A stretch of 64,000 nucleotides of DNA from positions 1,860,001-1,924,000 of the forward strand of contig NZ_CP095071.1 in assembly GCF_022919575.1 (NCBI RefSeq), in the 5' to 3' direction. This DNA is from Gracilibacillus salinarum. Its GTDB lineage: Bacteria > Bacillota > Bacilli > Bacillales > Amphibacillaceae. Positions 1 to 64,000 of this stretch are shown here, piece by piece; positions within the stretch are counted from its first letter, which is position 1; each line of letters opens with the position of its first letter. A program made the translations under genes and the position numbers. Under the pieces are notes generated by a model. That model was not told the DNA's origin. It saw nothing but the letters and a program-made list of their open reading frames with translations, and searched no databases.

Positions 1-499
1 TACTTGTTTGAAAGTAGGTTCGCATAACGATTAAATTGTATGTCGCGATAGCGTTAGGGATAACCATCGCCCAAATCGTATCGACCATTCCCAAACCTTG
101 GACTACTAAGTAAGTAGGAATTAACCCACCATGAAAAAACATTGTAAATGTAATAAGAAACATGAACACGTTCCTTCCTGGCAAGTCACGTCTGGACAAA
201 GGATATGCAGCTAATGTCGTTAATCCGATGTTAATTACTGTTCCAAAAACCGTATAAAAAATAGTGTTGCGATATCCAATCCAAATGTCGCTATTTTTAA
301 AAATTTCTGTGTAAGCATCTAGTGTGAATCCTACCGGCCAGAGCCACATCTCTCCATTCATAACCCTTGCCGGATCACTAAATGAAGCACTAACCACTAT
401 AATAAGCGGATATAACACGATGATAATAATCACAGCCGAAATCAACGTGATGATGACATCAAAGAGTTTACCATCTGATATTTTTAATGATCGTTGCAT
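1..499 (-). CDS. CUT1 ABC sugar transporter permease, LplC/YtcP-type (partial)
   Basis: The frame opens with ATG at 499 behind a GAGGGG-type ribosome site and runs off the left edge, so only about 166 N-terminal residues are present. A hydrophobic segment near residues 14-36 is followed by the VSASFSDP stretch typical of LplC-like inner-membrane permeases, then further membrane segments around TTLAAYPLSRRDL. It would form the import channel with the permease just upstream (533-1504). Being last of the visible operon genes fits the order binding protein, permease, permease. The EAA loop that contacts the ATPase lies outside the window, so the family call rests on the N-terminal half and the context. 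Confidence 0.85.
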   Translation of the reverse strand, partial: MQRSLKISDGKLFDVIITLISAVIIIIVLYPLIIVVSASFSDPARVMNGEMWLWPVGFTLDAYTEIFKNSDIWIGYRNTIFYTVFGTVINIGLTTLAAYPLSRRDLPGRNVFMFLITFTMFFHGGLIPTYLVVQGLGMVDTIWAMVIPNAIATYNLIVMRTYFQTS

Positions 500-532
500 C
501 CTACTATCCCCTCCTCGTTCGGCACATGGAAC

Positions 533-1504
533 CTACCATAAGCTTGTTTCGGCCTTCTTTCTTGCATATCTGTTAATCAGAATAAGCAAGAAGAAATTGA
601 TAAGCGAATTAAATAAACCAATTGCAGCGCTATAACTGTAATCGCCGTTCAAAATACCATTACGATAAACGAACGTTTGAATAACATCACTAGATTCCAA
701 GTTTAAATTATTTTGCATTAAGAGAATTTTCTCAAAGCCTACATTCATGAACTGTCCAATATCCAATATCAACATGATAATGATAACAGGAAATATACCG
801 GGTAAGGACACATGAATAATCCGTTGCAGCCTCGAAGCACCATCCATTTTTGCCGCTTCATATAATTGGGGATCAATCCCGGCTAAGGACGCTACGTAAA
901 TAATCGACTGCCACCCCATGCTTTGCCAGATGTTTGAACTTATAAAGAGTGTTTTAAACCATTCAGGCTTTTCCATAAAAGGTATCGGCTCTATTCCAAA
1001 CGAACCTAAAATAATATTGATAAATCCTCCATCTGGATTTAAGAATAAATCCAGCATACCGACAATAACTACTACAGAAATAAAATGTGGCATATAGGTT
1101 ACATTCTGAAGCGTTTTCTTTAAAGTTGTATTACGAATCTCGTTAATTAACAATGCCAGCACAATAGGAATGGGGAATGCAATTAATAAAGAGAGTACAC
1201 TAATCAAAAAAGTGTTCCATAGTAATCTGCCAAAGTAATAAGAAGAGAAAAAACGTTCAAAGTTTTCAAAACCTACCCACTCACTCCCTAAAAACCCAAA
1301 AGCAGGATTAAAATCTCTAAAGGCAATCTGCAACCCATACATCGGCCCATACTGAAAAACAGCATACCAAGCCAGTGGTAACAAAAGCATTAAATATAAA
1401 TCGTAACGCGCGAATATATATTTCCAAGCTTTCTGTCTTTCTGTCAACGGTTTGGTTTGTCCTGTAACATCTTTTTTATGAAGCTCTGACTTTATGCCAT
1501 TCAC
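533..1504 (-). CDS. CUT1 ABC sugar transporter permease, LplB/YtcQ-partner type
   Basis: Polytopic membrane protein of about 323 residues with six predicted helices and a clear EAA loop (YEAAKMDGA) where the transporter ATPase docks. Early motifs such as QYGPMYGLQIAF are characteristic of LplB-like permeases that import oligosaccharides. I chose the GTG at 1504 because GGAGG lies 8 nt upstream; an in-frame ATG at 1549 would add 15 residues that do not look like this family. It sits between the binding protein (1580-3154) and the second permease (1-499). The operon begins with a glycosidase and a sulfatase, so the cargo is probably a fragment of a sulfated or uronic-acid glycan. Confidence 0.9.
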   Translation of the reverse strand: MNGIKSELHKKDVTGQTKPLTERQKAWKYIFARYDLYLMLLLPLAWYAVFQYGPMYGLQIAFRDFNPAFGFLGSEWVGFENFERFFSSYYFGRLLWNTFLISVLSLLIAFPIPIVLALLINEIRNTTLKKTLQNVTYMPHFISVVVIVGMLDLFLNPDGGFINIILGSFGIEPIPFMEKPEWFKTLFISSNIWQSMGWQSIIYVASLAGIDPQLYEAAKMDGASRLQRIIHVSLPGIFPVIIIMLILDIGQFMNVGFEKILLMQNNLNLESSDVIQTFVYRNGILNGDYSYSAAIGLFNSLINFFLLILINRYARKKAETSLW

Positions 1505-1579
1505 GCCTCCTACCTCCTTCTCCGTGTAACATCCTAACTCACTGAGCACAGAACTTCTGTACCCAGTGAGAGGGTGAAT

Positions 1580-3154
1580 TTATTTATAATTTAAGTCATA
1601 GGCTTCTTGATATATTTCAGTCAGACGGTCTAATCCCATGTTTTCTATAGTTGATACATATTCGTCCCATTGATCGAAATTCATGTCACCAGTAATGAAC
1701 TTGGAAGTCGTCTCCTCATAGTACTGATCCATGTCTTGGCGGATTTGATCTACTTCTTTCGTTGTATCTTCATCAAAGATAGGGGTCCCGTAAATAGCTT
1801 CTGGTAAGTATGGATCCAATTTACTTTGTGCTTCTTGCGCTTTTGGTGGGTTAATAGCAGAAGCATTTTTCTCTGTTACAAGCTGTGGTGCACCTCCACC
1901 TGGCCAAGGGGTAAATTGACCGATTGCTGGCCCACTCCCCATGTCTGAATTCAGGATATCATCTGTATATTCCGGCAGACCATCTTCTCCAAAAGTAAAC
2001 GTTTCTCCTTCTACTCCATACCGGAAAAATATTGAACCTTCTTCTCCAAAGAAATAATCAAGCCATCTTATTGTTTCATGAGGATACTCATTTTCAGATG
2101 TAATGGCAAATGTTCCGAAATCCCGCGCCACTGGAGAAGATGGCACTAACTGATCACCATACGGACCAGCAATCGGCGAAATCCCTTCAAAATGTTCCTT
2201 AACCTTGTCGAAAGCATCTGTCGTTTGATTCCAGAAAACACCAACATTACCTGCAGCCATATTCCCTACAAATTTAGCTTCTTCTTGCGTAAATACCCCT
2301 CGATCTAATAGATTCTCACTGTAAAGCTTATTTAAGAATTGAAGATATTCTTTAAATCTATCACTTGTCATCCAAAATTTAATCTTGTCATTCTCCACCA
2401 TCAAATGATTTCCCATTTGATCCACCATGCCCCATGACCCAATCATCGAATTCATTAACTGACTCCAGTTACGAAATGTCAAGGGAATCTCATCCTGCTT
2501 GCCATTTCCATTCGGATCGTCATCCCGAAAAGCAGTTAATACTTCCACTAGTTCCTCGGGAGTAGTCGGTTGCTCTAACCCTAAATGATCTAGCCATGTT
2601 TGATTAATCCAAATTTTATCTGTCCTAGCTGCATTTAATGTCAGAATGGCAGGTAAGGCATATATGTGACCATCAGGAGCCGTAATCGATGATTTAATCT
2701 CGGGATATTCTTCAAACAGTGCTGTTATATTCGGTGCGTGATCTTCTAATAAACCTTCAAGCGGGATAAGAATACCAGACGAGCCATACTTGACAGCCTC
2801 CAACTGAGAAATACTAGACTTGTAGAAAACATCTGGAAGTTCACCAGATGAGAATTCAAGGTTCTTTCTTTCAGCAAAACCATCCTGTGGTACATCGTCC
2901 CATTCAATATTTACGTTAGTCATTTTTTCATATTCTTGAAACATTAACATATCTTCATAAGCTCCATTTGGAGGTGATTTTCTCGAAAAAATATTCAACG
3001 TAATTTCATCGTCCACAATAGGGAATCCCTCTTCATTAAATGTCTCAGATGGCCCTTCACTTACCTGGTCAGTCACTTCTTTTGACCCATTACATCCCGT
3101 CATCACCACCATACTCAATACGAACAATAAGACATGCCAGAAAGTCTTACTCAT
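1580..3154 (-). CDS. extracellular solute-binding lipoprotein of an LplABC-type sugar importer
   Basis: A 524-residue family-1 solute-binding protein of the long LplA/YtcQ type. A signal peptide ends in a lipobox with Cys21 (MTGC), so the mature protein should be lipid-anchored outside the membrane. A Ser/Glu-rich linker follows and then the two-lobed binding domain. It is the capture component for the permeases at 533-1504 and 1-499, and GGAGG lies just upstream of the ATG. The neighbouring GH2 enzyme and sulfatase suggest an oligosaccharide ligand, but the sequence does not identify it. Confidence 0.92.
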   Translation of the reverse strand: MSKTFWHVLLFVLSMVVMTGCNGSKEVTDQVSEGPSETFNEEGFPIVDDEITLNIFSRKSPPNGAYEDMLMFQEYEKMTNVNIEWDDVPQDGFAERKNLEFSSGELPDVFYKSSISQLEAVKYGSSGILIPLEGLLEDHAPNITALFEEYPEIKSSITAPDGHIYALPAILTLNAARTDKIWINQTWLDHLGLEQPTTPEELVEVLTAFRDDDPNGNGKQDEIPLTFRNWSQLMNSMIGSWGMVDQMGNHLMVENDKIKFWMTSDRFKEYLQFLNKLYSENLLDRGVFTQEEAKFVGNMAAGNVGVFWNQTTDAFDKVKEHFEGISPIAGPYGDQLVPSSPVARDFGTFAITSENEYPHETIRWLDYFFGEEGSIFFRYGVEGETFTFGEDGLPEYTDDILNSDMGSGPAIGQFTPWPGGGAPQLVTEKNASAINPPKAQEAQSKLDPYLPEAIYGTPIFDEDTTKEVDQIRQDMDQYYEETTSKFITGDMNFDQWDEYVSTIENMGLDRLTEIYQEAYDLNYK

Positions 3155-3290
3155 TATCCTACCTCCTAAAATTAATCATTTCATGTCAGTATCTAAAAAC
3201 GTATAATCATTAGACCAGTTGTGGTTTTCCCCATTGCGTATGCCTATCCTGTTATCGAAAACAGATGATCACTTTATGCTTTTTTGTTTT

Positions 3291-3926
3291 CTAACTATAT
3301 GTTTTTTCTTTCAGCACCTCATTTGCCCGTTCTACTCGAGAAATAGAAACGTATGCGACCCACATGATATAACTACAAAAACTACTTATTCCGAAAAAAA
3401 CGATCAGACCAGGGATGATGAATAATACATAATAAATCGCTATTACACCAATAAACATAATAAAAGTTAAAATAGGCTGGGCAATTGCGATTAAAAAAGC
3501 ATTTCGAAAGTATTGCAACATATTTAATTCATAATGAACGAATACTGGGAATACATACAATGCTGTAATGAAATACAGGATCAAGAGAAGTAGAGTGATG
3601 ATACTTAATATACTAAAAAGCAGGCCATCTTGGACGGCAAAATATCGATAGTCAAGAATTAGTGTATATCCCGCTATTGCCAATAGTAAAAATAAGCTGT
3701 TGGCCTTTATAAAATCTCGTTTGTAAGCTAGACTAAATGTTTTAAATATCGGAATCTCTTCCCCCTGCAACCATTTTCTTACTACGGTAAACATAGCAGA
3801 CGTCGCAGGACCTATACCAAATATTACTGCCCCTATCGCTGTAAAAAGTAGCCACAGTATATTGACTATAGCAAAGCGCATTATCCATTCACTCACACGA
3901 TAAAAACCTGAAACCACACTTCCCAC
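3291..3926 (-). CDS. DUF624 (YesL-like) membrane protein
   Basis: A 211-residue integral membrane protein with about five hydrophobic segments. It starts at a GTG (3926) preceded by GAGGAGG. The N-terminal half carries the pattern WLLFTAIGAVIFGIGPATSAMFTVVRKW, typical of the YesL/DUF624 family. These proteins are recurrent neighbours of LplABC-type sugar importers in Firmicutes, and their role is not settled. Here it lies between the sulfatase and the binding protein, in the same operon. A second family member lies at 32443-33144. Confidence 0.85.
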   Translation of the reverse strand: MGSVVSGFYRVSEWIMRFAIVNILWLLFTAIGAVIFGIGPATSAMFTVVRKWLQGEEIPIFKTFSLAYKRDFIKANSLFLLLAIAGYTLILDYRYFAVQDGLLFSILSIITLLLLILYFITALYVFPVFVHYELNMLQYFRNAFLIAIAQPILTFIMFIGVIAIYYVLFIIPGLIVFFGISSFCSYIMWVAYVSISRVERANEVLKEKTYS

Positions 3927-4011
3927 CTTTTTACCTCCTCACTGCTTACGCACAAGTCACTAAAAGATCATCTGTTACACTAGCTATTAGTACCTCACAA
4001 ACGTCAGTCCG

Positions 4012-4044
4012 TTATCGCCGTTACCATATAGCAACGACGATAAC
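4012..4044 (-). other. intercistronic stem-loop
   Basis: An inverted repeat (GTTATCGCCGTT at 4011-4022 against AACGACGATAAC at 4033-4044, one mismatch) lies between the sulfatase stop codon and the DUF624 gene. No T-run follows on the operon strand, so it is more likely an mRNA-stability or processing hairpin than a terminator. This is inference from position only. Confidence 0.4.
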
Positions 4045-4052
4045 AGAGTTTT

Positions 4053-5603
4053 TTAATTGGTTACTTTACGGCGCGGGGTCACATCAGTTCGTTTCGCCCA
4101 TTCATTCCATATCTCAATCATTTCAACTACTAGTTCTGGATATTGATCTTTCAGATTGTAAAGCTCCGTACGATCATTTTCCATATCATAAAGCTCCCAA
4201 TCTCTTTCCCTAACTTTTGACAGTTTCCATTTCCCTTTTCGAACTCCACAATGCTGCTCATGCTCAAAACATAAAGTGCGCACCTGACAAGACTTCCCAT
4301 CAAAAACAGAGACAAGACTTTCTCCTTCCATTGGTAAGATCTCATGACCATTGTAATTATCAGGATATGTCGCTCCCGATATCTCCACAAAAGTAGCCAT
4401 AAAATCGATAAAGTGACCAGGTCGATGGTCAATTTCACCCTCACGTTCTAATCTTTTTGGCCAGTGTGCTATCAGTGGTGTACTAATTCCTCCTTCATGA
4501 CTGTAATGTTTATATAATTGGAGTGGTGTACTAGATACATTTGCCCAGCCTGAACCATAGCTGTGATACGATTCAGGCCCTCCCATTTTATCTAGATCTT
4601 TATCACGATGCAGGGTGTTAGAAGTGGTGATCCAGTTGTCAAATCCCCACGGATCCCATTCTCCACAAGCGCCGTTATCTGAACAGAACAAGATTAATGT
4701 ATTGTCTAACTCACCATTATTACGAAGGTTTTCTAGTACTCTCCCAATATTTTGGTCCATTCTGTCAACCATCGCTGCGTATATCGCCATACGTCTTGCC
4801 AAATCTTTTTGACGATCCTGATCAATAGAATCCCACGCTGGGTTTCTTCCTGTAACTTTACGATCACGAGTCCAAAATTCTGCTCTTTGTGTCAAATCAG
4901 AATCTTCTGCAACGATACCTAGTTCTTTCATCCGTGCTAACCTATCTTCCCTAATACGGTCCCATCCCTTTTCATACACTTTTTCATACTTTTTAATATC
5001 CTCTTTTGGAGCTTGTAATGGAAAATGCGGTGCATTATATGATAAGTATAGAAAGAACGGATTGTCGTCTTGACGAGCATCTTCTATGAAATCTAATGCA
5101 TGATCAGTAATTGCATCTGTTGCATAAAATTGGTCTCTCTCATATTGATGTTCAGGTCGTCCTTCTGGCAAACGAACATAGTTTTTCTTTTCAAAGAAAC
5201 TATTGAATCCTCCAAGTAACCCATAATAATCGTCAAAGCCACGTTTTATTGGTCCTTGTTTACCAACGTGCCATTTCCCAGATAGATAAGTGTGGTAATC
5301 TTCCGTACGTAGCACCTCAGCAAGTGTTACACATTCATCCTTCAAATAACCACGATAACCCGGCGTCTCTAAGTCATGATCCATCTCGCCTACACCTGCT
5401 TGATGGGGGTATAATCCGGTAAGTAAAGAAGCACGACTAGGACAACATCTAGCTGAGTTATAAAATTGTGTAAATCGTACACCTTTACCTGCAATTTCAT
5501 TTAAATTTGGCGTATCAATTTCCCCACCATAACAACCTAAATCAGAAAACCCTAAATCATCCGCTAAAATCAGCAGAATATTTGGCTTTTCATTTGCCAT
5601 CAT
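4053..5603 (-). CDS. sulfatase (arylsulfatase superfamily, formylglycine type)
   Basis: A 516-residue sulfatase that hydrolyses sulfate esters, here probably on glycan fragments. The N-terminus has the metal-binding PNILLILADDLG segment. At residues 53-57 is CCPSR, the C-x-P-S-R signature whose first Cys (Cys53) is converted to formylglycine. FCSDNGACGEWD supplies further metal ligands. There is no signal peptide, so it should act in the cytoplasm on imported oligosaccharides. It lies between the GH2 glycosidase gene and the transporter genes. No formylglycine-generating enzyme or radical-SAM maturase is encoded in the window. Confidence 0.93.
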   Translation of the reverse strand: MMANEKPNILLILADDLGFSDLGCYGGEIDTPNLNEIAGKGVRFTQFYNSARCCPSRASLLTGLYPHQAGVGEMDHDLETPGYRGYLKDECVTLAEVLRTEDYHTYLSGKWHVGKQGPIKRGFDDYYGLLGGFNSFFEKKNYVRLPEGRPEHQYERDQFYATDAITDHALDFIEDARQDDNPFFLYLSYNAPHFPLQAPKEDIKKYEKVYEKGWDRIREDRLARMKELGIVAEDSDLTQRAEFWTRDRKVTGRNPAWDSIDQDRQKDLARRMAIYAAMVDRMDQNIGRVLENLRNNGELDNTLILFCSDNGACGEWDPWGFDNWITTSNTLHRDKDLDKMGGPESYHSYGSGWANVSSTPLQLYKHYSHEGGISTPLIAHWPKRLEREGEIDHRPGHFIDFMATFVEISGATYPDNYNGHEILPMEGESLVSVFDGKSCQVRTLCFEHEQHCGVRKGKWKLSKVRERDWELYDMENDRTELYNLKDQYPELVVEMIEIWNEWAKRTDVTPRRKVTN

Positions 5604-5633
5604 AATCCCTCCTAGTTTTAGTTAGCAGCAGCT

Positions 5634-7415
5634 CTATTTGATCCGATCATTCACTTCTTTGATTTTATCCATCGCAATTTTTGGCGTACGGTCTTCTTTT
5701 AATAATCCATTTACTTCTTGTTGTACATCTGTTGTTTGCGTATAACAATAGCCAGAAATATAAGGGATCTTTTTAATAGCATCTGTTATGTTTTGATATC
5801 TTTTTAGAAATTCCGTTTCTGTTTGAACTGAATTACCATAACCCCATCCATCACTATTGCTAAAGGCTATACCACCATATTCGGTAATAATTACTGGCTG
5901 TCCTTTATATTGGTAACCTTCTGCAAACGCATATTTGCGGTAGTTATGGGGTATTTTGTTATTTAAGATGCATTCTTTATCTGAATAACGTTCATAAAAC
6001 TTCTCGCCAAACTCTTCATAATCATGAAGTGCAATGATATCGGAAATTGTGTGCTCCCAACCATCATTTACAATTACCGGTCTTTGGCTGTCGATTGATT
6101 TAGATAAGTAGTAAATCGCTTCCGTAAATGCTTGTTGTCTCTTGTCGGTAGCGATATTAGGTACGCCCCAGGATTCATTAAAAGGTACCCATGTAATGAT
6201 AGACGGATGGTTGTACCGTTCTTGCATAATTTCCAGCCATTCCTTGGTGAAATTATCAACTGCCTCATCATCGTATTCGTAAGTTGCAGCCATTTCAGAC
6301 CATACGAGTAAACCTTTGATATCACACCAGTAAAGAAAACGGTCATCTTCTATTTTTTGGTGTTTACGTACACCGTTAAATCCCATCTCAAGCGTTTTAT
6401 TAATATCCTCTATCATTGCTTCATCAGAAGGAGGAGTCAACATTGTATCTGGCCAATAGCCTTGATCCAATAACAGCTTTTGATAAATCGGTGAATTATT
6501 TAACAGGACTTGACCATTTTGAATTGAAATTTTTCGCATACCAAAATATGATTCTACTTCATCAACTAATATTTCATTTTCATATAATCGGAATGTTACA
6601 TCATAGAGGTTGGGATTCGCCGGGGACCAGTGCATCACTTTCCATTCGTGTATGTCAGATAGCAGATCGACTTCCATGTTCATTTTAGTGCGATCCGGCA
6701 CAAATGATAGTTGCTTCACTTTCTTTCCTTTAAAGCTAATAATTGTTTCTATTCTACTCTGATCCCCCACCAATCCATGGAGGTTATAATTAAAAACGAC
6801 TGAGTGTGTGTCAATTTCCGGAGTGATTTTCACGTGTTCGATGCTATTTCGATGAAGAAATTCAAGCCATACCGTTTGCCAAATGCCGGTATTCTGTACA
6901 TACCAGCAACCGAAATTATTCTCTGTCCATCGCTGTTTCCCTCGAGGCTGACAGCAGCTGTTACTATCCTCTACTTTAACAACAAGCTCGTTTGTTTTCG
7001 CTTGATCTACTGCATGGCTAATGTCAAACGAAAATGCAGAATTACCTCCAGCATGCTTACCAATGTACGTTCCATTTACCCACACCTTCGTCAAGTAGTC
7101 AGAAGCTTGAAATCTTAGGACTGATCTTTTCCCAGCCTCTTCTTTTGGAATATCAAACATGCGCTGATACCAAACATATGGGTGAAAGCTCTCTTCTCCG
7201 ATCCCACTGGCTTTCGTTTCATAAGTAAAAGGGACTTGGATTTCCTTAGAAAAACTCGGTTGATTATACCAATCTACCTTCTCCCCAACATTTTCATCAT
7301 CAAAAGAAAATTTCCACCTGCCATTTAAGTTAATCCATGACTGACGTCGGAATTGCGGCCTCGGATACTCTGTTCGTTGATAGGTTTTTTGTTTTATCGT
7401 TGTACTCACCGTCAT
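5634..7415 (-). CDS. glycoside hydrolase family 2 (beta-glucuronidase/beta-galactosidase type)
   Basis: A 593-residue cytoplasmic GH2 enzyme. It has an N-terminal jelly-roll sugar-binding domain (about residues 15-190), an immunoglobulin-like domain (about 190-290) and a catalytic TIM barrel. The acid/base Glu is in FNESWG (Glu414) and the nucleophile in ITEYGG (Glu512). GVRKHQKIEDDRF is the usual GH2 barrel entry. It is the first gene of the operon, directly behind a catabolite-controlled promoter. With the sulfatase downstream it may remove uronic acid or galactose from a sulfated oligosaccharide. The exact specificity cannot be read from motifs. Confidence 0.92.
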   Translation of the reverse strand: MTVSTTIKQKTYQRTEYPRPQFRRQSWINLNGRWKFSFDDENVGEKVDWYNQPSFSKEIQVPFTYETKASGIGEESFHPYVWYQRMFDIPKEEAGKRSVLRFQASDYLTKVWVNGTYIGKHAGGNSAFSFDISHAVDQAKTNELVVKVEDSNSCCQPRGKQRWTENNFGCWYVQNTGIWQTVWLEFLHRNSIEHVKITPEIDTHSVVFNYNLHGLVGDQSRIETIISFKGKKVKQLSFVPDRTKMNMEVDLLSDIHEWKVMHWSPANPNLYDVTFRLYENEILVDEVESYFGMRKISIQNGQVLLNNSPIYQKLLLDQGYWPDTMLTPPSDEAMIEDINKTLEMGFNGVRKHQKIEDDRFLYWCDIKGLLVWSEMAATYEYDDEAVDNFTKEWLEIMQERYNHPSIITWVPFNESWGVPNIATDKRQQAFTEAIYYLSKSIDSQRPVIVNDGWEHTISDIIALHDYEEFGEKFYERYSDKECILNNKIPHNYRKYAFAEGYQYKGQPVIITEYGGIAFSNSDGWGYGNSVQTETEFLKRYQNITDAIKKIPYISGYCYTQTTDVQQEVNGLLKEDRTPKIAMDKIKEVNDRIK

Positions 7416-7515
7416 TTACACATCTCTCCTTTTGTTTCTTATAAGTCACAAATAAACACCATCCAATCATTACATTAAATTTGTTTAATTACTTAATATC
7501 TGTAACTTAACATAA

Positions 7516-7544
7516 AGAATACGCTTACAAAAAGAACTAGTCAA
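7516..7544 (-). promoter_or_regulatory. SigA promoter with overlapping CcpA site (cre) for the glycan operon
   Basis: On the reverse strand TTGACT (7544-7539), 17 bp, then TATTCT (7521-7516) forms a SigA promoter about 100 bp upstream of the GH2 start. A 15-bp stretch at 7516-7530, TTGTAAGCGTATTCT, matches the cre consensus WTGNAANCGNWNNCW at every position and covers the -10 box. CcpA binding there would block RNA polymerase when preferred sugars are present. This is a sequence match, not a measured site. Confidence 0.75.
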
Positions 7545-7901
7545 CCCTTTCTTTTAAAAATATCATTTTTCTACAGTTTTTTTGTTTTATTTAACCCTGC
7601 TTATTAAAGTGCACTTTTATACATTTTTAGTAGCCATACCATCCATTCTGATACTATAATAATTGTCCAAACTCACACTAAAAAAGAAAACGAAAATTAT
7701 GTAATAATTCACATTTCTTGTTTTAATAAGCGTGGTTTTATTGTTAGAGAACTACAATAAGAAAAGCTACTGATAAAAACTACTTAAAAAAATCAATGTC
7801 TTTACTTCGTTTTCAGTTTAATGAAACGTAAATAAGTATAAAAGTAAATAAATGCTTTCCCGAACTCCAAACGACAGCCCGGTTTATAAAAACACAAAAA
7901 A

Positions 7902-7927
7902 CACCTCCAGACCACAGACCGGAGGTG
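7902..7927 (-). terminator. rho-independent terminator of the ECF sigma operon
   Basis: Read on the reverse strand, CACCTCC (7927-7921) pairs with GGAGGTG (7908-7902) and is followed directly by a run of T residues. It lies 60 bp beyond the stop of the putative anti-sigma gene and separates that operon from the glycan operon. The rest of 7416-7988 is AT-rich and shows no convincing gene. Confidence 0.8.
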
Positions 7928-7988
7928 AAGAATTTATTATTTAGTTAGGTTATTCAGATTAGTTATCCCTTAATGAAAGTATTGGTCT

Positions 7989-8906
7989 CTATTTCCTAAT
8001 AATATCACTTATCACCCATGTACCTTCTCTAAGCGTAAAGTTAATAGTCATATCCGTTCCGCCGAATAGATCACTTTCCTGATAGCGATTAATATAGTAT
8101 TCCGTATCGGAGTACTGACCAAAGGTATATCCCTCTTCCAAACTGAAGTCTTCATGACCATCCATTGCTATTAATTCTAACCCACCTTCAACATTCTTTA
8201 ATCTGTAATGCCATAATTCTTTTGCTGTTTCATAGGTCATAAAACTGGATAGATAATTATAATATTCTTCTTTGGACTGATAATTTTCTATTTTGTAAGA
8301 ACCCTCCTCCAAAATTATATCATCTCCCATCGCATTATATTTTTTTACTAAATCAATAAATACTGCTTCATCAACAGATTGTTCCTCTTCTGTTTCTGTA
8401 TTCGTTTCTTCTTCTTCTGTTCCCTGCTCAGTTGACGTGGATTCTTCCGTTTCCTCCGGTTCTTCCTCGTTACTTTGTGAAGGTGATTCTTCGTTAGTTT
8501 CTACCTCATTATCACTTTGTTCCTCATTTTGCTCGGTTTCAACAGGTTCGTTTTGTTCTGGTTGTTCTGTTTCCTCCTGTTCTTCCGTTTTTTCTGGTTC
8601 TTCAGGTTCAACAACCGGCAAGAAATCATCAGGAAGCTTGTTTTTTAATGTGAGATTTATTTCTGAGATTGAAGCTATCGTTTGTTGCAAGACAACATTA
8701 TTCTGAGATTGAAGCCATACAGGTAAACCGATCATCACTACTATGGCTATAGCAAGCATCACAGTTGTTAATCCAGTGATGAGAAAAGGAGTCCTCTTTT
8801 TGGCAATCGATTCATTAATGTTATTCCTGTTTTCCCTCGTGAAATGTACATTCTGCTGTAAATAGTTTTTTGCGTCTTGTTTTATTTTCGCATCAAACTG
8901 ATCCAT
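7989..8906 (-). CDS. single-pass membrane protein with acidic linker, probable anti-sigma factor
   Basis: A 305-residue protein. The N-terminal part (about 1-40) is charged and cytoplasmic, one hydrophobic helix spans about 41-63, a very Glu/Thr/Gln-rich low-complexity linker covers about 100-185, and a folded extracytoplasmic domain follows. It overlaps the end of the ECF sigma gene by 14 bp, implying translational coupling, and such partners usually hold the sigma factor inactive. No zinc-binding HxxxCxxC anti-sigma motif is present, so it would be of the RsiX/RsiV-like membrane type or a novel one. I do not recognise the extracellular domain. Confidence 0.7.
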   Translation of the reverse strand: MDQFDAKIKQDAKNYLQQNVHFTRENRNNINESIAKKRTPFLITGLTTVMLAIAIVVMIGLPVWLQSQNNVVLQQTIASISEINLTLKNKLPDDFLPVVEPEEPEKTEEQEETEQPEQNEPVETEQNEEQSDNEVETNEESPSQSNEEEPEETEESTSTEQGTEEEETNTETEEEQSVDEAVFIDLVKKYNAMGDDIILEEGSYKIENYQSKEEYYNYLSSFMTYETAKELWHYRLKNVEGGLELIAMDGHEDFSLEEGYTFGQYSDTEYYINRYQESDLFGGTDMTINFTLREGTWVISDIIRK

Positions 8907-9453
8907 TGTTATATCCCCTCCTCCTCAATTCCTTCTGCAGCTGGTCCTTCCCTCTATTAAATCGGGTTTTGATCGTATTAAGATTGAACTTCATGATCTC
9001 GCTGATTTCTTTCAGGGTTAAATCCTGCACATAATATAAGATGAGCACTTCTTTATACTTTGGTTTCAACGTTGCAATAGCATCAAAAATCTCATTTGCC
9101 CCTTCTTGTTGCATGACTTCCTGCTCTGCCGAATGCCTCACACTTTCTTTATCAACGTGTTTTTTGATAGATGAATGATAGATAAGATTGCGAAAACTCC
9201 ATTTGCGATGATAATCCTTACATTTATTTAAAGTGATTCGAATGAGCCATGTTTTATATTCGGCCTCTCCTCGAAAAGTGTGAAGATGCTGATAGCACGA
9301 GATAAATACTTCTTGAACAATGTCATCACATTGGGCCATATCTTTGACATAAGAATAAGCGATTCTTTTTAAATCGTTCCCATAATAATGGATTAATTCA
9401 TTCAACAGCTCTTCTTTCGATTGTACATGTTCAAAGCGGTCATCCATTTCCAA
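8893..9453 (-). CDS. ECF-type RNA polymerase sigma factor
   Basis: A 186-residue group-4 sigma factor. Region 2 covers about residues 22-85, with the core-binding stretch CDDIVQEVFISCYQ (42-55). Region 4 with its helix-turn-helix covers about 125-175 (LKEISEIMKFNLNTIKTRF). Region 3 is absent, as expected for ECF factors. I chose the TTG at 9453 because AAGGGGGGAG lies 6 nt upstream; the in-frame ATG at 9447 is the alternative. The co-transcribed membrane protein is its likely regulator, and the operon's own promoter looks ECF-like. The inducing signal cannot be inferred. Confidence 0.93.
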   Translation of the reverse strand: MEMDDRFEHVQSKEELLNELIHYYGNDLKRIAYSYVKDMAQCDDIVQEVFISCYQHLHTFRGEAEYKTWLIRITLNKCKDYHRKWSFRNLIYHSSIKKHVDKESVRHSAEQEVMQQEGANEIFDAIATLKPKYKEVLILYYVQDLTLKEISEIMKFNLNTIKTRFNRGKDQLQKELRRRGYNNGSV

Positions 9454-9478
9454 TTGCTGCTCCCCCCTTTATAAGTTA

Positions 9479-9505
9479 GACGTAGTGGATGGTGGAATGT
9501 GTTCA
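9479..9505 (-). promoter_or_regulatory. candidate ECF-type promoter upstream of the sigma gene
   Basis: On the reverse strand TGAACA (9505-9500), a 17-bp spacer and CGTC (9482-9479) resemble the AAC/CGT boxes recognised by extracytoplasmic-function sigma factors. The site is 26 bp upstream of the start codon, which suggests autoregulation. Only one site was seen, so the match is suggestive. Confidence 0.5.
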
Positions 9506-9737
9506 TTTTTTTTAAATAATGCTAGGAAGTTTTCTTAACATACTAAATTATGACTTTCTCTTTTGTATCATTAAAGTATTTTTTCTAAGTACATAAAGAT
9601 TACTAGCTTACTGATAAGAGGCATTATTACCGTGTATGACAACAAATGATATTAATTTTGTACTAAATAAGTGTCATTCTATTTTGCCATAGATAATGTC
9701 CTAAGCTTACTCTCCGTATTTACCTCGAACAATAAGG

Positions 9738-9766
9738 TTGACATTATCACCATCTATCTTTACTAT
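9738..9766 (+). promoter_or_regulatory. SigA promoter of the YeeE/YedE gene
   Basis: TTGACA (9738-9743), a 17-bp spacer and TACTAT (9761-9766) make a near-consensus vegetative promoter 47 bp upstream of the GTG start at 9813. Confidence 0.8.
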
Positions 9767-9812
9767 TAAAAAGTATTATTCCGATAAAATTAATAGGGAA
9801 AGGGTGTTTTGA

Positions 9813-11069
9813 GTGGAAACAACCGCAAAGAATCGAACTGCTCAGCAAACCGATCAGTTGGCAACACAACACAAAGAGTTAAATGCTCCACAGACGCCAC
9901 TAATTATCGGTGCGCTTATTGTTGGGTTCGTATTGCTTATCTATTTAATGGTAACGCAAGATATCTCTCAGTCATTATTATTAGTAATAGGATTATTACT
10001 TGGATATACATTATTCCATGCTCGATTTGGCTTTACCTCCGCATTTCGCCGATTTGCATCTGTAGGGAACGGACAAGCCTTAAGGGCTCACATGCTGATG
10101 TTAGCAGTAGCAGTAACACTATTTGCTCCGATTCTAGCATTTGGTGTGTCATTCTTTGGAACTGGTGTGTCAGGTTATGTATCGCCAATAGGAATTAGTC
10201 TACTAGTTGGTGCTTTTATGTTTGGTGTAGGTATGCAGTTAGGCGGCGGGTGTGCATCTGGTACACTTTATGCTGTTGGTGGCGGACGTACTGTCATGTT
10301 AATTACACTATTATTCTTTATTGTAGGAGCTACAATTGGAGCTGCCCACTTTTCATTCTGGACGCAGGACCTGCCATCTTTTGAACCTGTTTCATTAGCT
10401 ACATCTACAGGTCTTGGTTATGGTGGTGCATGGTTCGTATCGATCTTGTTATTTGGCTTGATTGCATGGATCACATTAGTAGTGGAAAGAAAAAGAAAAG
10501 CTCCAAAAATGGCTGCATTACCAACTACTGCTGGCTGGAAACGTATTTTCCGTGGTTCATGGCCGTTATTTGCCGCAGCCATTGCTCTGGCTGTATTAAA
10601 TGCATTAACGCTAATGACTCGTGGAGCGCCATGGGGTATTACTTCTGCCTTCGCATTATGGGGATCAAAAGTTGCACAATTCTTCGGTATGGATCCTGCA
10701 AGTTGGGGGTTCTGGCAAGGAGCGAATGCTCAAGCATTAGAAGCATCAATATTTGCTGATTCAACTACTGTATTGAACTTTGGTGTGATTCTTGGTGCAT
10801 TTTTAGCTTCTGCCGCGGGAGGACTTTTCAAGTTTACCCGATTAAATGTGAAAAATGTTCTGGCGTCCATCATCGGTGGATTGCTGATGGGATATGGAGC
10901 GCGATTAGCCTTTGGCTGTAACATCGGTGCATATTTCGGTGGCATTTCTTCCTTCAGCCTTCACGGTTACATTTGGGGAATTCTAGCGTTAGCAGGAACG
11001 TTTGTCGCACTTTATCTGCGGCCCATGTTTGGACTATCTGTTCCAAAACCTAAAGATTCATTTTGTTAA
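9813..11069 (+). CDS. YeeE/YedE family sulfur-compound transporter
   Basis: A 418-residue polytopic membrane protein of the YeeE/YedE family, members of which import thiosulfate or other reduced sulfur compounds. The two family signatures are present: GGGCASG around Cys147 and FGCNIGA around Cys369. These cysteines line the conducting path in characterised members. About ten hydrophobic helices are visible. The GTG start at 9813 follows an AAAGGGTG ribosome site and a good SigA promoter. A terminator at 11075 makes it monocistronic. No TusA or rhodanese partner gene is adjacent. Confidence 0.9.
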   Translation: METTAKNRTAQQTDQLATQHKELNAPQTPLIIGALIVGFVLLIYLMVTQDISQSLLLVIGLLLGYTLFHARFGFTSAFRRFASVGNGQALRAHMLMLAVAVTLFAPILAFGVSFFGTGVSGYVSPIGISLLVGAFMFGVGMQLGGGCASGTLYAVGGGRTVMLITLLFFIVGATIGAAHFSFWTQDLPSFEPVSLATSTGLGYGGAWFVSILLFGLIAWITLVVERKRKAPKMAALPTTAGWKRIFRGSWPLFAAAIALAVLNALTLMTRGAPWGITSAFALWGSKVAQFFGMDPASWGFWQGANAQALEASIFADSTTVLNFGVILGAFLASAAGGLFKFTRLNVKNVLASIIGGLLMGYGARLAFGCNIGAYFGGISSFSLHGYIWGILALAGTFVALYLRPMFGLSVPKPKDSFC

Positions 11070-11074
11070 AGAGA

Positions 11075-11107
11075 AGTAGGTATCACATCGGTGGTACCTG
11101 CTTTTTT
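11075..11107 (+). terminator. rho-independent terminator
   Basis: A 12-bp stem (arms 11075-11086 and 11091-11102, loop ATCG, two G-T pairs) is followed by a T-run. It ends the YeeE/YedE transcript right after its stop codon. Confidence 0.85.
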
Positions 11108-11228
11108 ATTTGGAATCAATGGATACTCCCCTTGCTCTAATAAAAAAATGAGCATACGCCCATCTCGATGTCAACGAATTTTTATGGAAGAGGATGACGC
11201 ATAATAGTTCAATCCTGGTACTGGAGTG

Positions 11229-11650
11229 GAGAAAATTCTTTCTACCGGACAGTTGATTGCATTTCTTCTCACATTTTGTCCGTTTGAGCTTCTAACGGAC
11301 AATTGACCACTTTCCTTTCTTCATTTTGTCCGTTTGAGCTCTTCTAACGGACAATTGACCACTTCTCTTTCTCCATTTTGTCCGTTTGAGCTCTTCTAAC
11401 GGACAATTGACCGCCTCCCTTTCCTCATTTTGTCCGTTTGAGCTCTTCTAACGGACAATTGACCGCTTTTCTTTCTCCATTTTGTACGTTTGAGCTCTTC
11501 TAACGGACAATTGACCACTTCCCTTTCTTCGTTTTGTCCGTTTGAGCTCTTCTAACGGACAATTGACCACTTCTCTTTCTCCATTTTGTCCGTTTGGGCT
11601 CTTCAATCGGACAATTCCTTTCTTCTCCTCCCCGGTTTTGTCCGTAAAAC
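11229..11650. repeat. tandem array of 52-bp hairpin units
   Basis: About eight head-to-tail units. The GTC of TTGTCC recurs at 11278 (approx.), 11328, 11380, 11432, 11484, 11536, 11588 and 11640, so the first interval is 50 bp and the rest are exactly 52 bp. Each unit contains an inverted repeat, TTGTCCGTT and AACGGACAA, separated by 11 bp that include GAGCTC. The remaining 23 bp form a pyrimidine-rich spacer. The arms are better conserved than the spacers, and the edge units are degenerate. The period is not a multiple of three, so the reverse-strand open frames crossing it are unlikely to be genes. Function unknown. Confidence 0.9.
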
Positions 11651-11909
11651 TCAGCATTTGTCTCGTCCCCCAGCAGTAATTCCCAGCATCCCCTCTGAGA
11701 CCTTATGAAAAGAACATCCGCGACTACAACAAGATAGATTAGACTATGATTCATAATTGGTACAGAAACACGGATCGTAATTAGTATAACTATGACAAGC
11801 GAGAGGCATATCCCCTAATAAGCAGCATATAAAAATGCATATTATTATCAGAGTGAATACTAATACGGTATAATTATATTTCGACTATCGAAATAAAGGG
11901 GTTCTGTTT

Positions 11910-13097
11910 GTGGATGAAGCAGCTATAAAAAAGGAAAAGATTTGGACGAAGGATTTTGCCCTCATTTGTTTGGCAAATTTTTTTATATTTTTAGGCTTTC
12001 AAATGACATTACCGACGATACCGTTATTTGTCCAACAATTAGGTGGCAGTGATGAGTTAATTGGAATTATTACAGGTATTTTTACGTTTTCAGCATTATT
12101 ATTACGTCCCACTGCCGGACATGCATTGGAGTCTAAGGGACGACAGTTTGTCTATATGATCGGGCTTGGCATTTTTGTAATATCGATTGGATCTTTTGCT
12201 TTTATTACCAGTATGATCTTTCTGTTCATCATGCGTTGTGTACAAGGATTAGGATGGGGCTTTTCCACCACGGCTACCGGAACGATTGCGACCGATTTAA
12301 TCCCGAAGAGCAGACGTGGTGAAGGGATGGGATATTTCGGGCTTTCAGGTAATTTAGCGCTTGCCTTTGGACCGGCATTAGGTCTTACGTTATACGGCTA
12401 TATTTCATTTACAATGCTGTTCTTAATTTGTTCGGCGCTGGGATTAGTGGCGTTCATTTTATCCAGCCAAATTACGTACAAGCCCGTCGATCCGAATGCC
12501 AAGAAAACCGTCGCCCCACGATTTGACGTATTGGAGAAAAAAGCATTACGTCCATCGCTCTTACTATTTTTCATAACAACAGCTTTTGGCGGCATTGCAT
12601 CTTTCCTGCCATTATATACAGAGCAGGAAGGGATAGCAGGGATCGAGATCTACTTCTTTGTATTTGCGATTTCGTTGATGATTACCCGGACGTATGCGGG
12701 CCAATTGTATGATCGCAAAGGGCATATCGTCGTCTTCTTGCCTGGGACGGTTGCCATCTTTACGGCAATGGTATTATTAGCTTGGCTGCCGAATTCGTTC
12801 GTTCTGTACTTAGCTGCTGCATTATATGGATTAGGTTTCGGTACCGTACAGCCTGCACTTCAGGCATGGGCAGTGAACCAGGCACCTGATAATCGTAAAG
12901 GCATGGCAAATGCAACGTTCTTCTCCTTCTTCGATTTGGGGGTAGGTGTCGGCGCGATTGGCTTTGGCTTTATTGCATCTGCATTCGGCTATCATTACAT
13001 TTACATCACATCTTCCGTTTCGATTATGACATCGATAGTATTGTATCTATCATTGCTGGTCAGGGATAAAAGAATGCAACAACAGACCAGCGTCTAA
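11910..13097 (+). CDS. major facilitator superfamily transporter
   Basis: A 395-residue protein with twelve predicted helices in two halves. The drug-efflux-like MFS loop motif between helices 2 and 3 appears as RPTAGHALESKGRQ, repeated more weakly in the second half as RTYAGQLYDRKGH. It starts at GTG 11910 behind AAAGGGG; a TATAAT box at 11869-11874 may belong to its promoter. A terminator follows, so it stands alone. It probably exports a small molecule, but nothing in the sequence fixes the substrate. The iron-regulated gene downstream is convergent and separately terminated. Confidence 0.88.
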   Translation: MDEAAIKKEKIWTKDFALICLANFFIFLGFQMTLPTIPLFVQQLGGSDELIGIITGIFTFSALLLRPTAGHALESKGRQFVYMIGLGIFVISIGSFAFITSMIFLFIMRCVQGLGWGFSTTATGTIATDLIPKSRRGEGMGYFGLSGNLALAFGPALGLTLYGYISFTMLFLICSALGLVAFILSSQITYKPVDPNAKKTVAPRFDVLEKKALRPSLLLFFITTAFGGIASFLPLYTEQEGIAGIEIYFFVFAISLMITRTYAGQLYDRKGHIVVFLPGTVAIFTAMVLLAWLPNSFVLYLAAALYGLGFGTVQPALQAWAVNQAPDNRKGMANATFFSFFDLGVGVGAIGFGFIASAFGYHYIYITSSVSIMTSIVLYLSLLVRDKRMQQQTSV

Positions 13098-13114
13098 CAC
13101 AGTGAAAATTAGTT

Positions 13115-13146
13115 GAGGGTTCTTCTATCAGAACCCTCTGCTTTTT
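13115..13146 (+). terminator. rho-independent terminator of the MFS gene
   Basis: An 8-bp stem, GAGGGTTC (13115-13122) with GAACCCTC (13131-13138), is followed by TGCTTTTT. Confidence 0.85.
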
Positions 13147-13243
13147 AATTGGACCTATGCCCCCATTCCAACTGTTTTCCCCAATAAAGCCTGCCAGGAT
13201 ACAATGGAAGCTGGTCCAGCCAATTATGGTTGGATAGACAACT

Positions 13244-13286
13244 ATAAAAAAACATCCACCTTCCATTTACATGGTCAGTGAATGTT
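13244..13286 (-). terminator. rho-independent terminator of the siderophore-binding gene
   Basis: On the reverse strand AACATTCAC (13286-13278) pairs with GTGGATGTT (13259-13251, one G-T pair) and is followed by a T-run. It lies 77 bp past the stop of the lipoprotein gene. Confidence 0.75.
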
Positions 13287-13362
13287 TTGATAGAAGTTAT
13301 TAAAATCAGCTCAATTAGTCTTCTTGAGAGGGCACTTTCCTTTTTTCCGCAAATGCACTCAT

Positions 13363-14325
13363 TTATTCTCCCAAAAAGAACGTACTAAATTGCTCCAACA
13401 AGTATTCCAACGTAATCGGATCACTATCTGCAATCACATGTGTATTTAGCTCCAACACATTCCCGTTCTGAACGGCCGGGATGTTTTTCCACGTTTCCGT
13501 CTCAAGGAATGCAGTATCGCCGTCAGGGTTCTTACTTAAGACAATATAATCTCCCGCAAAGTCCGAGATCACTTCTAGTGACAAGGAGTAATACCCGTCT
13601 GCCAATGCTTTCTCTTTGACCTTCTCAGGCATGTTCAACTCCATCTCCTGGTACAATAACTCTGTTCCACGACCCCAGTTGTCACCGAATACAGCCATTT
13701 GTTTCACATCATTTTCAAGAACAGAAACGGTCGCATCTTCTCCGATCTTGGCTTTAATCTCTTCACCAGTTTCTGTTGCGCGGGCTTTGAAATCTTCTAC
13801 CCAATCTTTTGCTTCTTGTTCTTTGTTAAGGACTTTTCCGATTTCTTCGTGCTGCTCTAAGTAACTTAGCTTACCGTAAGTGAAAGAAACGGTTGGTGCA
13901 ATTTCTTTCAATTTATCAATATTTTTCAACCAGGAACCTACGATGATTAAGTCTGGTTCTAATTCAATGATTTTCTCTAAGCTTTCTTCCGTTACAGCTT
14001 CAATACCTTCTAATTTATCTGCCATGATCGGATTGTTAAATGTCCATTCATCTACACCAACGACATTTCCACCCAATGCAAGCACATTCGGTGCATAAGA
14101 TAATGCTACGATACGTTGTGGATTACTAGGCAGTTCAATAGGACCTTCTTCCGATTCATATGTGAACGTTTCAGATGAAGATGCTTCTTCCTCTTCATTG
14201 CTTGTTTCTTGCGCATCTGATTCAGAAGCAGATGCCTCATCTGATCCTGAGGAATCCTCTGCGTTCCCACAAGCCGCTAATAAAAGCGCTGTTACAAATA
14301 AAAATGCGATAAGTACTTTCTTCAA
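13363..14325 (-). CDS. iron-siderophore ABC transporter substrate-binding lipoprotein
   Basis: A 320-residue class-III (FhuD/BtuF-like) binding protein. The signal peptide ends in the lipobox LLAAC with Cys19, followed by a Ser/Glu/Ala-rich linker (about 20-50). The fold is the usual two lobes joined by a long helix, with the family motifs QRIVALSYAPNVLALG and LEPDLIIVGS. It should capture a ferric siderophore at the cell surface. A SigA promoter and a perfect Fur box upstream indicate iron repression. No permease or ATPase gene is adjacent, so it must work with an importer encoded elsewhere. Confidence 0.92.
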   Translation of the reverse strand: MKKVLIAFLFVTALLLAACGNAEDSSGSDEASASESDAQETSNEEEEASSSETFTYESEEGPIELPSNPQRIVALSYAPNVLALGGNVVGVDEWTFNNPIMADKLEGIEAVTEESLEKIIELEPDLIIVGSWLKNIDKLKEIAPTVSFTYGKLSYLEQHEEIGKVLNKEQEAKDWVEDFKARATETGEEIKAKIGEDATVSVLENDVKQMAVFGDNWGRGTELLYQEMELNMPEKVKEKALADGYYSLSLEVISDFAGDYIVLSKNPDGDTAFLETETWKNIPAVQNGNVLELNTHVIADSDPITLEYLLEQFSTFFLGE

Positions 14326-14368
14326 GTTATTCCCTCTCCTTAATATGTACAGGTTAAATGATAGTTAT

Positions 14369-14383
14369 TGATAATGATTATCA
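14369..14383 (-). promoter_or_regulatory. Fur box
   Basis: TGATAAT-G-ATTATCA is a perfect 7-1-7 inverted repeat, the classical Bacillus Fur site. It lies between the -10 box and the start codon of the siderophore-binding gene, where Fur would block transcription in iron-replete cells. Confidence 0.92.
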
Positions 14384-14392
14384 ATATTATTT

Positions 14393-14421
14393 ATATTACG
14401 CCTATTCATCAGGGTTGTCAA
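14393..14421 (-). promoter_or_regulatory. SigA promoter of the siderophore-binding gene
   Basis: On the reverse strand TTGACA (14421-14416), 17 bp, TAATAT (14398-14393). The Fur box begins 9 bp downstream of the -10 box, over the expected start point. The remaining sequence up to the forward gene at 14642 is AT-rich with no clear second promoter. Confidence 0.8.
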
Positions 14422-14641
14422 TATACTTTTTTAGTGCAAAATTGTTACAAATGATTGATTTGTATATGGTAAAACAATCCAACAAGTGATAAAATTTATT
14501 TACTTATATGCACAGGATTTTAGACAACTAGTAAATATAGCAGCTGGGATTCCTTTGACATCCTGTTTTCTTCATTAGATATACCAGAATCAAAGGTTGT
14601 ATATAAGTAAAAATTAACCTGACAGGAGAAAAGAAAAAGAC

Positions 14642-15136
14642 ATGAAGGAAATCAAATGTTACTACTTTCAAGCTGTGATACTAGCTGACATCCAACTTGT
14701 ATCTGATTGCTTAAATCAAGATGAACATGTACTGCAATGGAATGACCAGATTATAGAGAATATCTTCGATGGAAAAGAAGAAGATTTAGCAGAAGGATCA
14801 ACCTATATCACCAGACAAAAATTAGGTAAAAAAATCTATACCCTGCCTGCTACCTATACCACCTTTAACCCACCACATCATGTAGCCGTATCATCAAAGA
14901 CAAAAGAAGGTCTAAGCAAGACGGAATATACCCTTACTGAATACGATGGGGGTACCGTGTTTACAGTAGAAGTAACGTTAATACCAGCTAATTCTTATTA
15001 TAAATTTATAACTAATCTGATGAAGTGGTCCTTTAAGTATGTATACGATGATCAGTTTCAGAAATTTATCGATTATGTAAGTGAACAGGCAAGTAAATCC
15101 TCTAGTGATGAAACAGCTGCTCTCACAATAGATTAA
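14642..15136 (+). CDS. SRPBCC-fold protein
   Basis: A 164-residue soluble protein of the START/SRPBCC superfamily (polyketide-cyclase or AHSA1-like helix-grip fold). Signs are the N-terminal strand, the LQWNDQIIE helix region, the GSTYITRQ and TYTTFNPPHHVAV strands, and a long C-terminal helix from about residue 115. Such proteins bind hydrophobic ligands in a cavity, and the ligand cannot be told from sequence. An AGGAG site lies about 14 nt upstream of the ATG, which is rather far. It is divergent from the Fur-controlled gene and apparently monocistronic. Confidence 0.75.
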   Translation: MKEIKCYYFQAVILADIQLVSDCLNQDEHVLQWNDQIIENIFDGKEEDLAEGSTYITRQKLGKKIYTLPATYTTFNPPHHVAVSSKTKEGLSKTEYTLTEYDGGTVFTVEVTLIPANSYYKFITNLMKWSFKYVYDDQFQKFIDYVSEQASKSSSDETAALTID

Positions 15137-15213
15137 ATCGTACTATTACGAAAAAATAGGTTGATTCCTGTTCTTTTTATTTTGAATTAAGAATATAGCC
15201 GATACTTCTAAAT

Positions 15214-15610
15214 CTACTCCTCCCCCTTCTTCAGATACTCCTCCAACATCCGATCCGCCTCAGCCGCTTTCCTCCTCTTCTCCTCCTCCGTCTCCGTCTT
15301 TTGTTTCACCGGCTGACTCTTCTGCTTCATATACCAATCCGGTACTATATCCCGTTTAGCTGTCGACCAATTTGTCTGATTGGCTGGCTTTCTCTGTCTT
15401 GCCTTTCTTTGTTGCTCCAATGGACTGGCATCCTCTACTGTTTTCACGGCCATCCTAGACCAATTCAACAGCACACTTTCTAAATATTTCACCCCTTTTG
15501 CCTCTGCTTTGGCAGCAAGCTCCATTGCTTTGGATAACAACTCATAACCATACTCTTCATACCACTGAGTTAACAGTTCATAGTTAAATGGTGATTCACT
15601 GATTCCTTTT
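15214..15610 (-). pseudogene. truncated 3' fragment of a RepO/DnaD-like replisome-organizer gene
   Basis: About 130 codons match the C-terminal third of the intact gene at 17486-18529: KGISESPFNYELLTQWY, then AMELAAKAEAKGVKYLESV, then the Lys/Glu-rich tail. DNA similarity is over 90 % by eye. The 5' part is missing; at 15609 the homology stops and a copy of the dispersed intergenic repeat begins. An internal ATG at 15540 leaves a 108-codon open frame, but this lacks the N-terminal DNA-binding domain. It lies in the same orientation as the intact copy, with nagA between them. Confidence 0.85.
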
Positions 15611-15669
15611 TAGTTATCTCTTGAATCTTGAAGTGGAGATATTACGGACAGTTAGCGCCGTGATAAAAG
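15609..15669. repeat. dispersed intergenic repeat, copy A (right half)
   Basis: Matches the right half of the copy at 52557-52690: TTGAAGTGG followed by TATTACGGAC, a GTTAGCGCCGTG-like block and AAAAG. It abuts the broken end of the RepO-like fragment. Confidence 0.75.
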
Positions 15670-15691
15670 ATATAAAGCATAATACAATAAT

Positions 15692-15720
15692 TTGACTCAT
15701 TTATTAAATAACATTATAAT
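15692..15720 (+). promoter_or_regulatory. SigA promoter for the antisense RNA of the toxin locus
   Basis: TTGACT (15692-15697), a 17-bp spacer and TATAAT (15715-15720). No forward-strand gene follows; transcription would produce an RNA of about 145 nt running into the hairpin at 15815-15867 and overlapping the toxin gene's 3' end. Confidence 0.75.
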
Positions 15721-15726
15721 ACAATA

Positions 15727-15872
15727 TAAGAAAACCGAGTGGCTGTTACCACTCGGTGTCAGTAACTACATGCCGCATGAAGAGCGGCTGACCAACTAGA
15801 GGTTGAAGTATGCTAAAAGAAGTAATCATCTGACTCTTTGGTGGAGCGACAGACGATTACTTCTTTTTTCTA
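15727..15872 (+). ncRNA. candidate antitoxin antisense RNA (type I toxin-antitoxin)
   Basis: Predicted to start about 7 bp after the -10 box at 15715-15720. It should end at an 18-bp stem (15815-15832 with 15850-15867, one mismatch) followed by T residues. It is complementary to the whole 3' untranslated region and the last codons of the toxin gene at 15857-15970. This is the arrangement of TxpA/RatA-like type I systems, in which a 3'-overlapping RNA drives degradation of the toxin mRNA. Both ends are predicted from sequence only. Confidence 0.65.
15735..15756 (-). terminator. probable terminator of the toxin mRNA
   Basis: Perfect 8-bp stem CCGAGTGG/CCACTCGG (15735-15742 with 15749-15756). 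On the reverse strand TTTTCTTAT follows, as expected for an intrinsic terminator about 100 bp past the toxin stop codon. Confidence 0.65.
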
Positions 15873-15970
15873 TTGGTGACTAATGCAATAATTGCTACTA
15901 TAGTTGCTAGGAACGTAGCTAAAAATATGCCGAATTGAAAAAGCATGCTCATTGCTTCATATGTCACCAT
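15857..15970 (-). CDS. holin-like type I toxin, 37 residues
   Basis: A small reverse-strand gene: ATG at 15970, stop at 15857. The protein begins MVTYEAMSMLFQFGIF, continues as one hydrophobic helix to about residue 32, and ends NRKKK. The M-x-TYEAL-type start, single membrane helix and Lys-rich end are the pattern of Firmicute putative holin-like toxins (TxpA/BsrG-like), which depolarise the membrane when overproduced. AAAGGGGGTG lies 6 nt upstream of the start. A TATAAT at 16044-16039 with a weak -35 may be its promoter, leaving a long 5' leader. The antisense RNA at 15727-15872 is its likely antitoxin. Confidence 0.8.
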   Translation of the reverse strand: MVTYEAMSMLFQFGIFLATFLATIVAIIALVTNRKKK

Positions 15971-16225
15971 ATTAAACACCCCCTTTCTTTTTAGGGAGTG
16001 TCAACCGCCTATTCGCTCTATGTAGTTACTATAATTTAATTATAACAATAAGATGCAAAACAAACTATTAAAATATGAAAAAATTCATCACACTTCATTG
16101 CTTAGTACCTCGCATTCAAAGCAAGGACAAAACTGCCTCTCGTATTATACAACAAAGCGAAATGACAGATTGGTATTCCAGAATCAAAAAATTAATCTAG
16201 TGCCTACTAAACTAATCCTTCATAT

Positions 16226-16277
16226 AAAGTGAGACTTCAATCAGTGGGGGGATTACGGACGGTTAGCGCCGTGTAAA
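16226..16277. repeat. dispersed intergenic repeat, copy B (internally deleted)
   Basis: Begins AAAGTGAGACTTCAATCAG and ends GATTACGGAC then GGTTAGCGCCGTG and AAAAA, i.e. both ends of the 134-bp copy at 52557-52690 without its middle. The rest of 15971-16320 holds the toxin leader and AT-rich sequence. Confidence 0.75.
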
Positions 16278-16320
16278 AACTCTATTAAACATATACCTAA
16301 ACACCCTTTCCGAATTTCAA

Positions 16321-17451
16321 TCAACAAGCGTCCCGAGAGTATACTTTCTTCCCATTAACAATGGTCCTCTCAACCATTAAGTCACTGTTTAAAATCATGA
16401 TGTCTGCTTTATACCCTGCAGCAATCCTCCCTCTCGTTTCTCCTTGCCCTATTGCATTCAATGGTCCCTGTGTTGCCATATAAACAGCTTGTTCCAATGG
16501 AATATGACACTGTTCTACGATATACTTCAATCCTTTGTCCAACGTAATTGCACTGCCTGCCAGCTGACCACTTTTCAACGTTACCTTATTGCCAGCCTTT
16601 ACTAAGTTCTTTCCCCGAAAAAAGTATTCTCCATCCGCTAAGTCATTATATCCAGTACAATCAGATATCAAGATCATTTTCTCCTGGCCTTTCACCTTAT
16701 ACAAAAGCTCAATCATACTGGGATTTACATGAATACCATCTGCAATAATTTCGCATGTTATGTCATCATAATACAAAGAAGCTGCAGCTGTACCTGGAGT
16801 TCTATGATGCACAGGGCTCATCGCATTGAATGTATGCGTTATTTGTGTCAAACCAGAATCAATGGCTCCCCCTATTTCTTCCAATGATGCGTTCGTATGT
16901 CCAGCTGATATATGTATGCCGTTTGATTGAAGATAATTCAAGATAGCGTGCTTTTCCACTTCCTCAGGTGCCAATGTAATAACAGAGATATTTTTTAAAT
17001 AAGGATTGATAATCGTATCGACATCATTCCAAGTTAACTCCCTTATATAGGACTTGCTTTGGACTCCACTATAAGCAGGGCTTATCCACGGCCCTTCCAA
17101 ATGAGCGCCGAGGCAATTAGCTCCGCCTGAAGGACTATTCTGATGTATCTTTACACGCCTGAGAAATTGCTCCACATCTTTCTCTGCAGCTGTTCTTGAA
17201 GTTGCCAGAAAAGAGGTTACACCATAGCTTGGAAGACTGTTTGCAATGTCAGTAAATGCTTCTTGATTGTCCATAAAATCAAAACCGTTCACACCATGTA
17301 TGTGAACATCTGTTAAACCTGGACAAATAAAACCATCCTTTACTTCATATAAGGCATGATCCAGATTTTTCTTCTCGTTTCCAATCCAAGTTATTTCGTC
17401 TCCCCTTATTTCAACAAAACAATCCTTCATAATCCGATTGTCAGTAATCAC
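16321..17451 (-). CDS. nagA: N-acetylglucosamine-6-phosphate deacetylase
   Basis: A 376-residue amidohydrolase that removes acetate from GlcNAc-6-phosphate in amino-sugar and cell-wall recycling. Family motifs in order: PGLTDVHIHG, GAHLEGPW, SAGHTNAS, THTFNAMSP and ISDCTGY, together the metal site and the catalytic Asp. The only nearby start is the GTG at 17451, with a weak ribosome site. The frame stays open upstream, and the preceding codons (NSLLKGD) look like a normal NagA N-terminus that has lost its start. The RepO-like gene ends 34 bp upstream, so an insertion there may have removed the original start. No nagB is adjacent. Confidence 0.9.
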   Translation of the reverse strand: MITDNRIMKDCFVEIRGDEITWIGNEKKNLDHALYEVKDGFICPGLTDVHIHGVNGFDFMDNQEAFTDIANSLPSYGVTSFLATSRTAAEKDVEQFLRRVKIHQNSPSGGANCLGAHLEGPWISPAYSGVQSKSYIRELTWNDVDTIINPYLKNISVITLAPEEVEKHAILNYLQSNGIHISAGHTNASLEEIGGAIDSGLTQITHTFNAMSPVHHRTPGTAAASLYYDDITCEIIADGIHVNPSMIELLYKVKGQEKMILISDCTGYNDLADGEYFFRGKNLVKAGNKVTLKSGQLAGSAITLDKGLKYIVEQCHIPLEQAVYMATQGPLNAIGQGETRGRIAAGYKADIMILNSDLMVERTIVNGKKVYSRDAC

Positions 17452-17485
17452 ATCGCCTTTTAAGAGACTGTTAAAAAACGTATCC

Positions 17486-18529
17486 CTACCGCTCCCCCTT
17501 CAAATACTCCTCCAACATCCGATCCGCCTCAGCCGCTCTCTTCCTCTTCTCCTCCTCCGTCTCCGTCTTTTGTTTCACCGGCTGACTCTTCTGCTTCACA
17601 TACCAATCCGGTACTATATCCCGTTTAGCTGTTGACCCATTTGTCTGATTAGCTGGCCTTCTTTGTCTTGCTTTTCTTTGTTTCTCCAATAGTCTGGCAT
17701 CCTCTACTGTTTTCACGCCCATCTTAGACCAATTCAACAGCACACTTTCTAAATATTTCACTCCTTTTGCCTCTGCTTTGGCAGCAAGCTCCATTGCTTT
17801 GGATAACAACTCATAACCATATTCTCCATACCATTGAGTCAACAGTTCATAATTAAAAGGTGATTCACTGATTCCTTTCTGCAAATTCTCACGGTAAAAT
17901 TTCATCAATTTTTGAAAGTCGACGTCACTACTATTACTATTACATTCTTTTATGTCTTTACTCTTTACTGTCTTTAAACCTGTCTTTAGGGAAGCTGAAT
18001 CCCTTATTACAGCTGACTTTGCGCCTTTAACCGGTAAGTGTTTTACTAACTTGAAAGTAAGTGATTTACTTACCGCTTTTCTTCGTTTCGTCAGTAATTT
18101 ACTTACTTTAACATTTTTGCTACTGCGTGAGGTATTGGCTGGGAGTTTTTGATTCTGCTCTTTCTTTCTGATTAAATTTTTGTGCATCAACTGATTATAC
18201 CCCTCATTTTCCCACTTCTTATTCGGTGTGATTTGCCAATGCCGATAGTTCTTATTAATACAAAACACCATTGTTTGGCGATCCCAATCCAGCACAGCAC
18301 AATCTTGTAAGAAAGTAAGCTCCTTCTTCACATCTTGTTTATACATTCCGATTAACTCGAAGACCGTATAATTCGGTATCACGCAATCCTTCTGTCCCGT
18401 TCCGTACGATAATCGCCAGATCAACAGAATCAGGTTCATCTGCCTCTTGGTAAAATCTCTGCGTAATAGTTCATTCCATAAAACATTCGCAATTCTAATG
18501 TACCCTTTTTCCATTTCTGGATTTGTCAT
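17486..18529 (-). CDS. phage replisome-organizer-like protein (RepO N-terminal plus DnaD-like C-terminal)
   Basis: A 347-residue protein. The N-terminal winged-helix region (about 1-115: YIRIANVLWNELLRRDFTKR, then LILLIWRLSYGTG) matches the phage replication protein O type. A basic linker follows, then a DnaD/DnaB_2-like helical domain (about 215-285) and a charged tail. Phage relatives bind an origin and recruit the helicase. No phage genes lie nearby. GAGGGG stands 7 nt upstream of the ATG, and a conserved leader element lies at 18617-18726. Homologues in the window are the fragment at 15214 and the gene at 47503-48528. What it replicates or regulates here is unknown. Confidence 0.8.
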   Translation of the reverse strand: MTNPEMEKGYIRIANVLWNELLRRDFTKRQMNLILLIWRLSYGTGQKDCVIPNYTVFELIGMYKQDVKKELTFLQDCAVLDWDRQTMVFCINKNYRHWQITPNKKWENEGYNQLMHKNLIRKKEQNQKLPANTSRSSKNVKVSKLLTKRRKAVSKSLTFKLVKHLPVKGAKSAVIRDSASLKTGLKTVKSKDIKECNSNSSDVDFQKLMKFYRENLQKGISESPFNYELLTQWYGEYGYELLSKAMELAAKAEAKGVKYLESVLLNWSKMGVKTVEDARLLEKQRKARQRRPANQTNGSTAKRDIVPDWYVKQKSQPVKQKTETEEEKRKRAAEADRMLEEYLKGER

Positions 18530-18616
18530 TGTTATTCCCCTCTCCTCATTGCATCGGCTTAAAGCAATACACGCGCCTCTGTGCTTTCATGATAACCATG
18601 GAAAGGAGATTATGCA

Positions 18617-18726
18617 TCTACCGATATGTACTTGAACGCTTAACAAAAATAGATTTTCTATTACGAAAAAAGGATTTTCTCTAGAGAAAAAACGATTTTG
18701 TTACACCTTTGATCACATACCGGTAT
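18617..18726 (-). promoter_or_regulatory. conserved leader element, copy 1
   Basis: The outer motifs CTACCGATAT (around 18618-18627) and ACATACCGGTA (18715-18725) bracket a stem-loop whose arms are TAACAAAA (18641-18648) and TTTTGTTA (18696-18703). The CCG and ACATAC motifs start 94 bp apart, exactly as in the copies at 48605-48711 and 49352-49459. It ends about 90 bp upstream of the RepO-like start. It may be a promoter/operator region or a structured leader. Confidence 0.65.
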
Positions 18727-19026
18727 AAATTATGTAAAAGGTGAATTTTTTTCATACATGAGGAAATTATACACGGAAGGAACTCACAAATTTTTAACGG
18801 CAGTTACCGAGGAGGACCAACACTTCTTAACGATAGAGGGCTATTGGCGGGATATAGCCAATCTGCTTTTCAAAAGTTAGACACTTTAATCGCTTCTCAT
18901 TTGATTATACTAGTAGAGGGGCTATACACTTTGGTGAAGAAGGTCATTCCCTCTCTTTTGGCTCATTCATCACTTTAATCTGCAATGGGAACCGACTTCC
19001 GTAACGTTCAGTTTGAAATAGAGTTG
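18727..19026. other. intergenic region without recognisable gene
   Basis: Low-complexity AT-rich sequence between the RepO-like leader and the tandem repeat. A short imperfect palindrome (GGCTATTGGCGGGATATAGCC) lies near 18840-18860. No frame with a ribosome site was found. Confidence 0.5.
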
Positions 19027-19145
19027 CTTTCGTTCATTACACTTCTTCTTTTCATCGCTTATGGTCGAATAGAGCACTCTTTCGTTCACTACACTTCCTC
19101 TTCCCATCACTTATGATCGAATTACGCACACTTTCGTTCACTACC
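19027..19145. repeat. second tandem array with 52-bp period
   Basis: CGTTCA recurs at 19031, 19083 and 19135, i.e. two full 52-bp units and a partial third. Shared blocks are CTTTCGTTCA, TACACTTC, CATC-CTTATG and TCGAAT. The sequence is unrelated to the 11229-11650 array and lacks its strong hairpin, but the period is identical. Confidence 0.8.
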
Positions 19146-19212
19146 ACATCACCAACCACACCAGCAACTCACTGCCTCCCCCCCACGACCAATACCACTC
19201 CATTAATCATAA

Positions 19213-19260
19213 AAACAACTATTGCGCTCTCTATTTTCTTTTCTGCATAGAGAACGCAAT
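19213..19260 (-). terminator. terminator of the 19281-25800 gene set
   Basis: Reverse-strand stem ATTGCGTTCTCTAT (19260-19247) pairs with ATAGAGAGCGCAAT (19234-19221) with one mismatch and is followed by AGTTGTTTTTAT. It lies 20 bp past the rpiB-like stop codon. Confidence 0.75.
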
Positions 19261-19280
19261 AGTAGAACACCTCGTTTTTC

Positions 19281-19730
19281 TCATAAACCCGAATCATCCA
19301 TCTCTTCCAGCTTAGCTACTCTTCTTCTAAAATCCTCATCAGCACTAAATTCTGCCTCAATAAATGATCGGATTAAATCTTCTGCTAACCACTCAGATAT
19401 AATCTTTCCGCCCAGACACATTAGATTTACATTGTCGTGCTCCACCGATTGATGTGCTGAGTACGTATCATGACATACAGCAGCGCGAATTCCTTTAATC
19501 TTGTTACCTGCTATCGCTGCTCCGATACCAGTGCCACAAAAGACAATGCCTCTCTCACAATCTTTATCCACTATTTTTTCTCCTACACGTTTGACGATAT
19601 CAGGAAAATCTACTTTTTCTGCTGAATAGCATCCCAAATCAACTAGCTCACATCCTAAACGTTCTAAAAACGGGATCATCTGTTTCTTTAAAGGAAAACC
19701 ACAGTGATCGCTGCCTATTACCATTTTCAT
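19281..19730 (-). CDS. RpiB/LacAB-family sugar-phosphate isomerase
   Basis: A 149-residue cytoplasmic isomerase that interconverts aldose and ketose phosphates. The signatures are SDHCGFPLK (Asp8-His9), the catalytic cysteine loop CGTGIG at 65-70 and EHDN at 97-100. Length is normal for RpiB. It is the last gene of the LacI-ABC-dehydrogenase cluster, 30 bp after the regulator. Members of this family also isomerise tetrose and pentose phosphates in acid-sugar pathways, so its substrate need not be ribose-5-phosphate. Confidence 0.9.
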   Translation of the reverse strand: MKMVIGSDHCGFPLKKQMIPFLERLGCELVDLGCYSAEKVDFPDIVKRVGEKIVDKDCERGIVFCGTGIGAAIAGNKIKGIRAAVCHDTYSAHQSVEHDNVNLMCLGGKIISEWLAEDLIRSFIEAEFSADEDFRRRVAKLEEMDDSGL

Positions 19731-19760
19731 CTCTAGGTCACCTGCCTGTAAATGATGTTA

Positions 19761-20771
19761 TCATTCTATTTCTTCAGACGACTCTCTTACTACCAATTCT
19801 GGTTGAAAAATAATGTTTTTTATCGTTGGAACTTCTTTCGATCTGATTTCATTTATGAGTAGTTTTGCTGCTTCTTTTCCTATATCATAGGAAGGCTGCT
19901 TAATAGTAGTTAAAGGAGGGTTAATATGTTTAGCCCAAATTGTGTCATCATAGCTTACAATACCAATATCAGCTGGTACGTTTTTGTTCATCTTTTTTAA
20001 TGCTTCTATTAATTCAAGGGTTAACATATTATTCGTGGAAAATACCGCATCTATCATCGGATTTTCTTCTAAATATTTCTTGATTTGCTTTGGAGCTTTT
20101 TTAAGACTGGTAATCTCTAAAATATAGATAGAACTTTCCGTTAATCCATGAGAAATAAGCGCATCCTGATAGCCTTTAATTCTTTCCTGCCACGTGCTAA
20201 TATTCTCATTCTTATACGTAATCGCGAGTATATGTTTACGACCGTTATCCAATAAATGGTCAACTGCCAGATAACCGCCCTTAATATTATCTACCACTAC
20301 GTTGTTTGCATGAAGGCCAGGTATTTTTCGATTAATGACGACCATCGGATACTTGTCTTCCATTAGCTTCTCATATAAGCGCTGATTTCTGACAGTTGGA
20401 TTAATGACTATTCCATCAACTTGTCTCATTTGGAATTCTCTTATATATTGTTCTTCAAGCTTTGGATCTCCATCAGAGTTGCATATCATTAAATTGTATC
20501 CCTGATCTTTGCAGGTATCTTCTACGCCCTCTAGTACATTAAACCAGAATTCATTGCGAAAATTCGATAACACAATACCAATCACATTTGTTTTCATAGA
20601 TTTTAATCCTTTTGCTAATGCATTCGGGCGGTACTCTAATTCTTCTACAACTCTTAATACGGTTTGTATCGTTTCAGGAGTATTATGATCATGATTACCA
20701 TTTAGAATTCTTGATACAGTTGTCTTGGATACTCCGGCTTTTTCAGCAACATCAGCTATTGTTACTTTCAT
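19761..20771 (-). CDS. LacI-family transcriptional regulator
   Basis: A 336-residue repressor with the N-terminal helix-turn-helix (TIADVAEKAGVSKTTVSRIL) and a periplasmic-binding-protein-like sensor domain (FRNEFWFNVLEGVEDTC, later VSTNNMLTLELIEAL-type motifs). I start it at the ATG at 20771, where GGTGAT stands 4 nt upstream and the sequence begins as usual for LacI proteins; an ATG at 20783 would add four residues. It probably controls the surrounding cluster in response to a pathway sugar, acting at palindromes such as those near 25886 and 32383. Confidence 0.9.
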   Translation of the reverse strand: MKVTIADVAEKAGVSKTTVSRILNGNHDHNTPETIQTVLRVVEELEYRPNALAKGLKSMKTNVIGIVLSNFRNEFWFNVLEGVEDTCKDQGYNLMICNSDGDPKLEEQYIREFQMRQVDGIVINPTVRNQRLYEKLMEDKYPMVVINRKIPGLHANNVVVDNIKGGYLAVDHLLDNGRKHILAITYKNENISTWQERIKGYQDALISHGLTESSIYILEITSLKKAPKQIKKYLEENPMIDAVFSTNNMLTLELIEALKKMNKNVPADIGIVSYDDTIWAKHINPPLTTIKQPSYDIGKEAAKLLINEIRSKEVPTIKNIIFQPELVVRESSEEIE

Positions 20772-20872
20772 AGCTATCACCATTTTCCACGTTTATAATA
20801 TGTCTATCCTTCATTTCCCAATATTATGCATTTATAGATGTATCATATCATAATAAATACATTTATTCTAAA

Positions 20873-21757
20873 TTATCCCTTCAATCCACCAGTAGTGATT
20901 CCTTCAATTAAATACTTTTGGAAGAATATAAACACACCAAACAAAGGTATTAATGATAATGTCGACATAGCAAACATTGGTCCCCAGGCACTTTCACCAG
21001 CTGAATCCAAGAACATTCTTAATCCTAGTGCCACTGTATATAATTTCAAATCACTAATATATAGTAACTGACCAAAAAAATCATTCCACGTCCATATAAA
21101 AGTAAAAATCATCGTCGTTACAAGGGCGGGAACCGATAATGGCAGAATGAGATACCAATACGTCTTAATTCTTCCGCAGCCATCAATCTCGGCAGCCTGG
21201 ACCAGTTCATTCGGTATCCCCCTGATAAACTGCACCATAAGAAAGACAAAGAATCCTTCCACCGCAAAGAATTTCGGTAAGATCAGCGGATAATACGTAT
21301 TGATCCAGTCTAAATAATTAAACATGATATACTGTGGAATAACTGTGACATGAAATGGTAGCATCAGCGTCATTAGCATTAGTGTAAAAAATATCGGTTT
21401 AAACTTAAAGTCTAATTTGGCAAATGCATAGGCTGCCATTGAACAAGCTATTACATTCCCAATGATCGCTAAGACGACAATCAGAAGTGTGTTGCCAAAA
21501 AACAGTCCGAATGTATATCCCGATACGCCAGCCCACCCCTGTGTGTAATTTTCCAGCGTCCAATCCGAAGGAAAAAAAGACACCGAATTAAAAATCTCTG
21601 CCGGCTGTTTAAACGAACTGCTTACCATCCAGATCAAAGGGTAAAGCATCACAATGCCTAAGGCGATTACAAAACTATGAATAGCAAGCTTCTTTATCTC
21701 TCGTTTCTGTTTGGATCGACTATTTGTTTTGACCATTTCTTTGGAACTTGTTTCCAT
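20873..21757 (-). CDS. CUT1 ABC sugar transporter permease, MalG-type
   Basis: A 294-residue inner-membrane permease with six helices and the EAA loop QAAEIDGCGRIKTYW followed by LPLSVPALVT. The C-terminus FFQKYLIEGITTGGLKG is the MalG-family ending. It pairs with the permease 12 bp upstream (21770-22660). About 90 bp separate it from the LacI gene. No ATPase gene is present, so a shared MsmX-type ATPase is likely. Confidence 0.92.
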   Translation of the reverse strand: METSSKEMVKTNSRSKQKREIKKLAIHSFVIALGIVMLYPLIWMVSSSFKQPAEIFNSVSFFPSDWTLENYTQGWAGVSGYTFGLFFGNTLLIVVLAIIGNVIACSMAAYAFAKLDFKFKPIFFTLMLMTLMLPFHVTVIPQYIMFNYLDWINTYYPLILPKFFAVEGFFVFLMVQFIRGIPNELVQAAEIDGCGRIKTYWYLILPLSVPALVTTMIFTFIWTWNDFFGQLLYISDLKLYTVALGLRMFLDSAGESAWGPMFAMSTLSLIPLFGVFIFFQKYLIEGITTGGLKG

Positions 21758-21769
21758 TTATCATCACCT

Positions 21770-22660
21770 CTAACCTTGGTAATATACCCACTTTTTCGAC
21801 GTTGCAAAAACGATTGCCGTTGCAAAGGCAATTACAATTAGCAAAATCCAGGCCATCGCTGAAGCATATCCCATTGCAAACTGTGTGAACCCTTTCTGAT
21901 AAAGATATAGTGTATAGAATAAGGTTGAATTTAGTGGTCCACCTGTTCCACCACTGACAATATATGCTGGCGTGAATGCTTGAAAAGCTCCGATAATCCC
22001 CATCACTAAGTTAAAAAAAACGACCGGCGTAATTAATGGAAGTGTGATCTGAAAGAATTGCTTTAATGATCCTGCGCCATCTATCTTCGCAGACTCATAG
22101 AGTTCTACAGGTACTTGCTTCAGGCCTGCTAAAAATATCACCATAGATGCGCCAAATTGCCAAATCATCAGTATAATTAACGTGTACAGGGCAGTGTCAG
22201 GTGTCGATATCCAGTTAATCCCCTCAAATCCGAACTTGCCAAGGATATTATTAACTAAGCCATTTCCGCCAAATATTTGACGCCATAGAATCGCAATCGC
22301 CACGCTTCCTCCAAATAAGGACGGAACATAGTAGACTGCACGATACACTCGCAAACCGCCAATCCCCTTATTTAATATGACTGCGATAAATAAGGCAAAT
22401 GCCAGTTGAAAAGGGACACCTAACAATACATAGATGAGCGTTACTTTTACGCTTTGCAGCCACTTTGCATCTGAGAAAAGCGACAGATAATTATCAAGGC
22501 CAACCCAGGTAGGCGCATTGAACATATCATAACTAGTAAATGAAAAATAAAGGGATGCTCCCATTGGTATTGCCGTTAATGTCAAAATCCCTATTAGCCA
22601 AGGAGTTAAGAACAGATAACCAATTCCGTTATTTTTCCAGAATAATTTAAATTTCCCCAT
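21770..22660 (-). CDS. CUT1 ABC sugar transporter permease, MalF-type
   Basis: A 296-residue permease. It begins with the family pattern GYLFLTPWLIGILTLTAIPMG and carries the EAA loop YESAKIDGAGSLKQFFQ followed by TLPLITPVV. It forms a heterodimer with the MalG-type protein encoded downstream. A 180-bp gap with a 13-bp inverted repeat separates it from the binding-protein gene. Confidence 0.92.
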   Translation of the reverse strand: MGKFKLFWKNNGIGYLFLTPWLIGILTLTAIPMGASLYFSFTSYDMFNAPTWVGLDNYLSLFSDAKWLQSVKVTLIYVLLGVPFQLAFALFIAVILNKGIGGLRVYRAVYYVPSLFGGSVAIAILWRQIFGGNGLVNNILGKFGFEGINWISTPDTALYTLIILMIWQFGASMVIFLAGLKQVPVELYESAKIDGAGSLKQFFQITLPLITPVVFFNLVMGIIGAFQAFTPAYIVSGGTGGPLNSTLFYTLYLYQKGFTQFAMGYASAMAWILLIVIAFATAIVFATSKKWVYYQG

Positions 22661-22760
22661 AGTGGATACTCCTTATCCATAGATTCTTAAACATGGTCCA
22701 CGCTATTTTGTCTCTACGTTGATCTCCTAACTTCTTATCTTCCCAGCTTGCAAAATAATC

Positions 22761-22805
22761 AGATTCAATTAAGATATCAACTATACTTTGGACTTAATTG
22801 AATCT
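22761..22805 (-). other. 13-bp intercistronic inverted repeat between binding protein and permease genes
   Basis: AGATTCAATTAAG (22761-22773) and CTTAATTGAATCT (22793-22805) are perfectly complementary around a 19-nt loop. The T-run expected of a strong terminator is absent. Stem-loops after a binding-protein gene commonly protect its mRNA and lower readthrough into the permeases; I infer that here. Confidence 0.6.
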
Positions 22806-22839
22806 GATCTTTCACCACATTTAACCTATCCAATCAACG

Positions 22840-24153
22840 TTATTCGCCCAGTATACTTTTGGCCTCATTCATGAAATCTGCTACTGCCTGTTCTACTGAC
22901 TTTTGTCCGAAAGCAATTGCTTCAGCGTTGTCAGAGAACAATGTTTCGAGTTCATTTACCCCTTCTGGCGCATAAGGAGCAGGCTCTGACAGGTCTACAG
23001 TCGTTTGTATATATTCCACCGCTCGTTTCTCAGGAGGTGTAAGTTCTTCGATTACGGTATTGGAAGCCTCTGTACCTGCAGGAGGACCTTGTTCTGTTTT
23101 GAATATTTTCACCGCTTCCTCATTACTTACAAAAAACTCAATGAATTCTGCTGCAGCCTCTTTATGAGGAGAAGCTTCGGTAATGCTGAGGTAAGCTCCT
23201 TCTATATATTCACCATTTGGACCACCATCAATATGTGGATCACGGACAATATTTATTTCACCTTCAGCCATTTGTTCTTCATATAAATACATTTGATTTG
23301 CTGGTAATCCAAGTAATGCTACTTTCTTCGTTGCGAACATATTCGCCTCTAACGGTAATCCGTCATATTCATTGCTGGTAGCGGCATCAGGAATTACGCC
23401 ATCCTGTCTCATCTGATCCCACATCGTCCACCAATCGGTTAGCACTTGCTCTTCAAAACCTAATTTTCCTTCCTCTGTAAAAAGATCCTGACCATGCTGA
23501 CGTGCAAAGTAACGGAATAATGGCTGTAATTGTCCACCACTTCCATCCTCTATTGCCCAGCCATCTTCACCTATCGCTTCTTTAATTTCATATGCTTTAT
23601 CGACAAAGTCATCCCACGTCCAATCCGATTGAGGATAATCAACGCCAAGTTCATCAAAGACTGCTGTATTATATACAAAGCCAGGCATTGTAATCCCCTT
23701 GGCTACCATGACAATATCATCGCCAACCTTGCCACTATCCAGAGCAGCCTCTGGATAGTCTGATAAATCCAGTTCCCCGCTTTCTACCTTGTCATTCAAG
23801 ACATGCAACGCACCTCTTCTTGCATAATCTGAGACATAGAATTGGTGCATACTGACCACATCAGGAGCATTACCGCCAGAGACCTGTGTCGTTAACCGGT
23901 CCCAGTAATCTCCCCAGCCTCCAAATTGTCTATCCACTTTAATAGTTGGATGGGCTTCTTCAAATAAGTCAATGATTTCATTGTATTTCTCATGACGCCC
24001 GGTATCTCCCCACCAGGAAAAACTAATCTCAATTTGCTCTTCAGATCCACCATCAGAGCTTTCGTTATTGGAGTCATCTTCATTACTCGAACAACCTAAC
24101 AGTAACAAAAAGGCAAGCGTTATCATTGTGAACAACAATAAACTTCTCTTCAT
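22840..24153 (-). CDS. extracellular solute-binding lipoprotein of a CUT1 sugar importer
   Basis: A 437-residue family-1 binding protein. The signal peptide ends in LLLLGC with lipobox Cys21, followed by an Asn/Ser/Asp/Glu linker. Typical body motifs are SFSWWGD, SGGNAPDVVSMHQF and the C-terminal EFIEFFVSNEEA. It is the capture unit for the permeases at 20873-22660. It follows the garR-like gene at short distance, which ties uptake to the catabolic genes upstream. Ligand unknown. Confidence 0.92.
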   Translation of the reverse strand: MKRSLLLFTMITLAFLLLLGCSSNEDDSNNESSDGGSEEQIEISFSWWGDTGRHEKYNEIIDLFEEAHPTIKVDRQFGGWGDYWDRLTTQVSGGNAPDVVSMHQFYVSDYARRGALHVLNDKVESGELDLSDYPEAALDSGKVGDDIVMVAKGITMPGFVYNTAVFDELGVDYPQSDWTWDDFVDKAYEIKEAIGEDGWAIEDGSGGQLQPLFRYFARQHGQDLFTEEGKLGFEEQVLTDWWTMWDQMRQDGVIPDAATSNEYDGLPLEANMFATKKVALLGLPANQMYLYEEQMAEGEINIVRDPHIDGGPNGEYIEGAYLSITEASPHKEAAAEFIEFFVSNEEAVKIFKTEQGPPAGTEASNTVIEELTPPEKRAVEYIQTTVDLSEPAPYAPEGVNELETLFSDNAEAIAFGQKSVEQAVADFMNEAKSILGE

Positions 24154-24215
24154 TATTTAATCTCCCCTTTTTTTCCGTAATAGCCATCAGTTGTAAAACG
24201 CGGTAACCCTAGATA

Positions 24216-25064
24216 TCAGTGCTTTTTACTAATTGCTGCGAAATCTGATTCACCATATTCTTTTTGAGCTGACTGATATAATTCTAATGCTAATGATGCT
24301 ATCGGTAATGCGCTGGTTCTTGCTTCATTTACTGCTATTTGCACGTCTTTCTTCATCAGTTTCAACTTGAATCCAGGCTCAAATTGTTCCTGCACAATTG
24401 CATCGAGTTTATTCATTAACATCCATGACTGGCCAGAACTGTTACCAATAACTTCTTTCAGCACACCGGTATCTACGTTCAATTCATTCGCTAAACGGAC
24501 CGCTTCCGATGTGGCAATCATATGAATACCTGCAAGCATTTGATTGATTGCTTTCACAGCATTACCTGCGCCCACATCGCCAACGGAATAGACATTCTTC
24601 GCCATTGCATTGATTACATCTTCTACTTCATCTAGCGTGGATTGTTCACCCCCCAGCATGACTGTTAATGTTCCACTCTCTGCACCAGGCGTTCCACCAC
24701 TAACCGGAGCATCTAATACACGAATCCCTTTGTTGTTATAGACCTTATGCAGTCTTTTAATAGCATCAGGCGACCCAGAGGTCATTTCTATTAAAATTGC
24801 CTCTTGGTGAAAGGACTCCATTATTTCTTCTGAAAGTAATACGTCATTCAGCTCCTGGTCTGTCGGCAGAATCGAAATAACAACATCACTATTTCGAATC
24901 ACGTCTGCTAAACTAGCATGAACCTGCGCCCCTTGATTTTCGAGAACTGTTACAGGGTCTGGGTTTCGATGTTGTGCCACATGCAGCTGAAACCCTTGTT
25001 TTAATATATTTTGTGCCATTGGTAATCCCATAGCTCCTAATCCGATAAAGCCTATCTTCTTCAT
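24216..25064 (-). CDS. NAD(P)-dependent beta-hydroxyacid dehydrogenase, GarR/2-hydroxy-3-oxopropionate reductase-like
   Basis: A 282-residue dehydrogenase of the 3-hydroxyisobutyrate/tartronate-semialdehyde reductase family. The Rossmann motif GLGAMG is at 8-13, the substrate motif DAPVSGGTPGAESGTL is near 118, and the catalytic Lys lies in GNAVKAINQM. GarR-type enzymes reduce tartronate semialdehyde to glycerate in glucarate, galactarate and glyoxylate breakdown. That fits the neighbouring aldolase-like and hydroxyacid dehydrogenase genes. The exact substrate is inference. Confidence 0.88.
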   Translation of the reverse strand: MKKIGFIGLGAMGLPMAQNILKQGFQLHVAQHRNPDPVTVLENQGAQVHASLADVIRNSDVVISILPTDQELNDVLLSEEIMESFHQEAILIEMTSGSPDAIKRLHKVYNNKGIRVLDAPVSGGTPGAESGTLTVMLGGEQSTLDEVEDVINAMAKNVYSVGDVGAGNAVKAINQMLAGIHMIATSEAVRLANELNVDTGVLKEVIGNSSGQSWMLMNKLDAIVQEQFEPGFKLKLMKKDVQIAVNEARTSALPIASLALELYQSAQKEYGESDFAAISKKH

Positions 25065-25104
25065 GCTTATTCCCCCACTTTAAAATACAAGTTTAATAGA
25101 ATCG

Positions 25105-25800
25105 TTATTGAACGGTATCGTCTAGTTCCCAGCCTAGCTTCTCATATAATTTCCTGCGTCCTGCTTTATCGCCTGCTAATTCCTGATGCGCATATTTCGC
25201 AACGTCCTTGGCGTATTTACTAGGCACGACCACGACTCCATCGCCATCTGCTACGATCACATCATTCGGGTAAACAGCTACACCGCCAATCGCGACGGGA
25301 ATATCTTTCTCATAATAGCGAATTCTCGTCTGATCCATTCCTTGTGAGATAAACTTAGACCAGACTGGAATCTTCTGCATAATCACTTCGTCCGTATCAC
25401 GAATCCCTCCACCATTAGTTAAGTAGCCGACTACGCCTTTATGAAGGTGATCCAAGGTATTATTAGAACCGAGTATGCCTACATCTGCCCCGGCGATATC
25501 CATGACTATGAAATCTCCAGCTTCGATATCTTGTGCCCACTCATCCGTACAGACCTCACCGTAATACCATTTCGCCCACTTGGTATATTCATCCCCTGTT
25601 ACGTTCGGGACAGGTCCTTCGAATGGTAAATAACGCGCGGTTCTTGCAATACCTACCACTTTTGTCCGGAATAATGGACGGATACTGTGGTCCACCGTGC
25701 CATAACCATGCAGTCCCACCCAGTCCATCCCGTCGCGTACGTCCGTTACACGTAAATCTTTGTACAACTCTAATATTTCTTCTCGGTTAATTTTACTCAT
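25105..25800 (-). CDS. RraA-family protein (aldolase/decarboxylase-like), copy 1
   Basis: A 231-residue protein of the RraA/HMG-aldolase-like fold (older name dimethylmenaquinone-methyltransferase-like). GVVGYLTNGGGIRDTDEV contains the family's G-x-RD substrate/metal motif, and DGVVVVPS is the usual C-terminal strand. Family members cleave or decarboxylate 4-hydroxy-2-oxo acids, and others bind RNase E, which has no bearing on a catabolic cluster. It differs from the copy at 31529-32224 at only six residues, while many third codon positions differ. Upstream lie paired palindromes at 25886-25915. Confidence 0.85.
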   Translation of the reverse strand: MSKINREEILELYKDLRVTDVRDGMDWVGLHGYGTVDHSIRPLFRTKVVGIARTARYLPFEGPVPNVTGDEYTKWAKWYYGEVCTDEWAQDIEAGDFIVMDIAGADVGILGSNNTLDHLHKGVVGYLTNGGGIRDTDEVIMQKIPVWSKFISQGMDQTRIRYYEKDIPVAIGGVAVYPNDVIVADGDGVVVVPSKYAKDVAKYAHQELAGDKAGRRKLYEKLGWELDDTVQ

Positions 25801-25885
25801 CTGCTTAATCGCTCCTTTTTTTATCGATAATATCGTTTTCCAAAACAGCTATTTCTAACAAAACAGGTGGGCTGCCTTTCGTGTC

Positions 25886-25915
25886 TGGATACGTATCCAT
25901 TGGAAATCGTTATCC
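25886..25915. promoter_or_regulatory. paired palindromes, candidate LacI-type operator
   Basis: TGGATACGTATCCA (25886-25899) is a perfect palindrome, and TGGAAATCGTTATCCA (25900-25915) is an imperfect one directly next to it. A further CGATAATATCG lies at about 25824-25834. They stand between the 2-hydroxyacid dehydrogenase stop and the RraA copy 1 start, and resemble the GGAAATCGATTTC sites upstream of copy 2. Confidence 0.5.
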
Positions 25916-25933
25916 AAACTGACTCAGCAAAAT

Positions 25934-26896
25934 TCAGATTACGCTGTACAAAGGAGACCTGCCTTGCAGTACCCTTATCAGATTCTCTGCAGCGACTTCC
26001 TCCATTTTTAATCGTGTTGCCATACTTGCACTGCCAATATGGGGTAAGGTAGTCACATTCGGTAATGACACAAATCGATTAGTATTATCAATCGGTTCCT
26101 GTTCAAAAACATCAAGCCCGGCTGCCCATATTTGTTGGTTAGTTAAAGCGTGGTAGAGTGCATCTTCGTTCACAATTCCACCTCTTGATGTATTAATCAA
26201 CATACTCGTTTCTTTCATTAGTTGAAATTCTTTTTCCGCAATCAGGTTTTTCGTTTCTTCGCTATATGGCACCATCACGCATATATAATCTGAAGTTTTG
26301 AACAGTTCTTCCCATTCTAGATATTGAACGCCTAATTCCTGCTCCTCTTTTGGGGAACGATTGCGATTATGGTACACGACATTCATCGCGAATCCGTTAG
26401 CCCTTCTTGCTAAAGCTGATCCAATCCGCCCCATTCCGATAATTCCTAACGTAGCGCCATATACATCTCTTCCTGTTAATTGCATCGGGGACCACGTCTG
26501 CCATTGGTTATTCTTTATATAATCAACAGCTTCGACGATCCGGCGGGCTGTAGCCATTAACAAGGCAAAGGTGAGATCCGCTGTTGTTTCTGTCAATATA
26601 TCAGGAGTATTGGTGACCACAATGTTACGTTCCCTAGCAGCTGTCAGATCAATATTGTTATAACCCACAGCCATATTACTGATCACTTTCAAACGTGGTG
26701 CCAACCTGATGATTTCTTGATCAATCGTTTCCGTGAGCAGACAATAGAGCCCATCTACCTTAGGTACTTCTGCCATTAATACCTCTCTCGGGACAGGAAT
26801 ATCTTCTTTATCCCACATGGACACTTCACAGTATTTTTCCAGCTTTGCTATGATACGATCTTCTAATTTTCTCGTCACATATATTTTTGGTTTCAC
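25934..26896 (-). CDS. D-2-hydroxyacid dehydrogenase (glyoxylate/hydroxypyruvate reductase-like)
   Basis: A 320-residue NAD(P)-dependent dehydrogenase. The dinucleotide motif is TLGIIGMGRIGSALARRA. Catalytic residues sit in NTSRGGIVNEDAL (Arg), DVFEQEP (Glu) and LPHIGSA (His). Such enzymes interconvert glyoxylate or hydroxypyruvate with glycolate or glycerate. It follows the aldehyde dehydrogenase gene by 35 bp, so they are co-transcribed, and it would feed C2 or C3 products of the cluster into central metabolism. Confidence 0.9.
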   Translation of the reverse strand: MKPKIYVTRKLEDRIIAKLEKYCEVSMWDKEDIPVPREVLMAEVPKVDGLYCLLTETIDQEIIRLAPRLKVISNMAVGYNNIDLTAARERNIVVTNTPDILTETTADLTFALLMATARRIVEAVDYIKNNQWQTWSPMQLTGRDVYGATLGIIGMGRIGSALARRANGFAMNVVYHNRNRSPKEEQELGVQYLEWEELFKTSDYICVMVPYSEETKNLIAEKEFQLMKETSMLINTSRGGIVNEDALYHALTNQQIWAAGLDVFEQEPIDNTNRFVSLPNVTTLPHIGSASMATRLKMEEVAAENLIRVLQGRSPLYSVI

Positions 26897-26931
26897 ACAG
26901 AGCTCCCCTTTACTGATAACGAGGATATGCT

Positions 26932-28422
26932 TCAGTACGCCACATACACGGATTTTAATTCTGTAAAAAATTCGATATTAGAACTGCCGATCGAAAATGC
27001 GCCAAAGCCTGAACGCTTGGTACCTCCGAATGGTAAATGTGCCGCGCTTGCTGTTCCATGATTGATATGGACCATTCCTGATTCCACTTTGTCAGCTAAT
27101 TGATGAGCTACGGAAAGTTGCTCGGTAAAGATAGATGCAGCCAACCCGTAATCTACATCATTCGCAACTGCTAATGCCTCTTCCACACTGTCTACTTCTG
27201 TTACCGTTAGAACGGGACCAAATATTTCTTCCTTAGCTATCGTCATAGAAGGACTTACATGATCCAGAAGGGCCGGCTTCATATATGCACCTTGCTTATA
27301 CTGTCCAGATTCTAATAACGCTCCACCGTATCTAAGCTTGGCACCTTCCTGCACACCGATCGCAATGTAGTCCTGCACACTGTCCAAATGTCCTCTGTTG
27401 ATGAGTGGACCCATATCCGCCTTGTCATCCCAGGCCGGACCAATCGTTATATCTTCTAATGCATCAATCAACGCATGGACGAGCTCTTCTTTCTTGTCAC
27501 GTAACACAATCACCCGACTGATGGAAGTACAACGTTGTCCGCTGCAATTACAGGCAGCACTGATGATTTGGGAAGCTACCTGATTTACATCCGCATAATC
27601 TAATACGATAGCAGGGTTTTTTCCGCCTAATTCGAGTTGTGTCTTGGCAAATCTCCCAGAAGCTATTTGATTAATTCGCTTTCCTAAATCAGTAGAGCCG
27701 GTAAAACTGATTCCTTTAACATCCGGGTGAGCAACTAATGGATCACCAACAGCAGATCCACTGCCAACAATCAAGTTTACTACACCATCTGGCACACCGG
27801 CTTCTGTCAGCAATTCCATCAATCTGGCAGATGTCCATGGGGTTGCTGTTGCAGGCTTATACACAACTGTGCAACCATACGCTAATGCAGGTGCAATCTT
27901 ACGAATTGGGGTCACCATAGGGAAATTCCAAGGAGCAATCGCTGCGATCACACCGATCGGTTTTCTGTAAGTGGCGTTCGAGACATTTTCACGTTCAGCC
28001 GGGAGTGTTTTTCCTTCCATCCTGAACGCTTCTCCTGCACAGAAACGCGCCTCCTTCACCGCTCTTGCTACTTCCCCCAATGATTCACTTAACACCTTTC
28101 CTTGCTCTGCAGATACAATAAAAGCTAATTCATGCAAATGTTCTTCCAAAAGATCCGCCACTTTATATAAAATCGCTCCACGATCAGGAGCAGGCACTGC
28201 CGACCAGGCTTCAAACGCATCCTTGGCAGCCGCCACCGCTTGGTTGACATCTTCCTGTGACGATTTAGGAAAACTGGCCAAAGCTTGCTCCGTATTGGCA
28301 GCATTGTATAGGGTATAGGCTTCGTTACTTGCACCAGACACCCACTGGCCATTAATATAATTTCCGTATATACGAGGCTTCAGATGATCTAAGAAGTGTT
28401 GCATTTTTTCTCCAATGGTCAT
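26932..28422 (-). CDS. NAD(P)-dependent aldehyde dehydrogenase
   Basis: A 496-residue ALDH-superfamily enzyme oxidising an aldehyde to an acid. APWNFPMVTP and SFTGSTDLGKRI form the cofactor site, LELGGKNPAIV contains the general-base Glu, and CSGQRCTS the catalytic Cys. I start it at ATG 28422, nine bases after AGGAGGG; the ATG at 28431 is too close to that site. It resembles the succinate-semialdehyde/glycolaldehyde/2,5-dioxovalerate group, but specificity cannot be assigned. It lies between the Fe-alcohol dehydrogenase and 2-hydroxyacid dehydrogenase genes. Confidence 0.9.
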   Translation of the reverse strand: MTIGEKMQHFLDHLKPRIYGNYINGQWVSGASNEAYTLYNAANTEQALASFPKSSQEDVNQAVAAAKDAFEAWSAVPAPDRGAILYKVADLLEEHLHELAFIVSAEQGKVLSESLGEVARAVKEARFCAGEAFRMEGKTLPAERENVSNATYRKPIGVIAAIAPWNFPMVTPIRKIAPALAYGCTVVYKPATATPWTSARLMELLTEAGVPDGVVNLIVGSGSAVGDPLVAHPDVKGISFTGSTDLGKRINQIASGRFAKTQLELGGKNPAIVLDYADVNQVASQIISAACNCSGQRCTSISRVIVLRDKKEELVHALIDALEDITIGPAWDDKADMGPLINRGHLDSVQDYIAIGVQEGAKLRYGGALLESGQYKQGAYMKPALLDHVSPSMTIAKEEIFGPVLTVTEVDSVEEALAVANDVDYGLAASIFTEQLSVAHQLADKVESGMVHINHGTASAAHLPFGGTKRSGFGAFSIGSSNIEFFTELKSVYVAY

Positions 28423-28441
28423 GACACACATCCCTCCTCAC

Positions 28442-29605
28442 TTACTCCATGACTGCTCTGCAAATATTTTTTAAATCTTCAATTGTTGGTTTGACCGGGT
28501 TAATCGGAGTATTTCCAGATAACATCGCTTCCTGCGCCACTTCTTCTAAATCTTCCTCTTTCACGTTAAAGTCCGATAATTTCTGTTTGATTCCAATATC
28601 CTCATTCAGTTTCCTAATTGCACTGACGGATTTTTCAGCCGCTTCCCTGTCAGTTAATCCATCGATTTGCTCTCCAAAGATATGGGCAATTTCAATGAAT
28701 TTGTGCGGATTGCCAATAACATTAAAACGCATTACTTCTGGTAGCAATATCGCATTAACTAATCCATGTGGTATATTGAATTTTGCCCCTAATGGTATGG
28801 CTAATGAATGGGCCAATCCCAGTCGTGTCGTATTGAAGGCCATAGCCGCCATCGTACTCGCCAATAACATGTCTTTTCTCGCATTCAGATTCTCCCCTTG
28901 CACAACGGCGAGCCTTAAGCTACTGGCAATACGTTTCATAGCCTCTAACGATAATGCCTCAGATATCGGCTGTGTTTCTTTATTAACATACGATTCCAAT
29001 GCATGGGTTAAGGCATCCATCCCAGTTGTTGCTGTAAGATGTGGTGGCAAGGTCAGGGTCAGTTCCGGATCCACTAATGCAACAGCAGGACAATTAAACA
29101 TACTGCCGACACTCAATTTCGCTTTTTCTGTTTTGTCGGATAATACCGAGAATCTCGTGATTTCACTCCCAGTCCCAGCAGTAGTTGGAATCGCGATTAC
29201 CGGCTTACCTGGTGCGGGTACTTTATCTAACCCAACATAATCACGGATCTCTCCTCCATTTCCAAGTAAAACGCCAACAGATTTGGCGATATCAAGTGAA
29301 CTTCCACCACCAACACCTACCACAACGTCACAATGCATTTCCCTTGCCACTCGGTAAGCATTAGCGACCGATTCGATCGTTGCTTCTGTCCCGATCTCAC
29401 TAAATATCTGGTAAGGGATGTTTGCCTTCTTCAGCGGCGTCTCGATCCTTTCGATTATGCCAGCGTGTAATACGCCCAGATCACCAACAATTAATACTCT
29501 GTTCCCCTTTACCTCTGTTACATATTGAGCCAGATGCGCTACTTTACCAGCACCAAATTCTATTTTCGTAGGCATTTCATATCTGAATTGATCATTCACT
29601 AGCAT
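28442..29605 (-). CDS. iron-containing alcohol dehydrogenase
   Basis: A 387-residue group-III alcohol dehydrogenase. GVGGGSSLDIAKSVGVLL binds NAD, TTAGTGSEITRFSV follows, and HALESYVNKE plus GLAHSLAIPLGAKFNIPHG carry the metal-binding histidines. It would interconvert an alcohol and an aldehyde (for example glycolaldehyde, lactaldehyde or a hydroxybutyrate semialdehyde), which the aldehyde dehydrogenase 10 bp downstream could oxidise further. Length and motifs are complete. Confidence 0.92.
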   Translation of the reverse strand: MLVNDQFRYEMPTKIEFGAGKVAHLAQYVTEVKGNRVLIVGDLGVLHAGIIERIETPLKKANIPYQIFSEIGTEATIESVANAYRVAREMHCDVVVGVGGGSSLDIAKSVGVLLGNGGEIRDYVGLDKVPAPGKPVIAIPTTAGTGSEITRFSVLSDKTEKAKLSVGSMFNCPAVALVDPELTLTLPPHLTATTGMDALTHALESYVNKETQPISEALSLEAMKRIASSLRLAVVQGENLNARKDMLLASTMAAMAFNTTRLGLAHSLAIPLGAKFNIPHGLVNAILLPEVMRFNVIGNPHKFIEIAHIFGEQIDGLTDREAAEKSVSAIRKLNEDIGIKQKLSDFNVKEEDLEEVAQEAMLSGNTPINPVKPTIEDLKNICRAVME

Positions 29606-29644
29606 GGTTACACACCTTTACTTTCTGTATTAGAATGGATGAAT

Positions 29645-29750
29645 AAAGTGAGACTTTGATCAGGGTGTTAGCGTCTGTTTACTTCCACTTAGCTTTTTTG
29701 GGATACTCGAAACTTGAAGTGGAAGTTTTGCAGACTTAGCACCGTAATAA
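29645..29750. repeat. dispersed intergenic repeat, copy C
   Basis: Starts AAAGTGAGACTTTGATCAG. The internal arms ACTTCCACTT (around 29680) and AAGTGGAAGT (around 29716) are perfectly complementary and are enclosed by GCGTCTG/CAGACTTAGC. It ends ACCGTAATAAAGC. Its right end supplies the last codons and stop of the dehydrogenase gene at 29736. Confidence 0.7.
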
Positions 29751-30809
29751 AGCATCTTCTAACGGTACGCCGTATTTCCTGCCGATTTCGGTTAATTCCT
29801 GTTCTACTTTCAAAGGTAGTGTGATGCCATTCTTTTTTCGTTGTTCGGATATTCTGGTTTCGATCTCACCAGGAATCAGAATTTCCTCGACATCCTCTGC
29901 TTTTGGTTCTGATTTAATAGCTTGAATATATAAGTCCATTCTCTTTTTAAACGTTTGGATATCGATAAACTTGTTAATATCAATGGTGATAAAAAAGTGA
30001 CCTACATTCTGGGGATCCTCCCAGTTCTCATACATATTATGGACATACTTACCAAAGCCGGCACCCGTCAGTACACCTGACAGGATATCGATAAACATCG
30101 AAATACCATATCCTTTTGGCCCCGCTAATGGTAAAACAGAACCCTGTAACGCTTCTTCCGCATTTGTCGTGGCCTTACCATGCTTATCAATCGCCCAACC
30201 TGGTGGAATGCTTTTGCCCTTTTGGGCGGCAACAATAATCTTCCCTCTTGCTACCACACTGGTGGCCATATCTAACAGGAATGGCTGATATTCGCCGCAT
30301 GGAATTCCTACCGCTAACGGATTGGTCCCGATAAACGGCCTTAACCCTCCGGTTGGCGGCATCGTCTGGGATGCGTTAGACATAACAATCGTGACCAAAT
30401 CTTCCTTTACACCTTCTAAAGCATAATAAGCTCCTGTCCCGAAATGATTGGAATGTTTTACACCTACCATGGCGATCCCATTTGCTTTTGCCTTCTTCAT
30501 TGCGAGCTTGAGCGCCTTAGTTCCGACGACAGCACCGAAGTGATTGGCGCCATCGATTAAAGCAGTTGATTCATTTTCTTTTTCGGTACGAATCTTCGCT
30601 GCAGGGTTTATCATGTTGTTCTCGACTCTCTTTAAATAAATAGCGGTTCGCACAACTCCGTGGGAATCTACACCGCGTAAATCTGCCTGAACCAAGGATG
30701 CAGCGACGATATCTGCCTGTTCTTTCTCCACTCCCGCATGAACAAAAATCGAGGAGCAGAAATCCTGCAATTTTTTGTAACTATAGTGATTAACGGGTGT
30801 CATTTCCAC
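29736..30809 (-). CDS. Ldh-family (malate/L-lactate/ureidoglycolate-type) dehydrogenase
   Basis: A 357-residue NAD(P)-dependent 2-hydroxyacid/2-oxoacid oxidoreductase of the LDH2/MDH2 family. LRGVDSHGVVRTAIYLKR, the catalytic-His segment GVKHSNHFGTGAYY, and PFLLDMATSVVARGKI are all typical. Relatives include YiaK (2,3-diketogulonate reductase) and ureidoglycolate dehydrogenase. It overlaps the preceding RraA-like gene by 10 bp. The C-terminal residues (LLRC) and stop codon coincide with the end of dispersed repeat copy C, so the natural end may have been changed by the repeat. Confidence 0.9.
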   Translation of the reverse strand: MEMTPVNHYSYKKLQDFCSSIFVHAGVEKEQADIVAASLVQADLRGVDSHGVVRTAIYLKRVENNMINPAAKIRTEKENESTALIDGANHFGAVVGTKALKLAMKKAKANGIAMVGVKHSNHFGTGAYYALEGVKEDLVTIVMSNASQTMPPTGGLRPFIGTNPLAVGIPCGEYQPFLLDMATSVVARGKIIVAAQKGKSIPPGWAIDKHGKATTNAEEALQGSVLPLAGPKGYGISMFIDILSGVLTGAGFGKYVHNMYENWEDPQNVGHFFITIDINKFIDIQTFKKRMDLYIQAIKSEPKAEDVEEILIPGEIETRISEQRKKNGITLPLKVEQELTEIGRKYGVPLEDALLRC

Positions 30810-31477
30810 TCACACCCTTTATTTTTTAATGTTGCATCTATCCAGGATCGATCCACGCTGCCATTCTCTATAGCCTGAAATGTTTCCCATTCTTTTTTTT
30901 CTTGTGATTTCACCTGATCTAATATGTCAGCGGTTAATGCCTGCGGGATCGCAACCACGCCATCTTCATCACCCAAGATCAAATCACCTGGGTGAATCAC
31001 CATGCCGTCTATTGATACCGGGACATTTATTTCTCCCGGCCCATCTTTGTAAGGCCCTCTGTGTGTGACGCCCTTGGCATATACCGGAAAATCACCATTA
31101 CGGAATGCTGCGGAATCGCGTATCGCTCCATTAATGACAAAGCCGCTGATTCCTTTTTTCTTTGATAATTCCAACATGATCTCACCGACAATTGCATTTG
31201 TTGTATCACCACCGGCATCGACCACTAATACGTCACCATGCTCTGCCAGGTCAATCGCTTTGTGTACCATGAGGTTATCGCCTGGTCTGGTTTTGATGGT
31301 TAATGCTGCACCGAGTAACTTTCCTTTTTGGTAATAAGCGCTTAAACCAGAACCGCCGGAAAACATTCTGTTCATGTTATCACTCACATGTGGTGTCACC
31401 ACATTTTCGAACTTTTGTACCATTGCTGGACTAACCTTTGATTCCCTTGTCAGAATTCTAAACCCTAATGTCTCCAA
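30800..31477 (-). CDS. RraA-like 4-hydroxy-2-oxoacid aldolase-type protein
   Basis: A 225-residue RraA/HMG-aldolase-like protein distinct from the two 231-residue copies. Motifs: PHVSDNMNRM, the active-site loop GDTTNAIVGE and GFVINGAIRDSAAF, with the Arg-Asp pair that binds substrate and metal. In pathways that use this fold the enzyme cleaves a 4-hydroxy-2-oxo acid to pyruvate plus an aldehyde or oxo acid. It sits between RraA copy 2 and the Ldh-family gene, overlapping the latter by 10 bp, so the proteins are probably made together. Confidence 0.87.
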   Translation of the reverse strand: METLGFRILTRESKVSPAMVQKFENVVTPHVSDNMNRMFSGGSGLSAYYQKGKLLGAALTIKTRPGDNLMVHKAIDLAEHGDVLVVDAGGDTTNAIVGEIMLELSKKKGISGFVINGAIRDSAAFRNGDFPVYAKGVTHRGPYKDGPGEINVPVSIDGMVIHPGDLILGDEDGVVAIPQALTADILDQVKSQEKKEWETFQAIENGSVDRSWIDATLKNKGCEWK

Positions 31478-31528
31478 CTACTCATCACCTCTTATGCTTC
31501 ATAAAGATTCAGGAAGATTATTTGCGAA

Positions 31529-32224
31529 TTACTGTACGGTATCGTCTAATTCCCAACCTAATTTCTCATATAATTTCTTGCGTCCTGCTTTATCACCTGC
31601 TAATTCCTGATGCGCATACTTCGCTACGTCCTTAGCATATTTACTTGGCACAACGACGACACCATCACCATCTGCTACGATCACATCATTCGGATAAACA
31701 GCTACACCACCAATGGCGACAGGAATATCTTTCTCATAGTAGCGAATTCTCGTCTGGTCCATTCCTTGTGAGACAAACTTAGACCAGACTGGGATCTGTT
31801 GCATGATCACTTCATCTGTATCCCGAATCCCTCCACCGTTAGTTAAATAGCCGACTACTCCTTTATGGAGATGGTCCAACGTATTATTAGAACCAAGTAT
31901 CCCAACATCTGCCCCTGCGATATCCATAACAATGAAATCCCCTGCTTCAATGTCATGTGCCCATTCATCCGTACAAACCTCACCGTAATACCATTTCGCC
32001 CACTTCGTATACGCATCACCTGTTACATTGGGAACAGGTCCTTCAAATGGTAAATAACGCGCGGTTCTCGCAATGCCAACCACTTTTGTCCGGAATAACG
32101 GACGGATACTATGATCCACTGTCCCATAACCGTGCAGTCCTACCCAGTCCATCCCGTCACGTACATCCGTTACACGTAAATCTTTGTACAATTCCAATAT
32201 TTCTTCTCGGTTAAATTTACTCAT
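31529..32224 (-). CDS. RraA-family protein (aldolase/decarboxylase-like), copy 2
   Basis: A 231-residue near-twin of the protein at 25105-25800: 225 of 231 residues are identical by eye, with changes such as I4F, E to A in VTGDxY and R to K near the end. The G-x-RD motif GGGIRDTDEV is intact. Silent differences are spread along the gene, so both copies have been kept under protein-level selection rather than arising by a very recent duplication. It is first in its gene run, with two GAAATCGATT-type palindromes upstream. Confidence 0.85.
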   Translation of the reverse strand: MSKFNREEILELYKDLRVTDVRDGMDWVGLHGYGTVDHSIRPLFRTKVVGIARTARYLPFEGPVPNVTGDAYTKWAKWYYGEVCTDEWAHDIEAGDFIVMDIAGADVGILGSNNTLDHLHKGVVGYLTNGGGIRDTDEVIMQQIPVWSKFVSQGMDQTRIRYYEKDIPVAIGGVAVYPNDVIVADGDGVVVVPSKYAKDVAKYAHQELAGDKAGRKKLYEKLGWELDDTVQ

Positions 32225-32254
32225 TTGCTTATCGCTCCCTTTTTTGTAATTGAC

Positions 32255-32267
32255 TGAATCGATTTCC
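32255..32267. promoter_or_regulatory. candidate operator, proximal site
   Basis: TGAATCGATTTCC contains the palindromic core AATCGATT and lies 31 bp upstream of the RraA copy 2 start. It matches the perfect site at 32383 in one half and is the size expected of a LacI-family operator. Confidence 0.5.
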
Positions 32268-32382
32268 GAAAACCCTTACATTTATTGTTTAAATAAGTAT
32301 ATAAATCCCTTTCTAATCCTTGAGTGCAGGTATAAGAACTCTTGAGATACAATCAGCTGTTAGTTTGTTCTTTACGTTTTTT

Positions 32383-32395
32383 GGAAATCGATTTC
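32383..32395. promoter_or_regulatory. candidate operator, distal site
   Basis: GGAAATCGATTTC includes the perfect 12-bp palindrome GAAATCGATTTC. It lies 128 bp from the proximal site, a spacing that would allow looping by a tetrameric LacI-type repressor. Confidence 0.5.
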
Positions 32396-32406
32396 TAAAC
32401 AGTGAT

Positions 32407-32432
32407 AAAAAAACAACCATTTTTTAATGGTT
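32407..32432 (-). terminator. terminator of the DUF624 gene
   Basis: Reverse-strand AACCATT (32432-32426) pairs with AATGGTT (32421-32415) and is followed by GTTTTTTT. It lies 10 bp past the stop codon and separates the DUF624 gene from the catabolic operon. Confidence 0.7.
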
Positions 32433-32442
32433 ATAGTTTCAT

Positions 32443-33144
32443 TTATATTGAGTCTTTTTTAATTAATTCCACTTTTTTATGAATTTTATAAAAAACACTG
32501 AAGGTAACAAATGCGATCAAGGATCCTAGAAAAAAGACAATGAGGTATGGTGCATAACGGAAACTGATGTACAGAATTGACAGGTTAAATACACCGATCG
32601 ATACGGTTACAATTGGATTGGTAATAACCATGATAATCGCGTTTTTCATCAGGTTCATCATCGATAATTCATCATGCACAAGCGAGCAGATAAAAAAGAG
32701 TGTGATCATCAGAAATACTATTCCAAGCATGATAAATACCAGTGCTAATGAGGAGCTGATTTGCGTAGTGAAATAGTAGTAATCAATGGCATATATCATC
32801 CAGAAGACTTCTATGATAAGTCCTGCAATGATGCTCTGTTTATAATGCTGTTTCCAATATCTTATATAAGATTTAAACACAGCTATCGTTGTATCTTCCA
32901 TTGTCCACCTTCTTACGACAGCAAATAAGGCGCCAGTAGCAGGAAAGGTAATAAAAGGCGCGAGGATGAACAGTATGCCGATAATACTGATCATTTCCTG
33001 TCTAGTTTCTGCGAATGCTAGATTCACGCTAAACAATATCACTGGTACATTGAATAGCAGCCACATCATATTGGTGAGAGCCAACCTCGTCACCCATTCG
33101 GCGATAGCTTGTATGAGCTTTGTCATTCCAAATTGTATATTCAT
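32443..33144 (-). CDS. DUF624 (YesL-like) membrane protein
   Basis: A 233-residue membrane protein with about five hydrophobic segments. The family pattern WLLFNVPVILFSVNL is followed by FPATGALFAVVRRW and a TIAVFKSY loop. It is related to, but clearly different from, the protein at 3291-3926. AGGAGGATAAC precedes the ATG. Unlike that protein it has its own terminator and is not flanked by a binding protein. Role unknown; such genes usually sit beside sugar importers and sensors. Confidence 0.85.
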   Translation of the reverse strand: MNIQFGMTKLIQAIAEWVTRLALTNMMWLLFNVPVILFSVNLAFAETRQEMISIIGILFILAPFITFPATGALFAVVRRWTMEDTTIAVFKSYIRYWKQHYKQSIIAGLIIEVFWMIYAIDYYYFTTQISSSLALVFIMLGIVFLMITLFFICSLVHDELSMMNLMKNAIIMVITNPIVTVSIGVFNLSILYISFRYAPYLIVFFLGSLIAFVTFSVFYKIHKKVELIKKDSI

Positions 33145-33548
33145 CTATGTTATCCTCCTGTTCTTTATTTGAAAACTATTTTTAGAATGCTAGTATTAGA
33201 TGGATATGATGGTTTTACTAATATATTCTTAAAAGCATTCTGGAGTAGGGAAAGTTCTATTCTTCTAATTCCCCATCAAATGGATCAACAGATTCGAAAA
33301 CTGATTACTATCCACACCTTTGATAAATCCAAACGATAGTCTACTTCCCCATACCTCTCTTCTTCTACTACCGAAAACTAAATATTTGCATAATCTCACT
33401 TACGAAAAGAGAATACAGTCCCACCTGATATTTTCCTCTTTCATAAATAAGGAGGTGTGTGACAAATGTTCTAACATCATATAATTAAAAATACCTATTT
33501 TGTAACATTTGTGGTAATATGGAATTAATTTAAATGGAGGGGATAAAA
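33145..33548. other. intergenic region between divergent genes
   Basis: AT-rich sequence between the reverse DUF624 gene and the forward gene at 33549. TATAAT occurs at about 33480 with only a weak upstream -35. GGAGGGG at 33536-33542 serves the forward gene. No small gene with a ribosome site was seen. Confidence 0.4.
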
Positions 33549-33989
33549 TTGGGTTTTAAACAAAAATTCACAGGGTGGTTTATTAAAGTAGCATTTCCTT
33601 TTATAAAAAAATTGTTAATTAGATATGCAGATGAAATTATTGAATTTATTATCTCTTATATGAAAAAAGCATTTTCTAAAAGAAAGCAAGAGAAAAAACA
33701 ACAGTATGAGGAAGAAATTAGAGAAAAAGAAACACAAATGAAGCAGACTTCTAATGAAAGTATCAGAGCCAGATTAGAAAAAGAAATTATAAAATTAAAA
33801 AGTCAATTAGAAGCAAATGAAGAATTAATCGAAGAGCTATATAAAATTATGAATAGCAGCAAATCAAAGATAAAAGAAGATATAATACATAATACCAACA
33901 ATTTAAAAGCAAATGATTTTATAGATAAGAAAAGTAATGAATTAAAGTTAGATCAATCTAAACAGCTCTTAGATACTAGAGAATTTTAA
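33549..33989 (+). CDS. small amphipathic/coiled-coil protein of unknown function
   Basis: I do not recognise this 146-residue protein. The first 40 residues are amphipathic and aromatic (GFKQKFTGWFIKVAFPFIKK, then a YADEIIEFIISYMKK helix) and could lie along a membrane. Residues from about 45 to 105 form a Lys/Glu-rich coiled coil, and the tail is polar. I prefer the TTG start at 33549 because GGAGGGG lies 6 nt upstream; an ATG at 33534 overlaps that site. It stands alone on the forward strand, and codon use is more AT-rich than in its neighbours, hinting at transfer. Confidence 0.6.
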   Translation: MGFKQKFTGWFIKVAFPFIKKLLIRYADEIIEFIISYMKKAFSKRKQEKKQQYEEEIREKETQMKQTSNESIRARLEKEIIKLKSQLEANEELIEELYKIMNSSKSKIKEDIIHNTNNLKANDFIDKKSNELKLDQSKQLLDTREF

Positions 33990-34146
33990 GTTTAGCATAA
34001 TTTTGATTATGGCCACTGAAATGTACCACGTCTGACACATTTTTACCACCTAGTGCCAAAGAGTGTAACAGTACATATTAGTATATAGGCGAAAAAATGA
34101 TAAATATAATAAATTTTTAAGTAAGCAAGTAATTAAAACATAATTA

Positions 34147-34189
34147 AAAAGCCCTACAGATTACTTACCTCATAATCTGTAGGGCTTTT
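34147..34189. terminator. bidirectional terminator
   Basis: A perfect 17-bp stem (34147-34163 with 34173-34189), flanked by A residues on one side and T residues on the other, lies between two converging genes. It can stop transcription from both 33549-33989 and 34295-37415. Confidence 0.9.
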
Positions 34190-34294
34190 AATATATTATA
34201 TTTAAGAAACATTGTTAACATTAATTCCTTCACCAATTCTTTTTAATGTATGGAGTATAATTCAAATTCCAAATGCTACCTTGTTATGGTATAA

Positions 34295-35140
34295 CTATCC
34301 TTTAACAGAACCAGCTGTTAGACCTGATACAAAATATTTTTGGAAGAAAAGAAATACAATTGTAATAGGCAATACAGCTAATGTCGAAGCAGCCATTAAT
34401 CCACCCCAATCTGTTATATTGGAACCTTGAAACATTTTAATAGCTGGTGTTATTGTTCGAATTGATTCACTATTAATAAATACATATCCGAACATAAATT
34501 CATTCCACGCTAAAACAAATGCATATAACCCTGTTGAAATGAGACTTGGAATAGAAATTGGTACAATTATTTTAAAAATAATCCCAAGCTTCGAACAACC
34601 ATCTATTTCAGCTGACTCTTCTAAATCATGTGGCAATGTATCATAAAAACCTTTTAATATGAACGTACACATAGGTATAGAAAATGTTGTATAAGCAATA
34701 ATTAACGATAGATACGTATCAATCAGATTAATCTCTTTCATAATAATAAATAATGGTACAAGCAACAAGACTCCTGGAACCATTTGAGAAATTAACATCG
34801 CTGCACCGGAAAGCTTAATTTCCTTAAATTTACCGTATCGACTCATTGTATATGCCGCAAACATAGAAACGACTAAAGAAACAATCGTAGTGAATACCGC
34901 GACCAAGAGACTGTTTCTGATATTTAACAAAAACCCATTATTCATTAACACACGACTGAAATTATCAAAAGTTGGATGTAATGTAACGAAAGTAGGAATA
35001 GCTGTTCTTATTTCATCCTCTGGCTTTATCGCAGTAGCCATCATCCATAATAGTGGAAAAATACATAGTACAGCAAATGCAATTAAAACAATATAGGTTA
35101 CTATTTTGGAGAATAGTTTACTCCTTTTAGTTGTAATCAT
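34295..35140 (-). CDS. CUT1 ABC sugar transporter permease, MalG-type
   Basis: A 281-residue permease with six helices, the EAA loop EESAEIDGCSKLGIIF and the family C-terminus FFQKYFVSGLTAGSVKG. Its start overlaps the stop of the preceding permease gene by 4 bp, so translation is coupled. It ends the three-gene importer operon 34295-37415, which has no ATPase gene. Confidence 0.92.
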   Translation of the reverse strand: MITTKRSKLFSKIVTYIVLIAFAVLCIFPLLWMMATAIKPEDEIRTAIPTFVTLHPTFDNFSRVLMNNGFLLNIRNSLLVAVFTTIVSLVVSMFAAYTMSRYGKFKEIKLSGAAMLISQMVPGVLLLVPLFIIMKEINLIDTYLSLIIAYTTFSIPMCTFILKGFYDTLPHDLEESAEIDGCSKLGIIFKIIVPISIPSLISTGLYAFVLAWNEFMFGYVFINSESIRTITPAIKMFQGSNITDWGGLMAASTLAVLPITIVFLFFQKYFVSGLTAGSVKG

Positions 35141-36063
35141 TTTATCCCCTCACTCTTACTTCTTACTTTTTTAATATAAAAATAAGTCACAAATCCTATC
35201 GTCATCAAACCAATCATCATTGTCGATAAGGCAGAGGCTGCACCAACATCATATTGTTTCATTGCGTACCTATATATTTGAACTGGTAATGTTTCTGTTG
35301 CATAGAACGGTCCACCCTCTGTCATAACCCAAACATAATCAAAATTAATAGAAGTCCAAATTAAATGCATGCCAATAAGCACCATAGAAACGGATTTTAA
35401 TTGAGGAAAAATTATTTTCATAAATCGTTTAGGAGCATTTGCACCATCTACGGCAGCAGCTTCGATAATATCATGTGGAATTGACTGTAAAGCTGCTAAT
35501 AAAGTCACAGTATAAAAAGGAAATGATCTCCAGATATTTACAAATGTCACAGTTAATAATGCAGTCTCTTTTTCTCCCAACCAGTTAACAGACTCACTTA
35601 TCAAGCCTATCTTTTCAAACAGATAATTAATAATCCCAAAATCAGGAGATAGCATCCATTCCCAAGTTAAACCCGCAACTACAACGGGTACAACAAAAGG
35701 AATGATGATTAAACTTCTAAAAAAACCTACACCTTTCACTTGATTATTTAAAGCAACTGCTGTAATCATACCGAAAATAAATTCACCTATTACGGATAGT
35801 AATGTCCAAATCACAGTATTCGAAAGTGCTTTTTGAAAGTGTTCATTTGTTAAAACCTTTACATAGTTCTCAAAACCTGCAAATCCACTTACTGCAACGT
35901 TAGTCAAGTTTACCAGTCTAAAACTATCAATCACTACTTTTACTAATGGATAAGCAATTAATCCAACTAGAAATATTATAGATGGTATGATTAGCAACAT
36001 TGCGGTAAAACGTCTTTGTTGTTCTCTTGAATACTTTTGTCGTTTTATATTTTTAGAACCCAT
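35137..36063 (-). CDS. CUT1 ABC sugar transporter permease, MalF-type
   Basis: A 308-residue permease with a basic N-terminus, six helices and the EAA loop IEAAAVDGANAPKRFMK. It pairs with the MalG-type protein encoded by the next, overlapping gene. It follows the binding-protein gene by about 60 bp. Confidence 0.92.
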   Translation of the reverse strand: MGSKNIKRQKYSREQQRRFTAMLLIIPSIIFLVGLIAYPLVKVVIDSFRLVNLTNVAVSGFAGFENYVKVLTNEHFQKALSNTVIWTLLSVIGEFIFGMITAVALNNQVKGVGFFRSLIIIPFVVPVVVAGLTWEWMLSPDFGIINYLFEKIGLISESVNWLGEKETALLTVTFVNIWRSFPFYTVTLLAALQSIPHDIIEAAAVDGANAPKRFMKIIFPQLKSVSMVLIGMHLIWTSINFDYVWVMTEGGPFYATETLPVQIYRYAMKQYDVGAASALSTMMIGLMTIGFVTYFYIKKVRSKSEGIK

Positions 36064-36122
36064 GATGCTATTCCTTTCCGAGGGAGAAATATCTCCCCCT
36101 TAAGTAATTACAGATCCTCTAA

Positions 36123-37415
36123 CTAGTCTTCACTTAACACCCCAGATGTTTTTAATGACTTGTTAATTTCATCGCTTAGCCATTTTGCAACTTCTTTTGG
36201 TTTTTCATTATTTTGAATCACCTTAGCAAGGGCATCCTCCATATTCTTGGTAATGTTACCCATTGGTACCGGAGGAAAACTCACTCCAATTTCTCCCAAA
36301 TCCTTAAAACCATTCCCCCATTTTGTATCTTCTACAACATCAGTCCTTGGTGTATTTGCAGATTGTACTTTTTCTTGAAACTCTTTACTCAATAAAAATT
36401 GGGCAAATTTCCACGCTTCTTCCGGGTGTTCGGATTGTTTAAAGATAAATATTGGTTTCACTTCTAGAAATGTTGCTGGTTCCTCACCATATGGCGGTAC
36501 TGTAACGGAAACATCCTTCATTGTTTCGGGATTTGATGATTCTCGTTCCTGCATCCAGTTACCTACAACTTCCATTGCGTATGTTCCGGTTGCAAAATTC
36601 GTATCTGCTGTCTCCCAATCCCATGTTTTAGCATTAGGATCAACTACTTTGTTTTCGATTAGGTCTTGATAAAAAGCGAATACTTTTGTAGCCGCTTCCA
36701 ATTCTTTAGGATTATCATTCCATGTATTTCTAAATTTTCCGTTCTCTGATTCAGAAGCGATTTCTACACCTTGTTGAGCAAAATATCCTATCATTTCTTG
36801 TGGTGCTCTAACACTTGTCCCCGTCATACCGTAAAGGTATTTACCTGTATTTTCATTGTATTCTTTTCCTATTCTTATTAATTCATCCCATGTCTCTGGG
36901 ACTTTATTTATCCCTGTATCCTTTAACATATTTTCATGTACCAGCAATGCACGTGCACCTGTCTGATATGGTAATCCCACTAGTTTATCATTGATAGTCA
37001 ATGCATCTAGACTACTCTGTTGGATATTTTCTTTGTCATTCCATTCATTAACATAACCGGTTAAATCCATTAATCCACCCATACCATTAAGGTCAGCGAC
37101 CCATTCCCCAAGTCCCCAGGACAAATCAGGAACATCTCCTGCAGTAATTCCTGTAACAAGTTTGTCATGTATCATATCATAATTAAGTTCTTGAATATTT
37201 ATATTTATATTAGGATTCTCTTTTTCATATTGCTCAATTAATTTCTTTGATTCAATCGCGTTTTCTTCTCCAGGTGACCATCCCACCCAGTATTCAAGGG
37301 TTATTTCACCTTCGTTTTTATCACCAGACGACTCATTAGCTTTTCCGCAGCTAATTAATAATAAACTAACACCTAACAATAAGATTACCGTAATAAAACT
37401 GGTTAATTTCTTCAT
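36123..37415 (-). CDS. extracellular solute-binding lipoprotein of a CUT1 sugar importer
   Basis: A 430-residue family-1 binding protein. The signal peptide ends in LLISC with lipobox Cys23. LEYWVGWSPGEENAIES and GDVPDLSWGLGEW are typical of the N-lobe. It captures an unknown sugar for the two permeases downstream. An AraC-type regulator gene (38039-38914) lies upstream on the same strand and is the probable local activator. Confidence 0.92.
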   Translation of the reverse strand: MKKLTSFITVILLLGVSLLLISCGKANESSGDKNEGEITLEYWVGWSPGEENAIESKKLIEQYEKENPNININIQELNYDMIHDKLVTGITAGDVPDLSWGLGEWVADLNGMGGLMDLTGYVNEWNDKENIQQSSLDALTINDKLVGLPYQTGARALLVHENMLKDTGINKVPETWDELIRIGKEYNENTGKYLYGMTGTSVRAPQEMIGYFAQQGVEIASESENGKFRNTWNDNPKELEAATKVFAFYQDLIENKVVDPNAKTWDWETADTNFATGTYAMEVVGNWMQERESSNPETMKDVSVTVPPYGEEPATFLEVKPIFIFKQSEHPEEAWKFAQFLLSKEFQEKVQSANTPRTDVVEDTKWGNGFKDLGEIGVSFPPVPMGNITKNMEDALAKVIQNNEKPKEVAKWLSDEINKSLKTSGVLSED

Positions 37416-38038
37416 AATAATACCCCTTTTTAAATAGTATTGTTTCTTCTTCTCTTACTATGGCTATCAAGCATAAAAATAGCACTAGTAATTAAGAGAT
37501 AAATTCTCAAGTAATAATCTAAAATCTACGAAATTAAAATAATTCCTGAACAAATAATACTAATAATTCATTGTTCAACAAATGCTACTGGATTAGGGTT
37601 TATTCAACTTTTTATAATATAATTATCGTATCACCTTACATTTGATAGCGCTTTAACAATAATCTCCTCTTACTTATTTTTTGTGTATAATTCTAACTAT
37701 GGAAAAGCATAAAAACTCTTTTGCCTTTCTATTTATTCCACTTCTTTATTAATCCATGAAAATGTTGTTATAGAACGGCATACTATTTATTTAACAGAGT
37801 GTGAGTTGTAAATTGTATTGAGCAACCTCCGGAAAGGTGAATTATTATGTAATTGGTGAAAGAAAATAATGTGAGGAATATTAATAGAATAGAGCAGCTA
37901 ATAGCCGATAAAGATAGATTATGTGACTAATCTACTTTTATCGGCCACTACTTTCGTTATCAATTTATCAGCTCAGCGAATAGAGACTGGTGTATATTGA
38001 ACAAAATTCTAATAATCTCATCCAATGTTTAGTAATAA
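37416..38038. other. intergenic control region of the 34295-37415 importer
   Basis: AT-rich and without a credible gene. It contains a cre-like site at 37643-37656 and an imperfect 17-bp inverted repeat (37903-37919 with 37928-37944) that lacks a T-run. The AraC-type protein encoded just beyond probably acts here, but no paired AraC half-sites were convincing. Confidence 0.5.
37643..37656. promoter_or_regulatory. cre-like CcpA site
   Basis: TGATAGCGCTTTAA keeps the AGCGCT core of CcpA sites but departs from the consensus at two positions. It lies about 230 bp upstream of the binding-protein gene. Confidence 0.45.
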
Positions 38039-38914
38039 TTAAGGGCGTATATTATTAATTTCTTTCCTTCTATACTCAATCGGCGTTGCCCCTGTTTCTT
38101 TTTTAAATACTTTACTAAAATATTGGCTACTATTCATTCCGACATAATTGGATATATCTGTTACAGGGATATCAGATCGTGTTAATAACATTTTTGCTTT
38201 GTCAATTCTAAAATTTGTTAAATACTCCATTATAGTTATGTTCAATGCTCCTTTAAAAATGCGATGCAAATAATTAGGATGTAAATGGACAAGTTGAGCT
38301 AACTCTTCAATCTTAATGTCATAGTCATAATTTTCATGAATATAGTCAATTACTTTTCTAATATAAATGTCTGTTTGCTTTATGGGTCTTTCCTTTGTTT
38401 TCTCTACATTTTCGGACACTTGCAATAATAATTGTGATAGTAAAAGATGTACCATTAAATAATTATCGCTTTCATTTCCTTTATCAAGTTCTAATACAAG
38501 CTGCTTTAAAGAGTTTAATACAATACCATTTATATCTCTTAAAAGTAAAAAAGCTTGATTTATATTCAAAAAGTTATAAAGCGGATTATTCTCATCAGCT
38601 AACTCATCTAATGAAGGAAATGATCTATTTCTTTTTGTTAAAATAAATTCTAAATTTAACATTCTGCATATTCCGTCTGGTTTCACAAATAAACGATGGG
38701 GCACTTCACTTCCAATAAAAATAAATCTCCCTTTTTTCAATTGGAAAGATCTATTCCCCACTTCTACCAAACATTCACCAGAAATCACGTACATAATCTC
38801 GATCGCTTTATGTGAATGAAAAGGCATATCGAACCCCCTCCATTCTTTGAAATAATAGGCTACAACCTTAGGATGCTGTGATTTTTGTTGAAGATAGTTA
38901 TTTTTATTCTTCAA
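38039..38914 (-). CDS. AraC-family transcriptional regulator with cupin sensor
   Basis: A 291-residue regulator. The N-terminal cupin domain (about 20-110; HSHKAIEIMYVISGECLVEV) binds the effector. The C-terminal pair of helix-turn-helix motifs (about 185-285; LAQLVHLHPNYLHRIFK and VGMNSSQYFSKVFKKETG) binds DNA. The start is TTG at 38914, supported by GGAGGT 8 nt upstream. It is encoded upstream of the 34295-37415 sugar importer, which it probably activates. Confidence 0.92.
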   Translation of the reverse strand: MKNKNNYLQQKSQHPKVVAYYFKEWRGFDMPFHSHKAIEIMYVISGECLVEVGNRSFQLKKGRFIFIGSEVPHRLFVKPDGICRMLNLEFILTKRNRSFPSLDELADENNPLYNFLNINQAFLLLRDINGIVLNSLKQLVLELDKGNESDNYLMVHLLLSQLLLQVSENVEKTKERPIKQTDIYIRKVIDYIHENYDYDIKIEELAQLVHLHPNYLHRIFKGALNITIMEYLTNFRIDKAKMLLTRSDIPVTDISNYVGMNSSQYFSKVFKKETGATPIEYRRKEINNIRP

Positions 38915-39111
38915 TTCGATACCTCCTTACCAGTAAACGTTATTAAAATAACTTGAAAATAAAATACTGTAAACAGATACAGTAAATACTGAGATTAATA
39001 ATATCAAAAATTAAAGTATAATAAAATCGCTCTCATAAATACAAACATAATTAAAATGTTATTCAAACAAAAGGGCATTACTAAATAATAACAAACACAG
39101 AAATACGAATA

Positions 39112-39146
39112 AAAAAACCATCACTACACGCAAGTGATGGTTTTTT
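39112..39146. terminator. bidirectional terminator
   Basis: A 14-bp stem (39112-39125 with 39133-39146) has A/T ends on both sides. It ends the 39210-45141 operon on the reverse strand. The remainder of 38915-39209 is AT-rich with no gene. Confidence 0.88.
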
Positions 39147-39209
39147 ATAATCTTGACCTCTACTAATAATCTCTCATTAACCGTCTCATTTATCCTATTC
39201 ATCATCTTG

Positions 39210-40040
39210 TCAACTTCCTAACATATACGCATCATAACCTTTTTGTGTGCGTTCTATTATCTCTTCCACACTTCCCACTGGCGCTTCAGTAGTTAACACT
39301 TCTTGAGCAACTGTCCCACTAAATCCGATTTTCTTTAGGGCGGTTAAGAAACCTTGTAAATCTATTACCCCATCTCCAACATATAATCGATCATTATCCT
39401 TTAACTCCTCTATCGGAAGATCATATGCATCATTAATGTGTACATGTACGATCTGATCAGGTCTTAATTTTTCAATATCTTTCGTTGTTAATCCTGTAGT
39501 ATACCAGTGATAAGAATCTAGTAAAATTCCGACATTAGGTAACCCGATGGCATCAGATAACTCAATAGTTTCTTCTAATGTCCAAACAAATGGATGCTCG
39601 CCTATTTTTCTTAAATGCATTGGACCTACAAACTCAAGCCCCATGCGAATGCCGTAAGTCCCTAATATAGATGCACAGGTTCTTAAGCGTCTGACAGCAA
39701 GTGCCATTAAACTAGATGGCTTTATGTCAGTAGAAGGAAGAATATACGTGCAGCATTTCTTGCATCCTAATTCAGCAGCTGCTTCAGCGCTGGCAACTAA
39801 TTGCGTAATGCCTTGCCGAAATTCGGTCTCTGATTTTCTCCATTCAACCGGTAAATTAATCGAACCAATTTGCATATCATATTTTTTTAATATCGCTTTT
39901 GCTTCCTCTATTCCATAACTGTTAATAAAAGTTTTAGCATCTAAATCAACTGACTGAAAACCATACTTTGCTGCTAATTGAATAAACGCTAAATCACTGT
40001 CTATAACACCTAGCCCTGCTTTAGTTAAACCTCTTAACAT
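39210..40040 (-). CDS. sugar phosphate isomerase/epimerase (xylose-isomerase-like TIM barrel)
   Basis: A 276-residue AP-endonuclease-2/xylose-isomerase-like barrel. Metal ligands appear in MGLEFVGP (Glu), LLDSYHWYTTG (Asp, His), VHVHINDA (His, Asp) and AQEVLT (Glu), an arrangement found in IolE/IolI- and erythrulose- or tagatose-epimerase-like enzymes. I start it at ATG 40040, 7 nt after GAAGGAG; an ATG at 40046 is too close. It is the last gene of an importer-AraC-dehydrogenase operon and probably epimerises the keto sugar made by the dehydrogenase before it. Confidence 0.88.
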   Translation of the reverse strand: MLRGLTKAGLGVIDSDLAFIQLAAKYGFQSVDLDAKTFINSYGIEEAKAILKKYDMQIGSINLPVEWRKSETEFRQGITQLVASAEAAAELGCKKCCTYILPSTDIKPSSLMALAVRRLRTCASILGTYGIRMGLEFVGPMHLRKIGEHPFVWTLEETIELSDAIGLPNVGILLDSYHWYTTGLTTKDIEKLRPDQIVHVHINDAYDLPIEELKDNDRLYVGDGVIDLQGFLTALKKIGFSGTVAQEVLTTEAPVGSVEEIIERTQKGYDAYMLGS

Positions 40041-40104
40041 GTACATACTCCTTCAACTTTTATTGGTCTCACCCACAGTTTTAATACACTTTTGCAGCCT
40101 GTCA

Positions 40105-41106
40105 CTACCATTTAAATAAAACTCCATTATAAAGATCTTTGTTGTTTCGGAGACCTTCATATGCCTCTGGGGCTTTCTCATACGGAATGATATGGCTAAT
40201 TAAAGGGTCGACTATTAGCGATTCATTCATAAGTAATTGAAATACAATAGTTGAATTTCGTAAAAGTGAATGTTTGACAAAAGTGTCCGGAGCAACTGGG
40301 TAACGCCATTCATGCGCTCCCTTGAAGTTAATGCACCCTTTCTCAAATAGATGTGAAGACCTTAGTACTTCTGTAACATCAGTATTGTATGTGCCTCGAG
40401 GTGTTCCCAACAGAATAATCTCCCCAAACTTTCCGATCCATGAAAGACTGTCTATAGCAACCTTTGGTACGCCCGTTGCATCAATAGCAGTGTTAACACC
40501 CTTTCCATTTGATATGTTCATAATACGGTCTTTTGGTTCTTCTGTTCCTGCATTAACACAATGCTTTATTCCACATTCTTTTGCCGTTAGCAACCGCTCG
40601 TTGGCTAAATCCAGACCAATAACCTCAGCACCTTGTAATGCAGCTAATTGAGCAGCCATATTACCTACTATTCCTTGCCCCGTTACAGAGACAAGATCTC
40701 CTAGTTCAATTTCAGAGACTCGAATAGCCGTAAGTGCGATTGTAGCCATTCGAGTGAAAGGGACTCTCTTTAGTTCCAATCCTTCTGGTACTTTGAGAAA
40801 CACACCGTCAGTTGTAGTGAATTCATATCTGCTATGTTTCCCGTAATGAAAAACTACATCACCGACTTTATAATCCGTAACCTCTGATCCTACTTCTACA
40901 ATTTCACTGACAGAAGCATAACCAGGAACTCCAGGCATATTAAACCAAGATTCCATACCGGACAAGCATGCTAGTTCCGTTCCAGGACTAACCATTGTAT
41001 AAATTTTTTTCACTAATACTTGATGTGCTTCCATACGAGCATCTATTCTTTTACTAGTAATTTCTACTTTCCATGGCTCTACAAAGACTATTTCTCTATT
41101 ATCCAA
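40105..41106 (-). CDS. medium-chain zinc-type sugar alcohol dehydrogenase
   Basis: A 333-residue MDR-superfamily dehydrogenase. It has an N-terminal GroES-like domain (KIYTMVSPGTELACLSG), the YKVGDVVFHYG strand and a Rossmann domain (VTGQGIVGNMAAQLAALQGAE). The catalytic zinc cysteine usual in sorbitol-type dehydrogenases is not obvious in the early loop. I prefer the TTG start at 41106 behind GAAGGAG. The longer frame to 41163 would overlap the AraC gene and add residues unlike the family. It probably oxidises a sugar or polyol that the epimerase gene downstream processes further. Confidence 0.8.
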   Translation of the reverse strand: MDNREIVFVEPWKVEITSKRIDARMEAHQVLVKKIYTMVSPGTELACLSGMESWFNMPGVPGYASVSEIVEVGSEVTDYKVGDVVFHYGKHSRYEFTTTDGVFLKVPEGLELKRVPFTRMATIALTAIRVSEIELGDLVSVTGQGIVGNMAAQLAALQGAEVIGLDLANERLLTAKECGIKHCVNAGTEEPKDRIMNISNGKGVNTAIDATGVPKVAIDSLSWIGKFGEIILLGTPRGTYNTDVTEVLRSSHLFEKGCINFKGAHEWRYPVAPDTFVKHSLLRNSTIVFQLLMNESLIVDPLISHIIPYEKAPEAYEGLRNNKDLYNGVLFKW

Positions 41107-41134
41107 ATCTAAGCACTCCTTCAAATTGTCATTT

Positions 41135-42025
41135 CTATAGATTAACATTAGAATGATACGCAATATATTGACTCGCAGTCATTCCAACCTTTTTCTTAAA
41201 AGATCTACTGAAGGAATAAATACTTTTGTATCCTGTCTGTTCAGAGATCATCGTTATGGTATCGTCGCTTTCCAGCATAAGCTTCTTGGCATTTTCGATG
41301 CGAACATGTGTAATATAATTATGAAGGGTAACACCGAGCTGCTCTTTAAATAAAAAGGAAATATGACTAGCAGAGAACCCTACATATTCACCTATCATTA
41401 CACTATCCAATTCAGCAATATCATAATTATCCTGTATAAAATTGATACATTTTTCGATTATCCCCCAACCTTTGGTAAGACTGCCCTCATTATTAGATTC
41501 TTTGTTCTGATTCTGGTAAAAAATACTTAGAATATCAATTGTAGCTGCTTTAAGTCTTAACGAATAAAAATCCTGTCTATTCACATATTCCTGATACATT
41601 TTCAAGAAGCATTTTCTTAATTCTATCCGGGAAGATATGCTAAGATTAGAGATTGGATGACTGGACATTAGGATCATTTCTTCAGGTGGAACAGTCATCC
41701 TTTGTTCATTCATCACACCTATTTCCTTCCATTTACTTCGAACTTCATTAAAATAAAGATCGAAATGAAAAATATATTGAATTAATGGTTCCTCAGAAGT
41801 CGAGCGAATGAAATGCCGCATCTTTGGGTAAAACAGTAAGCTGTCACCTTCTTGAACCTTATAATTAATACCATTAAGAATGAAGTCCGCTGTACCTTGT
41901 TCAATATACGTGAATACATGATCAAAATCAGTCCATTCTCCTGATAAATGGTCACTCTTAGTAATTTTCACTTTACGAACAAGTGGAGAAATATCATTTA
42001 TCTTCGTCCACTCCAATGCATTCAC
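41135..42025 (-). CDS. AraC-family transcriptional regulator
   Basis: A 296-residue regulator. The cupin-like sensor is in the first 100 residues (YIEQGTADFILNGINYKVQEGDSLLFYP). The C-terminal DNA-binding domain has two helix-turn-helix units (MIGEYVGFSASHISFLFKEQLG and MISEQTGYKSIYSFSRSFKKKVG). It lies inside the operon between the permease and dehydrogenase genes, so it is likely to control its own operon in response to the imported sugar. Confidence 0.92.
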   Translation of the reverse strand: MNALEWTKINDISPLVRKVKITKSDHLSGEWTDFDHVFTYIEQGTADFILNGINYKVQEGDSLLFYPKMRHFIRSTSEEPLIQYIFHFDLYFNEVRSKWKEIGVMNEQRMTVPPEEMILMSSHPISNLSISSRIELRKCFLKMYQEYVNRQDFYSLRLKAATIDILSIFYQNQNKESNNEGSLTKGWGIIEKCINFIQDNYDIAELDSVMIGEYVGFSASHISFLFKEQLGVTLHNYITHVRIENAKKLMLESDDTITMISEQTGYKSIYSFSRSFKKKVGMTASQYIAYHSNVNL

Positions 42026-42058
42026 ATCCTTTGCCCGTTCAATATAAGATATTTACTA

Positions 42059-42892
42059 TCATCCTTTAACAGATCCTGATGTCATACCTTGTATAATCCG
42101 TTTGCTAAAGAACATGTAAAGAATAATCGTAGGAAGAGAAGTAATCATTAAACCTGCAATTTTCCCCGTATAATCTGTCGTATATGCTCCATTAAAGAAC
42201 GTCAACCATACTGGAAGAGTATAAAATTCTGGTGATTTATTTAACACTAATGCGAACGGAAATTCATTCCACACATGTAGAACATTTAAGATTGCAACAG
42301 TCGCAACCATTGGCATACAAATCGGTAAAATAATCCGAAAAAGTGTACGATCGAAAGAACTCCCATCGATATATGCTGCTTCTTCTATTTCTGAAGGTAT
42401 TTCCTTTATGAAACTTTGAAACAAAAAGACTGACAATGGTAAATTGAAAGCAATATAAGGCAAAATTAAAGTGAATCGGTTATCAAGCATTCCTGTTGTT
42501 TTGAATTGTACAAACAATGGCACCAACAAAGAATGCAGAGGTACAAGCATCCCAATCAGGATAAGTCCAAATAAGATACCTTTTCCCCTAAACTTAAATC
42601 TGGCAAAAAAGTAAGCAAGTATGAAGGAAAAAAATACTATTAAAGGCACTGTTATGATGGTGTTGAAAACACTACTAAAAAGAGCGTGTCTGAGCTCCCC
42701 TACCTCAAATGTGTTCAAATAATTAATTAGAGTTGGAGCAATGGGGAATGATAATGTATTTGCCAGAAATTCTTTATTTGTTTTCAATGATGTATAAAGC
42801 ATCCAAACAACTGGAAAAATCGCAGACAAAGTAAACAATAATACAAATATATTGGTTAGTACTTTAACTATTTTTGCTCCTGTTTTATACAT
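42059..42892 (-). CDS. CUT1 ABC sugar transporter permease, MalG-type
   Basis: A 277-residue permease with six helices, the EAA loop EEAAYIDGSSFDRTLFR and the C-terminus FFSKRIIQGMTSGSVKG. The ATG at 42892 overlaps the upstream permease stop by 8 bp; a GTG at 42901 is an alternative start three codons earlier. It forms the channel with the MalF-type protein encoded at 42885-43760. Confidence 0.9.
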   Translation of the reverse strand: MYKTGAKIVKVLTNIFVLLFTLSAIFPVVWMLYTSLKTNKEFLANTLSFPIAPTLINYLNTFEVGELRHALFSSVFNTIITVPLIVFFSFILAYFFARFKFRGKGILFGLILIGMLVPLHSLLVPLFVQFKTTGMLDNRFTLILPYIAFNLPLSVFLFQSFIKEIPSEIEEAAYIDGSSFDRTLFRIILPICMPMVATVAILNVLHVWNEFPFALVLNKSPEFYTLPVWLTFFNGAYTTDYTGKIAGLMITSLPTIILYMFFSKRIIQGMTSGSVKG

Positions 42893-43760
42893 TTTTATCA
42901 CTCATCCCAATCAATTTCATAGTAACCAGAATAATAGTCGCGCTTAAGATCATCATTCCGATTGAAACCGCACTACCATAACCTGTCTTGGACATTAAAA
43001 ATGCATTATTATAGGCATGTTGCGCCATAACAAGTGAACCAGTTCCTGGGCCTCCGCCTGTCATTACAAAAATGTGATCAAATGTTTTCATCGTTCCGGA
43101 TATACATAACATTAAAGCTACTTGCGTAACCCCTTTTAACATTGGAATATTGACGTAAAGATTCTTCTGAAACCAATTTGCTCCATCGATTTCTGCAGCA
43201 TCCGATATTTCTTTTGGAATATTCTGCATACCTGCTAAAAAGATAATCAAATAGAGTCCGATATATTGCCATATCAAAGGAATGGAAACCATATAAATTA
43301 CTTTTTCCGGGTCATCCAGCCATAGGCCAGGTTCCATTCCAAATAGACCAATAAACCAGTTCAATAATCCAAATCGATAATTATAAATAATTGTCCACAA
43401 GTAACCAGTTACCACCGGAGCAAGTACGACTGGAAGAAATATGGCTAGTCGATGCAGACTCCGCATTTTTAAAAATTTTGTATTCAGAAGAGCTGCGACA
43501 ATAAACGCTATTCCTACCTGACCGACAACACAAAAGACAACTAGAATAATATTATTTTTAAAGGAAATCCAAAAAACAGAGTCTTTCAGTAATGCAGCAT
43601 AGTTTTGCAAACCGATAAAAGCAGTACCGGTATCATCGAACAAACTGTACACAAAAGACATGACTAAAGGGATTAGTACGGCTACGCTATAAATCAACAA
43701 AACAGGAAACAAGTATTTCAAAATGTGGTTTGCCTTTAGTTTAAATAATGTTCCGTTCAT
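42885..43760 (-). CDS. CUT1 ABC sugar transporter permease, MalF-type
   Basis: A 291-residue permease with the EAA loop SDAAEIDGANWFQKNLY and the HIFVMTGGGPGTGS segment found in this family. The overlapping downstream gene encodes its partner. It follows the binding-protein gene by about 60 bp within the 39210-45141 operon. Confidence 0.92.
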   Translation of the reverse strand: MNGTLFKLKANHILKYLFPVLLIYSVAVLIPLVMSFVYSLFDDTGTAFIGLQNYAALLKDSVFWISFKNNIILVVFCVVGQVGIAFIVAALLNTKFLKMRSLHRLAIFLPVVLAPVVTGYLWTIIYNYRFGLLNWFIGLFGMEPGLWLDDPEKVIYMVSIPLIWQYIGLYLIIFLAGMQNIPKEISDAAEIDGANWFQKNLYVNIPMLKGVTQVALMLCISGTMKTFDHIFVMTGGGPGTGSLVMAQHAYNNAFLMSKTGYGSAVSIGMMILSATIILVTMKLIGMSDKNV

Positions 43761-43818
43761 TTCTTGGTCACCTCTTCTATTGATAGATAAAAAGGCTATT
43801 CGACAAACAAGTTTCTAA

Positions 43819-45141
43819 TTAATTTCCTACGTTACTTTGAACATTCTCAGCTAATTGCTCAGGGGTAACCCCTCCAATAAGCATATCTTGCAACCCTCTA
43901 TATAAGGATTCAACTACCGCAGGTTCAAGACGAATATCATACACGGGCGTATATTCTATTCCATCCATCATAGAGAAATATTCCTCTTGCAATGGTGTTA
44001 ATTCTGCATCAGTTGTATCCAAATTTCTCATTGGCATCCCATTATTCTCAAGCATTCCTTGTGCAAATGCATCATTTGTCAACGATTTAACAAATTCGAT
44101 TGCTAATTCTTTTTTCTTTCCCTCTAGTTGACCATTAATCGCATATGACCATCCTCCACCACCTGCTACAGCATTCGCTTTTCCTTTTCCTCCGTCAATC
44201 TCTGGAAGAAGAGCTAAATGCGTATTTTCTTTCACCTCATCTGGAGCATTTAAAAAATAATCTCTTATCCCCCATGGTCCGATTACCATCATTGCCGCTT
44301 CCTCAGTGAAGTACACATTAGCAGCCTGTTCTGGATCAATACTGTTAATATCAGGATTGAATGCTCCACTTTCCGCAAGTTCTTTCGTTTCTTCTAATAC
44401 CTGAATAAACTCCGGATCCGTAAACTTAGATTCACCAGTCTCTAATCCAGCAAACCATTCTGTACCGGTAATACGATCCGCAAATGTACTAAAAAATGTA
44501 GAACCAAATGGCCAGTTCGGTTTATTCCCCATCACAATTGGTGTATAATCTGCTTCTTTAATTGTTTGTATAGCATCTTGGAATGCGGAGTAAGTCTTGG
44601 GAAATTCATTAATTCCTACTTCTTCAAATATTTTTTGATTATAGTAAATTGTGTGGACTCCCTGCATTTGAACAGGTATACCATAAATATTGTCATCAGA
44701 GCTAAAATCATCAAATGCATTATTAATAAAGCCATCCCGCCATTCCGTATCTTCATCCAAAATATCATTCCAAGAAGCAACATAATCTTTCGAAATATAA
44801 TCGATAAGCATGGAACCATTGGCCATGAAAATATCTGGTAATTCACCTGAGGCACTTAATGTCGTCATTCTTGTTCGATATGGATCATGTGCGACTGCAT
44901 TTTCTTCTATGGTTACTTCAGGATGATCTTCCTTAAACTGCTCTACTGTTTTAACAAAAAGTTGATCAATTGGATTATCTGTTACACGATAGTGACCTAA
45001 TGTCAATGTTATTTCTTCCTCATTTCGAGACTCCTTCGCAGCATTTTCTTCTTCTGAATTATTATTCGTATTCGTACTACAAGCAGTTAGAACAAAGATT
45101 AATGTTAAGACAGACATCAAACGGAACACATATAGTTTCAT
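43819..45141 (-). CDS. extracellular solute-binding lipoprotein of a CUT1 sugar importer
   Basis: A 440-residue family-1 binding protein. The signal peptide ends in FVLTAC with lipobox Cys21, followed by an Asn/Glu-rich linker. TTLSASGELPDIFMANGSM and AMMVIGPWGIRDYF are standard motifs. It is the first gene of an operon encoding two permeases, an AraC regulator, a dehydrogenase and an epimerase. A TATAAT box and a cre-like site lie just upstream. Ligand unknown. Confidence 0.92.
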   Translation of the reverse strand: MKLYVFRLMSVLTLIFVLTACSTNTNNNSEEENAAKESRNEEEITLTLGHYRVTDNPIDQLFVKTVEQFKEDHPEVTIEENAVAHDPYRTRMTTLSASGELPDIFMANGSMLIDYISKDYVASWNDILDEDTEWRDGFINNAFDDFSSDDNIYGIPVQMQGVHTIYYNQKIFEEVGINEFPKTYSAFQDAIQTIKEADYTPIVMGNKPNWPFGSTFFSTFADRITGTEWFAGLETGESKFTDPEFIQVLEETKELAESGAFNPDINSIDPEQAANVYFTEEAAMMVIGPWGIRDYFLNAPDEVKENTHLALLPEIDGGKGKANAVAGGGGWSYAINGQLEGKKKELAIEFVKSLTNDAFAQGMLENNGMPMRNLDTTDAELTPLQEEYFSMMDGIEYTPVYDIRLEPAVVESLYRGLQDMLIGGVTPEQLAENVQSNVGN

Positions 45142-45615
45142 TAAACATCCTCCTCTTTTACTTAATAATCGCCCTCGAATGTAAGCGGTTAATTAAGTTT
45201 GGTAATATTATAGTACAGGGTCACCTATAAAGTCTTTAACGTTAAATACTATTTTTTAACACAAATTATTATTATTTTAAAATTTTGGATAGCTTCATTC
45301 TGACGGTTATTTTTTCACTATTACATGCATAAAATATAAATTATTAGCATTTAAGAAAGGATGAAGGATGTACTTTTTATTAGAATTCATTTTTTGAATC
45401 ATTACACTTTGATTACCAAAAATAAAGAGGAATTAGGTTTTCAGCATAACTAAAAAGAAATTGTACTTCACAAGAACCTAATTATAATAGGTTTTTCAAT
45501 CAGCCAAGTCATCGACCATGGCACACCTTTCCCTAACCCCATCCTCCCTCTTCAAAATTTTACAAATAAATTACTCTATTAACTCATATATGTAAAAAGA
45601 AAGGGAGGGATCAAC
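45142..45615. other. control region of the 39210-45141 operon
   Basis: No gene is seen here. On the reverse strand a TATAAT (45212-45207) with a weak -35 lies 66 bp upstream of the binding-protein start, and a cre-like site follows at 45179-45193. An inverted repeat (AATTAGGTT 45431-45439 with AACCTAATT 45475-45483) has no T-run on either side that would make it a convincing terminator. Confidence 0.5.
45179..45193. promoter_or_regulatory. cre-like CcpA site
   Basis: ATGTAAGCGGTTAAT matches WTGNAANCGNWNNCW at all but one position. It lies downstream of the predicted transcription start of the 39210-45141 operon, where bound CcpA could act as a roadblock. Confidence 0.55.
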
Positions 45616-45975
45616 ATGAATAAATATAGTATCGACAATCGTTTTCAACACCTCTTTATCCATCCCCGAATTTAGCAGACCAGTCCTTGAACTGGATACA
45701 CAAAAGTACCAGAAAAATTTGTTGGTGACCCTTTTGTTAGCTCAGCTCCTAATGCAGATTTCTCGTAACCTCATCCTGATCCATTAATCTATTTAAACAC
45801 ACCAGAGAAGTTTACCGTACCAATCTTATTAAATTCGTTCAAAGGTTTATACACCGCTAACTGGCCGCTTATGATGGCGGGAACAGTGATTTCTGTTATT
45901 CCTGTATTGATTGTGTATATCTTTTCACAGAAGCAAATTATTGAGGGTGTTGCAATTACTGGAATTAAAGGGTAA
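45616..45975 (+). pseudogene. remnant of a CUT1 ABC permease gene (MalG-type C-terminus)
   Basis: From about 45789 to the TAA at 45973-45975 the forward frame encodes a clear MalG-family ending: NTPEKFTVPILLNSFKG, ANWPLMMAG and the terminal IIEGVAITGIKG. Upstream, in the same frame, an ATG at 45616 with a good AAGGGAGGG ribosome site opens a stretch containing three stop codons (MNKYSIDNRFQ...). This looks like the decayed start of an unidentified gene fused by deletion to the permease end. It points opposite to the intact importer operon next to it, so it is the relic of another sugar locus. Confidence 0.75.
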
Positions 45976-46059
45976 AAAACGACATTGACTACTTAGTTAC
46001 CAGTGATTCGTATTAGAAAACTGGTAACTTAGTAGTGTCTTCAACATCAAAATAAATCC

Positions 46060-46089
46060 TACCCCTCCCCTTTCAAATACGCCTCCAAC
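46060..46089 (-). pseudogene. detached 3' end of the RepO-like gene
   Basis: On the reverse strand these bases encode LEAYLKGEG followed by a stop. This matches the tail (LEEYLKGER) of the intact homologue at 17486-18529. It is the piece cut off from the gene at 47503-48528 by the IS3-family insertion. Confidence 0.75.
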
Positions 46090-46168
46090 TGAATAGGTTA
46101 CACTTAGTTGGACAGATTCGTTAAGGTCATATAAACTTGATTCAATTAATGTCGGAGGAGAGGCAATT

Positions 46169-46453
46169 ATGGCCAAAAGAGAAAGAAGAACATTTTCAAA
46201 TGAGTTTAAAGAACAAATCGTCCAGTTGCACCTTTCAGGTAAACCTAGAAATGAGATTATCAAAGAATACGAGTTGACACCTTCTGCCTTTGATAAGTGG
46301 GTTAGTCAACATAAAACAACTGGATCCTTTGAAGAGAAAGACAACAGAACTCCGGAACAGGAGGAGTTAATCAGACTTCGTAAAGAAAATCAAAGACTCG
46401 CAATGGAAAATGATATTTTAAAGCAAGCCGCGCTGATTATGGGACGAAAGTAG
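46169..46453 (+). CDS. IS3-family transposase OrfA
   Basis: A 94-residue DNA-binding subunit. The helix-turn-helix (FSNEFKEQIVQLHLSGKPRN, then EYELTPSAFDKWVSQH) is followed by a leucine-zipper-like coiled coil (LIRLRKENQRLAMENDILKQAA). It binds the element ends and, by frameshifting into orfB, becomes the N-terminus of the full transposase. Confidence 0.95.
   Translation: MAKRERRTFSNEFKEQIVQLHLSGKPRNEIIKEYELTPSAFDKWVSQHKTTGSFEEKDNRTPEQEELIRLRKENQRLAMENDILKQAALIMGRK
46417..46423 (+). other. programmed -1 frameshift site of the IS
   Basis: T TTA AAG in the orfA frame is a classical slippery heptamer. The -1 frame is open from just before this point through orfB, so slippage here would give the OrfAB fusion transposase. 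Confidence 0.75.
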
Positions 46454-46455
46454 AT

Positions 46456-47304
46456 GTGATCCGTAATAACAGTCATAAATACTCTGTATCAGCAATGTGC
46501 GCCGTCCTACAACTTCCAAGAAGTACGTACTACTATGAAGCCAAAATCCGTGATGACCAAGAGAAAGAAGAATTAACAGAACTGATTATAGATATATTTA
46601 AAAAGAACCGCAGTGTCTATGGTCAGCGTAAGATAAAAAAGGAGCTATATAAGAAAGGCTGGCAAGTTTCACGTCGCCGTATTGGGCAAATAATGAAAGA
46701 ACAAGGACTTGTCTCCAAATACACAATTGCTCAATTTAAACCAACGAAAACTACTGTAAATGAGTCTGAAATTGGAAACACCTTGAATCGAGAATTTGAT
46801 CAAGATGAAGAATTAAAGGTCATTGTGAGTGATTTAACATACGTTCGTGTACAACAAAAATGGCACTATATTTGTGTATTAGTAGATTTATATAATCGGG
46901 AAATCATTGGACACAGTGCTGGTCCTCATAAGGACGCAGCTTTAGTTCAACGTGCCTTTTCGACAGTGAAGTACAATCTAAATCGTCTCGAACTTTTCCA
47001 TACAGACCGAGGAAGTGAGTTTAAAAATAAACTTATTGATGAAGCGCTGGAGACTTTTGAGATTAAAAAATCCTTAAGTAATAAAGGTACACCGTATGAC
47101 AATGCAGTGGCTGAAGCAACATTCAAAACGATTAAAACAGAATTCGTAAGTGGTATGGTCTTTTCAAGTCAACGAGAGCTTGATCTGGAGCTCTTTGATT
47201 ACGTAAATTGGTTTAATAATATTCGAATTCATGGATCCTTAGACTATTTAACACCTAAGGAATATAAGAATAAGCATCAGGCAGGTATGTGCGCTATTTC
47301 GTAG
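46456..47304 (+). CDS. IS3-family transposase OrfB (DDE integrase domain)
   Basis: A 282-residue frame. It has an HTH_21-like region (KNRSVYGQRKIKKELYKKG) followed by a retroviral-type integrase core. The DDE residues lie in VSDLTYV (Asp), FHTDRGSEF (Asp) and DNAVAEATFKTIKTE (Glu). The GTG at 46456 begins after the orfA stop and lies in the -1 frame. The element looks intact and may still be mobile. Confidence 0.95.
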   Translation: MIRNNSHKYSVSAMCAVLQLPRSTYYYEAKIRDDQEKEELTELIIDIFKKNRSVYGQRKIKKELYKKGWQVSRRRIGQIMKEQGLVSKYTIAQFKPTKTTVNESEIGNTLNREFDQDEELKVIVSDLTYVRVQQKWHYICVLVDLYNREIIGHSAGPHKDAALVQRAFSTVKYNLNRLELFHTDRGSEFKNKLIDEALETFEIKKSLSNKGTPYDNAVAEATFKTIKTEFVSGMVFSSQRELDLELFDYVNWFNNIRIHGSLDYLTPKEYKNKHQAGMCAIS

Positions 47305-47502
47305 AGGAACGTGCACTTTACTTGGAGAGGCGGGCAGGATAGCCTTGGTGGATGAGCCAGATTTATTGTAGATCTGGCTTCCTGGCTCATAATCTTGCCC
47401 GTAGAGGCTCAAAGTCAAGTGACAAAATGTAAGCACTAGCTTCCAATAGAGTGCTAGAACTAAGAACGCTATAAACAAGTTTATGTTCCTTTAAAAATAT
47501 GT

Positions 47503-48528
47503 TCAGTTTAGTGTTGACATACCAAACATCCGATCGACCTCAGCCGCTCTCCTATCCTTCTCCTCTTCTGTCATACTATCTTCTTTTACCGGCTCACTCT
47601 TCTGTTTCACATACCAATCCGGTACAATATCCCGCTTAGCATCAGCACGATTCTTCTGGTAGGACGGCTTACGTTGACTTACGTTTCTTTGCTTCTGCAT
47701 AACCGTTACATCCGCTGCTGTTTTCACACCCATATTTGCCCAGTTCAACAGCACGCTTTCTAGATATTTCACTCCTTTTGCTTCGGCCCTGGTAGCATTT
47801 CTCATTGCTTCCATTACCAGTTCATGGCCATACTCCTCATACCATTGGGTCAGTAATTCATAGTTATAAGGCGAATCGGTTAATCCTATTTGTAAATTTT
47901 CACGATAAAATTGCATTAATTCGCGAAAGCGCGGGTCTCTATAACTATTACATTCTTTTCTATCTTTCCTCCCTTCTGTCTTTCCCTCTGTCTTTCGGGA
48001 AGCTGGATCCCTTATCACCATTGACTTAACGCTATTTTCTGGTACGTATTTTACTAACTTGGAGGTAAGTGATTTACTTACCGTTTTACCCGGTTTCGTC
48101 AGTACATCACTGACCTGCTTCCTTTCTGCAGTGACAGGTTGTGCATCTGAAGTGTTCGCTTTCTTACGATGTACATTCTTTTTCAGAAGCTGTTTAAAAC
48201 GCTCATTGTCCCACTTCTTATTCGGTGTAATTTGCCAGAGGTGATAGTTTTTATTTATCCAGAACACCATCGTTTGCGAATCCCAATAAAGCACGGCACA
48301 ATCACGTAGGAAGGTAAGCTCCTTCTTCACGTCCTGTTTATACATGCCTGCTAATTCAAAATTGGTAAAGCTCGGAATCAAGCAATCACTCTGTCCGGTT
48401 CCGTACGATAACCGCCAGATGAACAGAATCAGATTCGTCTGCCTCTTTGAGAAAGCGCGTCGTAATACCTCATTCCATAAATCATTTGCTATTCTTATGT
48501 ACCCATCCTCCACTTGTGGATTTGCCAT
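47503..48528 (-). CDS. phage replisome-organizer-like protein, C-terminus altered by IS insertion
   Basis: About 341 residues, homologous along its whole length to the protein at 17486-18529. The N-terminal RepO-type winged helix (YIRIANDLWNEVLRRAFSKR, LSYGTGQSDCLIP) is followed by a basic linker and a DnaD-like domain (SPYNYELLTQWYEEYGHEL). The last normal residues are DRM, after which FGMSTLN comes from the IS right end. The true tail lies beyond the IS at 46060-46089. Only about eight residues are exchanged, so it may still work. I start it at ATG 48528, aligned with the homologue and well spaced from GAGAGGGG. Confidence 0.8.
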   Translation of the reverse strand: MANPQVEDGYIRIANDLWNEVLRRAFSKRQTNLILFIWRLSYGTGQSDCLIPSFTNFELAGMYKQDVKKELTFLRDCAVLYWDSQTMVFWINKNYHLWQITPNKKWDNERFKQLLKKNVHRKKANTSDAQPVTAERKQVSDVLTKPGKTVSKSLTSKLVKYVPENSVKSMVIRDPASRKTEGKTEGRKDRKECNSYRDPRFRELMQFYRENLQIGLTDSPYNYELLTQWYEEYGHELVMEAMRNATRAEAKGVKYLESVLLNWANMGVKTAADVTVMQKQRNVSQRKPSYQKNRADAKRDIVPDWYVKQKSEPVKEDSMTEEEKDRRAAEVDRMFGMSTLN

Positions 48529-48604
48529 TTCCATTCCCCTCTCTTCATTTACTTAAAGTATATAAGCTTGCTTCCATAATAGCGGAAAACAGAAAATTTA
48601 GCAT

Positions 48605-48711
48605 ATGCCGATATTTGTCTGGGAATAGTTGAAAAAGCGATTTTCTAACGAGAAAATAAGATTTTTCATTAAGAAAATCGCTTTTTCACCCTCGCTGGCT
48701 AACATACGGTA
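48605..48711 (-). promoter_or_regulatory. conserved leader element, copy 2
   Basis: The outer motifs ATGCCGATAT (around 48605-48614) and ACATACGGTA (48702-48711) bracket a perfect 16-bp stem (48631-48646 with 48672-48687, 25-nt loop). The CCG-to-ACATAC distance is 94 bp, as in copies 1 and 3. It lies about 77 bp upstream of the RepO-like start codon. Confidence 0.65.
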
Positions 48712-48719
48712 CAAATTTT

Positions 48720-48753
48720 AAAAAATGTAGCCCTTGCCTGTTCAACAAGGGCT
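48720..48753 (-). terminator. terminator of the small sigma-factor gene
   Basis: Reverse-strand AGCCCTTG (48753-48746) pairs with CAAGGGCT (48736-48729) and is followed, after three bases, by TTTTTT (48725-48720). It lies 35 bp past the sigma gene stop codon and directly upstream of leader copy 2. Confidence 0.7.
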
Positions 48754-48787
48754 TTCCTATAGTTACCTTTGAAACTCAGAAAATTTT

Positions 48788-49276
48788 TTACCCCTCCATC
48801 ACCTTCCGAATCTTCTGTTTCGCCATTCTCCCCCAGTTCTTCACAGCCACCTCTGTCGTATCGTGACGTGTTGCGATGGATTTCACAGATTGATCCTCTA
48901 TGATAAATTCAATTAGCCAGCACCATTGCTTCTCCGATAATTCCTGCTTGAGCGTGTTCATCAGGTAACTATCGAAAGGATAATTATCCTCTGCCCATAA
49001 GTCGTCTTCCCTCACCTGCTCCAGCCAGTCTTGCTGCTTCTTCTGATCACGGTTGTGCTTCTGCATCATATTAAGAAAACGTCTGGATATCGAACTGTAA
49101 ATAAACGTGGATAATTTCGATTTAGAAGGATCGTGCTGCTGATAAGCATGCCAGACAGCTATTAGCCCTTCCTGGTAGAATTCGCCCTCTGCATCCCGTA
49201 TCTGATAACGATGAATAAAATGGTGAATCATGCGCTCATGTTCTGCCAACACTTCTTGAAATTCCATCTTTCTCAT
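48788..49276 (-). CDS. small sigma-70-family RNA polymerase sigma factor
   Basis: A 162-residue sigma-like protein. Region 2 lies in the first half (RYQIRDAEGEFYQEGLIAVW; SKLSTFIYSSISRRFLNMM) and a region-4-like helix-turn-helix in the second (QSVKSIATRHDTTEVAVKNW). It resembles the short competence- or phage-type sigma factors (ComX/SigH-like) more than ordinary ECF factors. No anti-sigma gene is next to it. It shares its upstream element (49352-49459) with the two RepO-like genes, so it may control them or be controlled with them. The start could be the ATG at 49276 or 49267. Confidence 0.85.
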   Translation of the reverse strand: MRKMEFQEVLAEHERMIHHFIHRYQIRDAEGEFYQEGLIAVWHAYQQHDPSKSKLSTFIYSSISRRFLNMMQKHNRDQKKQQDWLEQVREDDLWAEDNYPFDSYLMNTLKQELSEKQWCWLIEFIIEDQSVKSIATRHDTTEVAVKNWGRMAKQKIRKVMEG

Positions 49277-49288
49277 GCACCTGCTAGG

Positions 49289-49304
49289 TGATAAGCACTT
49301 ATCA
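49289..49304. promoter_or_regulatory. palindrome at the sigma gene 5' end
   Basis: TGATAAG-CA-CTTATCA is a 7-2-7 inverted repeat 13 bp upstream of the sigma start codon, overlapping the place where the ribosome binds. It could be an operator or an mRNA hairpin limiting translation. Confidence 0.45.
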
Positions 49305-49351
49305 AGTATTCCGCGGTGTGTCTATCATAGCGGGAATGCGGGAGCAAGTCA

Positions 49352-49459
49352 TATGCCGTTATTTCGTTCCAGACCGGTTAAAAACGCTAAACCTAATGGA
49401 GTATAAAGCATTTCGTTAGCGAAAAAGGGTTTTTTGGCACGGTACGGGTACATACCGTC
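49352..49459 (-). promoter_or_regulatory. conserved leader element, copy 3
   Basis: The outer motifs ATGCCGTTAT (around 49353-49362) and ACATACCGTC (49450-49459) are again 94 bp apart (CCG to ACATAC), with a short stem CGCTAA/TTAGCG (49385-49390 with 49416-49421) between. It lies 76 bp upstream of the sigma gene. Similarity to copies 1 and 2 extends over the motif flanks (CATATGCCG, GTTAAAAACGC) but not through the loop. Confidence 0.6.
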
Positions 49460-49548
49460 ACTTTCTATAATTAGAATATTAGGTTAAAATTAATAAAACG
49501 GACTGATCCGCAATGGAGACATTATTCTTTATAAAAGGAGTATAAGAG

Positions 49549-50328
49549 ATGCTAATAAACAAGATGAAGTATATGAAAGATCTTACCAATCAGGAAATAC
49601 ACATAGTGGAATATATACTTCATAACCCTGAAACAGTTTTTAAGCTGACTGCTAGTGAATTAGCAAAATTAACCTATACCAGTTCACCCACAATCGTTAG
49701 ATTATGCAAGAAATTGGGGACAAAAGGATTTCCCGATTTCCAACTTCAGTTTGCCCTTGAATATAAAGAATCTGACTTAACAAATAAAATAAAAAGTGAG
49801 GATGATCAGGACAAAAATGAACTTCAAAGCAAAATTGATTCCCTCCCTTATATCTATGAAGAAGCTGTAATAGAGACTCGAAAACACTTTAACATTTCAG
49901 AACTGACGGAGATCATTGATTGGTTACGGGATGCACATCGAATTGATATTTATGGGGTGGATGCGAACTATTACATCGCCCAGCAAGTTTGTGCGAAGTG
50001 GAATGAAATAGGTGTGCATGCTATGTCGCATAACAGTGTGAACTATCATTTATTAAATAATGCGAGAGATAATCAGACGACCGTTTCATTTGTCATCTCC
50101 CATACTGGTACAAACAACGCCATTATCGACATAGCAAAAAAAATAAAACCGACAAACCAAAAAGTTATCTCTATTACTGGTTCTCAGGACAATGACTTAG
50201 CAAGGATAGCTGATAAAAATATTCAAAGCTATTATAATAATAAAATCGCGCATTTAGTAAAACTTACCAATATAATCACGACTCAATATATTTTTGACGT
50301 CCTATATTTAGGTCTTTTAAACAAATAA
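49549..50328 (+). CDS. MurR/RpiR-family transcriptional regulator
   Basis: A 259-residue regulator. The N-terminal HTH_6 domain (about 1-75; TASELAKLTYTSSPTIVRLCKKLGTKGF) binds DNA. The C-terminal SIS domain (about 105-245; RIDIYGVDANYYIAQQ, SHTGTNNAIIDIAKK) senses a sugar phosphate. AAAGGAG stands well placed before the ATG. It has its own terminator. The two Gfo/Idh/MocA genes and PTS permease gene downstream on the same strand are its probable targets. Confidence 0.92.
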   Translation: MLINKMKYMKDLTNQEIHIVEYILHNPETVFKLTASELAKLTYTSSPTIVRLCKKLGTKGFPDFQLQFALEYKESDLTNKIKSEDDQDKNELQSKIDSLPYIYEEAVIETRKHFNISELTEIIDWLRDAHRIDIYGVDANYYIAQQVCAKWNEIGVHAMSHNSVNYHLLNNARDNQTTVSFVISHTGTNNAIIDIAKKIKPTNQKVISITGSQDNDLARIADKNIQSYYNNKIAHLVKLTNIITTQYIFDVLYLGLLNK

Positions 50329-50359
50329 TTTGAGTGAAAATGGATGAACCAACATGCAA

Positions 50360-50402
50360 AATAAACCCATTTGTGAAATTCAATTTCACAAATGGGTTTA
50401 TT
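50360..50402. terminator. bidirectional-type terminator after the RpiR gene
   Basis: A 19-bp stem (50360-50378 with 50384-50402) and short loop are flanked by A-rich and T-rich ends. It ends the rpiR-like transcript before the next promoter. Confidence 0.88.
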
Positions 50403-50415
50403 TATTTCACTAAAA

Positions 50416-50430
50416 ATGAAAACGTTAACC
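50416..50430 (+). promoter_or_regulatory. CcpA site (cre) upstream of the Gfo/Idh/MocA operon
   Basis: ATGAAAACGTTAACC matches the cre consensus at all but the final position. It lies 80 bp upstream of the first oxidoreductase gene, in its promoter region. Confidence 0.65.
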
Positions 50431-50510
50431 AAAGCTATTAATACCTATTTAATCCCTCAAATATGCATGCTATGATGACCCTGTTAGATAGTCTAAAGGA
50501 GAGATGCTAA

Positions 50511-51527
50511 ATGATGAATATTGCAATAATTGGCTACGGAAACGCTGTTCTTAATTATCACTTACCTTATTTGGAAAGAAGAGAAACAATTAATGTCAAA
50601 TACATTTTTCGCAGAGAAGAAGATCGAGTTAAAGAAGGTACAGAACACGAGAACTGGTATCCCTCTATTCGATTCACTACCAATTTAGACGACATTTTGC
50701 ATGATACCGATATAGACTTGGTTGTGATCTGTACACATGTAGATAGCCATGTTGAATATGCAACACGTGCATTAGAAAATAGCAAGCATGTCCTTGTCGA
50801 AAAACCTTTTGCGCCAACAATTGAAGAAGCAAATCAAGTATTTGATTTGGCAAAATCTAAAGGACTTATTGCAATGGCGAACCAAAACAGAAGGTTTGAC
50901 GGTGATTTTCTTACACTTAAAAAAGTACTGGAAAGTGGAAAATTAGGAAATATTATCGAAATCCAATCCCATTATGATTACTTCATGCCACAATTCGCAA
51001 AGAAAGGAAACTATGGATTTTTATATGGACTTGCTGTGCATACGATTGATCAAATCATTTCCGTCTACGGCAAACCAGATGATATTCACTATGACGTAAG
51101 AAGTGCTTTTTATCCGGGAGAATCAGATGATTATATCGATATTGACTTCTACTTTGGAAGAACCAAAGTAACAGTAAAAAGCAGTATCGCAGTAAAACTG
51201 GAGCACCCGAAATTTACAGTTCATGGAGATAAAGGCAGTTTTATTAAATATAGCAGCGGACACCAAAAAAAGAACCCAGACGGACCAACACAGGTAAATT
51301 TTGAAGTAGAACCGGAAAGTAATTGGGGTTCCATATCCTATATTGATGAGAAAGGGAAGGAATATGAGGAAAGAGTACCTTCAGAGATAACGGATTATGG
51401 CATTCTATACGAAAAGCTATATCAGGCCATTAACAATAATGGTGAAAAACCCGTTAAAGATGAAGAAGTGGTTACCGTTTTACATGTACTCGAAAATGGA
51501 CTTGCTGTTGCAAAGAATACAAAATAA
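50511..51527 (+). CDS. Gfo/Idh/MocA-family oxidoreductase
   Basis: A 338-residue NAD(P)-dependent oxidoreductase. The Rossmann motif GYGNAVLNYHLPYL is at the N-terminus, the catalytic-region EKPF lies near residue 100 (VLVEKPFAPTIEEA), and the C-terminal half is the substrate-binding sheet (VHTIDQIISVYGKPD). Members oxidise or epimerise sugars and some take part in redox-based glycoside cleavage. A second, distinct member follows 24 bp later, then a PTS permease, so both probably convert a PTS-imported sugar. Confidence 0.92.
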   Translation: MMNIAIIGYGNAVLNYHLPYLERRETINVKYIFRREEDRVKEGTEHENWYPSIRFTTNLDDILHDTDIDLVVICTHVDSHVEYATRALENSKHVLVEKPFAPTIEEANQVFDLAKSKGLIAMANQNRRFDGDFLTLKKVLESGKLGNIIEIQSHYDYFMPQFAKKGNYGFLYGLAVHTIDQIISVYGKPDDIHYDVRSAFYPGESDDYIDIDFYFGRTKVTVKSSIAVKLEHPKFTVHGDKGSFIKYSSGHQKKNPDGPTQVNFEVEPESNWGSISYIDEKGKEYEERVPSEITDYGILYEKLYQAINNNGEKPVKDEEVVTVLHVLENGLAVAKNTK

Positions 51528-51551
51528 AGATCCTATGAACGGAGGAGAAAG

Positions 51552-52535
51552 ATGAAGATAGGAACGATAGGAACTGGATTAATAGTAGATGTATTTTTAT
51601 CAGCCATCAATAAAATAGATGGGATAGAATGTGTAGCAATGTATTCTCGCAAAGAGGAAACTGCTAGACCATTAGCTGAGAAACACCATGTAGAAACAAT
51701 CTATACAGATATCAAACAATTATTTATGGACCCAACTATAGATTTTGTCTATGTTGCCTCTCCCAATAGTTTTCATTATGAGCATGCGTATCAGGCATTA
51801 GAGAATGGAAAGCATGTTATTTGTGAGAAACCTTTCACATCTACAGCACGTGAAACGAAAAGATTGAAGGAATTAGCTAAAACAAATGAACGAATGCTAT
51901 TTGAAGGAATCACCAATATTCATTTACCAAATTATCAATTGATTAAAGAACACGTAAACAAATTAGGTAAGCTAAAGTTAGTCCAATGTAATTATAGCCA
52001 ATATTCCAGCAAATATGGTGCATTACTAAATGGAGATTTACCCAACGTGTTTAACCCTGAATTTTCTGGAGGAGCGTTAGCAGACATCAACATATATAAC
52101 CTGCATTTTGTACTAAACTTATTTGGGGCACCTTTATCAGTCAACTATACAGCTAATAAACATCCAAATGGGATCGATACATCAGGTATCCTGCTAATGG
52201 AATACCCTGACTTTATTGCAGAATGCGCAGGAGCCAAGGATACAAAAAGTATGAATTTTGTCCTTATTCAAGGGGAAAATGGTTACATTCATGTGGAAAA
52301 TGGTGCGAATGGATGCCAAAATGTCATCTTACATGTTGATGACCAATCGTCTCAGCTGAATAATCAAACGACAGCGAACACTTTGTATTATGAACTTCTT
52401 GTATTTAAAGATATTTTTGATAATAAAGACTTCGACCGTTGTCATGAATTATTAGACTACTCACACTCTGTGATGGAAGTGTATGAGACAGCGAGAAAAA
52501 CAGCAAATATTGTCTTCCCTGCTGATAATTGTTAA
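51552..52535 (+). CDS. Gfo/Idh/MocA-family oxidoreductase
   Basis: A 327-residue paralogue of the upstream gene product with the dinucleotide motif GTGLIVDVFLSAI, CEKPFTSTARETK and GGALADINIYNLHF, the last typical of glucose-fructose-oxidoreductase-like and glucoside 3-dehydrogenase-like members. GGAGG lies 9 nt before the ATG. It is co-transcribed with 50511-51527. A dispersed repeat and a terminator separate it from the PTS gene. Confidence 0.92.
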   Translation: MKIGTIGTGLIVDVFLSAINKIDGIECVAMYSRKEETARPLAEKHHVETIYTDIKQLFMDPTIDFVYVASPNSFHYEHAYQALENGKHVICEKPFTSTARETKRLKELAKTNERMLFEGITNIHLPNYQLIKEHVNKLGKLKLVQCNYSQYSSKYGALLNGDLPNVFNPEFSGGALADINIYNLHFVLNLFGAPLSVNYTANKHPNGIDTSGILLMEYPDFIAECAGAKDTKSMNFVLIQGENGYIHVENGANGCQNVILHVDDQSSQLNNQTTANTLYYELLVFKDIFDNKDFDRCHELLDYSHSVMEVYETARKTANIVFPADNC

Positions 52536-52556
52536 TGAAAAAAAGAAACTAAAGGT

Positions 52557-52690
52557 AAAGTGGGACTTCAATCAGTGGGGGTTTTGATTCCCACAGATTA
52601 CTAGCGAAACGTATCAGGAAGTTATCGTCCGTTTAATATCTCTTAAATCTTGAAGTGGGAGTATTACGGACGATTAACGCCGTGACAAAA
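52557..52690. repeat. dispersed intergenic repeat, copy D (longest)
   Basis: Starts AAAGTGGGACTTCAATCAG, includes GTTATCGTCCGT (around 52621-52632) that pairs with ACGGACGATTAAC (around 52664-52676), and ends CCGTGACAAAA. Related copies are at 15609, 16226 and 29645. It forms a long imperfect hairpin and carries no open frame. Confidence 0.75.
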
Positions 52691-52742
52691 GCGTTAACTA
52701 CTCATCTCCTTGTATATAAGTTAACGCTTTTTCATCACATAA
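52688..52742 (+). terminator. terminator or attenuator before the PTS gene
   Basis: AAAGCGTTAACT (52688-52699) pairs with AGTTAACGCTTT (52729-52740), then TT. It can end the oxidoreductase transcript. No RAT antiterminator site was recognised, so regulated readthrough into the PTS gene is only a possibility. Confidence 0.65.
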
Positions 52743-52756
52743 TGAAACCGGTTTAT
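52742..52756 (+). promoter_or_regulatory. CcpA site (cre) upstream of the PTS gene
   Basis: ATGAAACCGGTTTAT matches the cre consensus except at one position and has a palindromic AAACCGGTTT core. It lies about 83 bp upstream of the PTS permease start. Confidence 0.6.
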
Positions 52757-52838
52757 TTACGGATAAAATCATATAGGAAGATAAAGCGAATACCAAGGTT
52801 ATTACCATATCAAAATTTGCACCATAAGGAGTGAAAAT

Positions 52839-54743
52839 ATGCGCTATCAGCAGTTAGCAGAAGAGATATTAAATCTGGTCGGTGGACGCGAAAATGTAAA
52901 CAGTGTTATTCATTGTATCACCCGACTCCGATTTAAATTGAAAGATGAATCAAAAGCCCAAACAGAAAAACTTAAAATGCTGGATGGTGTCGTCACCGTC
53001 ATGCAAAGCGGTGGACAATATCAAGTAGTTATCGGCAATCACGTACCAGAAGTATATAAAGAACTTGCAGCAGCAGGAGGATTTACAGAGGAAAGCAAAG
53101 AAGAGAAACCAGAAGGTAATGCTCTTAATCGCTTTATTGATATAGTGGCAGGAATTTTTACACCTATTCTAAGTATATTAGTTGCTTCAGGTATGATTAA
53201 AGGGTTTACAGCGCTTTTCACTTCAAGTGGTTGGTTAAGCGATGAGTCAGGAACCTATCATATTCTTAATGCAACAGGAGATGCTCTATTCTACTTTTTA
53301 CCTGTTTTCTTAGGATACACTTCCATGAAAAAATTTGGAGGTACACCATTTATCGGCATGGCCATTGCCAGTGCGCTGTTGTACCCTTCAATCGTTACAT
53401 TGACGGAAGGAGATCCATTATATTCAATATTTACTGGAACCGTCATCGAATCACCGGTAAATATGACATTCTTAGGGATTCCGGTGATTTTAATGACTTA
53501 TTCAACAACCGTTATTCCGATAATTATTGCTACATTTTTTGCAGCGAAAGTAGAGGCATTTCTCTCGAGATACATTCCAAGTGTTGTGAAAACATTTTTA
53601 GTACCGACGTTTACGTTATTATTGATTGTGCCAGCAACTTTCATTGTTATCGGGCCTATCGCTACCTGGTTAAGCTCATTACTAGGAGGAGGAACGAGTT
53701 GGCTATTTGACTTGAGTCCCATTATTGCAGGAATCTTTATTGGTGCTCTTTGGCAAGTGCTCATCATATTTGGTCTGCATTGGGGAATTGTGCCTATTGC
53801 GTTCAATAACCTGTCAACTTTAGGTTATGATCCTGTATTAGCAACTGCTATGGCCTCTTTACTTGCTACAGCAGGTACTGTTTTGGCGATCATGATAAAA
53901 ACAAAAAATCAACAAATAAAAGCACTTAGTATCCCAGCGTTCATTTCGGCTGTCTTCGGCATCGTAGAACCAGCAATTTATGGTATTACCCTACCTAAGA
54001 AAAAACCATTTATTATTAGTTGCATTGGCGGTGCTGCAGGTGGTGGTATCACAGGTTTCTTTGCTTCCAAACTTTATGTATTCGGCGGACTAGGAATTTT
54101 CTCATTTCCCACCTATATTAGTCCAACCGAAGGGTTTAACAGTGAATTCTGGGGCTATGTTATTGCCGTGATCGTCGCAACGGTATTAGGCTTTGTTCTA
54201 ACCTATTTCTTCGGAGGAGTAAATCAAGATAACACGCCGATTGAAGAAACGGGACAAACAGAAGAAATGGTTGATAACAGTATGAGTAAAGAAGAAATAA
54301 TTGCTAGTCCTTTAAATGGCAAGATCATTGCTCTACAAGATGTTTCTGATCCAGTATTTGCTTCAGAAGCTATGGGAAAAGGTGTGGCCATCATGCCAAG
54401 TGAAGGGAAAATTGTATCTCCTGTTAATGGGGTTATCACCACATTAATTTCATCCAAACATGCAATCGGAATTACATCCGAGGAAGGCGTGGAGATTTTA
54501 ATTCATGTAGGAATCGATACAGTGCAACTGAATGGAGAACATTTCATTAATCATGTAGAACAGGGAGATAAAATACAGGCAGGTGAATTACTTCTGGAAT
54601 TTGATATCGATAAAATTCAGGCAGCAGGTTATGAAATAGTAACACCTATTATCATTACAAATCATGACCAATATAAAAAGTTAGAATTAACGGTTGAATC
54701 AACAATCAATCAAAAAGATATCTTATTAACTGTTGGGGAATAG
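52839..54743 (+). CDS. PTS beta-glucoside-type permease, EIIBCA
   Basis: A 634-residue three-domain phosphotransferase permease. EIIB comes first (about 1-85), with phosphorylated Cys26 in VIHCITRLRF. EIIC (about 105-465) is a ten-helix sugar channel. EIIA of the glucose type (about 490-625) has His556 in EILIHVGIDTVQL and a supporting His about 15 residues earlier. The domain order B-C-A is that of BglP/BglF-like permeases. AAGGAG lies 8 nt before the ATG. No phospho-beta-glucosidase gene is adjacent; the paired Gfo/Idh/MocA enzymes may replace it. Confidence 0.93.
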   Translation: MRYQQLAEEILNLVGGRENVNSVIHCITRLRFKLKDESKAQTEKLKMLDGVVTVMQSGGQYQVVIGNHVPEVYKELAAAGGFTEESKEEKPEGNALNRFIDIVAGIFTPILSILVASGMIKGFTALFTSSGWLSDESGTYHILNATGDALFYFLPVFLGYTSMKKFGGTPFIGMAIASALLYPSIVTLTEGDPLYSIFTGTVIESPVNMTFLGIPVILMTYSTTVIPIIIATFFAAKVEAFLSRYIPSVVKTFLVPTFTLLLIVPATFIVIGPIATWLSSLLGGGTSWLFDLSPIIAGIFIGALWQVLIIFGLHWGIVPIAFNNLSTLGYDPVLATAMASLLATAGTVLAIMIKTKNQQIKALSIPAFISAVFGIVEPAIYGITLPKKKPFIISCIGGAAGGGITGFFASKLYVFGGLGIFSFPTYISPTEGFNSEFWGYVIAVIVATVLGFVLTYFFGGVNQDNTPIEETGQTEEMVDNSMSKEEIIASPLNGKIIALQDVSDPVFASEAMGKGVAIMPSEGKIVSPVNGVITTLISSKHAIGITSEEGVEILIHVGIDTVQLNGEHFINHVEQGDKIQAGELLLEFDIDKIQAAGYEIVTPIIITNHDQYKKLELTVESTINQKDILLTVGE

Positions 54744-54847
54744 TTATCCTGAAAAATTGCATATACGTTATTTATCAAGATAAGTTTGTGATAAAGCAAT
54801 GATGCGAACTTGCTTTTTTCTTAGAATGGCTGCTGGATTTAACAACA

Positions 54848-54880
54848 CCCCCTCATTCACAAAAATGAGGGGGCAATTTT
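54848..54880 (+). terminator. rho-independent terminator of the PTS gene
   Basis: A 10-bp stem CCCCCTCATT/AATGAGGGGG (54848-54857 with 54864-54873) is followed by CAATTTTATT. It also lies just past the end of the converging operon, though the reverse strand lacks a good T-run. Confidence 0.8.
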
Positions 54881-54891
54881 ATTGCAGTTAT

Positions 54892-55629
54892 TTAATCTTT
54901 TTGCAAACTCTTAATAAGCTCGCTCCAGAATACAGAGTAGTTCTCCCACTCTACAAACTCTAAGGAGCCCCAATGTGGTGCACAGTCACTTGCAAAAGCA
55001 GCCGTTTTTCCTTTGTGATAAGATCCTAATACTAGAAATGGGTCCTCATTAATCTCCATCAGTGTATCTGTATTACTTTTGGCTGTCAATTTATTATATC
55101 CCAAAAATGACGACCATTCTCCTAATTCTTTTAATAATCCATGATTACTTACAACATTTGGATTAATTCCTTGAGGTACTTCTACTCGATCATCTCCATC
55201 TTCCATTACCACAGGAAGTATTTCTGCGAGAGGTGAATTTTTATAATTTGCCTTCCCTTCAATTCCCATAAATGAAAGGTATCCACCTATCATCAGGAAG
55301 CCTCCACCTTCAGAAACAAATTGCTTAATCAACTCTAAGCTATTCGGGACTTTTTCCATATTATAAAAAGTAGGATTCTGAAGTAAAAATGTGTTCGCAC
55401 CAATGTCACTAATAACAATCGCGTCATATATTCTAAGATCTTCTATACTTCTCGGAAAGCGAACTTGTACTTCGTGAGCAGGCATATATGTCACATCAAT
55501 TCCATTGTCATTTAATGTTTGAAGTAAATGAGTGGCACCTTCTTCATATTTTGTCGAAGTAAAGCTGTCATAACCTTTTGTATGAATCATATGAATAACC
55601 CATGATTCTCCAATAAATAATAACTTCAC
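54892..55629 (-). CDS. glutamine amidotransferase-like protein (class-I GATase fold)
   Basis: A 245-residue protein of the PF07090/ThuA-like group. It starts KLLFIGESWVIHMIHTKGYDSF, has DAIVISDIGANTFLL and GGGFLMIGGYLSFMG as in GATase1-like folds, and ends in ASDCAPHWGSLEF. The nucleophilic Cys elbow of true glutaminases is not evident, so amidotransferase activity is doubtful. It is the last gene of the ribose-type importer operon, 6 bp after the M20 hydrolase gene, and probably acts on the same imported compound. Confidence 0.8.
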   Translation of the reverse strand: MKLLFIGESWVIHMIHTKGYDSFTSTKYEEGATHLLQTLNDNGIDVTYMPAHEVQVRFPRSIEDLRIYDAIVISDIGANTFLLQNPTFYNMEKVPNSLELIKQFVSEGGGFLMIGGYLSFMGIEGKANYKNSPLAEILPVVMEDGDDRVEVPQGINPNVVSNHGLLKELGEWSSFLGYNKLTAKSNTDTLMEINEDPFLVLGSYHKGKTAAFASDCAPHWGSLEFVEWENYSVFWSELIKSLQKD

Positions 55630-55635
55630 TCTTCA

Positions 55636-56967
55636 TCATCTCCTATCTTCATGAGAGTAATTTTTTTGTCCATTACACCAATCTATTAAAGAAACAGCTA
55701 TCATCTTAGTTGCTTCTATCACTTCTTCTACTGACACAAATTCATCGCTATGATGGGCCATTCGAGGATCACCTGGTCCAAAATTAACAGTAGGAATTCC
55801 TACATTTACCGGCCATCCCATGTCGGTATGGAAACAAAGCCCCTCTATGACAGGAGGTTGGCCAATCTGTTCCAATGAAGATGCACATTGCTTAACAAAT
55901 GGATCATCACTATCCGTTTCTGCACAATCTGCGTCCACTTGCCACTCCACATGCACCGGATTTTCTTCCAGCCAAGCATCTTTCTTACTAATTTCATTAA
56001 TGAAAGAGAGTATTTCGTTTTTCACTCTTCCCCCTACTAAATTCTCATCACGTTCAGACGGTAAATATTGTGCATTAAAATGAAGCTCTACTTTATTTGC
56101 ATACGATGTTGGATATTCTCCACCTTTAATTTGAGATATATTTATTTGACATGGTATAGGAAGTAACGGATGATTTTTCTCTTCCGCCCACTTCTTATTC
56201 AATTCATCTATTTCTTTCATAATGAATTTTGCCTTCTCTATAGCATCTACTGCTCCACCATCCTGCCAGCTAGCTTTTGGCATTTCAATATGACCTGCTC
56301 TGCCTTCAATCGTTAATTTCCCCCATAAAATCCCCCTGCATAACGGGGCAATCTTTAAGGAAGTTGGTTCTGTTAAAATACAACCATCGGCTCGGTACCC
56401 GTGGTCAATAAAATCCAGTGCTCCCATACCTCCTGCTTCCTCATCAACCACTGTACCAACAATAATATCGCCATCCAACTCCACATTAGAAGCTTTCAGA
56501 GCTTGTACAGCAGATAGCATGGATGCCACTCCACCTTTCATATCTACTGCGCCACGTCCATATAATCTATTATCGATGATTTTAGGTTCAAAGGGTTTTT
56601 GAATCCAATTGGAACCCTCCTTCACAACATCTATATGTCCAAAAAGAAGCATAGAATTGCCTTCCCCTCTACCTTTAAAAGTAGCAGCTAAATTGGGGCG
56701 ATCCGTGAAGTCCCTTCCAGGGTAATATCCGGCCTTTCCTTCATATTTTTTTAAAGCATCAGCATTTGGCTCCCATTGTTCAACATCCGCACCTAACTCT
56801 TCCATTTTTTTTGATATATATGTTTGAACACCTTTTTCATTTGTCAATTCTTTTGGTTCATCAAACCAAGGGTTTACACTGGGAATTTCAATTAAATCCA
56901 TAAGTGTCCTGATAATTTCCGCTTGATTGTCATCAATCCATTTTAATACTTGTGCTTTTTTTTCCAT
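55636..56967 (-). CDS. M20-family metallo-hydrolase (ArgE/DapE/carboxypeptidase-like)
   Basis: A 443-residue di-zinc amidohydrolase. LFGHIDVV holds the first metal His and Asp, YGRGAVDMKGG the bridging Asp, and VDEEAGGMGALDF the catalytic Glu pair. LTEPTSLKIAP and the late FHTDMGWPVNVG/HHSDEFVSVEE complete the site, with a dimerisation domain inserted at about 195-310. It removes an acyl or carbamoyl group from an amino-acid-like substrate. Placed beside an AllA-like gene it could act on an allantoate- or N-acyl-type compound, which is inference. Confidence 0.9.
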   Translation of the reverse strand: MEKKAQVLKWIDDNQAEIIRTLMDLIEIPSVNPWFDEPKELTNEKGVQTYISKKMEELGADVEQWEPNADALKKYEGKAGYYPGRDFTDRPNLAATFKGRGEGNSMLLFGHIDVVKEGSNWIQKPFEPKIIDNRLYGRGAVDMKGGVASMLSAVQALKASNVELDGDIIVGTVVDEEAGGMGALDFIDHGYRADGCILTEPTSLKIAPLCRGILWGKLTIEGRAGHIEMPKASWQDGGAVDAIEKAKFIMKEIDELNKKWAEEKNHPLLPIPCQINISQIKGGEYPTSYANKVELHFNAQYLPSERDENLVGGRVKNEILSFINEISKKDAWLEENPVHVEWQVDADCAETDSDDPFVKQCASSLEQIGQPPVIEGLCFHTDMGWPVNVGIPTVNFGPGDPRMAHHSDEFVSVEEVIEATKMIAVSLIDWCNGQKNYSHEDRR

Positions 56968-56976
56968 CTTATAACC

Positions 56977-57492
56977 TCATTTCTTAAGAAACATTTCTAG
57001 TTTTTCGTTTTGATCGAACTTGACCCACGGATTCACTAATTCATCGCCAAATAGATCCTTTTTATTTTCTATGAAAAACAGATAATCCGTATCTTTTTCT
57101 AACGCATAAGCTGGACTGTGCCAAATACCTTTAGAAAGAATAATGCCTTGTCCTGGTTCTATTAAAAAACATTTAACGCTTGTAATTTCAGGCTTTTCCT
57201 CTGGATCACTATTATCTTTAAACAACCCTACAGGTTGGATAATAGGAGCATAAAGTGGTACCAGAATCTCTTCCCGACTTACATGTCTCTCCATTTCATC
57301 TACAATCAAAGGTCTTTTTAAAGTTTTCACAATGCCCACGCCGACGTTGGTGGAAGCATTCATATTTGCCACATAGCTCCAGCAATCCCATCCCTCTCCC
57401 CTCTTGGATGGAGGAGAGGATGGAATTTCGAAAGAGCGGCCATACGGTTCGAATATTTTCTTTGTTAAAGGAACAATTTCTACAGATTTCAT
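56977..57492 (-). CDS. ureidoglycolate lyase (AllA)-like protein
   Basis: A 171-residue cupin-type protein of the ureidoglycolate lyase/hydrolase family. Features are IFEPYGRSFEIP near the start, VDEMERHVSREEILVPL in the middle, and GQGIILSKGIWHSPAYAL, the strand with the active-site His. AllA cleaves ureidoglycolate to glyoxylate and urea at the end of allantoin breakdown. No allantoinase or allantoate genes are visible, so the substrate may be another glyoxylate-yielding adduct. It lies between the importer genes and the M20 hydrolase gene. Confidence 0.8.
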   Translation of the reverse strand: MKSVEIVPLTKKIFEPYGRSFEIPSSPPSKRGEGWDCWSYVANMNASTNVGVGIVKTLKRPLIVDEMERHVSREEILVPLYAPIIQPVGLFKDNSDPEEKPEITSVKCFLIEPGQGIILSKGIWHSPAYALEKDTDYLFFIENKKDLFGDELVNPWVKFDQNEKLEMFLKK

Positions 57493-57522
57493 GCTTTTTC
57501 TCCTAACTGTTTATTCTACTTA

Positions 57523-58551
57523 TTAGAAATCAAAATCATTTACATTATCAATGGTTAAGTCAATCGTTCCACTAAAAATGTTTTGTCCCTCTACATAAAC
57601 ACTACCAATATTCTCTATTGTTAATTCGCCTTCCGGAATGCTGTTGCCATTAGCCATTTCATTCAACACATAAACAGAAGTATATCCTAGAACAGCTGGA
57701 TCCCATGTAATGATTTTTTCAATAATACCATCCTCAATATATCCTTTAACAAGACTTGGTACAGCAAAACCAGTAATCGCAATGTCACCTGCTTCCATAC
57801 GTCCACTTTCAATCGCTTGAGTTACTGCTTGAGCAGCTGCAGGTGGTTCACCACCAGCGAAACCAACAATCCCAGCTAAATCTGGATACGTGTTTAATAG
57901 ATTTTGTGCATTGTCATAAGATTTTTGTTGATCATCATCGCTTGCTACAACTGTTACAATCTCTATTTCCGGGTAATTTTCTTCTAAATATGCTTCTGCA
58001 GCGTCGACTCTGTCAATTTGATTCGTTGATCCTAAACCTGCCACCATAAATGCTACTTGCCCTTCCCCTTCCATTTGTTGAGCGATTTCCTCAGCAAATG
58101 CTTCTCCTAAATCAGAATCAGTAGAAGGTGTTACATAGAAAGCACGCTCAGAGTTAGGTGCGTCACTATCCCACGTTACGACGGGAATATCTTGTTCTAT
58201 CGCGTCACTTATGACCGGTACTACAGCTTCCCCATCATTAGGAGAGATACCAATTCCATCTACTTCTCTTACCATCATATCTTGTATCATATTAATCTGA
58301 TCCGAAGAGCTTGTCTCTGTTGGAGCATTGAATATAACCTGCACCCCTAAATCTTCAGCAGCTTGTTCAGCACCTTGTTCAGCAGCTGTAAAATACGCTG
58401 GTCCTATCGATTTTGGATTGATAAAGAAGGAATTCATTTCTTCATTCACTTCCATTTCCCCTTCAGCAGATCCTTGAGCCTCGTCATTTGATCCACAAGC
58501 AGCTAATACCAATACAAACAATAAAGTCAGACATGTCACTAATTTTTTCAT
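57523..58551 (-). CDS. RbsB-type sugar-binding lipoprotein
   Basis: A 342-residue CUT2-type binding protein with signal peptide and lipobox LAAC (Cys19). The body is the ribose/galactose-binding fold, with NAPTETSSSDQINMIQDMM, VDGIGISPNDGEAVVPV, VTWDSDAPNSERAFYV and GFAGGEPPAAAQ. It feeds the RbsC-type permeases encoded upstream in the operon. The ligand is likely a monosaccharide, autoinducer-like or glycoside-like molecule handled by the kinase and hydrolases of the same operon. Confidence 0.92.
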   Translation of the reverse strand: MKKLVTCLTLLFVLVLAACGSNDEAQGSAEGEMEVNEEMNSFFINPKSIGPAYFTAAEQGAEQAAEDLGVQVIFNAPTETSSSDQINMIQDMMVREVDGIGISPNDGEAVVPVISDAIEQDIPVVTWDSDAPNSERAFYVTPSTDSDLGEAFAEEIAQQMEGEGQVAFMVAGLGSTNQIDRVDAAEAYLEENYPEIEIVTVVASDDDQQKSYDNAQNLLNTYPDLAGIVGFAGGEPPAAAQAVTQAIESGRMEAGDIAITGFAVPSLVKGYIEDGIIEKIITWDPAVLGYTSVYVLNEMANGNSIPEGELTIENIGSVYVEGQNIFSGTIDLTIDNVNDFDF

Positions 58552-58568
58552 GATAAATCCTCCAATTA

Positions 58569-59522
58569 TTATGATTTTTGTCTACTTACAGCAATTAAAA
58601 TAAATAAACCTAATATAACCATCTGAAATAAACTAGAAACCCCCATTAAATTCAGACCATTATTTAATACTCCTATGATCAAGACTCCGATCATCGTTCC
58701 TCCTAAACTGCCTCTGCCACCAAATATATGGGTTCCACCAATTAATACAGCTGTAATAACGGATAATTCAATACCATTTCCAGTGGTTGCTTCAGCTGTA
58801 GCCAGCCTGGATACTAGAAATACTCCAGCTAAACCTGCAAAAAGCCCATTGATGGTTAGAATAGTAAACCGAACGTTGGTTTGATTGATACCAGAATAAT
58901 AAACAGCATCTTCGTTATTACCTAATCCATAAGTATAGCGACCAAAGCGTGTGAAACGAATAATGTAATAAGCAAGTAAGAAGAATCCAACTAGTATGAG
59001 CGTATTAAAAGGTACTCCTAATAATTGGCCCTGTCCCAAAAAATAGAATTCGCTCGGGTAACCACTAATTGGCCTTCCTTCCGTTAACACGTAGATAACG
59101 CCTCTTAGCATTACCATACTGCCGATTGTAACCACTATCGCCTGCATTTTTAATTTCGATATCAGAAAAGCATTAAAAGTTCCACACAGTAAACCTACTA
59201 ATAGAGCAAGGAGCACGCTAAGCCAAATATTTAACCCTGCCATATTATGAAACATACCTAAAGCAACTGCAGATAACCCCATAATAGATCCCACTGACAG
59301 GTCCATATTCCCAGAAATTATTACATAGGTCATCGGGATCGCAATTAAACCTATCTCAACAATTTGCGTCGATATATTAAATACATTTCCCTGTGTTAAA
59401 AAATAAGGTGACTGCGTATTGAAAAAGGCACATAGTACAAATAAAAGAACGACTAATATAAAAATCTGATTACTGACTAAAGAGGATAATATATTAGTTT
59501 TCTGTCTAAGTGCTGTTATCAT
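58569..59522 (-). CDS. RbsC-type ABC transporter permease
   Basis: A 317-residue CUT2 permease with about eight to ten helices. ISGNMDLSVGSIMGLSAVALG is the family signature, and GLGNNEDAVYYSGINQTNVRF is the cytoplasmic loop that contacts the ATPase. It overlaps the preceding, different RbsC-type gene by 4 bp. The two probably form a heterodimer, unlike the single RbsC of classical ribose systems. Confidence 0.93.
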   Translation of the reverse strand: MITALRQKTNILSSLVSNQIFILVVLLFVLCAFFNTQSPYFLTQGNVFNISTQIVEIGLIAIPMTYVIISGNMDLSVGSIMGLSAVALGMFHNMAGLNIWLSVLLALLVGLLCGTFNAFLISKLKMQAIVVTIGSMVMLRGVIYVLTEGRPISGYPSEFYFLGQGQLLGVPFNTLILVGFFLLAYYIIRFTRFGRYTYGLGNNEDAVYYSGINQTNVRFTILTINGLFAGLAGVFLVSRLATAEATTGNGIELSVITAVLIGGTHIFGGRGSLGGTMIGVLIIGVLNNGLNLMGVSSLFQMVILGLFILIAVSRQKS

Positions 59523-60481
59523 TTAAGTTTCCCCTCCAGTTTCAAGCTGTCTTTCCACCGTTTAACAGAATTGATAATAATGGCGACTACGATAAGCAGG
59601 CCTGTAATCGCATCTACCCAATATGGAGAGAATTGACTGACAATGACTCCATTCTGAATAATACCTAATAGTAAAACACCAAACATAGAGCCCAATATAG
59701 TACCAACACCACCGAAGATACTGGCTCCTCCAATTAGGGCTGCCGCGATCACGTCGAAAGATATGTTTAATGCTGCTGTAGAAGCTTGAATACTGCCTAC
59801 ATTGGAAGCATATATAATTGCTGCGAAACCGCTAAGCATACCACTGTACAAATAAACATATAATTTAGCACGTTTCATCGCCATCCCTGATAATTTTGCG
59901 GCATGCTTATTACCACCAATAGCATATATTCTTCTACCAAAACGCGTGAACTTGAGAACAAAACCAAACGTGATGGCTAGAACAACTAGTACAATTACCG
60001 GAAATGGCAGACCTAGTAGAGTACCTTGTCCGAAAAAGGAAAATGCGACTGGAAAATTAGTGATCCACACTCCACCACTTAGATATACCGCAATTCCCCT
60101 GAAAATGTACATTGTCGCCAACGTCGTAATAATATCTGGTATATTCAATAAGGTTATAATTAACCCGTTTATTACTCCGCATAGAATGCCTGCCAGAATA
60201 CCAATAAGGGCGGCAATCCAAACATTAAATCCAGCATTCACAAGAAGACCTACTATCGTAGATACAAGCGCTAATACTGCCCCTACGGAAAGATCCATAC
60301 CTCCTAAGAGAATAACCATCGTCATGCCTATCGCAACAATGCCAGTAATGGTGATTTGTAATAAGATCGTCTCAATATTTGATGCTTGCAGAAACAATGG
60401 CGAAAGCATAGAAAAGACAAAAGCTACAATTATCGTAAAAAGGATGATAGGTGTTTCATGCAAATTGAATATCTTTCTCAT
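59519..60481 (-). CDS. RbsC-type ABC transporter permease
   Basis: A 320-residue CUT2 permease with LLGGMDLSVGAVLALVSTIVG and the ATPase-contact loop AIGGNKHAAKLSGMAMKRAK. Its start overlaps the ATPase gene stop by 4 bp, giving coupled translation through ATPase, permease and permease. Divergent enough from the next gene product to be a true heterodimer partner. Confidence 0.93.
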   Translation of the reverse strand: MRKIFNLHETPIILFTIIVAFVFSMLSPLFLQASNIETILLQITITGIVAIGMTMVILLGGMDLSVGAVLALVSTIVGLLVNAGFNVWIAALIGILAGILCGVINGLIITLLNIPDIITTLATMYIFRGIAVYLSGGVWITNFPVAFSFFGQGTLLGLPFPVIVLVVLAITFGFVLKFTRFGRRIYAIGGNKHAAKLSGMAMKRAKLYVYLYSGMLSGFAAIIYASNVGSIQASTAALNISFDVIAAALIGGASIFGGVGTILGSMFGVLLLGIIQNGVIVSQFSPYWVDAITGLLIVVAIIINSVKRWKDSLKLEGKLK

Positions 60482-61986
60482 ATCACTTTCACCTCATCTT
60501 GTTCTATGCTCGAAGCAACAGATAATAACTCATTTTGCTCCACTTCTCTGTAATTGTACTGTCTAATCATTTCTCCTTTGCGCATAACAAGGATTCTGTC
60601 ACTCATCCCAATTACTTCAGGCATTTCAGTAGAGATAAATAAAATAGCCATTCCATCATCCGCTAACTTCTGTATTAAAGCATAAATCTCTGCTTTTGCT
60701 CCCACATCTACCCCTCTGGTCGGCTCTTCCAAAATCAAAATATCAGGGTTGGTTGCGAGCCATTTGGATAAAACAATCTTTTGCTGATTTCCGCCACTTA
60801 ATAGATTCACTACCTGTTTGGAACTAGGTGTTTTAATATTAAAATCCTGTATATAATCTGTAATCAACTCTTGTTCCTTTTCTCTGTTTAATTTTGAATA
60901 TTCTGTTAATTGATCTAATATGGTTAGAGTTAGATTATGTTTGACTGTCATTTCCTTAATTAAACCATGTCTGTGCCGGTCAGGAGGAACGTATCCGATT
61001 TTCTGTTTTTTTGCTTGCTTAGGACTCTTAATGTTTGCTTTCTTTCCATTTATCATGATGGTTCCTTTCCCTTTCTTCAATCCAAAAAGACGCTCTGCTA
61101 CATTGTGTGTACCAGCTCCCATTAATCCAAAAAGTCCTACAATTTCTCCTTTTCGTACTTGGAAGTTCACTTTTTGATTTGGTCCCAAAGTCATTTCCTG
61201 TACATCGAGAACTACTTCTTCACTTCGAATTTTGGTTTTATTAGGGTACAGTTCCGCTACTTCTCTTCCTACCATCATATTTATTATTTGATCTTGCGTT
61301 GTTTCTTTCGTTCGTTTCGTAGCTATTTTTTTCCCGTCTCGTAATACAGTCACGCGATCTGCTATTTCAAACACTTCAGGCATCCGGTGTGAGACGTAAA
61401 CAATAGCAACTCCTTGTTCTTTTAGACGCATCACTACTTCCAGCATGTTCCTCACTTCATTTTCTGGTAATGCTGCAGATGGTTCGTCCATAATCAATAT
61501 TTCAGCATCGAATGAGATCGCCTTAGCAATTTCTACCACTTGCTGGCTTTGAACACTCAGGTTCTGTACCTTCTCTCGAACATCAATAGAAGCCCCTAAT
61601 GAATCAATTAATGCTTGTGCTTTCTCATTCATCTGTTTCCAATTGATAACACCTAAAGTTCCAGTTATAGATGGACGGTCCATAAAGATATTCTCAGCTA
61701 CCGATAAATTCGGAAATAAGTTGAACTCCTGATGAATCATGGAAATTCCTGCTCTCGCAGCATCACTAGGAGATTTAATGCGAATCTCTTCTCCTTTAAT
61801 AGAGAAAGTACCTTTTGTCTGAGTGTATACGCCAGACAATATCTTCATAAGCGTTGATTTTCCCGCACCATTCTCTCCCATTAAGGCATGAACTTCTCCT
61901 TTAAACAGTTCCAAGTCCACACTGGATAGTGCCTTCACACCAGGAAATAATTTATCAATTCCTTCCATTTTTAAAATACTTTCCAT
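60478..61986 (-). CDS. RbsA-type sugar ABC transporter ATPase
   Basis: A 502-residue double ATPase. The first cassette has Walker A GENGAGKST, signature LSVQSQQ and Walker B LIMDEPSAAL. The second has a degenerate Walker A (GLMGAGTHNV) but an intact LSGGNQQK signature and LILEEPTRGVD. One weakened site is normal in RbsA/MglA proteins. It is the only importer ATPase gene in the window and belongs to the CUT2 importer of this operon. Confidence 0.95.
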   Translation of the reverse strand: MESILKMEGIDKLFPGVKALSSVDLELFKGEVHALMGENGAGKSTLMKILSGVYTQTKGTFSIKGEEIRIKSPSDAARAGISMIHQEFNLFPNLSVAENIFMDRPSITGTLGVINWKQMNEKAQALIDSLGASIDVREKVQNLSVQSQQVVEIAKAISFDAEILIMDEPSAALPENEVRNMLEVVMRLKEQGVAIVYVSHRMPEVFEIADRVTVLRDGKKIATKRTKETTQDQIINMMVGREVAELYPNKTKIRSEEVVLDVQEMTLGPNQKVNFQVRKGEIVGLFGLMGAGTHNVAERLFGLKKGKGTIMINGKKANIKSPKQAKKQKIGYVPPDRHRHGLIKEMTVKHNLTLTILDQLTEYSKLNREKEQELITDYIQDFNIKTPSSKQVVNLLSGGNQQKIVLSKWLATNPDILILEEPTRGVDVGAKAEIYALIQKLADDGMAILFISTEMPEVIGMSDRILVMRKGEMIRQYNYREVEQNELLSVASSIEQDEVKVI

Positions 61987-62017
61987 GTCATCACTTCCTT
62001 TCTTATGACGGATCTTC

Positions 62018-62926
62018 TTAGAAAATTTCTAGTTGTTTTCTCGCTTTGGAGATCTCACTTTGAGTAGGCATCCCTTGCTGTGCTCCATTTTTTTGAACTG
62101 AAATCGATGCAGCAATATTCGCCGTTTCAATAGCATCATGTATGGTGGCTCCTCTTGCAAGTTCCACGGTTAGTACACCGTTAAATGTGTCTCCTGCTCC
62201 CGTTGTATCGACCGTATCTACCTTTATTCCTGCCATCTTTTGGAGTGAGTGGTTTTGCCAATACTCAATACCATTTGCTCCCTTTGTTTGAATTACTTTT
62301 GAATGAAAATCTCTTATTAATGGTTCATCAGTTGAGAAGATCGTCTTGTATTCGTGCTCGTTTGGTGTTAGATAGGTTATGTTCTCAAGAAAATGTCTGG
62401 TAAGCTTCCTAGCAGGAGCTGGATTGTATACTACTGGAATACAATGTAGTTGACAGATATCGACTACTTGTTCTTGAACAAGGTTGGGGATTTCATTTTG
62501 CATTAATACAATATCTGCCTCTGCAATCAAATGAGAAAGTCCCACAATATCTTTAACGGTTAATCTTCCGTTTGCTCCTTCATTAATTAATATAGAGTTT
62601 TCGCCATTAACAACCGTAACAATCGCTTTACCGGTAGTTGCGTTGTCTTTCACAAGGATATTCTCTGTGTTAATTTCTTGTGATTTTAAATGCTTGATAG
62701 CTTCTCTACCTAAATTATCTGAACCAACAGCACCTATAAAGGTAACATTCGCGCATGCACGAGCAGATGCGACAGCTTGATTAGCCCCTTTACCTCCAGG
62801 AAAAATATCAAATTTTCTTGCAACCATTGTTTCACCTGGACTTGGCCACTTTTCTGCAGTGACTACAAAATCCATGTTAATACTTCCAACGATGATTACA
62901 TTAGGTTTTGTACGTGCAAGCTTCAA
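62018..62926 (-). CDS. PfkB-family sugar kinase, ribokinase-like
   Basis: A 302-residue kinase. The N-terminal signature GSINMDFVVTAEKWPSPGET is followed by FPGGKGANQAVASARAC, which is ribokinase-like. VDTTGAGDTFNGVLTVEL supplies the anion hole and catalytic Asp. It phosphorylates the sugar brought in by the downstream importer or released by the operon's hydrolases. It resembles RbsK, but the operon carries extra enzymes not found in plain ribose operons, so I leave the symbol open. Confidence 0.9.
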   Translation of the reverse strand: MKLARTKPNVIIVGSINMDFVVTAEKWPSPGETMVARKFDIFPGGKGANQAVASARACANVTFIGAVGSDNLGREAIKHLKSQEINTENILVKDNATTGKAIVTVVNGENSILINEGANGRLTVKDIVGLSHLIAEADIVLMQNEIPNLVQEQVVDICQLHCIPVVYNPAPARKLTRHFLENITYLTPNEHEYKTIFSTDEPLIRDFHSKVIQTKGANGIEYWQNHSLQKMAGIKVDTVDTTGAGDTFNGVLTVELARGATIHDAIETANIAASISVQKNGAQQGMPTQSEISKARKQLEIF

Positions 62927-62939
62927 TTCATGTCTCTCC

Positions 62940-63935
62940 TTAAATACTATCTAAAGGTTTTGTTGAACCTCTTGCCATTAAAGTAACTGGTAATAAATAG
63001 TTACTGTCTCGGACATCATATACTCCTTCAATTTTTTCGATCAATAATTCTGCCGCTTTTTCTCCCATTAAATAGATAGGCTGTTGTATCGTAGTTAATT
63101 GAGGTGTCGTATATTTACAAAGGTCAATGTCATCATATCCAATTATTTGTAAATCATTTGGAACGTTGATTCCGATTTCTTTCGCCGCTCTCAATACACC
63201 CGCTGCTATTAAGTCATTCCCAGCAAAAACCGCATCAAATCGATTACCATCTTTAAAAATAGCCTGACTCATTTGATAAGCATAGTCTGCTTCATACTTA
63301 CACTCTTTTGTTTCAATTAATAATCCATGCTGTTTCATGGCAGTTTGGTAGCCCTCTGCTCTTTCTACAGCGGTGATAATATTACTTGGGCCAGAAAGAT
63401 GGAGAATGCTTTTACACCCTAAAGATATCAGATGCTCCGTTGCCAGCTTTCCTCCTTCTTGATTTTGAACAGCGATATAAGAAGATTTATTTTTATCTAC
63501 TCTATCTAAAAAAACAGTTGAAAAGGGGAGATTCTGATACACTGTATCCTCACAACTTTGATTCATAATTATTAATCCATCAATATATTTACTAGTCAGT
63601 TCTGTCACATATTTTTTTTCAATTTCAGGATCTGATTTCGTATTGCAAAGGACAACTACATATCCTTTCTTTTTGGCAACTTCTTCGATTGCCTTTGCTA
63701 ACTCCGGGAAAAATGGGTTGGTGATATCAGGAATCAACAGAGCGATGGTGTTAGACTTTTTTTTATATAGCATTCTTGCTACTTCATTAGGTTTATAGTT
63801 TAAATGTTTAATAGCATCTTCCACTTGTTTAAGTGTTTCTTGACTGACATACCCTTTTTTATTAATGACCCGTGAAACTGTAGCTTCTGATACATTGGCA
63901 TATTTAGCAACTTCTCGAATAGTTGTTGGACTCAC
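62940..63935 (-). CDS. LacI-family transcriptional regulator (RbsR-like)
   Basis: A 331-residue repressor with helix-turn-helix TTIREVAKYANVSEATVSRVI at the N-terminus and a sugar-sensing periplasmic-binding-like domain (ALLIPDITNPFFPELAKAIEE, VFAGNDLIAAGVLRAAKEIG, IGYDDIDLCKYTTPQLTTI). It starts at GTG 63935 and is the first gene of the operon. The palindrome 11 bp upstream is a likely autoregulatory operator. Confidence 0.92.
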   Translation of the reverse strand: MSPTTIREVAKYANVSEATVSRVINKKGYVSQETLKQVEDAIKHLNYKPNEVARMLYKKKSNTIALLIPDITNPFFPELAKAIEEVAKKKGYVVVLCNTKSDPEIEKKYVTELTSKYIDGLIIMNQSCEDTVYQNLPFSTVFLDRVDKNKSSYIAVQNQEGGKLATEHLISLGCKSILHLSGPSNIITAVERAEGYQTAMKQHGLLIETKECKYEADYAYQMSQAIFKDGNRFDAVFAGNDLIAAGVLRAAKEIGINVPNDLQIIGYDDIDLCKYTTPQLTTIQQPIYLMGEKAAELLIEKIEGVYDVRDSNYLLPVTLMARGSTKPLDSI

Positions 63936-63946
63936 CTCTTTCTATC

Positions 63947-63960
63947 TGTAACGGGTTACA
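63947..63960. promoter_or_regulatory. LacI/RbsR-type operator
   Basis: TGTAACGGGTTACA is a 14-bp palindrome with one central mismatch pair, of the size and style of LacI-family operators. It lies 11 bp upstream of the regulator's start codon. Confidence 0.65.
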
Positions 63961-64000
63961 CATTGAAAAAAATGTTCTCACACGTAAAGGTTTGTATAGT

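Follow-up and report, generated by a model that had tools for sequence, protein, structure and literature searches.

A predicted ComK-type regulon in Gracilibacillus salinarum, with apparently domesticated phage replicators among its members

Competence regulons are known for genes of DNA uptake and recombination. The described systems closest to the locus considered here come from Bacillus, Staphylococcus aureus and phage lambda. In the available passages of PMC3536758, the ComK K-box of Bacillus consists of two or more AAAA-N5-TTTT boxes lying 8 bp apart just upstream of a promoter, and the same arrangement is found in the window, that is, the whole 64-kb stretch of Gracilibacillus salinarum DNA that was analysed. 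Unlike in Bacillus, the arrays here are flanked by two outer words and precede phage-type replication genes and, in degenerate form, a sigma gene, whereas comGA of this genome is without a K-box. Competence in S. aureus is controlled, according to the accessible parts of two papers, by the small sigma factor SigH together with the paralogues ComK1 and ComK2 (PMC10182052, PMC3486894), and the 5′ leader of sigH carries an inverted repeat at the ribosome site (PMC3486894). Gracilibacillus likewise combines a small, putatively competence-type sigma factor with two ComK paralogues, and its sigma leader appears to have a similar inverted repeat; the same passages name no K-box before sigH, and the sigma protein here differs from SigH in matching PRK06759 only below the cut-off. 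In lambda, as excerpts of PMC3985674 describe it, the initiator protein attaches to iterons, and initiation is helped by transcription across the origin. The RepO genes of the window resemble lambda-O-type replicators in their Phage_rep_O initiator, iterons and A-rich block, but they are chromosomal, stand behind a K-box promoter and, in Gracilibacillus, have no adjacent helicase loader or helicase.

We consider it fairly probable, from sequence comparison, that activator arrays of the ComK type, each joined to a promoter, turn on both a sigma gene of the competence (SigH/ComX-like) kind and the domesticated RepO-DnaD initiators. Together these genes would form a ComK-type regulon whose members apparently include phage replicators that have been domesticated. 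No description of a chromosomal phage-type initiator driven by ComK boxes was found in the open literature, most subscription papers lying outside the search.

Architecture of the shared control region

On the minus strand, three sites of the window (Table 1) carry GTATGT...ATAWCGG over a length of exactly 100 bp, with 94 bp from CCG to ACATAC, and the identical spacing claimed in the preliminary description is thus borne out by the positions. The distance to the start codons, put there at 76-90 bp, had to be widened, the near ends of elements 1, 2 and 3 lying 92, 74 and 80 bp away. A loose form of the pattern, GTATGTN{80,110}ATAWCGG, has 10 matches in the 4.80-Mb genome against 10 for the reversed control, and among the 10 genome matches only the three window elements have the 100-bp length. 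The third chromosomal RepO gene of this genome (2883585-2884628) is preceded by the same interior with degenerate end words. An Rfam scan of the window gave no match at gathering thresholds.

Table 1. Coordinates of the features discussed, in window positions
Feature	Positions	Strand	Remarks
Element 1	18621..18720	-	upstream of RepO1
Element 2	48608..48707	-	upstream of RepO2
Element 3	49356..49455	-	upstream of sigma gene
Putative RepO1 promoter	18589..18617	-	-35 ATGCAT 18612-18617, 17 bp, -10 TATCAT 18589-18594
Putative RepO2 promoter	48576..48604	-	-35 ATGCTA 48599-48604, 17 bp, -10 TATTAT 48576-48581
Putative sigma-gene promoter	49324..49352	-	-35 ATGACT 49347-49352, 17 bp, -10 TATGAT 49324-49329
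Three AT-boxes, RepO1	18645..18699	-	8-bp spacers; two overlapping perfect K-box pairs
Three AT-boxes, RepO2	48632..48686	-	8-bp spacers; two overlapping perfect K-box pairs
Degenerate K-box pair, sigma gene	49402..49435	-	13/16, same register as RepO arrays
RepO1 gene, 347 aa	17486..18529	-	Phage_rep_O and DnaD-type domain
RepO2 gene, 343 aa	47503..48534	-	Phage_rep_O and DnaD-type domain
Small sigma-70 family gene, 162 aa	48788..49276	-	region 2; weak region 4
Three palindromic iterons in RepO1	18034..18106	-	
A-rich block beside RepO1 iterons	17937..17989	-	synonymous sites constrained
Three palindromic iterons in RepO2	48042..48114	-	
A-rich block beside RepO2 iterons	47946..47998	-	

A central stem-loop had been attributed to all three copies. 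It holds for the RepO copies (z -5.3 to -6.0, four sequences) and fails for the sigma copies (z -0.35 and -1.33); at the RepO genes it corresponds to an array of AAAA-N5-TTTT boxes set 8 bp apart, which before RepO2 reads AAAAAGCGATTTT, 8 bp, AAAATCTTATTTT, 8 bp, AAAATCGCTTTTT. The interior has a period of about 21 bp, with off-register best offsets mostly at 21 and 42-43, and the array is nearly symmetric about its middle box, which accounts for the fixed 94 bp and the inverted look of the ends.

At all three window genes the 3′ word of the element abuts a -35/-10 pair with a 17-bp spacer, an arrangement that accounts for how little the distance to the start codons varies and that places the element upstream of transcription; we infer that it forms the upstream half of a promoter. 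Upstream regions of Gracilibacillus sigma and RepO genes align without gaps over about 150 bp. Summed over columns, the information in 26 such regions amounts to 72.7 bits, whereas 300 row-rotated controls give 14.2 +/- 0.9 with a maximum of 17.4; the contrast does not translate into a probability, because the anchor was chosen by eye and related sequences were compared. The sigma region sig_L035, near-identical to L033, was left out of this analysis and of those of sigma K-boxes and box spacing, while the RepO regions L047, L053 and L064 are unanchored in the gapless alignment yet counted in K-box scoring. Lack of conservation upstream of orthologues had been named earlier as grounds for abandoning the element; the comparison was run and the region is conserved. 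The small regulon proposed at the outset is likely, because the genes share a control region of fixed geometry.

In the 4.8-Mb genome a perfect K-box pair is found at 7 sites, and the three RepO promoters account for five of them; when one mismatch is tolerated, the pattern is found at 12 places per strand genome-wide against 7 for the reversed control. By K-box score, 9 of 11 chromosomal RepO upstream regions reach at least 14/16 and 6 are perfect. For comparison, 180 upstream regions were scored from ORFs of 150 aa or more. Five of them reach 14, three being RepO regions; of the 177 others, 2 thus reach this score and none attains 15. Prophage RepO genes score 9-11/16 (2 + 5 rows, L065 and L219 being shown with identical sequence). 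The 11 scored regions include those of L063 and L053, both broken; loci L051, L052, L054, L066, L181 and L182, which are broken, truncated or split, were left out. Exact spacing within boxes peaks at N5 (24 matches, spread over 11 of the 26 regions; null 1.4 +/- 1.2) and between boxes at TTTT-N8-AAAA (16 matches in 12 of 26, null 1.2 +/- 1.1); with the two closest genomes excluded (19 regions), the excess shrinks to 6 N5 matches against 1.6 +/- 1.4 and 7 N8 matches against 1.0 +/- 1.2.

The sigma gene and its comK and XRE neighbours

The sigma protein carries sigma-70 region 2 (2.3e-10), with region 4 below the cut-off, and its gene has matches in 16 of the 17 genomes of the genus. Against the nearest NCBIfam model, PRK06759, it reaches 75.7 bits where the cut-off is 133, and for this reason it is not filed as a SigH/ComX-like member. 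By K-box score the sigma upstream regions do not stand out (2 of 18 at 13 or more), and their boxes are degenerate, matching mainly in register. The sigma gene is included in the regulon because of the register common with the RepO arrays and a change shared in G. ureilyticus (G016), where both sigma and RepO arrays have CTCGGAGTTTT or CTCCGAGTTTT-like words replacing GCGATTTTC. This change implies that the specificity of the binder has shifted there, a shift that ComK need not explain. Among sigma promoters the best-kept word is TTTTC-N6/7-GAAAATC.

Several observations concern the sigma leader itself. At window positions 49290-49317 (minus strand), ACCGCGGAATAC precedes a short hairpin whose loop is GYGC-like. 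The arms of this hairpin vary yet still pair across 27 sequences (18 Gracilibacillus and 9 other loci), with a mean stem score of 5.1 against 3.8 for shuffled sequences and few significant singly. The leader motif ACCGCGGAA is exact in 22 of 34 sigma loci and missing in 12. As a regulon motif, TACCGCGGAATA was tried and rejected: it has 13 matches in the 17 genomes, 11 of them at sigma loci by coordinates, and the two off sigma loci (G008, G014) are T-box-like leaders, the gene after which is presumably alanyl-tRNA-synthetase-like.

Upstream of comGA, AGGAWT is followed 9-18 bp on by CGAAT in 15 of 17 Gracilibacillus regions (L183-L199), a probable SigH-type promoter instead of a K-box. Such a box would fit the sigma factor driving com genes, and sporulation SigH could read it too. 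A genome scan for the pattern gave 12 matches against 6 for the control; comGA is included, none lies at a RepO promoter, and none of the others was recognised as a competence gene. K-boxes with up to three mismatches were not found upstream of comGA, comK1 or comK2 in this genome, and together with the SigH-type box at comGA this implies that ComK targets here would differ from the known ones of B. subtilis.

The activator gene comK (PF06338) is present in all 17 genomes, with more than one match in 14, some of them fragments; comK2 is used here, by analogy, for a divergent comK copy that usually follows a small XRE gene. An XRE gene precedes comK2 in 12 of 14 comK2-type loci among L122-L151, and also in the window's own genome, where the pair begins just beyond the window end, about 15 kb from the sigma gene. 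XRE-comK2 pairs stand divergent to the sigma gene in three genomes (G007, G010, G012) and to RepO in one (G009), and a comK2 without a detected XRE gene is divergent to sigma in G015. Within C1:4276027-4316584 of G012 (L170, L173), two sigma genes 40 kb apart each have their own XRE-comK2 pair, one divergent and one convergent, an arrangement that speaks for turnover of the module.

Of the 35 stretches compared, 8 encode a ComK protein close to sigma, three of them from Gracilibacillus and five from four other genera (Salirhabdus, Natronobacillus, Pontibacillus and two from Salinibacillus). The order in Salirhabdus (L101) is a DnaD-like gene, a phage-type helicase loader (phrog_2289, 1.7e-16), a DnaB helicase, sigma, XRE and ComK; the replication genes thus stand directly upstream of the other three (L101:3389-7492), with no phage neighbours among the listed ORFs. 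No K-box with up to three mismatches was found at this DnaD gene, and no direct repeats there. In Salinibacillus (L103) a broken DnaD-like gene follows ComK, and L101 and L103 are the two of 19 non-Gracilibacillus sigma loci with a RepO/DnaD match in the compared stretch.

Chromosomal RepO genes and their iterons

The Phage_rep_O domain is found in both window RepO proteins at 1.7e-23 and 2.6e-22. This genome has three RepO loci, one of them 57 kb from dnaA, and sigma and RepO2 are adjacent both in the window and in G002; the earlier view of the RepO genes as chromosomal paralogues linked to a sigma gene is supported. A protein search, which needs shared 5-residue words, returned 29 relatives at E 0.001, and relatives occur in Geobacillus phage GBK2 and IMG/VR proviruses, with 36-51% identity to phage copies. 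In a midpoint-rooted tree, nine chromosomal copies and eight database proteins (genome context being seen for part of the latter) form one clade with support 0.98 beside prophage copies of the same genus. Judged from this tree, the chromosomal RepO genes are one phage-derived clade. They are also under purifying selection to judge by dN/dS, which was computable for 21 of 36 pairs, many of them near saturation, and ranges there from 0.12 to 0.28; RepO2 and G002, the pair that has diverged least, give 0.28. At 1e-30, 6 of 17 genomes show no RepO match and G003 matches in the C-terminal part only, while several copies at other loci are broken. Neither a helicase loader nor a helicase is among the listed ORFs around RepO1 and RepO2; they are present at the Salirhabdus DnaD gene only.

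The 3′ part of RepO1 is repeated in the same orientation (window 15214-15609 and 17486-17878, 93% over 396 bp) across an amidohydrolase gene, as after duplication or single-crossover insertion, and an IS3-type transposase pair (window 46169-47304, integrase core in the second ORF) ends about 200 bp past the 3′ end of RepO2. Elsewhere in the window there are a tandem-like repeat region (11240-11645) and a 718-bp duplication with 89% identity (25105-25822 and 31529-32245).

Three palindromic 17-bp iterons are called in all nine chromosomal RepO genes, the third overlapping the second in G016. Their steps are 33 and 23 bp in six copies, the same as in phage relatives, and 33 and 33 bp in two. Prophage RepO genes hold arrays of 5-7 iterons in 5 of 6 cases, with none in L220, and the chromosomal iterons are fewer and less perfect than the phage ones. 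The iteron arms change together (GTTAGT/ACTAAC, GTAAGT/ACTTAC or GTTCGT/ACGAAC), and shuffling synonymous codons yields p 0.006-0.038 for the individual chromosomal genes, the pattern having been chosen with the sequences in view. In eight diverged chromosomal genes, with G002 and the phage gene left out, the same codon recurs in 0.81 of comparisons for the iteron block, where 0.40 would be expected from these amino acids in other parts of the gene, and in 0.92 for the A-rich block, where the corresponding expectation is 0.50; resampling reached neither value in 20,000 trials, and windows outside are at expectation. The block borders were set after the iteron calls, and unselected 23-codon windows give the same peak. 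This high same-codon use shows strong DNA-level constraint on about 200 bp inside the RepO gene. In the broken RepO gene L063 the origin-like block is not specially retained, all parts of the gene lying at 0.82-0.87. The origin-like structure suspected in the preliminary description is absent from the 100-bp element, and an origin-like sequence exists inside the RepO reading frame.

Competing readings and biological meaning

The array may instead be bound by another regulator, for example the XRE protein encoded with comK2, with RepO and sigma repressed and the sites forming a lambda-like operator row, TTTTC-N6-GAAAA about every 21 bp. The frequent position of XRE genes before comK2, the good preservation of the TTTTC-N6/7-GAAAATC word in sigma promoters and the joint change of the word in G016 sigma and RepO fit such a binder, but isolated AAAA-N5-TTTT boxes occur without a TTTTC partner (L028, L031, L034). 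The similarity of XRE operators to the outer words, moreover, is 7.08 within the same genome and 7.24 with other genomes, so that the XRE operator as binder of the outer words finds no support in this test, which covered those words only. We regard control by the XRE protein or another such regulator as unlikely. A regulon read by the sigma factor itself, as first suggested, would agree with the shared control region and with sigma and RepO2 standing side by side, but it is very improbable: the sigma type expected from comGA, which this sigma factor may read, uses AGGAWT...CGAAT, a box present in 0 of 11 RepO upstream regions against 15 of 17 for comGA, and the RepO promoters have ComK-type boxes with a -35/-10 pair.

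Hardly credible is an origin or RNA-leader structure of the RepO genes. Such a structure would draw on the strong fold at the RepO copies, but the AT-boxes are self-complementary and would yield a hairpin from that alone, the sigma copies do not fold, and prophage RepO genes are without the element and have their iterons inside the gene. The RNA leader offered as an option in the preliminary description is unsupported, because the consensus fold of 7 sequences is negligible (-0.25 kcal/mol) and the inferred promoter comes downstream of the element.

Under the preferred reading of a ComK-type array, ComK or ComK2 would bind the helically phased AT-boxes just upstream of the -35/-10 pair and thereby turn on the RepO-DnaD genes and, through degenerate boxes, the sigma gene. 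The sigma factor may in turn act on uptake genes, comG for example, RepO may initiate replication from the iterons within its own gene, and transcription from the ComK-type promoter would pass through the iteron and A-rich block. It is tempting, if doubtful, to extend this to a domesticated replicator, in which ComK fires RepO in competent cells, RepO binds the iterons in its own genes and extra replication starts there; alternatively, RepO may act in replication control or belong to a selfish element that fires in competent cells.

If the ComK-type reading is true, DNA uptake would be tied to programmed replication initiation through a chromosomal phage-type initiator placed behind the best ComK boxes of the genome, and a new route of domesticating phage replication genes would be added. 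Extra replication at the RepO loci would amplify local DNA or help to convert or establish incoming DNA. The combination of a DnaD-like gene, loader, helicase, sigma, XRE and comK in Salirhabdus would then be another version of this coupling of competence to replication initiation.
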